Shown here: positions 1 through 20,354 of the stretch, in pieces
Numbering within the stretch: the stretch's first letter is position 1
Layout of the letters: each line of letters starts with the position of its first letter
Assembly: GCA_003229065.1 (NCBI GenBank)
Contig: QIHJ01000405.1
Location: 1 to 20,354 of the forward strand
Reading direction: 5' to 3'
DNA: 20,354 bases
Source of the DNA: Candidatus Dadabacteria bacterium
GTDB taxonomy: Bacteria > Desulfobacterota_D > UBA1144 > Nemesobacterales > UBA2774
The notes under the pieces: model-generated
What the model was told of the DNA's origin: nothing
Database searches by the model: none
What the model saw: the letters and a program-made list of their open reading frames with translations, nothing else
Position numbers and translations under genes: made by a program

Positions 1-381
1 CAAGAGATAAGAAAAGACTCGGAAATTAACTCCGTTGGCGGCCCAACAATGGGCGCTGACCCTATTGTAGGCTCTATTATGGTCGTGAGCCACGATAGCG
101 GATATCCGCTGCCCGGGTTTCTGGTACGTAAGCAGGAAAAAGAACACGGCACAGGGAAGCTTATCGAAGGCAACCTGAATTCAGGTGACATCACGGCAGT
201 CGTGGAAGATGTCGTAACCACCGGAGGCTCTGTTATTAAAGCCATTGAAGCCGTACGCTCTGCCGGCGCCCAGGTAAAGAAAGCCCTTGTAATCGTTGAC
301 AGGGAAGAGGGCGGCCAGGAGAAGTTCAACGAGATCGGCGTCCCGCTCTACTCAATATTCAAAATCAGCGAGCTTCTTTAA
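1..381 (+). CDS. pyrE: Orotate phosphoribosyltransferase, 5'-truncated by window edge
   Basis: PyrE transfers orotate onto PRPP to give orotidine 5'-phosphate in de novo pyrimidine synthesis, in the cytoplasm. The frame is open from base 1, so the N-terminal part lies outside the window; about 126 C-terminal codons remain, and the ATG at 49 is internal. Diagnostic blocks are GGPTMGADPIV followed by FLVRKQEKEHGTGK, the flexible-loop region with its catalytic Lys, and the PRPP-binding motif VVEDVVTTGGSVIKAI with the two acidic residues and the TTGGS phosphate loop. The protein ends FKISELL, a normal PyrE end. It is followed at once by a hairpin repeat and a damaged gene, so pyrE is probably the last intact gene of its unit. 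The family call is secure; only the missing start limits it. Confidence 0.93.
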   Translation, partial: QEIRKDSEINSVGGPTMGADPIVGSIMVVSHDSGYPLPGFLVRKQEKEHGTGKLIEGNLNSGDITAVVEDVVTTGGSVIKAIEAVRSAGAQVKKALVIVDREEGGQEKFNEIGVPLYSIFKISELL

Positions 382-420
382 CTCAGTTGTCATTCTGAGG
401 AACGTAGTGACGCTCAGTAG
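382..420. repeat. Short hairpin repeat after pyrE (REP/MITE-like)
   Basis: CTGAG (395-399) pairs with CTCAG (413-417), and CGT (403-405) pairs with ACG (410-412) inside the loop; a second CTCAG lies at 382-386. The stretch TTGTCATTCTGAGGAACG at 387-404 resembles, from memory, a short intergenic repeat seen in many environmental bacteria. There is no T-run after the hairpin, so it is not a classical terminator. It sits exactly where the coding similarity of the next gene starts, so it may mark an insertion or deletion boundary. I see no second copy in this window. Confidence 0.4.
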
Positions 421-1442
421 CTGATTTATGTGACTTAGCCGAGACCTGCACGGGTACACAAGCGGCCTGCCCCGGAGATGCATTCGAGCCCGCGACCACA
501 GAGTGCCGACCCGTAACTGATATTTGCGATGTGGCCGAGACCTGCGACGGTGGCTCGGTTGCCTGTCCTGCCGACGTGCTCGAACCAGCGGGTGCAGTAT
601 GCCGCGCGTCTACTGACTTATGCGATATAGAAGAGGCCTGTGACGGGTTTGCAGCCGATTGTCCCGCGGACGAGTTCCTGCCTCCGGACGCTGTCTGCAG
701 CAATGATCCTCCGGGGATGTGCATAGAAAACGTTTGCGTGTTCGGCGGCGTAATCACCATTATAAAGGTGTCAGACCCTAAAGACGGTACGGATTTTGAA
801 TTTACATGCACTGACGAAACTGTTTCGGCGTGTGAAGGTATGGGAGACGCGAGCGGGATGTTCACACTTGACGACGAGCCTGCGGACTCTGACGGTATAT
901 CTAATACCGAGACCTCAGACCCGATGCCCGCGGGAGACTATACGATAGAGGAGATGGTACCTGTGGGCTGGCAGCTGGATGAGATTATTTGCGAGGACGA
1001 CCTCGACGGAAACTCGGTGCTGGATGCGGACGAAGGGATGGTAGTAATTGGCCTCGACCCCGGAGAGGACGTAATCTGCACGTTCTTTAACAGCGATATC
1101 CCTGTAGGTATAAACGGGTTTAACAACTCCTCCAAAATGCAGGTTATAAAGAACCGTCAGAATAAAATAAATATCTCGGGAGTAACACCGGGCGCAAACG
1201 TAAAGCTCGTGTGGGGTTTCAAGAAAGGGATGGGGTTTATAGGAAACGGGGCGTGCGCCGGGACACAGGTAAGTATCAAGCCTCACCAGATAATAGCGAC
1301 GTTACAGGCGAACAATCAGGGGAACCTGAACAAGACTTTCTTCGTACCGTCGACGTCTTCTAATAAAGCGTTCATACAGCCGATGGACATGAGTAGCTGT
1401 ATGGTTGGTGTGAGAAAGAAGGTTACACTTTTGAATGATTGA
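411..1442 (+). CDS. Cys-rich repeat secreted/surface protein, 5'-truncated
   Basis: I cannot assign a specific function. The frame is open from 411, after a TGA at 408-410, to a TGA at 1440-1442. The first start codon is GTG 531, but protein-like repeats of the form CD(L/V/I)xExCxGxxxxCPxD already begin near 430 and continue through it: about three tandem copies spanning 430-700. This means 531 is internal to a repeat and the true N-terminus with its signal peptide is lost. The middle (about 745-1105) reads as a beta-rich, acidic prealbumin/SpaA-like domain with GDYTIEEMVPVGWQ and a DDLDGNSVLDADEG loop that could bind calcium. The C-terminal 110 residues are a Gly/Asn-rich basic domain of unknown family. 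Cysteine content and lack of cytoplasmic motifs suggest export. The nearby hairpin repeat suggests the 5' part was removed by rearrangement. It may be expressed from GTG 531 or be a remnant. Confidence 0.6.
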   Translation, partial: RSVADLCDLAETCTGTQAACPGDAFEPATTECRPVTDICDVAETCDGGSVACPADVLEPAGAVCRASTDLCDIEEACDGFAADCPADEFLPPDAVCSNDPPGMCIENVCVFGGVITIIKVSDPKDGTDFEFTCTDETVSACEGMGDASGMFTLDDEPADSDGISNTETSDPMPAGDYTIEEMVPVGWQLDEIICEDDLDGNSVLDADEGMVVIGLDPGEDVICTFFNSDIPVGINGFNNSSKMQVIKNRQNKINISGVTPGANVKLVWGFKKGMGFIGNGACAGTQVSIKPHQIIATLQANNQGNLNKTFFVPSTSSNKAFIQPMDMSSCMVGVRKKVTLLND

Positions 1443-1462
1443 GTAAGCAGATATAAATGGGG

Positions 1463-2845
1463 TTAAGGGGCGGTAATATCGTACTCTTCCAGTTTTCTTC
1501 TGAGAGTGAGGCGGTTGATTCCAAGTGTCCTTGCAGCCTGAGAGCGGTTCCAGCTGCTTGCGTTAAGCGCCTCTACGAGCATTATCCTCTCAGACTGTTT
1601 TATTATCCGGTCATAAACGTTTCCGCTGTTACCTGTGTTTATGAGCGCCCTTACGGATTCTCTAAGGGAGTCAGAATACGAAGCCGGCTCACCGATACTT
1701 TTATGTGCAGGTCTTAAATTGATATCCAGATCATAGGACGTTAGGTAGGGGGTTTTGGTAAAAGCGATTGCTTTACGTATTACGTTTTCAAGCTCCCTTA
1801 CGTTTCCTGGCCACTCATACTCCATAAGCATGTCCTGGAACTTGGCTGTTACGCCGTGTATATCCTTTCCTATCTGGTTTGCGTGTCTTCTGGTAAGACA
1901 TTCGGTCAGAAGCGGTATGTCTTCCTTCCTTTCCTTAAGAGCGGGAAGCTTTATATTTACAACGTTAATTCTGTAGTAGAGGTCCTCTCTGAAACTGCCC
2001 TGAGCGACAAGGACATCAATGTCCTTGTTCGTTGCCGTGATAATTCTTACGTCGACCGATTGCTCCGCGTTACTCCCGAGGCGGTGAAACGCGCCGTTCT
2101 GTAGCACCCGCAGCACCTTGGCCTGAAGGGAGAGCGACATGTCCCCGATCTCGTCCAGAAAAATTATGCCGCTGTCGGCCTCCTCGAACTTCCCGATCCT
2201 GGACGCATCGGCCCCCGTAAAAGCGCCCTTCTCAAAACCGAAGAGCTCGGCTTCAAGAAGGTTCTCGGGGATTGCGGCGCAGTTGAGGACTACAAAAGGC
2301 TTCTCCCACCTGGTGCTGACTTTCCATACGGACTCGGCCACAAGCTCCTTTCCCGTTCCGCTCTCGCCTGTTATGAGCACCGGGACGTCCACTCTGCCAA
2401 CCTGTCCGATGAGCTTACAAATTTCTTGGAGCATCGGAGAGTCCCCTACGATAGCGCATGTAACGCTTGAGCCCTCCACCTCGCCCGGAAACTGTATCAC
2501 ACGCTTTTTTGCCTCGCTATTAATGCCGAGGGCGCGGCTTACCGATTCGGCCAGGAGGGAAGTGCCGAGCGGTCTGAATATGCAGTCATACGCACCGAAA
2601 GTCATCGATTCGATCAGGTACCTGGCTCCTCTCTCAGCAGTTATTACTATTACAAATGCCTTTTTCTTCAAGCTGCTGAGTCCGCTCAACCCGACGCTAT
2701 CCACGTCCAATAGCAGGACGTCAGTGTCTTTGATATCGTCAATATTCTCAAAGACAGCAATGTCGATCGGGTCGAGTATACTGTTTATTTCCGCTATTAT
2801 TCCGGTATCTTTACTAAGTACCGATACTTTTCCATGTTCAGACAT
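1463..2845 (-). CDS. Sigma-54-dependent NtrC-type activator (AAA+/Fis HTH)
   Basis: An enhancer-binding protein that would use ATP hydrolysis to open sigma-54 RNA polymerase complexes. The 460 residues show a receiver-like domain (1-105), a central AAA+ domain (about 130-370) and a C-terminal Fis-type helix-turn-helix (about 430-456, NRSQAARTLGINRLTLRRKL). Walker A is GESGTGKE at 160-167, the sigma-54-contacting GAFTGA loop is at 207-212, and Walker B IIFLDE is at 227-232. WPGNVREL is at 345-352. The receiver keeps Asp47 (LLLDVDS) and Thr69, but the acidic pair at the end of strand 1 is replaced by Ser11-Lys12 and the conserved Lys by Arg91, so phosphorylation control is doubtful. No histidine kinase gene is adjacent. 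ATG 2845 follows an AGAGGA ribosome site. It is divergent from the cysP-cysH pair, whose upstream region carries a sigma-54 promoter, so that pair is the likely target. Confidence 0.95.
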   Translation of the reverse strand: MSEHGKVSVLSKDTGIIAEINSILDPIDIAVFENIDDIKDTDVLLLDVDSVGLSGLSSLKKKAFVIVITAERGARYLIESMTFGAYDCIFRPLGTSLLAESVSRALGINSEAKKRVIQFPGEVEGSSVTCAIVGDSPMLQEICKLIGQVGRVDVPVLITGESGTGKELVAESVWKVSTRWEKPFVVLNCAAIPENLLEAELFGFEKGAFTGADASRIGKFEEADSGIIFLDEIGDMSLSLQAKVLRVLQNGAFHRLGSNAEQSVDVRIITATNKDIDVLVAQGSFREDLYYRINVVNIKLPALKERKEDIPLLTECLTRRHANQIGKDIHGVTAKFQDMLMEYEWPGNVRELENVIRKAIAFTKTPYLTSYDLDINLRPAHKSIGEPASYSDSLRESVRALINTGNSGNVYDRIIKQSERIMLVEALNASSWNRSQAARTLGINRLTLRRKLEEYDITAP

Positions 2846-2868
2846 ATAGCATCCTCTGCTGTTACAAA

Positions 2869-2897
2869 AATATACAGGCTGATTAAAATATAATCAA
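2869..2897 (-). promoter_or_regulatory. Likely sigma-70 promoter of the sigma-54 activator gene
   Basis: Read on the minus strand, TTGATT (2897-2892) and TATATT (2874-2869) are separated by 17 bases, a good -35/-10 pair. Transcription would start near 2862, giving a leader of under 20 bases before ATG 2845. The -35 element lies inside the palindrome at 2880-2896, so a protein bound there would compete with polymerase. Prediction from sequence only. Confidence 0.45.
2880..2896. promoter_or_regulatory. Palindrome, candidate activator-binding site (UAS)
   Basis: TGATTA-N5-TAATCA is a perfect 17-base dyad. Its centre is about 63 bases upstream of the -24 element of the sigma-54 promoter, and it overlaps the activator's own -35 element. 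Enhancer-binding proteins with Fis-type helix-turn-helix domains usually bind such dyads upstream of the promoter they activate, so this site could serve activation of cysP and autorepression at once. AT-rich palindromes also arise by chance. Confidence 0.4.
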
Positions 2898-2949
2898 GGA
2901 CTTGCATTATCTAGTAGAAATACCGGCTCAAATCCCTTATATTGGCCCC

Positions 2950-2964
2950 TGGCACTTTAATTGC
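2950..2964 (+). promoter_or_regulatory. Sigma-54 (-24/-12) promoter upstream of cysP-cysH
   Basis: TGGCAC-TTTAA-TTGC matches the sigma-54 consensus TGGCAC-N5-TTGC exactly. The invariant GG (2951-2952) and GC (2963-2964) are separated by the required 10 bases. The start would fall near 2975, leaving about 70 bases of leader before the permease start codon at 3047. The only gene divergent from this site encodes a sigma-54 activator with an intact GAFTGA loop, which strongly supports the call. Confidence 0.77.
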
Positions 2965-3046
2965 CTATTCTATTCAAATTCGGAATCAATATATACAAAA
3001 TCGCTATCATAACCCTTATGCAATATTACTCACAGGAGATAAATAG

Positions 3047-4060
3047 TTGGAATTGATACTGCCAATAGCGCTTGTGCTCTCGGCGTTTCTGGCTCTCAAT
3101 ATCGGAGCTAACAATTCGGCTGCCGCAATGGCGACCTCCTACGGGGCAGGAGTGAGATCAAAGAGACAGGCTACGATACTGATTGCGGTGTTTGCATTGC
3201 TGGGCGCAGTAATAGCGGGCGCCCCGGTCGTAAGCACGATCGGAAAGGGGCTGGTGCCAAGCGAAGTGCTTTCCTCTCATGTGGGGCTTGTACTAATAAT
3301 ATTCGTAATCGCTATAATATTCGTCTCATGGGCCAATGTGGCGCGCGTGCCTATCGCTACGACGCACGCTATTGTGTGCGCCATAGCAGGCGTAGGGATA
3401 TATTCAAGCGCGCTGAACGGACAAAAATTTATAGAGATAGTCATATGGTGGATTTGCGCCCCCGTAATTGCCTGGGTTGTAAACTTCCTATTCGCAAAGT
3501 ACTTGTATTTCAGAACGCTTAAATATCTGACTGACCGTTACTCGGAGACGAGTATAAACCGGATTCTTACTATTCTGATTACGATTTCGGGTACGTTCCT
3601 GGCATTCTCGGCGGGAGCCAATAATTCGGCCAACGCTGTAGGTCCTATAGTGGGGCTCGGGCTGATCAGCTCATATTGGGGAGCCGTAATCGCGGGGGTG
3701 GCTATGGGCGTAGGAGCGATACTATTCGGAGGCAGGGTGCTTGACTCGGTGGGGAAGGAAATAACCGAGATTTGTATTTTAAGGGCTGTTTCAGTTGAAT
3801 TTACCGCGGCTGCGCTTATACTCGTAGCCTCTTTCTCGGGCATACCTGTATCTATAGCAGAGATCGTGACATCAGGTATAATTGGTTTTTCATGTGCTCA
3901 GCAGGGTTTTGGCGTAACGGCGCGAAACAGGCATGTGATGAGAATCGCGTTTTTCTGGATTGTGATTCCATTCATAGCCGTGGGTATGGGTTATGCATTA
4001 TCGTCCTTATATTTTAACTATAACATTGGCGAATTAATAAGTATGAGTATTGCTCATTAG
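3047..4060 (+). CDS. cysP: PiT-family permease, probable sulfate permease
   Basis: An integral membrane anion permease of the inorganic-phosphate-transporter family, most likely importing sulfate. The 337 residues are almost entirely hydrophobic helices arranged as an inverted repeat. The family signature occurs twice, as GANNSAAAMA (20-29) and GANNSANAVGP (190-200). True phosphate carriers typically have GAND at this place; the NN form and the context AFSAGxNNxANAVGP match what I recall of Bacillus CysP sulfate permease, as does the short length (about 350). The next gene is cysH, and cysH-cysP pairing is known from Bacillus. TTG 3047 is chosen because an AGGAGA ribosome site lies 8 bases upstream and the MELxxP start resembles CysP. 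A sigma-54 promoter lies 80-100 bases upstream. Substrate (sulfate, thiosulfate or phosphate) is inferred, not proven. Confidence 0.85.
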   Translation: MELILPIALVLSAFLALNIGANNSAAAMATSYGAGVRSKRQATILIAVFALLGAVIAGAPVVSTIGKGLVPSEVLSSHVGLVLIIFVIAIIFVSWANVARVPIATTHAIVCAIAGVGIYSSALNGQKFIEIVIWWICAPVIAWVVNFLFAKYLYFRTLKYLTDRYSETSINRILTILITISGTFLAFSAGANNSANAVGPIVGLGLISSYWGAVIAGVAMGVGAILFGGRVLDSVGKEITEICILRAVSVEFTAAALILVASFSGIPVSIAEIVTSGIIGFSCAQQGFGVTARNRHVMRIAFFWIVIPFIAVGMGYALSSLYFNYNIGELISMSIAH

Positions 4061-4074
4061 ACGGTGCGCCCGTT

Positions 4075-4896
4075 GTGCGGGCTGTAAAATTACGGAGGTG
4101 CTTTGCAATTAGCGCTGAGCAGAATTTATCTAAAGATTCTCTGAGTTCGGAAAACGCCGGCATCAGGTTTAATGCCGAGCAGGTTCTAAAGCTCAACCGG
4201 GATTATAAAGACAAAAGCCCCAAAGAGGTGCTCAAGTGGGCTGTGGAAACCCTGCACCCGAGGCTGGCTCTGGCATCGAGCTTTCAGTCCCAAGGTGTCG
4301 TGCTTATAGACATGCTCATGAAAGTGAGCAGTGAAGCCAGGATTTTCACTCTCGACACAGGAAGGCTGAACCAGGAAACCTATGACGTTATGGACAGAGT
4401 AAGGAGCCGCTACAACACTCAGATCGAGGTGCAGTTCCCGGATAAAGACGAAGTGGAAAAGATGGTCACCGAGCGCGGTATGAACCTCTTTTACAAAAGT
4501 AAGGAAAACAGGTTCTTATGCTGTGAGATGAGAAAAGTAAATCCGCTCAAAAAGTTCCTGATCGGTCTTGACGGTTGGGTAACCTCGATCAGACGGGGAC
4601 AGACCGAGAACAGGGCCCATGCCGCAAAGTTTGAAATAGACGAGCTTCACGGCGGTATATTAAAAATTAATCCCCTTGTTGACTGGACTACGGAGCAGGT
4701 CTGGGACTACATAAATGAGCACCAGGTCCCATATAACAAGCTGCACGATCTGGGTTACCCCAGTATCGGATGCGCCCCGTGCACCAGGGCCGTAAAACCA
4801 GGTGAGGACGCAAGGGCGGGCCGCTGGTGGTGGGAAAGCGATTCAGATAAGGAGTGCGGTCTCCATATAGATCACCAAATTAATGTACCTATGTAA
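4075..4896 (+). CDS. cysH: Adenylylsulfate (APS) reductase, thioredoxin-dependent
   Basis: Reduces activated sulfate to sulfite with thioredoxin in assimilatory sulfate reduction, in the cytoplasm. Motifs, numbered from GTG 4075, are SSFQSQG (68-74) in the adenylyl-pyrophosphatase fold, LDTGRLNQETYD (93-104), SIRRGQTENRA (171-181), the cysteine pairs Cys149-Cys150 and Cys233-Cys236 that ligate a [4Fe-4S] cluster, and the catalytic ECGLH with Cys261. The four cluster cysteines point to APS rather than PAPS as substrate. The start is uncertain. GTG 4075 lies 15 bases after the permease stop with no ribosome site, while a strong GGAGG at 4094-4098 sits 9 bases before an in-frame ATT at 4108; no ATG, GTG or TTG is in frame near it. 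Either start leaves the whole domain intact. It is in an operon with the permease; no sat or cysC gene is seen here. Confidence 0.93.
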   Translation: MRAVKLRRCFAISAEQNLSKDSLSSENAGIRFNAEQVLKLNRDYKDKSPKEVLKWAVETLHPRLALASSFQSQGVVLIDMLMKVSSEARIFTLDTGRLNQETYDVMDRVRSRYNTQIEVQFPDKDEVEKMVTERGMNLFYKSKENRFLCCEMRKVNPLKKFLIGLDGWVTSIRRGQTENRAHAAKFEIDELHGGILKINPLVDWTTEQVWDYINEHQVPYNKLHDLGYPSIGCAPCTRAVKPGEDARAGRWWWESDSDKECGLHIDHQINVPM

Positions 4897-4927
4897 CTGC
4901 CGGAATTTTGAGTGATGCGGGTTATTC

Positions 4928-5365
4928 TTATTGAAGATTTGAGCTTTCCCCGGACTCCCCGCCCTTTGTAGTAAAAGGTGCCGGAGAGGCGTGATGGATC
5001 AGCATCAGCCAGCCTGAGTCGGTTTTTTCGAATATATTAGTAGATACCGAAACATTCATCATCACAGGGTCTCTCTTGATATATGTAAGCTCCTGGATAC
5101 AGGTGACCCAGGCAGATTCTCCTCTTAAATCGACGGTGACATTGTGGAGGTTAATTTGTAGTTTATCCTCAGGATCAAAAACGTTCTCCCAGCTTTGTAT
5201 TATGGCGTCGAAGCCCCTTAGCATAATCCACCCCGGATGTGTACAGCCGGCCCGCTCATTACGTACGAATACCCTCTCCATAAGCTCCAGGTCTCTATCG
5301 CCGAGAGCTTCGTAAAAACGGCTGTTCGCTTTAATGATCTGGTCTATATCCGGGTTGTCTGTCAT
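4928..5365 (-). CDS. SnoaL/NTF2-like small protein (DUF4440-type)
   Basis: A 145-residue soluble protein with the pattern of the NTF2/SnoaL fold: an N-terminal helix pair (IDQIIKANSRFYEALGDRDLELMERVF), a loop with HPGWIMLRGFDAIIQSWENVF, then antiparallel strands (INLHNVTVDLRGESAWVTCIQELTY) and a final strand GWLMLIHHASP. The His and Trp residues in HPGW and IHHASP line the pocket in relatives, but substrates vary widely in this fold, so no reaction can be named. ATG 5365 is the only good start, and no strong ribosome site is seen before it. It lies downstream of rseP with a 210-base gap, probably as a separate unit, and is convergent with cysH, the two stops being 31 bases apart. The family call is firm; the function is unknown. 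Confidence 0.8.
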   Translation of the reverse strand: MTDNPDIDQIIKANSRFYEALGDRDLELMERVFVRNERAGCTHPGWIMLRGFDAIIQSWENVFDPEDKLQINLHNVTVDLRGESAWVTCIQELTYIKRDPVMMNVSVSTNIFEKTDSGWLMLIHHASPAPFTTKGGESGESSNLQ

Positions 5366-5378
5366 GAGGCGTCTTTTA

Positions 5379-5525
5379 TTATATACCTGATTTGCGGAGA
5401 TAGTTCTTGTCTCTGGAAATCGGGTATTTAGTCAGTATATCCTCTTGATACCCGCCATTTGTCAGCTCTGAGATAGAGTCGAGGACAGGCGGCTGATCCG
5501 ACGTTCGAGCCTGTGGTTTTGGCCC
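5379..5525 (-). pseudogene. Possible 48-codon gene remnant between rseP and the NTF2-like gene
   Basis: The 210 bases between 5366 and 5575 hold no full gene. On the minus strand, between stops at 5526-5528 and 5379-5381, there is a 48-codon open stretch reading ...VLDSISELTNGGYQEDIL followed by TKYPISRDK. It has protein-like composition faintly reminiscent of the end of a DUF433-type antitoxin, but contains no ATG, GTG or TTG. It may be the eroded 3' end of a lost gene or a chance frame. I see no promoter or terminator here that I would defend. Confidence 0.2.
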
Positions 5526-5575
5526 TTATGAGCAATAAACTGTAATATCTAATACCGCATACGCGTTATTCCGCC

Positions 5576-7177
5576 CTATTGCTTCAATACGTCCACAATT
5601 CTGTGGAATGAGCTCACTATATCCCCCTTGACTCTAGATAAATCGTTATAAATAGCGAGGAACATTATAAAGATAAGCAGCGTGAGTCCGATTTTCTGGC
5701 TTATTTCCATTGAGCGCTGGCTAAGAGGCTTCTTCTTAATTGCTTCAATTGCCAGGTACACAACGTGTCCGCCGTCGAGCATCGGGATGGGGAACAGATT
5801 AATTATCGCCAAGTTTATACTAATAAAGCATGTGAATTGGAGAAGCTGCGCAATGCCGCTCTCTGCTGCCGCGCCAGAGACCTTGGCTATAAGTATTGGG
5901 CCCGCTAAGCTCTTACCCGCTACGCCCAGAGCTATTTTGCCCGTGACGAGCTTATAGAGGAATCCGAATAGAAGCACTATAACTTCGATAATCATGTTGG
6001 CGGCTTCTTGTACGCCCTTTACGATCGACTCGAAGAACCCGTACTGCTTTACTACCTCTTCCGTATATATCTGTATCCCGATTGCACCGGCGCCGTCTTC
6101 ACCCAGAGGCTCGGGGGTGATTAAAATCTCAAGAACCTCAGTACCCCTTTCAACGGCAAGCGTAATTTCATTTCCGGCGTTTTGTTTTATAATAGAGGCC
6201 ATATGGTCCCAATCCGCAATCGTCTCACCATTAATCTCGGCAATCCGGTCCCCCTTTTGAAGCTCCGCGCTGTCAGCCGGAGTACCGTCAACCACGCCCC
6301 CGACTTTTGCCGCAATAGGCTCGCTGAATCCAATAGCAACTACGCCCTCGGGCGACACCTTGGCCAGGACAGGAATAACTTGCTCGGCACCGTCTCTATC
6401 AATTGTAATATCTATGGTAATACCAGGGTTAGTCTGAACGGCGATGTTCACATCCCGCCAGTTTGAAACCTCATTGCCCTCGATTTCTAGTATGTTATCC
6501 CCTTTAATAAATCCGGCTTCCGCCGCGGGAGACTCGGGATTGACGTAACCGATTTCAGGTGAGTGCTCAAGATAAGCCGGCACGGTAATACCGATCATGA
6601 AAACCAGAGGAAGGAATACAAATGGAAGCAGAAAGTTCATAAACGGCCCGGCAACCACGATCGCAAGCCTGTTCAATATGGGCTGTGTCGTGAACCCCCT
6701 CGGGTATTCTTTTTCGGAGTACGTGTCGTTACCTTCAAGCTCACTTGCCTTGAGCTGAATCTCAATGGGTTTTCCGTCTCTTTCTAAGGTAACTTCATAA
6801 TCCCTTTCAGGCTCTTTTTCCAGCACCGCTTCAAGCTGTTTCCACCTGTCGTAAGTTTTAAGATCGAGCCCCTCGACATTCACTATCCTGTCGCCCGATT
6901 TAAACCCGATTCTCTCTGCCGCGGATCCCTCTTTTACCTTATCAACTATGAAGTTGCCCTCTACCCCTTCTCCGTACATCTTAACGTAGCCTCCGAGAGG
7001 AAGTATGCAGACCAGGTACTCGGTCTCGCCTTTAGTGAATCCGAACAGCTTTTTCCCAAATCCGAGAGAAAATTTCTCGACCCTTACACCACTCCATTTA
7101 GCGACCAGGAAGTGTCCTAGCTCGTGTATAAATACCAATATTCCTATAACGAAAATAAAAGCTACTATTGCAATCAT
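5576..7177 (-). CDS. rseP: RseP-type site-2 zinc metalloprotease with three PDZ domains
   Basis: An M50 intramembrane protease of the inner membrane that cuts transmembrane segments such as anti-sigma factors or signal-peptide remnants. The zinc motif HELGH is at 18-22 in the first membrane helix, and the second metal-site motif NLFPIPMLDGG is at 460-470 near the C-terminus. The membrane-associated GGYVKM loop is at 62-67. Three PDZ-like units are visible: about 72-145, 207-270 and 288-355, each with a GDxIxxIxG-type core. The 533 residues exceed the roughly 450 of E. coli RseP, which has two PDZ domains, and the extra one precedes the second helix. A TGGAGAA ribosome site precedes ATG 7177. 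It lies 33 bases after dxr, in the common uppS...dxr-rseP order. Confidence 0.95.
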   Translation of the reverse strand: MIAIVAFIFVIGILVFIHELGHFLVAKWSGVRVEKFSLGFGKKLFGFTKGETEYLVCILPLGGYVKMYGEGVEGNFIVDKVKEGSAAERIGFKSGDRIVNVEGLDLKTYDRWKQLEAVLEKEPERDYEVTLERDGKPIEIQLKASELEGNDTYSEKEYPRGFTTQPILNRLAIVVAGPFMNFLLPFVFLPLVFMIGITVPAYLEHSPEIGYVNPESPAAEAGFIKGDNILEIEGNEVSNWRDVNIAVQTNPGITIDITIDRDGAEQVIPVLAKVSPEGVVAIGFSEPIAAKVGGVVDGTPADSAELQKGDRIAEINGETIADWDHMASIIKQNAGNEITLAVERGTEVLEILITPEPLGEDGAGAIGIQIYTEEVVKQYGFFESIVKGVQEAANMIIEVIVLLFGFLYKLVTGKIALGVAGKSLAGPILIAKVSGAAAESGIAQLLQFTCFISINLAIINLFPIPMLDGGHVVYLAIEAIKKKPLSQRSMEISQKIGLTLLIFIMFLAIYNDLSRVKGDIVSSFHRIVDVLKQ

Positions 7178-7210
7178 GTGTAATATTCTCCAGTCGTATT
7201 TTGTAGTTTT

Positions 7211-8362
7211 CTAGTTTTTGATTAAGGACTCGGCCATATCCCTCGCCCATTTATCGCTTTGGGTAACAGCTTCAAGTGTATCTGCTGCCGCTTTGTTGTG
7301 AAGTCCCATTACCCTGTCCACTGTTTTTATGATTTCCGTAAATCCGATCTGTCCCCTGAGAAAAGCATCTACCGCGACCTCATTCGCACCGTTCATCACC
7401 GAAGGCATGGTGCCTCCTTCCCTAAGCGCCCCGAATGCGAGCGCAAGCGAGGGGAACTTCTCGAAATCCGCCTCTCTGAAGCTAAGCTCCGTAAAGTCTT
7501 CCGGCCGGGCATCGTTCGTCCGCATATCCGTTCTGTCGGGATATGAAAGTGCGTACGATATAGGAATCCTCATATCCGGAATACCCATCTGAGATATAAT
7601 TGAGCCGTCTATATATTCTACCATAGAGTGTACAATGCTCTGAGGATGTATCCAGACCGATATCCTCTCAGACCCCAAGCCGAAAAGCCACCTTGCCTCT
7701 ATTACCTCAAACCCCTTGTTCATAAGTGTAGCTGAATCTATGGTGATTTTCTTCCCCATAATCCAGGTGGGATGGTTGAGCGCAAGCTCCGGGGTGACGT
7801 CACGGAGCTCCTCTACAGGAGTGTCTAAAAACGGCCCGCCCGATGCCGTGAGTATTAGTCTTTTTACGTCTTTCTTGTCCCCGCACTGAAGCGCCTGAAA
7901 GAGCGCGCTGTGCTCACTGTCCACCGGGAGGATGGTGACGTTCTTCTCCTTGGCCTCTTTCATTATTATTTCCCCCGCGATAACCAGGGTCTCCTTATTT
8001 GCAAGCGCTATGTCTTTTCCGGCCCTTACTGCGCTAAGCGTGGGCTTTAGCCCCGAGGCTCCGACCATGGCCGATACTACAGTGTCGGCATCCTCATGCG
8101 ATGCCACCCGAGCCGCTCCCTCCTCCCCGTATACAATCTCGGTCTGAGAGCCGTTTATTTGAGCCTTGAGAGCCTCCGCAAGATCACGGTCCTTTACTGA
8201 AGCCAGAGCGGGTTTGTATTTTATTATCTGCTCTCTAAGCCGCTCTAAGTTGCTCCCGCATGCGAGTCCCACAACGTTATACTTATCCGTGTTGTCCGAA
8301 ATCACTTCGAGGGTTTGTCTGCCGATAGAGCCTGTTGAGCCTAGGATGGAGATATTTTTCAA
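7211..8362 (-). CDS. dxr: 1-deoxy-D-xylulose 5-phosphate reductoisomerase
   Basis: Converts DXP to 2-C-methyl-D-erythritol 4-phosphate with NADPH, the first committed step of the non-mevalonate isoprenoid pathway. The 383-residue length is normal. The NADPH loop GSTGSIG is at 8-14; metal ligands Asp148 and Glu150 lie in PVDSEHSALFQAL, with the third ligand in NKGFEVIEA (Glu222); the substrate-binding TASGGPF is at 172-178. The start is TTG at 8362, whose bases overlap the uppS stop as TTGA, so translation is probably coupled to uppS. The next gene, rseP, follows after 33 bases. No cdsA lies between uppS and dxr, unlike many proteobacteria. The product feeds the isoprenyl diphosphates used by UppS. 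Confidence 0.97.
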   Translation of the reverse strand: MKNISILGSTGSIGRQTLEVISDNTDKYNVVGLACGSNLERLREQIIKYKPALASVKDRDLAEALKAQINGSQTEIVYGEEGAARVASHEDADTVVSAMVGASGLKPTLSAVRAGKDIALANKETLVIAGEIIMKEAKEKNVTILPVDSEHSALFQALQCGDKKDVKRLILTASGGPFLDTPVEELRDVTPELALNHPTWIMGKKITIDSATLMNKGFEVIEARWLFGLGSERISVWIHPQSIVHSMVEYIDGSIISQMGIPDMRIPISYALSYPDRTDMRTNDARPEDFTELSFREADFEKFPSLALAFGALREGGTMPSVMNGANEVAVDAFLRGQIGFTEIIKTVDRVMGLHNKAAADTLEAVTQSDKWARDMAESLIKN

Positions 8363-9111
8363 ATGACGTCCCTTGCTCTAACCTGCTCCCCTGTCAGGCC
8401 GAATCTCCTCTCGCGTTTTTGGTAATTAAGTATAGCTTTTACCAGGTGGCGTTTTCTAAAATTGGGCCAGAGTGTTTTTGTGACATAAATCTCCGTATAC
8501 GCAAGCTGCCACAGCATGAAATTGGACAGTCTCATCTCACCGCTCGTACGTATCATGAGATCGGGCTCGGGTAGGTCTTTAGTATATAAATAGTCTGAGA
8601 AATTCGATTGGTTTATTTTGTTGGGTGAGATTTTGCCGTTTGACGCGATTTTCTTTACAGCGTCTACTATTTCCTCCCGCCCGCCGTAGCTCAGAGCCAG
8701 GGTAAGCGTGAGGTCCCGGCAATGACGAGTTTTCTCCATGGTCTGAGTAAGCACTTTATGCACGTCTTCGGGAAGCTCGTGGAGTCTTCCAATAGCGTTA
8801 AGCCTGACGTCGTTTTCCGAGAGCTTGTCGCCTTCCTTTAGAAGGTACTGCCTCAGAAGCTCCATCAGGGCGTTTACTTCTCCCTTGGGCCTGCTCCAGT
8901 TCTGGGCCGAAAAGGCGTAGAGCGTAATGTGCTTAATGCCGAGGTCCTTTGCGCCCTTCACTACTGCGCGTACGGATTTCATACCCTCACGGTGTCCGCT
9001 GATGCGGTCAAGGTTTTTTTTCTTGGCCCACCTGCCGTTGCCGTCCATTATGATGACTACGTGCGCGGGGAGTTTTTTAGGATCTACGTACGATTCGAGT
9101 TTCTCTTTCAT
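8359..9111 (-). CDS. uppS: Undecaprenyl diphosphate synthase (cis-prenyltransferase)
   Basis: Adds cis-isoprene units to farnesyl diphosphate to make the lipid carrier for peptidoglycan and O-antigen synthesis. The 250 residues carry the family start HVVIIMDGNGRWA with catalytic Asp23, the SGHREG block, and the C-terminal signature beginning RTSGEMRLSNFMLWQLAY and ending TLWPNF. The usual FSxENW block reads FSAQNWSRP, a Glu-to-Gln change I believe occurs in some other bacterial homologues. ATG 9111 has only a weak ribosome site. It is the first recognisable gene of the uppS-dxr-rseP unit and overlaps dxr by 4 bases. Confidence 0.97.
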   Translation of the reverse strand: MKEKLESYVDPKKLPAHVVIIMDGNGRWAKKKNLDRISGHREGMKSVRAVVKGAKDLGIKHITLYAFSAQNWSRPKGEVNALMELLRQYLLKEGDKLSENDVRLNAIGRLHELPEDVHKVLTQTMEKTRHCRDLTLTLALSYGGREEIVDAVKKIASNGKISPNKINQSNFSDYLYTKDLPEPDLMIRTSGEMRLSNFMLWQLAYTEIYVTKTLWPNFRKRHLVKAILNYQKRERRFGLTGEQVRARDVI

Positions 9112-9210
9112 CGAGCTTGTAATTATAACACCTGAGTTACATTAAAAAAGTGAGCGTGATTGATAAAAATTCGCGAGGGTCGAAATTCAGATGTAGGGGC
9201 AATAATTCAG

Positions 9211-9432
9211 CTATTTGAAGAACGCATTTGAGATGAATGAAATCGGCCGTGTTATAAAGATAACTATTAACAGCACCCCCGAAATCACAAAGAAGGCAAG
9301 ACAGTAAATAAAGAGCGATACAGGGACGAATACTATCTTGTAGAGAATAAACCAGTCCTTTGAGGCCTCGAGCACGACCGTGCTGTAGCTTTCGATGAAC
9401 CTGCTCATCACTGTGAATACCATATTCAGCAT
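9211..9432 (-). CDS. Possible small membrane protein upstream of uppS
   Basis: I do not recognise this gene. From ATG 9432, which has a good GGAAAGAG site a few bases upstream, a 73-residue frame reads through a polar N-terminal segment (MLNMVFTVMSRFIESYSTVV) into one long or two short hydrophobic helices (LYKIVFVPVSLFIYCLAFFV onward) and a short basic end. The pattern fits a small inner-membrane protein. It lies 99 bases upstream of uppS on the same strand. AT-rich spacers can give such hydrophobic frames by chance. A competing frame on the same strand (9137-9448) has less protein-like composition. The remaining bases 9112-9210 show nothing clear. Confidence 0.4.
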   Translation of the reverse strand: MLNMVFTVMSRFIESYSTVVLEASKDWFILYKIVFVPVSLFIYCLAFFVISGVLLIVIFITRPISFISNAFFK

Positions 9433-9600
9433 AATCTCTTTCCGACAACTAAAATATATAATTCTCACGGTAAGATCAAGGATAGGGAAGTTGCATAGTA
9501 CATAAAAGAGGGCATGAGCTTCCATTTTATTGATGCCTGTTTGATATTTATCTATGAATCGTTCCATAAAGAATGTGAAAATATTGACGGAGGGATGAGG

Positions 9601-10080
9601 ATGTTAATTAGAAATCAGATTGGCTTAATCGCAGTTTCTTTTCTGGTAGCAGGTTTTTTCTTGCTCTCATTACCACAGACTGGATTATCAGAGGACGGGT
9701 GCTGCAGGACCGCCGATAACGCGTTTTGTTCAGGGTGAGATTGTGGTTTTACGGCAACGGAAAATTATTGTGAAGCACAAGGCGGATTGTTTGCTGGTGG
9801 CGTCGAGGCTTGTGTTACAGAGTTTGGTGACTGCGGCAGTCTGCCTGAAACCACTACAGGATGCTGCTTGAGGACTGAGGGTGCTTGTGCGGAACCCCTA
9901 ACTTGCAATCAGTGCTTTAGTGCGAATAACGGGCAGTTCTGGATTGCGGACGAGGCCTGCTCAGAAGTACCCGAGTGTCGGGAAGCCAGACCGATCCTGA
10001 CAATGAACCAGTGGGGTATGATAGTGCTGGTAATAGTTTTAGGAGTAAGTGGGATAATCGTTTGCCGCAGAAGAAGGGCG
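9601..10080 (+). pseudogene. Decayed Cys-rich exported protein with IPTL-CTERM-like tail
   Basis: ATG 9601, preceded by GGAGGG at 9589-9594, opens a signal peptide (MLIRNQIGLIAVSFLVAGFF, then a small-residue region). Two Cys-rich units of about 45 residues follow, each starting GCC (near 9700 and 9862). The C-terminus has MNQWGMIVLVIVLGVSG followed by CRRRR, matching the IPTL-CTERM-type sorting signal: an xLxxWGM motif, a membrane helix and an Arg cluster. The gene is broken by an in-frame TGA at 9736-9738. It also lacks a stop after the Arg cluster: the frame runs on through the intergenic DNA and into ctpA until 10572. Alignment of the two Cys units puts a non-Cys residue at the TGA, arguing against selenocysteine. 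Normally such proteins are processed by an exosortase-like system; no such enzyme is seen here. Confidence 0.6.
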
Positions 10081-10123
10081 ACTGCATTAAACCTTGAAAT
10101 CAAATTAATTGAGTATGAGCTAA

Positions 10124-10286
10124 AAGGGAGCATTGGCTCCCTTGCGGATAGCATCCGCAGGCAAACGAATTCTACGTGCCTTTGTTGGCAAATTGAAACT
10201 GTACAAATTAATCCTGTCCTACGAAGCATCTTAGAAATCGTATGGAAGCTGGCACTGTCCGCCGGGTGCGGCCCGCATTCCAGCTT
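10124..10286 (+). other. Cluster of perfect inverted repeats in the 360-base gap before ctpA
   Basis: Bases 10081-10441 hold no convincing gene. They do hold AAGGGAGC-ATTG-GCTCCCTT (10124-10143), then TGCGGAT-AGC-ATCCGCA (10143-10159), and later AAGCTGG...CCAGCTT (10246-10252 with 10280-10286) enclosing GC-rich loops. The first two share one base and could be alternative or stacked hairpins. None is followed by a T-run. They may end transcription of the decayed upstream gene, form a structured leader of ctpA, or be part of a small RNA. Confidence 0.35.
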
Positions 10287-10421
10287 AAACCGGGATATAA
10301 GAAAAGGGGAGCAGTACAAACTCTTAGTCTGCATTTATAGACCTTTTATAACTTTCCGGGGCCATATCGAATTTCTCTTTTCCGAAAAATTATATTTGCT
10401 ACATATTGCATGTTTAGTTAC

Positions 10422-10433
10422 CCTGTTAACAGG
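10422..10433. promoter_or_regulatory. Palindrome overlapping the ctpA ribosome site
   Basis: CCTGTTAACAGG is a perfect 12-base dyad whose right arm contains the first bases of the CAGGAG ribosome-binding site of ctpA. TTAG (10414-10417) and CTAA (10436-10439) extend it with a gap. It could be an operator or, as RNA, partly hide the ribosome site. Short palindromes can occur by chance. Confidence 0.28.
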
Positions 10434-10441
10434 AGCTAAAT

Positions 10442-11584
10442 ATGAAAAGACTCGTTTTAATACTTGCTATTTTTCTTGTTTTGAGCGCCGGAGTGCGTGC
10501 GGACGAAGCCGTATACCAGGGGCTTTCCAACTTTACCAGAGTGCTCGATCTGATCGAGCGGAACTATGTTGAGGAAGTAGACTCAGAAGAGCTCACGGAG
10601 AGCGCTATCAAAGGGATGCTGAGGACGCTTGACCCCTATTCCTCTTACCTTACCCCGGAGCGTTTCAGAGAGCTTGAGATCGGCACGTCCGGCGAGTTCG
10701 GGGGTGTGGGGATGGAGGTTACGGTCGAAAACGGGGTGCTCACGGTCATTACGCCTATTGAAGGCACACCTGCAGAAAGGGCCGGAATAAAACCAAGGGA
10801 TCAAATTCTAGAGGTAGAAGGCAAGCCGACAAAAGGGCTAATAGTGCAGGAAGTGGTAAAACTGCTCAGAGGCCCCAGGGGGAGCACGGTTAATGTGACG
10901 GTTAAGAGCGAGGGCGATAAGGAGCCCAGGGTTGTGACGCTTACAAGGGACAAAATAGTGGTAAAGAGCGTTAAACCCGAGCTTTTACCGGACGGTATCG
11001 CATATATAAAGCTTTCACAGTTTCAAGATAATACTTCGTACGAGCTTAAGCAGGCTCTTGCGCAGCTTGAATCAAGTAACAACGGCAATTTACAAGGCAT
11101 CGTACTGGATCTTAGAAATAACCCCGGCGGGCTTCTCAGTGAGGCCATTTCCGTAGTGGACGAGTTTGTCGATGACGGTCTCATCGTAAGCGTCAAGGGC
11201 CGCTACGAGGGACAGTCAAGAGATCATTACGCGACAAAGAACGGGGATTATGAGGAGCAGCCTATAGTAGTGATAGTAAACGACGGCAGCGCAAGCGCAT
11301 CCGAGGTAGTAGCCGAAGCGCTCCAGGATTCAAAGAGAGCCACCATACTCGGCACCAGCACTTTCGGCAAGGGCTCGGTCCAGACCATAATCAAACTCGA
11401 GGACGGGGCGGGTCTTAAGCTTACGACAGCTAAGTTCTACGCTCCGAGCGGCAGATCGATAAACGAAGTCGGCGTAACTCCGGACATAGTTGTAGAAAAC
11501 GAAGAAGACACGGACAAACAGCTCGAAAGCGCTGTAAATATTCTAAAGACCTCTAAAGCCCCGGGCAGCGTTCCCGCAGGCTAG
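10442..11584 (+). CDS. ctpA: Carboxy-terminal processing serine protease (S41 family)
   Basis: A periplasmic tail-specific protease that trims or degrades envelope proteins, often regulating peptidoglycan hydrolases. The 380 residues start with a signal peptide (1-20, cut after VRA), followed by the S41 N-terminal helical part with LDPYSSYLTPE (63-73), a PDZ domain (about 88-155, GVGMEV...GIKPRDQILEVEG) and the protease core with LDLRNNPGG (222-230). The catalytic Ser-Lys dyad is Ser285 in GSASASE and Lys310 in FGKGSVQ. ATG 10442 has a CAGGAG site 9 bases upstream. The next gene, a divergent polysaccharide deacetylase, follows after 15 bases, a pairing found in many Gram-negative bacteria together with murein hydrolase factors. 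The decayed upstream frame overlaps its start but has no bearing on its product. Confidence 0.95.
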   Translation: MKRLVLILAIFLVLSAGVRADEAVYQGLSNFTRVLDLIERNYVEEVDSEELTESAIKGMLRTLDPYSSYLTPERFRELEIGTSGEFGGVGMEVTVENGVLTVITPIEGTPAERAGIKPRDQILEVEGKPTKGLIVQEVVKLLRGPRGSTVNVTVKSEGDKEPRVVTLTRDKIVVKSVKPELLPDGIAYIKLSQFQDNTSYELKQALAQLESSNNGNLQGIVLDLRNNPGGLLSEAISVVDEFVDDGLIVSVKGRYEGQSRDHYATKNGDYEEQPIVVIVNDGSASASEVVAEALQDSKRATILGTSTFGKGSVQTIIKLEDGAGLKLTTAKFYAPSGRSINEVGVTPDIVVENEEDTDKQLESAVNILKTSKAPGSVPAG

Positions 11585-11599
11585 GGAGATTCCTTTTTT

Positions 11600-12925
11600 T
11601 TGCCGACTAAAAAAAATACGGGCAGGAAACCCAGAAGAGCGAGGAGAAAAAAAAGCGCGAAATTTACGCGCATTGCCCTATTCACCGTAGGGTTTCTACT
11701 CGTTTTATTCATAGGCGTATACGGTTTGCACCTAGCCAAAGACAAGGTGTCTGGCCCCGGGATTACCCAATCTGAGCTCAGCGGTGCGATTGTGAGCGCA
11801 GACTCTAATTTGAGATCTGCTTATTTCGATATGGGCGTTTCCTCTGAGCACGTCCGCTCCGTGAAGCCCCAAAATAAAGCGAAGGACGATATAAGGTGGG
11901 AATACAAAGACATAGTCATCGAAGCTCCCGGGAGGCTTTCTCAGAAAGAGATTAAAGACACTATCACAAAGTCACTTTCAAGCGTGCCGGGTCTTGAATC
12001 TCATTATAAAGTGAGCACTCACTCGATTACCGCCTTATTGACAATAAAAGATATAGAGACTCATAGAATAAAGTTTAATTTTCAGCCGTCTCCCAGCAGT
12101 CAAAAGACGGTAAAGAAAAACCCCCAAGACACCACTAAAGAAACGAAGAAAGTAGAAGATCAGGATAAAAAATCGGCAAAGCTAAAAGAGCATATTCAAG
12201 ACTATAAACAAACAGCGGCAACAAAACCTAAAGTCGTGATTATAGTAGATGACATAGGTATGAGTAAATCCTCTATAGACAAGCTGCTCCAGATACCCGC
12301 TCCCATTACCATAGCCGTTTTACCGAACCTGCCTTATTCAGAATACGCGGCCCGTGAGGCTCACAAAAAGGGAAGGGAAGTCATGCTCCACCTGCCGATG
12401 GAGCCAAAGGAGTCCTCGGGCTATACGGCCGTTGACGCAGGTGAGGACGCCCTTATTGTCGGACTGCCCAAGTCTGAAATACAAAGGAGAATAGACAAAA
12501 ATCTTTCCGCGGTCCCCCATATTCAAGGGGTGAATAACCACATGGGCTCAAAATTTATGGAAAGCGGGGAGCTGCTTGAGCTTGTGATGAAGGAGATTAA
12601 GAGCAAGGGCCTCTTTTTTGTAGACAGCATGACGTCGGGTAAAAGCTTAGGCTCAGAGGCGGCCTCAAAGTTCGGCGTAAGGTCTGTGGAGAGGGACGTA
12701 TTTCTGGACGATGCCTCAAAAGGTGCCGCTTATGTAAAATCCCAACTCCGTCAGCTCGTACGGGTATCTCAGAAGAAAGGCTACGCAATAGGAATATGCC
12801 ACCCCTATCCGGGCACCGTAAAAGCCCTGGCCGAGATGATTCCCCAAATGCAGGAAGAGGTTGAGATAGCTTCAGTGTCTACGCTCCTTGACCACTCGCT
12901 TCAAATAGGAAAAAATAATAACTAG
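11600..12925 (+). CDS. Divergent polysaccharide deacetylase family protein (YibQ-like)
   Basis: A membrane-anchored periplasmic protein of the divergent polysaccharide deacetylase family; its enzymatic role, if any, is unproven in the family. The 441 residues have a very basic cytoplasmic start (KKNTGRKPRRARRKK), one membrane helix at about 25-44, a stalk with a low-complexity Lys/Gln/Asp linker (about 165-205) and the deacetylase-like barrel (about 210-435). Family motifs are VVIIVDDIGMS, PITIAVLPNLPYS, EVMLHLPMEP, NNHMGSKFM and LFFVDSMTSG. The start is TTG 11600 with GGGAGA about 10 bases upstream; no better start exists. It forms an operon with ctpA, so a cell-wall or septum role is likely by context. 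Confidence 0.9.
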   Translation: MPTKKNTGRKPRRARRKKSAKFTRIALFTVGFLLVLFIGVYGLHLAKDKVSGPGITQSELSGAIVSADSNLRSAYFDMGVSSEHVRSVKPQNKAKDDIRWEYKDIVIEAPGRLSQKEIKDTITKSLSSVPGLESHYKVSTHSITALLTIKDIETHRIKFNFQPSPSSQKTVKKNPQDTTKETKKVEDQDKKSAKLKEHIQDYKQTAATKPKVVIIVDDIGMSKSSIDKLLQIPAPITIAVLPNLPYSEYAAREAHKKGREVMLHLPMEPKESSGYTAVDAGEDALIVGLPKSEIQRRIDKNLSAVPHIQGVNNHMGSKFMESGELLELVMKEIKSKGLFFVDSMTSGKSLGSEAASKFGVRSVERDVFLDDASKGAAYVKSQLRQLVRVSQKKGYAIGICHPYPGTVKALAEMIPQMQEEVEIASVSTLLDHSLQIGKNNN

Positions 12926-12930
12926 TCAGT

Positions 12931-12957
12931 TTGTATGTATAAATTTGGATGTATAAT
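12931..12957 (+). promoter_or_regulatory. Possible promoter of the 57-residue gene
   Basis: A perfect -10 box TATAAT lies at 12952-12957, with a weak TTGTAT at 12931-12936 (15-base spacer). It sits just upstream of the small gene at 12978. The short spacing makes the -35 doubtful. Confidence 0.3.
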
Positions 12958-12977
12958 ATTATAGGGAGCTTAGTAAT

Positions 12978-13151
12978 ATGGGTCTTATAGACGATACGAG
13001 GAAAAGAAGGGATTCCTGGATTAGCCGTTTCGAGGAGATGCGTCAGGAGGAAGAATACGAGCCTGATACAAGGAGCCCCAAGGTAGTGGAAAAGGAAATT
13101 CAGGAAAACTGCAGCAAGGTCGGCGTGTTTCCTAGCATTGACAAAGTATAG
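12978..13151 (+). CDS. Small charged hypothetical protein, 57 residues
   Basis: I do not recognise this family. ATG 12978, preceded by AGGGAG at 12963-12968 (spacing 9), begins MGLIDDTRKRRDSWISRFEE and the frame ends KVGVFPSIDKV with TAG at 13149-13151. The protein is highly charged, with a predicted helix rich in Arg and Glu, one Cys (in ENCSKVG) and no membrane segment. It sits 52 bases after the deacetylase gene and 129 bases before rpsU, on the same strand. The ribosome site, the -10 box upstream and the protein-like composition support a real gene that automated calling could miss because of length. Confidence 0.55.
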   Translation: MGLIDDTRKRRDSWISRFEEMRQEEEYEPDTRSPKVVEKEIQENCSKVGVFPSIDKV

Positions 13152-13193
13152 TAAAAAGCTAATGATTATATTGCTCTGGGACGGATACTATAC

Positions 13194-13248
13194 TTGACAA
13201 GTTGCCCGATTTCCATTAATTTTTCATAGCGCGATTTTAAAATATAAT
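13194..13248 (+). promoter_or_regulatory. Promoter region of the rpsU-dnaG-rpoD operon
   Basis: Two overlapping options are visible. TTGACA (13194-13199) with TAATTT (13217-13222) at 17-base spacing is one. TTTTCA (13221-13226) with a perfect TATAAT (13243-13248) at 16-base spacing is the other. The second would start transcription near 13255, just ahead of the rpsU ribosome site. Tandem promoters are usual for this operon in model bacteria. Confidence 0.45.
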
Positions 13249-13280
13249 GCGATTAAATCATGATTGAAGGAGTTTTATTT

Positions 13281-13472
13281 ATGCCGGGAATTGTAGTCGG
13301 AAATAATGAAAGTATAGACAGCGCCCTTAAAAGATTTAAGAAGCAGGTCGAAAAGAGCGGTGTATTATCTGAAGTAAGAAGAAGGGAGTACTATGAAAAA
13401 CCAAGCGAAAAGAAAAAGAAAAAACTTTTCGCTGCTAAAAAACGTGTGGTAAAACGCACGAGAAGGAATTAA
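13281..13472 (+). CDS. rpsU: 30S ribosomal protein S21
   Basis: A small basic protein of the 30S subunit platform, involved in initiation. From ATG 13281 it has 63 residues, the usual S21 size; an upstream in-frame ATG at 13260 is rejected because AAGGAG (13267-13272) lies 8 bases before 13281. The family pattern is clear: [20 protein letters not shown], then a Glu/Arg helix [19 protein letters not shown] and a basic tail ending KRTRRN. It heads the operon with dnaG and rpoD. The 133 bases to dnaG show no recognisable regulatory element. Confidence 0.93.
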
Positions 13473-13605
13473 TAACTAATCTTCAGGAAAAAATACAATA
13501 ACCGGAAGGGGGACACCGAATTGTATTTATTGAAAAGTCGTACTGAATCTTTAAGCCATTCCTTAACAAATCCGAATATAACTATACAACCGCAATCATT
13601 TATAG

Positions 13606-15342
13606 ATGGACACTTTTAACAATGATGTAATTGTTAAAGAAATAAAAGGGAGGTTGAGTATTATTAACCTCATAGAGAGTTACACATCTGTAAAAAAATC
13701 AGGGAGAGGTTTCGTCGGGTTATGTCCCTTTCATGACGACAAGAACCCGTCCATGCACGTAGATGAAGAGAAGGGGCTGTTCCATTGCTTCAGCTGCGGG
13801 GCAGGCGGTGATATATTCGGTTTTTATATGCGCTACAATAATCTCTCATTCCCAGAGGCCTTAACGGAGCTTGCAAACAAGGCTAATGTCGAGATCTCAA
13901 AAACACCCGTTAAACCAAAAGACAATTCCAGCGTAGGGCTGCTATACAAGCTCAATAAAGCGGCACTCACTTTTTATCAGAAAACATTAGCGCTTAAAGA
14001 AAAAGGTAAGGCGGCCAGGGAGTATCTGAAGAATAGAAATATGTCACAGGAATTAATAGATGAGTTTTCGCTCGGCTACGCCCCTTCAGAGTGGGACGCC
14101 CTCGCCAAGTTTTTGGCTAAGAACAACATTCCGCTCAATCTGGCAGAAAGGGTCGGACTCGTTGTAAAGCGCAAACAGGGGGGCTCATACTACGACAGGT
14201 TCAGGGATAGGATAATATTCCCTATCAAGGACCTTGAAGGAAAAGTGATAGGCTTCGGGGGCAGGGTAATAAAAGAGGAGGAGCAGCCAAAGTACATGAA
14301 TTCTCCCGAGTCCCCGGTATACAGCAAAAGAAGGAGCTTCTACGGGGTAGACAAATCAAGGGATTTCATCAGGAGAGAAGGAAGGGCAGTATTAGTGGAG
14401 GGGTACACTGATTTTCTCGCGCTCTACACATCAGGTATAAAAAACGTAGTCGCCACGCTCGGCACTTCGCTTACGCACGATCACGGGGTAATTCTCAGGA
14501 GATACACTGAAAATGTAGTGGTTCTTTTTGACAGTGACGAGTCGGGTATTAAGGCTTCTCTCCGTTCACTCGATGTGCTTTTAGAGGAGGGGCTAATGCC
14601 CCGTGTGGTGCCGCTTCCGGAGGGAGAGGATCCCGATTCCTTTATAAAAGAGCACGGGGTCGAAAAGTTTTCAGAGCTTATTGAACACTCTGAGAGCTGG
14701 ATTGATTTCTTTATAGACAGAACTCTCAATCGCTACAGGGGAGGCTCGCTCACTATGAACCAGCTTGTAAAAGAGGTGTCTGCGCTATTAATAAAGGTGG
14801 AGAGCCCCGTTGAAAGGAGTCTCAATATAAAAAAGGCGTCTGAGAAACTGGGCATAAGAGAAAACGAGATACTTTCATACGTCAAACACGGAACGGGCAG
14901 AGGAAAATACGGGGGTAGTAAAACCGCTTCTTACAGCAGCCACGAGAAGCTCTTACTTACAGTGCTTCTCAAATTCCCTACACTTTCAAGCGTGATATCA
15001 GATAAAAACTGGCAGGAATTTATAGAAAACCAAGAGATTAAATCCATTTTGGAGGAAATTGTATCAGGAGGCGTGCACGATGTCTCAAATCTTTTGGTAC
15101 ATTTTAATAACCAGACGGAGCAGGATTTGATATCAGAGTTCCTGCTGTCTTCAGACGGGATCACAGATATTGATACTGCGGCAAACATGCTTGAGAGCTG
15201 TGTTCGAAAATTAAAAGCCGCTAAGCTCGACGGCAGATTAAAAGCGCTGCGGCTCGAGATCGACAGGACTGTAAAAGATAAAGACCAAATAGCTGAGAAA
15301 AGACTATTGAAAGAGTATTCGGACTTGAGGAAGCAAAAATAG
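13606..15342 (+). CDS. dnaG: DNA primase
   Basis: Makes RNA primers for lagging-strand replication together with the replicative helicase. The 578 residues show the N-terminal zinc-binding domain (Cys40, His43, Cys61, Cys64), the RNA-polymerase core (about 110-250, with DRIIFPIKDLEGKVIGFGGR) and the TOPRIM domain with VEGYTDFLAL (Glu265), FDSDESG (Asp309, Asp311) and PEGEDPDSF. The C-terminal helicase-interacting region (about 440-578) is poorly conserved, as normal. ATG 13606 directly follows an in-frame stop at 13603-13605, so no longer form is possible. No Shine-Dalgarno sequence precedes it, which fits the low translation of dnaG known in this operon elsewhere. Confidence 0.97.
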   Translation: MDTFNNDVIVKEIKGRLSIINLIESYTSVKKSGRGFVGLCPFHDDKNPSMHVDEEKGLFHCFSCGAGGDIFGFYMRYNNLSFPEALTELANKANVEISKTPVKPKDNSSVGLLYKLNKAALTFYQKTLALKEKGKAAREYLKNRNMSQELIDEFSLGYAPSEWDALAKFLAKNNIPLNLAERVGLVVKRKQGGSYYDRFRDRIIFPIKDLEGKVIGFGGRVIKEEEQPKYMNSPESPVYSKRRSFYGVDKSRDFIRREGRAVLVEGYTDFLALYTSGIKNVVATLGTSLTHDHGVILRRYTENVVVLFDSDESGIKASLRSLDVLLEEGLMPRVVPLPEGEDPDSFIKEHGVEKFSELIEHSESWIDFFIDRTLNRYRGGSLTMNQLVKEVSALLIKVESPVERSLNIKKASEKLGIRENEILSYVKHGTGRGKYGGSKTASYSSHEKLLLTVLLKFPTLSSVISDKNWQEFIENQEIKSILEEIVSGGVHDVSNLLVHFNNQTEQDLISEFLLSSDGITDIDTAANMLESCVRKLKAAKLDGRLKALRLEIDRTVKDKDQIAEKRLLKEYSDLRKQK

Positions 15343-15398
15343 CGTTTATGAAGAGCCAAAAACAGTATTTAAGGCAAAACGATATTTAAGGAGTATAA

Positions 15399-17009
15399 AT
15401 GAGTAAGAAGAAAAAGGACGGACCCAAGCTTAAAGCCTCTGAGGAAACGCTCCCAGACTCCACAATTGAGCTGTCTCAAGATAAAGATGCAGCCAGTGAT
15501 GATGGTCTCCTGAAAGATGATGAGGTTGAGCAGCTCGAAACCGCTAAGGAGGAAAACGGTGAGGGGTCTAACAACAGCGGGTCCAGCACCAAGTACGTAT
15601 TCAGTCTCAGTAACGCTCAGGATAACGTTAACGAATACGATTTGATAAGATTTTATCTCCATGAGATAGCTGACCATTCCCTGCTTTCACGTGAGCAGGA
15701 AATACATATAGCGAAGGAAGTTGAGACAGGCAAAAGGATAATTGCCAAATCGATACTGAGCTCGTCACTGATGTTAAAAGAGATATTCGAGCTTGGTGAA
15801 GAGCTTAGAAACGGCAGCCTGAACGTGCGTGATATAACGAACCTTCTGGACGAGTCGGACAACATATTGGAAGAAGAAATACAGGTTGGAATCAATAATT
15901 CGATAAACGAGATTAACGAGCTCTACAAAGACAACGAGATTATAAAAAAGGAGATCGAGAAAGCTTCGGCAAGAAAAAAGAAAACACTGTTTCAGAGGAT
16001 CAAGCGTAACAATACCAAGATGATTGAGTATTTAGAGGAAATAAATTTAAACGGCTCTCAGATCGAGAGAATTCTTTCGGCAGCCCAAGGTTACGTAGAT
16101 AGGCTTGAGAAACTTAGAAAAGAGTTCAACGATATCAAGATTAAAGGCACCTCTACAATTACAAAGGCCAAAAGAGATATAAGGAAGCGAATGGGTGAGT
16201 TTTTGGAAGAGGCAGAGGTGAACACCGGTAAGCTCAAAAAGTCGTTAAAGAGAATAGAGCTTGGCGAACAAGTTGCTTATCGAGCCCGTAGAAAGCTCAT
16301 CGAATCCAACCTCCGGCTCGTGGTCAGTATTGCCAGGCGCTACATAAACCGCGGCCTCCCTTTTCTGGACCTGATTCAGGAGGGCAACATGGGGCTAATG
16401 AGGGCGGTCGAAAAATTCGAATACAATAGGGGCTATAAGTTCTCTACGTACGCCACCTGGTGGATCAGGCAGGCTATCACAAGAGCGCTTGCAGACCAAT
16501 CTAGGATTATCAGAATACCGGTGCATATGACCGAGACCATAAACAGGATTGTGAGGACTTCGAGACTGCTGGTGCAGGAGCTTGGGCGCGAGCCTCAACC
16601 TGAGGAGATCTCGACAAGAGTAGGGCTTCCGGTAGATAAAGTAGCGCGCGTGCTTAAGATATCAAAAGACCCGATTTCCCTTGAGACCCCGATAGGGGAC
16701 GAAGAGGACAGTAAGCTTGTGGATCTGATAGAGGACGCGAACACCACTTCTCCTTCTAAGATTCTCGAGATGAGTGAGCTCAAAGAGATCATAAACAGCG
16801 CTCTCTCCTCAGTTCTCAATACAAGGGAGGAGAGTATTGTGAGGCTCCGTTTCGGTATAGACGACGAAAAGGAGCATACGCTTGAAGAGGTGGGACAGGA
16901 GTTTCAGGTGACGCGCGAGAGAATAAGACAGATAGAGGTCAAAGCCATAAAGAAGCTGAAACGCGCGGGACGTGTATATCCCTTTAAGAGCTACGTCGAA
17001 AAGACGTAA
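15399..17009 (+). CDS. rpoD: RNA polymerase primary sigma factor (RpoD/SigA)
   Basis: The housekeeping sigma factor. Of 536 residues, the first 65 are low-complexity and acidic with a Lys-rich start. Region 1.2 is at about 79-112 ([13 protein letters not shown] onward), and a long non-conserved helical insert spans about 115-290. Region 2 is at about 300-375 ([19 protein letters not shown], then [10 protein letters not shown] and the -10-binding [10 protein letters not shown]). Region 3 follows, and region 4 has the helix-turn-helix [19 protein letters not shown] at about 495-513. The insert marks it as the Gram-negative type of group 1 factor rather than a short alternative sigma. AAGGAG precedes ATG 15399. 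It is the last gene of the rpsU-dnaG-rpoD operon; the 102 bases after it show no clear terminator. Confidence 0.97.
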
Positions 17010-17111
17010 TTCAAGGGTCGTGAGCAGTTGGGGACGGGTGGCTGTATCGCCGCGAAGACATATCTTGATTTATTTGCCGACTATTACTAACGCAAAAGTA
17101 TAAATTCTTTC

Positions 17112-17981
17112 TTAATTTCCCTTAAATTTCCTCTTGCTCTCGCGTGCTTCCTCAAAATAAACAAGTGCCGAGGCCGTGGTCTTGAGCCTCAGCATCTCCT
17201 TTACTTCCGAGACGCTTGCGCCTCCTTCAATGGCGAGTATTGCCGCAGTGTGTCTCAGGCTGTAAGGAGTGATACCCTTTCTCTTAATTCCCGAGAGCTC
17301 AAAGTAGTGGCTCACACGCGCCCTGATTCCACGCGTGGTGACTCTGTGTTTTTTAGCCCTGTTCCCTATGCCCCAAAAAAGGGGCTCGCCCTGTTCCGAG
17401 TCTCCGCGCTTTGACAGATATTTATCCAGAGTCTCCACTGCCTCAGGTTCGAGTAGTACATATTCGTCTTTTTCATCTTTATTCTTGCCCTGTACGTAGA
17501 TAACGGTCCTTCCGCCCCTTCGTTTCACGTCCCCCAAGTCAGCCCTTACTATCTCGATCTCGCTCAGCCCCGAGCGGGCCATGAGGCTCAACATAGCGCT
17601 GTCCCTTATCCCTATATCAGACGCGCTATTGATAGCGCTAAAGAGTTTGTGAACGTCCAGTCTCGTCAGCGGTTCGGTCAGATGTCTTTTGGGTCTTGCG
17701 CTCCCCTTTATTTTTTTAGCCGGGTTCTCGAATACCTTCCCGCTGGCGAGAAGGTGCTCATAGAGTCTCCTCACTGCTGTGAGATACGCCGACATAGAAG
17801 TCGCCGAGAGGTTCTTTGAAATCATGAAATCCTTGTACCTCTCGATATCCTTTGAGGTGAGACCCACGGGGGATGCGTCGCCGAGCCATTTAGAGAATTC
17901 TCTAAGCGCTTTTCTGTACGTCTCCTTTGTTGTCTCGCGTCTTTTGAGTGAGTCGATGAAGTCGTCTATATAATCTGCCAT
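17112..17981 (-). CDS. Tyrosine recombinase (XerC/D-like) with atypical active site
   Basis: A site-specific DNA recombinase of the phage-integrase family. ATG 17981 gives 289 residues; a TTG one codon earlier is also possible, and neither has a clear ribosome site. The N-terminal SAM-like core-binding domain is at about 1-90 and the catalytic domain at about 105-280. Visible catalytic residues are Arg136 (ARSGLSEIE), a Lys in VQGKNKDE, Arg243 in YSLRHTAA and the nucleophile Tyr275 in ALVYFEEA. Two usual histidines differ: HxLRH reads YSLRH, and the LGH block reads LRLK. The size is that of chromosomal Xer proteins. It stands alone between rpoD and the 5S gene, with no excisionase, att repeats or cargo. 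A Xer-like role or a domesticated integrase are both possible, and I do not assign a symbol. Confidence 0.88.
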   Translation of the reverse strand: MADYIDDFIDSLKRRETTKETYRKALREFSKWLGDASPVGLTSKDIERYKDFMISKNLSATSMSAYLTAVRRLYEHLLASGKVFENPAKKIKGSARPKRHLTEPLTRLDVHKLFSAINSASDIGIRDSAMLSLMARSGLSEIEIVRADLGDVKRRGGRTVIYVQGKNKDEKDEYVLLEPEAVETLDKYLSKRGDSEQGEPLFWGIGNRAKKHRVTTRGIRARVSHYFELSGIKRKGITPYSLRHTAAILAIEGGASVSEVKEMLRLKTTASALVYFEEARESKRKFKGN

Positions 17982-18066
17982 CAAGGAGAATTAAAGCATT
18001 ATTACGGTCTTTTTTCAAACAGGGGGGCAATCGCACATAGTTTTAAATATTTTTTGCGAGTAAATC

Positions 18067-18094
18067 TTGACATGGTAATGAAGCACTGTAATAT
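18067..18094 (+). promoter_or_regulatory. Promoter of the 5S rRNA gene
   Basis: A perfect -35 TTGACA (18067-18072) and TAATAT (18089-18094, four of six -10 positions) are 16 bases apart. The expected start near 18101 is within a few bases of the 5' end of the 5S gene. This indicates that the gene is transcribed on its own and not from an upstream rRNA operon. Confidence 0.62.
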
Positions 18095-18103
18095 ATACAC
18101 CCT

Positions 18104-18221
18104 ATCTGGGTAGCAATGCTGAAGAGGTAACACCCGGTCCCATACCGAACCCGGAAGTTAAGCTCTTCGAGGCCGATGATACTGCTCTCTACGGGAGTGG
18201 GAAAGTAGGAAGCTGCCCTGG
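18104..18221 (+). rRNA. rrf: 5S ribosomal RNA
   Basis: The segment has the conserved 5S core GAAGAGGTAACACCCGGTCC, then CATACCGAACCCGGAAGTTA and AGCTCTTCGAGGCCGATGAT, with the typical GGGAGTGGGAAAGTAGGAA near the 3' end. The 5' ATCTGGGTAGC and 3' GCTGCCCTGGT pair as helix I, fixing the ends to within a few bases and giving about 118 nucleotides, the normal size. No 16S or 23S sequence is next to it: the neighbours are a recombinase gene and purN. Confidence 0.94.
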
Positions 18222-18229
18222 TTTTTTTT
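18222..18229 (+). terminator. T-run terminator after 5S rRNA
   Basis: Eight consecutive T residues directly follow the 3' strand of 5S helix I, so the rRNA's own terminal region can act as the terminator hairpin with a U-tract. Confidence 0.55.
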
Positions 18230-18353
18230 CTCTTCTGCCCGGTTTCCCTTTTAAAACTCTGATATCCCAACACGGAAGTAAATGTTTGTCAGCTCGCGTG
18301 CGTTTGTGTACTATCTTTTCTCGTTTTCGGGATATACTACCCGGGGTTCTTCT

Positions 18354-18959
18354 ATGGCACATAAGAAAAGATTAGGGGTGTTTGTATCGGGGAGCGGGAC
18401 CAACCTGCAGGCGATGATCGATGCGGATATCGAGTCTGCGGAGATCGTGCTCGTATTTAGTAATAACCCCGAGGCCTATGCCCTTGAGCGCGCCCGAAAG
18501 CACGATATTCCGATCGAGGTAATTAGCCATAAGGGCTACGCGGCAAGAGAGGAATATGAACAAGATATAATAAAAGCCATAGGGCCTTATAAGGTCGATT
18601 ATATAGCTCTTGCCGGCTTTATGCGAATACTCTCTCCTTTATTTGTAAGCGCGTATAAGAATAAGATACTGAATGTCCATCCCGCCCTCTTGCCGTCGTT
18701 CCCCGGTGTGCACGCCGCCCGACAGGCCCTTGAGTACGGAGTTAAGTACACGGGTGTAACAGTTCATTTTGTGGACGAGGGTGTGGATACGGGCCCGATC
18801 ATTCTGCAGTCGGTAGTGGAAATTGATGACGATGATACGGAAGATACGCTTCTTCAGAAAATCCACCAGGTAGAACACAGACTCTATCCTCAGGCGATAG
18901 GACTTATTTCAGATGGGAAAGTTGAAATCCGGGGCAAAAGGGTTATTAAAAAGTCTTAA
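18354..18959 (+). CDS. purN: Phosphoribosylglycinamide formyltransferase
   Basis: Transfers a formyl group from 10-formyltetrahydrofolate to GAR, the third step of purine synthesis. ATG 18354 gives 201 residues, the usual PurN length. The frame is open upstream to an ATG at 18282, but those extra 24 residues are not PurN-like and lie close behind the 5S terminator. Motifs are the phosphate loop SGSGTNLQ (12-19), the catalytic set Asn107 and His109 in [14 protein letters not shown], and Asp145 in GVDTGPII, matching E. coli positions within one residue. No strong ribosome site is seen before 18354. The last four bases overlap the stop region of the convergent DAHP synthase gene. Confidence 0.95.
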
Positions 18960-19975
18960 ATTTCCCTTCCGACGGCTTTAGCCACAGGTGCGGCTTTTTC
19001 CATAAGCATTTTAAACTTATGAGGTTTCAGGGACTGCCCGCCGTCACTCACGGCAACCTCCGGGTTATTGTGGACTTCGATTATTATGCCGTCCGCCCCT
19101 GCTGCGATTGAAGCAAGCGCCATTGGGGTCACGTACTGCCAGTAGCCCGTTCCGTGGCTCGGGTCAGCGATTATAGGCAGGTGAGTTCTTTCTTTGAGCA
19201 CAGGAATAGCATTAAGATCAAATGTGTTTCTAGTAGCTGTCTCAAAAGTCCTTATGCCCCTTTCGCACAGCATAACGTTCTCGTTCCCTTCTGCGAGTAT
19301 GTACTCGGCGCACATCAGGAACTCTTTTATAGTAGTGGACATGCCGCGTTTGAGGAGCACGGGCATGCCGGATTGACCTACCTGTTTTAGAAGTGCGTAA
19401 TTCTGTGAGTTTCTGGCACCGATTTGAAGTACGTCAGCGTACTCTACTACAGCGTCGAGGTCGTGAGGGTCCAGTATTTCGGTCCCGATCGGAAGCCCTG
19501 TTTCCTCCCTTGCCATAGCAAGGATCTTAAGCCCCTCAATTCCCATTCCCTGGAATGTGTAGGGTGAGGACCGGGGCTTGTAGGCTCCGCCGCGGAACAT
19601 GCTTGCACCGGCTTCTTTTACGGCGCGCGCAATCTCCATCACCTGCTCTTCACTTTCAACAGAGCAGGGCCCGGCTATCACGGGCACTTTATTGTTTCCT
19701 ACTACAACGTCTCCTACGGTTACCTTGGTATCTTCAGGGCTGAATTCACGGCTTGCGAGCTTATATGCCGGAAGGATGGGTATTACTTTCTCCACGCCCT
19801 CCAGAATGCTAAGGGCTTCAACATCCTCGGGCTTTCCTCTTTCATCTCCCACTGCTCCGATGATGGTCCTTAGCACACCCTCAATCGGGTGGGGCTGATA
19901 TCCGAGCTCGATCATCGTGTCTTTTGCTTTTTGAATCTGCTCGGGCGCTGCGCCGCTTTTCATTACAACAATCAT
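18956..19975 (-). CDS. aroF: 3-deoxy-7-phosphoheptulonate (DAHP) synthase, type I-beta
   Basis: Condenses phosphoenolpyruvate with erythrose 4-phosphate, the entry step of the shikimate pathway. The 339 residues have an N-terminal ferredoxin-like domain (1-70), as in the Thermotoga-type enzyme where it mediates aromatic feedback control, and a TIM barrel (about 85-339). Active-site blocks are AGPCSVES (101-108), [16 protein letters not shown] (128-143), LLKRG (207-211) and [11 protein letters not shown] 19975 has GGAGG 10 bases upstream. A promoter with a perfect -35 lies upstream at 20041-20068, so it appears to be a single-gene unit. Symbol usage varies (aroF, aroG, aroA), so the gene name is conventional. 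Confidence 0.95.
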
Positions 19976-20040
19976 TCCCGTGAAACCTCCGCTTTTTTTA
20001 TAACTTTATTGGCTACGAACCTGCTTTAGACAAAGGTGCT

Positions 20041-20068
20041 AGAATACATGAAGAGCTAATGTTGTCAA
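20041..20068 (-). promoter_or_regulatory. Promoter of the DAHP synthase gene
   Basis: On the minus strand TTGACA (20068-20063) and TATTCT (20046-20041) are separated by 16 bases. The start would be near 20034, leaving a leader of about 60 bases with no obvious leader peptide or attenuator hairpin. The rest of 19976-20198 is AT-rich and shows no gene. Confidence 0.5.
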
Positions 20069-20198
20069 CACTTTCGAGAGCCTCCGGAAGGGGTCTTAAT
20101 TATTAATAATATTATGTCCATACGCTTGAGATATCATATTTGCGCCAGGGCTATTGATTCTTGGTATATTAGATAGAATAATATAGTCCCTACCCACA

Positions 20199-20260
20199 GG
20201 GCGGGTGGTGAAATTGGCAGACACGACGGCCTCAAAAGCCGTTGGACTCACGTCCGTGGA
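20199..20260 (+). tRNA. tRNA-Leu (anticodon CAA), 3' part missing
   Basis: Acceptor 5' strand GGGCGGG (20199-20205), T8-G9, a class II D-arm GTGAAATTGGCAGACAC, anticodon stem ACGGC/GCCGT around the loop CTCAAAA (20231-20237, anticodon CAA) and a long variable arm with GGAC/GTCC (20244-20255) identify a leucine tRNA. After about 20260 the T-arm should carry TTCGAAT within a five-pair stem and then CCCGCCC, but neither occurs in the remaining bases. The sequence there reads as an integrase. The tRNA is therefore truncated and presumably non-functional as it stands. Confidence 0.78.
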
Positions 20261-20354
20261 TGCTTCATATCTAGACTCAAAAGTATTTACTTATCGGAAT
20301 AAACCTCTAAAAGATATTCGGACTGCTTTTAAAAATGCCTGTAAACGAGCAGGT
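20256..20354 (+). pseudogene. Tyrosine integrase fragment joined to tRNA-Leu
   Basis: Reading from 20259, the frame gives DASYLDSKVFTYRNKPLKDI followed by RTAFKNACKRAG up to the window edge. VFxYxxKPxKDIRTAFxxACKRAG is the segment of phage-type tyrosine integrases that lies between the catalytic Lys and the HxLRH motif, so the Arg/His part should lie just beyond the edge. The N-terminal DNA-binding domains and first catalytic Arg are absent: the sequence before it is tRNA. GTG 20256 could serve as a start only for a fragment. This is the 5'-truncated end of an integrase gene, consistent with an element once inserted at the tRNA-Leu. Confidence 0.7.

Follow-up and report, generated by a model that had tools for sequence, protein, structure and literature searches.

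Assimilatory sulfate reduction is known to be controlled by CysB, the S-box or CymR. In enterobacteria, the LysR-type regulators CysB and Cbl act with sigma-70 on a sulfur-limitation regulon, and the sulfate permease CysP of Firmicutes is under S-box or CymR control. Among activators of the sigma-54 type, FleQ and VpsR possess receiver-like domains and act without ordinary phosphorylation, and SfnR of Pseudomonas putida is reportedly (Endoh 2003 and 2005) a sigma-54 activator for dimethyl sulfone use that is said to be itself regulated by CysB. The available part of one study describes RpoN as governing how some bacteria, but not Ralstonia, use aliphatic sulfur compounds; Ralstonia rpoN mutants grow normally on such sources (PMC4676750). 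In the available parts of the literature on sigma-54/RpoN and sulfur, SfnR, Dadabacteria and CysP, we found no report of sigma-54 control of sulfate uptake or cysH among the matches listed, and none in the accessible portions of PMC8234197, PMC13352529 and PMC2621215. The accessible text of the Desulfovibrio sigma-54 regulome study lacks the terms sulfate uptake, sulfate transport and cysteine, and mentions nine operons whose transporters, of the TSUP or putative sulfate-export family, have no known substrate (PMC4641369); that of the marine Dadabacteria paper does not mention sigma (PMC8115339). A dedicated, adjacent sigma-54 activator would appear to be an unusual form of control for a pathway of sulfate import and APS reduction.

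We analyzed a 20,354-nt stretch of DNA from Candidatus Dadabacteria (contig QIHJ01000405.1; hereinafter the window), in which the locus under study comprises positions 2950..4896 and the divergent gene (Table 1). An earlier note on this DNA had described an exact TGGCAC-N5-TTGC promoter upstream of a CysP-type permease and an APS-reductase-type cysH, with a divergent sigma-54 activator bearing GAFTGA. Each element of this description held: the promoter match (2950-2964, plus strand) is the only exact one in the window, profile searches recovered the proposed identities of the permease and cysH, and the divergent product contains Sigma54_activat, AAA lid and Fis-type HTH regions. Comparison across the class further revealed conservation and co-occurrence of the activator, enhancer, spacing and promoter, as well as the sulfur identity of the predicted targets. 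We consider it likely from these comparisons that the activator, a tandem enhancer and sigma-54 together drive the permease-cysH pair and, in some relatives, a wider sulfur module. The genome that holds the window encodes rpoN, and Rfam searches at gathering scores found no riboswitch in the window, the sole match being a 5S rRNA.

Table 1. Features of the locus and the evidence for each.
Feature	Position	Strand	Basis
Sigma-54 activator (bEBP) gene	1463..2845	-	ORF, Pfam, ortholog alignments, AlphaFold model
Enhancer site A (predicted), TGTTACAAAAATATACA	2860..2876	+	A-like unit in 26/26 activator loci
Enhancer site B (predicted), palindrome TGATTA-N5-TAATCA	2880..2896	+	Conservation in activator loci
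Likely sigma-70 promoter of activator gene, TTGATT-17-TATATT	2869..2897	-	Overlaps sites A and B
-24/-12 sigma-54 promoter, TGGCACTTTAATTGC	2950..2964	+	Motif match, conservation; predicted transcription start near 2976
CysP-type permease, PiT family	3047..4060	+	Pfam, NCBIfam; GANN in both signature motifs
cysH, APS reductase type	4075..4896	+	TIGR02055; 4Fe-4S cysteines CC...CxxC seen in sequence

The permease belongs to a Pfam family named for phosphate transport, scores below the cut-off of its best NCBIfam match, the sulfate permease CysP (NF053884; 235.7 against 400 bits), and has as its only solved relative found by sequence a phosphate transporter (6l85). These observations would suit a permease that carries phosphate, its link to sulfur being accidental; we regard this as extremely unlikely. 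Its signature motifs, GANNSAAA and GANNSANA, have Asn for Asp in both places, the substitution in both GANDVANA motifs that marks CysP and predicts sulfate transport. All GAN[D/N] motifs found among 36 homologs have Asn and none Asp (one motif was matched in G022 and in G016, and the G001 protein is partial), and the available part of a study of the PiT family describes this Asp as needed for phosphate (PMC5840216). Moreover, the permease has cysH as a neighbor and, in other families, Sat or else sulfite reductase together with CysDN. The cysH product exceeds the TIGR02055 cut-off (266.7 against 235.3 bits) and aligns at CC...CxxC with 2goy, an adenosine phosphosulfate reductase that is its nearest match of solved structure, features that predict an assimilatory APS reductase. 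On paper the pathway is incomplete, because searches of the window's own family turned up neither a Sat-type nor a CysD-type ATP sulfurylase, and those of the window's own genome no sulfite reductase.

The window site conforms to the sigma-54 promoter pattern TGGCAY-N5-TTGC with GG and GC at -24 and -12. Allowing up to two mismatches, TGGCAC-N5-TTGC has 7 matches in the window against a shuffle mean of 13.0, which makes the motif weak evidence on its own; with just 12 TGGCAY-N5-TTGC sites in the whole assembly against 5 for the reversed pattern, we rejected it as proof in itself. When the motif was scored over 10 positions (C or T accepted at position 6) in 300 dinucleotide shuffles of the 201-bp gap, a match of at least 9/10 arose in 1.7% and one of 10/10 in none. 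The earlier note had named lack of conservation in orthologous intergenic regions as what would refute the promoter; instead, 22 of the 24 scored gaps contain a match of at least 9/10, against 0.21 of 24 expected by shuffling. G010 and G032, which lie outside this scoring, likewise carry a 9-10/10 site, bringing the count to 24 of 26 activator loci; the remaining two (G022, G028) have only a weaker CGGTAT...TTGC at that place, and the sites of G017 and G029 deviate by one base each. By comparison, none of 14 permease upstream regions examined that are without the activator has a sigma-54 site of at least 9/10. It is very unlikely that the permease and cysH are transcribed from an ordinary sigma-70 promoter and that the -24/-12 match is due to chance. 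A candidate for such a promoter, TAGAAA-17-TATATT, is present at 2915-2943 (+), and lineages without the activator must express the pair without its aid; however, by eye this match is not conserved in the alignment beyond G001, whereas across loci from 15 genera the -24/-12 site keeps a near-fixed spacing while the remaining gap has diverged.

The activator displays a receiver-like N-terminal domain (about residues 5-113), an AAA+ domain with GAFTGA in its translation (PF00158, 233 bits) and a C-terminal Fis-type HTH (PF02954, 50.9 bits against a cut-off of 22). Walker A residues G160 and S162-K166 and GAFTGA residues G207 and F209-A212 are invariant in an alignment of 24 sequences, and by this architecture the protein is predicted to be a sigma-54-dependent activator of the NtrC family. 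In its AlphaFold model (full protein; mean pLDDT 76.9, pTM 0.56) the order of strands and helices in the N-terminal domain is receiver-like, and structural matches to NtrC1 and NtrC4 span residues 5-375 (rmsd 18-19 across mobile domains) in a match list dominated by the AAA+ domain. The same domain reaches 19.7 bits with the receiver profile PF00072, under the cut-off of 30.2. At what we take to be the canonical receiver positions (acidic pair, phospho-Asp, Thr/Ser and Lys), Asp47 and Thr69 are present in all 26 orthologs, the Lys is replaced in all 26 (Arg in 16, Asp in 3, Ser, Gly and Leu in 2 each, Val in 1) and the acidic pair is not conserved; Cys88 is invariant in this degenerate domain. 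The activator would thereby fall outside two-component response regulators with a receiver, and we infer that the domain senses its cue otherwise than by ordinary phosphorylation, which could nonetheless still occur because Asp47 and Thr69 are kept.

A tandem element, sites A and B, adjoins the activator gene in all 26 activator loci. The two sites are separated by 3 bp in 25 loci and by 2 bp in G010, and site B lies 50-55 bp before the sigma-54 site in 22 of the 26 (64, 72, 98 and 98 bp in the others); in the window, the centers of A and B precede the predicted transcription start by about 108 and 88 bp. The matrix of site B is palindromic (r = 0.84 with its own reverse complement). TGNTTA-N5-TAATCAA has a single match in the window's assembly, namely site B with the following A; across 57 genomes its matches number 49 (a few of them entered once per strand) and those of the reversed control 22, and we set the palindrome alone aside as weak. 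As judged from conservation, the tandem element is very probably the activator's enhancer. The sigma-70 promoter that the activator gene probably uses has its -10 hexamer within site A, on the opposite strand. TTGATT-17-TATATT alone is weak evidence, because 3 promoter-like sites occur in the region where 1.6 would be expected; this arrangement gives the top-scoring pair in 18 of the 26 loci, 16 of them with TTGATT itself. Part of site A is probably the activator's -10 box, and what the site does at other promoters is less evident than for site B. Since the enhancer overlaps this promoter, the activator probably restrains its own synthesis.

Orthologs of the activator (E <= 1.1e-167; next match 8.2e-97) occur in 26 of the 57 genomes of the class and rpoN in 54; G016 has the activator and promoter, and rpoN was not found in this genome, which is 88% complete. 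In G010, which lacks the permease, cysH follows the module immediately, and the first codons of the activator flank the module on its other side. Co-occurrence, together with the conserved tandem element at a near-fixed distance, supports the earlier proposal of an activator dedicated to the permease-cysH pair. The tendency of genomes without the activator to be small and to encode few sigma-54 activators may account for some of the genome-level co-occurrence. The apparent sigma-54 sulfur regulon is missing in small-genome lineages; those that keep the permease-cysH pair without the activator offer a natural test of what regulation costs.

In some relatives a sulfonate-type ABC transporter operon or a gene for beta-carbonic anhydrase (beta-CA) lies downstream of the same palindrome and sigma-54 site, and in one family (f4) Sat (ATP sulfurylase) sits between the permease and cysH in the same operon. 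The transporter's SsuA-family protein scores above its profile cut-off, its ATPase bears a TusA domain, and a perfect -24/-12 site is found in 9/9 ssuA upstream regions. In f4, site B-like palindromes (9-12/12) lie 52-53 bp before the beta-CA sigma-54 site in all six genomes with that promoter and at 54 bp in three ssuA promoters, and no activator gene stands beside these promoters in the loci examined. This recurrence bears on whether the element beside the activator is just the activator's sigma-70 promoter, the permease being served by an activator that binds elsewhere or by another sigma-54 activator. The minus-strand TTGATT-17-TATATT would fit and would explain the fixed 3-bp spacing, and the window's genome encodes at least five other related sigma-54 activators; yet a sigma-70 promoter needs neither the palindromy of site B nor its reappearance at promoters without an adjoining activator gene, and we hold this account to be quite unlikely relative to an enhancer.

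A site-B matrix, built from 26 permease/cysH sites and hence circular for those, was applied to loci that are parts of genomes. At a score of at least 10, 45-65 bp before a sigma-54-like site, it recovered 5/9 ssuA, 5/9 beta-CA and 1/74 other genes, the last being the G008 activator-cysH locus itself. The looser pattern TAATCA-N35-65-sigma-54 has 61 matches in the 57 genomes against 2 in a control that also destroys the sigma-54 motif; sorted by reading, these are 20 activator loci, 4 ssuA, 4 beta-CA and 33 others. About half of all matches are without a palindrome, as are most of the 33, which probably represent further sigma-54 promoters near which TAATCA happens to occur. Spacing provided an independent control: among the 60 distinct strings, in a search that allowed 35-65 bp, 24 of 25 in which the other half-site fits at 5/6 or better lie at 50-55 bp, against 5 of 30 in which it fits at 3/6 or worse. 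The window's own genome has one loose match, in the window; in G008, G011, G017, G021, G025 and G029 the match lies away from the activator locus, where the element departs from the pattern or has another spacing. A recognizable site B is absent from the ssuA upstream regions of G034 and G003, the G034 beta-CA site is poor (9/12, matrix score -2.2), the G018 beta-CA upstream has neither enhancer nor sigma-54 element, and 15 more distant beta-CA homologs are without the pair. Several further candidates were not counted as targets: MetY in G003 (enhancer score 6.6), a membrane protein in G018 (9.2), MoeZ in G008 (-3.9), oxidoreductase-like genes in G013 and G006 (poor enhancer) and a secreted-protein gene in G028 (L137; palindrome 72 bp before the sigma-54 site).

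Given the module's other targets in relatives, its logic is most probably a response to sulfur limitation. The promoter and activator could be real and the cue another, such as nitrogen, redox or general starvation, the sulfate genes being one output. Activators of the NtrC type commonly respond to nitrogen or carbon status, no ligand is suggested by the receiver-like domain, and a crude motif scan recognized no partner histidine kinase among 318 ORFs of the 26 activator loci. Nevertheless, the well-scoring enhancer targets are sulfur-linked or plausibly so (CysP-Sat-CysH, the SsuA-type transporter, beta-CA), no other gene reaches a matrix score of 10 in the parts of the genomes examined, and we consider a non-sulfur cue rather unlikely.

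Under the favored sulfur-limitation reading, the activator's Fis-type HTH would bind the tandem enhancer beside its own start codon, and its GAFTGA AAA+ domain would drive sigma-54 RNA polymerase at the -24/-12 site, from which the sulfate permease and APS reductase genes would be transcribed in an rpoN-dependent manner. In some relatives the same module would also drive ATP sulfurylase within the permease operon, the sulfonate-type ABC transporter and beta-CA. If so, an ATP-dependent on-off switch would act on sulfur supply, and a sigma-54 circuit that combines a defined enhancer and near-fixed spacing with more than one sulfur target would constitute another kind of control. It would also offer a concrete motif for finding sulfur genes in this uncultured group, perhaps including the missing ATP sulfurylase. 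More tentatively, a sulfur-starvation regulon extending through much of the class might be run by sigma-54 and this one activator, through the Cys88 receiver and not a kinase, with a still unrecognized ATP sulfurylase supplying the conserved APS reductase in many members. Such a regulon would cover sulfate and sulfonate uptake, sulfate activation and reduction, and carbonic anhydrase.

Among known systems, NtrC1 and NtrC4 of Aquifex aeolicus, both among the best sequence and structure matches, share the receiver-AAA+-Fis HTH order of the NtrC family, from which our activator differs in its replaced receiver Lys and unconserved acidic pair. FleQ and VpsR, also among the structural matches, resemble it as sigma-54-type activators with an atypical receiver fold, and their regulons differ from the predicted sulfur regulon. 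SfnR is alike in serving sulfur nutrition, as we infer for this activator; however, it acts in sulfone use, whereas here a sulfate permease, Sat and APS reductase are the predicted targets of an activator that carries a receiver-like domain and is paired with a divergent enhancer of its own. SfnR-type sulfone regulators target sulfone or sulfonate monooxygenase genes; in some relatives of the window's genome an SsuA-type transporter is an apparent target. CysP of Bacillus subtilis, as described in the available part of its literature, shares the PiT family and the substituted Asp in the GANDVANA motifs (PMC5840216), but the permease here would be under a sigma-54 module. Finally, like CysB and Cbl, the system would constitute a sulfur-limitation regulon spanning sulfate and sulfonate use, but with an AAA+ activator and sigma-54 in place of LysR-type regulators and sigma-70.

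The 201-bp gap that separates a leftward sigma-54 activator gene from the gene pair coding for a PiT-family permease and an APS-type CysH carries an exact TGGCAC-N5-TTGC sigma-54 site, confirming to the nucleotide the motif that the earlier note had placed between these divergent units. The closest named record that we found with the same cysH is Dadabacteria UBA2774 (89% identity), and rpoN was found in the window's genome. By itself, the motif proves little because near matches to it are not enriched within the window, and TGGCAY-N5-TTGC occurs 12 times in this genome against 5 for the reversed control. Elsewhere in the window, an ORF between pyrE and the activator gene (531-1442; SpaA-like and weak disintegrin matches) found no match in the relatives' loci (tblastn, E <= 1e-8), and positions 18106-18221 are a 5S rRNA gene, with no match to other rRNA families in the window.

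Coordinates of the features of the sulfur locus and of a fused ATPase from a relative
Feature	Location	Strand	Remark
Sigma-54 activator gene	window 1463-2845	leftward (-)	
Putative enhancer unit, site A	window 2860-2876		centre ~108 bp before predicted start 2976
Putative enhancer unit, site B	window 2880-2896		centre ~88 bp before predicted start 2976
Sigma-54 site TGGCAC-N5-TTGC	window 2950-2964	(+)	exact match
PiT-family permease gene	window 3047-4060	rightward (+)	
APS-type cysH	window 4075-4896	rightward (+)	
ABC ATPase with N-terminal TusA-type domain, SsuA-family operon	L303:1811-2899	(-)	domain match

We examined 57 genomes of the class, extracting and mapping the corresponding loci. 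An ortholog of the activator is present in 26 of them (E <= 1.1e-167; next best 8.2e-97), spanning six families and 15 genera, and a whole or partial permease gene adjoins it in 24 of these 26 loci, bearing out the arrangement that the earlier note had suggested looking for in relatives. In the two exceptions (G008 and G010) the permease does not adjoin the activator and the promoter points to cysH; in G010 the activator start and cysH lie on a single contig with the promoter in between. In two further genomes (G017 and G025) the contig stops short of the expected position of cysH. Three loci (L082 from G032, L083 from G008, and L097 from G010) have a truncated or absent permease and keep the activator, the putative enhancer, and the sigma-54 promoter before sat or cysH. 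The sigma-54 motif, on whose conservation in orthologous gaps the earlier note had staked its claim beforehand, is kept: 22 of the 24 scored gaps (that of G008 limited to 260 bp, that of G001 cut to 134 bp by a split permease) match at least 9 of 10 positions, where shuffling expects 0.21, and 20 match all 10 (allowing C or T at position 6; 0.01 expected). The remaining two (G022 and G028) have CGGTAT...TTGC at the equivalent position; G010 and G032 also possess the site and stand outside the count since their gaps are not intact. Among the 29 further genomes without an activator ortholog, none of the 14 permease upstream regions inspected (last 250 bp) reaches 9 of 10. Two more genomes lacking the ortholog, G014 (cysH only as a fragment at a contig end) and G004 (cysH not found), were left out on both sides because the locus may be unassembled in them.

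Alignment of the gaps further revealed a block adjoining the activator start codon, conserved at least as well as the promoter, that comprises two 17-bp units, site A (TGTaACAAAAaTATACA) and site B (TGaTTA-N5-TAATCA), typically 3 bp apart. This tandem element is present in all 26 activator loci, with the 3-bp spacer in 25 (2 bp in G010) and site B lying 50-55 bp from the sigma-54 site in 22 (64, 72, 98, and 98 bp in the other four). In the window the centres of sites A and B lie about 108 and 88 bp upstream of the predicted transcription start, a common position for sigma-54 enhancers. Site B is palindromic (its matrix correlates with its own reverse complement at r = 0.84); site A is not (0.25). 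The opposite strand of the element includes TTGATT-17-TATATT, plausibly the sigma-70 promoter of the activator gene, and, given this overlap, an activator bound there would probably repress its own synthesis.

A loose pattern combining the right half of site B with the promoter (TAATCA-N35-65-sigma-54) yielded 61 matches in the 57 genomes (reversed control: 2), with at least one in each activator genome, exactly one in the window's genome (inside the window), and, outside activator genomes, only those in G014 (2) and G045 (2); this contrast is partly one of genome size, since the activator-less genomes are mostly small with few sigma-54 activators. Around half of the matches are without the palindrome, and in six activator genomes (G008, G011, G017, G021, G025, and G029) the match lies away from the activator locus, where the element deviates or has another spacing. 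Spacing is a cleaner test: when the 60 distinct strings were sorted by the fit of their left half-site, 24 of 25 with a fit of at least 5/6 had a spacing of 50-55 bp, against 5 of 30 with a fit of at most 3/6, roughly the share that an even distribution over 35-65 bp would produce. We also scored 117 distinct sigma-54-like sites in the extracted loci, at 45-65 bp, with a site-B matrix built from the 26 permease/cysH sites. Scores of at least 10 were obtained for permease (20/24) and cysH (1/1) genes, a circular result as the matrix was made from these, but also for SsuA-family (5/9) and beta-carbonic anhydrase genes (5/9), and for only 1 of 74 sites before all other genes, namely the G008 activator locus itself; some of these 74 had been chosen for containing TAATCA, making them a harder control. 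The position of the putative enhancer and the identity of the predicted targets agree.

These additional targets were first spotted through palindrome matches elsewhere in the relatives. The SsuA-family protein (TIGR01728, above cut-off) was recovered in 9 of the 57 genomes by a search independent of promoters; in all nine a perfect TGGCAY-N5-TTGC lies 34-71 bp before ssuA, and in seven a site-B-like palindrome (at least 9/12) lies 43-62 bp above it, the upstream regions of G034 and G003 having none. Its operon includes a permease and an ABC ATPase with a fused TusA-type sulfur-carrier domain; the ATPases of L302, L304, L305, and L309 were judged to be like that of L303 from their similar sequence starts. 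The beta-carbonic anhydrase (PF00484) has seven close homologs in one family (f4), six of which have a sigma-54 promoter with a palindrome (9-12/12) at 52-53 bp (that of G034 poor by the site-B matrix), and one (G018) neither; of 15 distant homologs, two have a sigma-54 site and none a palindrome at that spacing. A passage of PMC2621215 ties a carbonic anhydrase gene to sulfate uptake in many bacteria. In G008, two perfect sigma-54 sites without a good site B (L301:1214-1228 and 2092-2106) stand in front of two tandem genes, one for a beta-carbonic anhydrase homolog and the other MoeZ-like.

All seven f4 genomes encode an ATP sulfurylase between the permease and cysH (that of G022 was checked: NF003166, 583 bits vs a cut-off of 387), G018 additionally has an NIR_SIR protein in the locus, and in f8, a family in which the activator is absent, sulfite reductase, CysD, and CysN are encoded next to the permease-cysH pair of G045. 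The permease motif reads GANN instead of GAND, the form that PMC5840216 gives for phosphate transporters. Because of these contexts (SsuA, beta-carbonic anhydrase, Sat, NIR_SIR, and sulfite reductase/CysDN), the predicted targets of the activator are sulfur genes. In the window's genome ssuA, a beta-carbonic anhydrase homolog, and Sat were not detected, and the permease-cysH pair is therefore the only detected target there. A cysH with 64% identity to the window's occurs in a MAG labelled Nitrosopumilales archaeon (L035), perhaps on a mis-binned contig.

The activator ortholog is missing from both genomes of family f5 and all 13 of genus g10 in f6, another f6 member (G029) retaining it. Neither f5 genome has a detectable rpoN; their permease-cysH pair is kept (L102 in G023, L101 in G019). 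In the window, pyrE is separated from the activator by one ORF, on the side away from the permease. In G040 (g10) and G023 (f5), by contrast, it immediately precedes the permease in the same orientation, as if a deletion had removed the activator and its promoter and left the pair to be read from upstream. PMC8115339 describes streamlining in marine pelagic Dadabacteria, and from its genome size we infer that g10 is one such clade.

At E <= 1e-20, no Sat or CysD was found in the 34 genomes of f1 (including the window's), f5, f6, and f7, of which 32 have cysH and 29 NIR_SIR proteins (the window's genome, ~80% complete in 446 contigs, being among those without the latter). Assembly gaps would hardly account for this absence over 34 genomes; either these families possess an unrecognized ATP sulfurylase or the APS used by their CysH proteins comes from elsewhere. 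The NIR_SIR proteins of ~720 aa (L293:5236-7407 (-), L297:5275-7425 (+)) are common across the order; in the L293 protein the families shown match nothing past about residue 560.

The N-terminal domain of the activator has strands and helices in receiver order (predicted structure, pLDDT 70-89 in blocks, residues 1-120), and the matches that extend over both its receiver and its AAA+ domain are to Aquifex NtrC1 and NtrC4. Asp47, Asp49, Thr69, and Cys88 are invariant among the 26 activators; however, unlike in true receivers, the conserved lysine is replaced in every one, nor is the acidic pair conserved. A crude scan of the 318 ORFs at the 26 loci found no kinase motifs. Most likely, no ordinary kinase switches this activator, the alternative being a kinase acting on it from elsewhere in the genome. 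Used as the query of a word-based search over 5.8 billion proteins, this N domain retrieved 111, all with a sigma-54 activator domain; the few named by taxon come from Dadabacteria, Deltaproteobacteria or Thermodesulfobacteriota MAGs, and one Korarchaeota MAG.

Taken together, the 26 loci, the 22 of 24 gaps, and the tandem element provide strong comparative support for the predicted control of the permease-cysH pair by its neighboring sigma-54 activator, as the earlier note had proposed. In the literature searched, we found no precedent for sigma-54 control of assimilatory sulfate uptake or reduction, the predicted role here of an activator and a promoter that are themselves of the canonical sigma-54 type.
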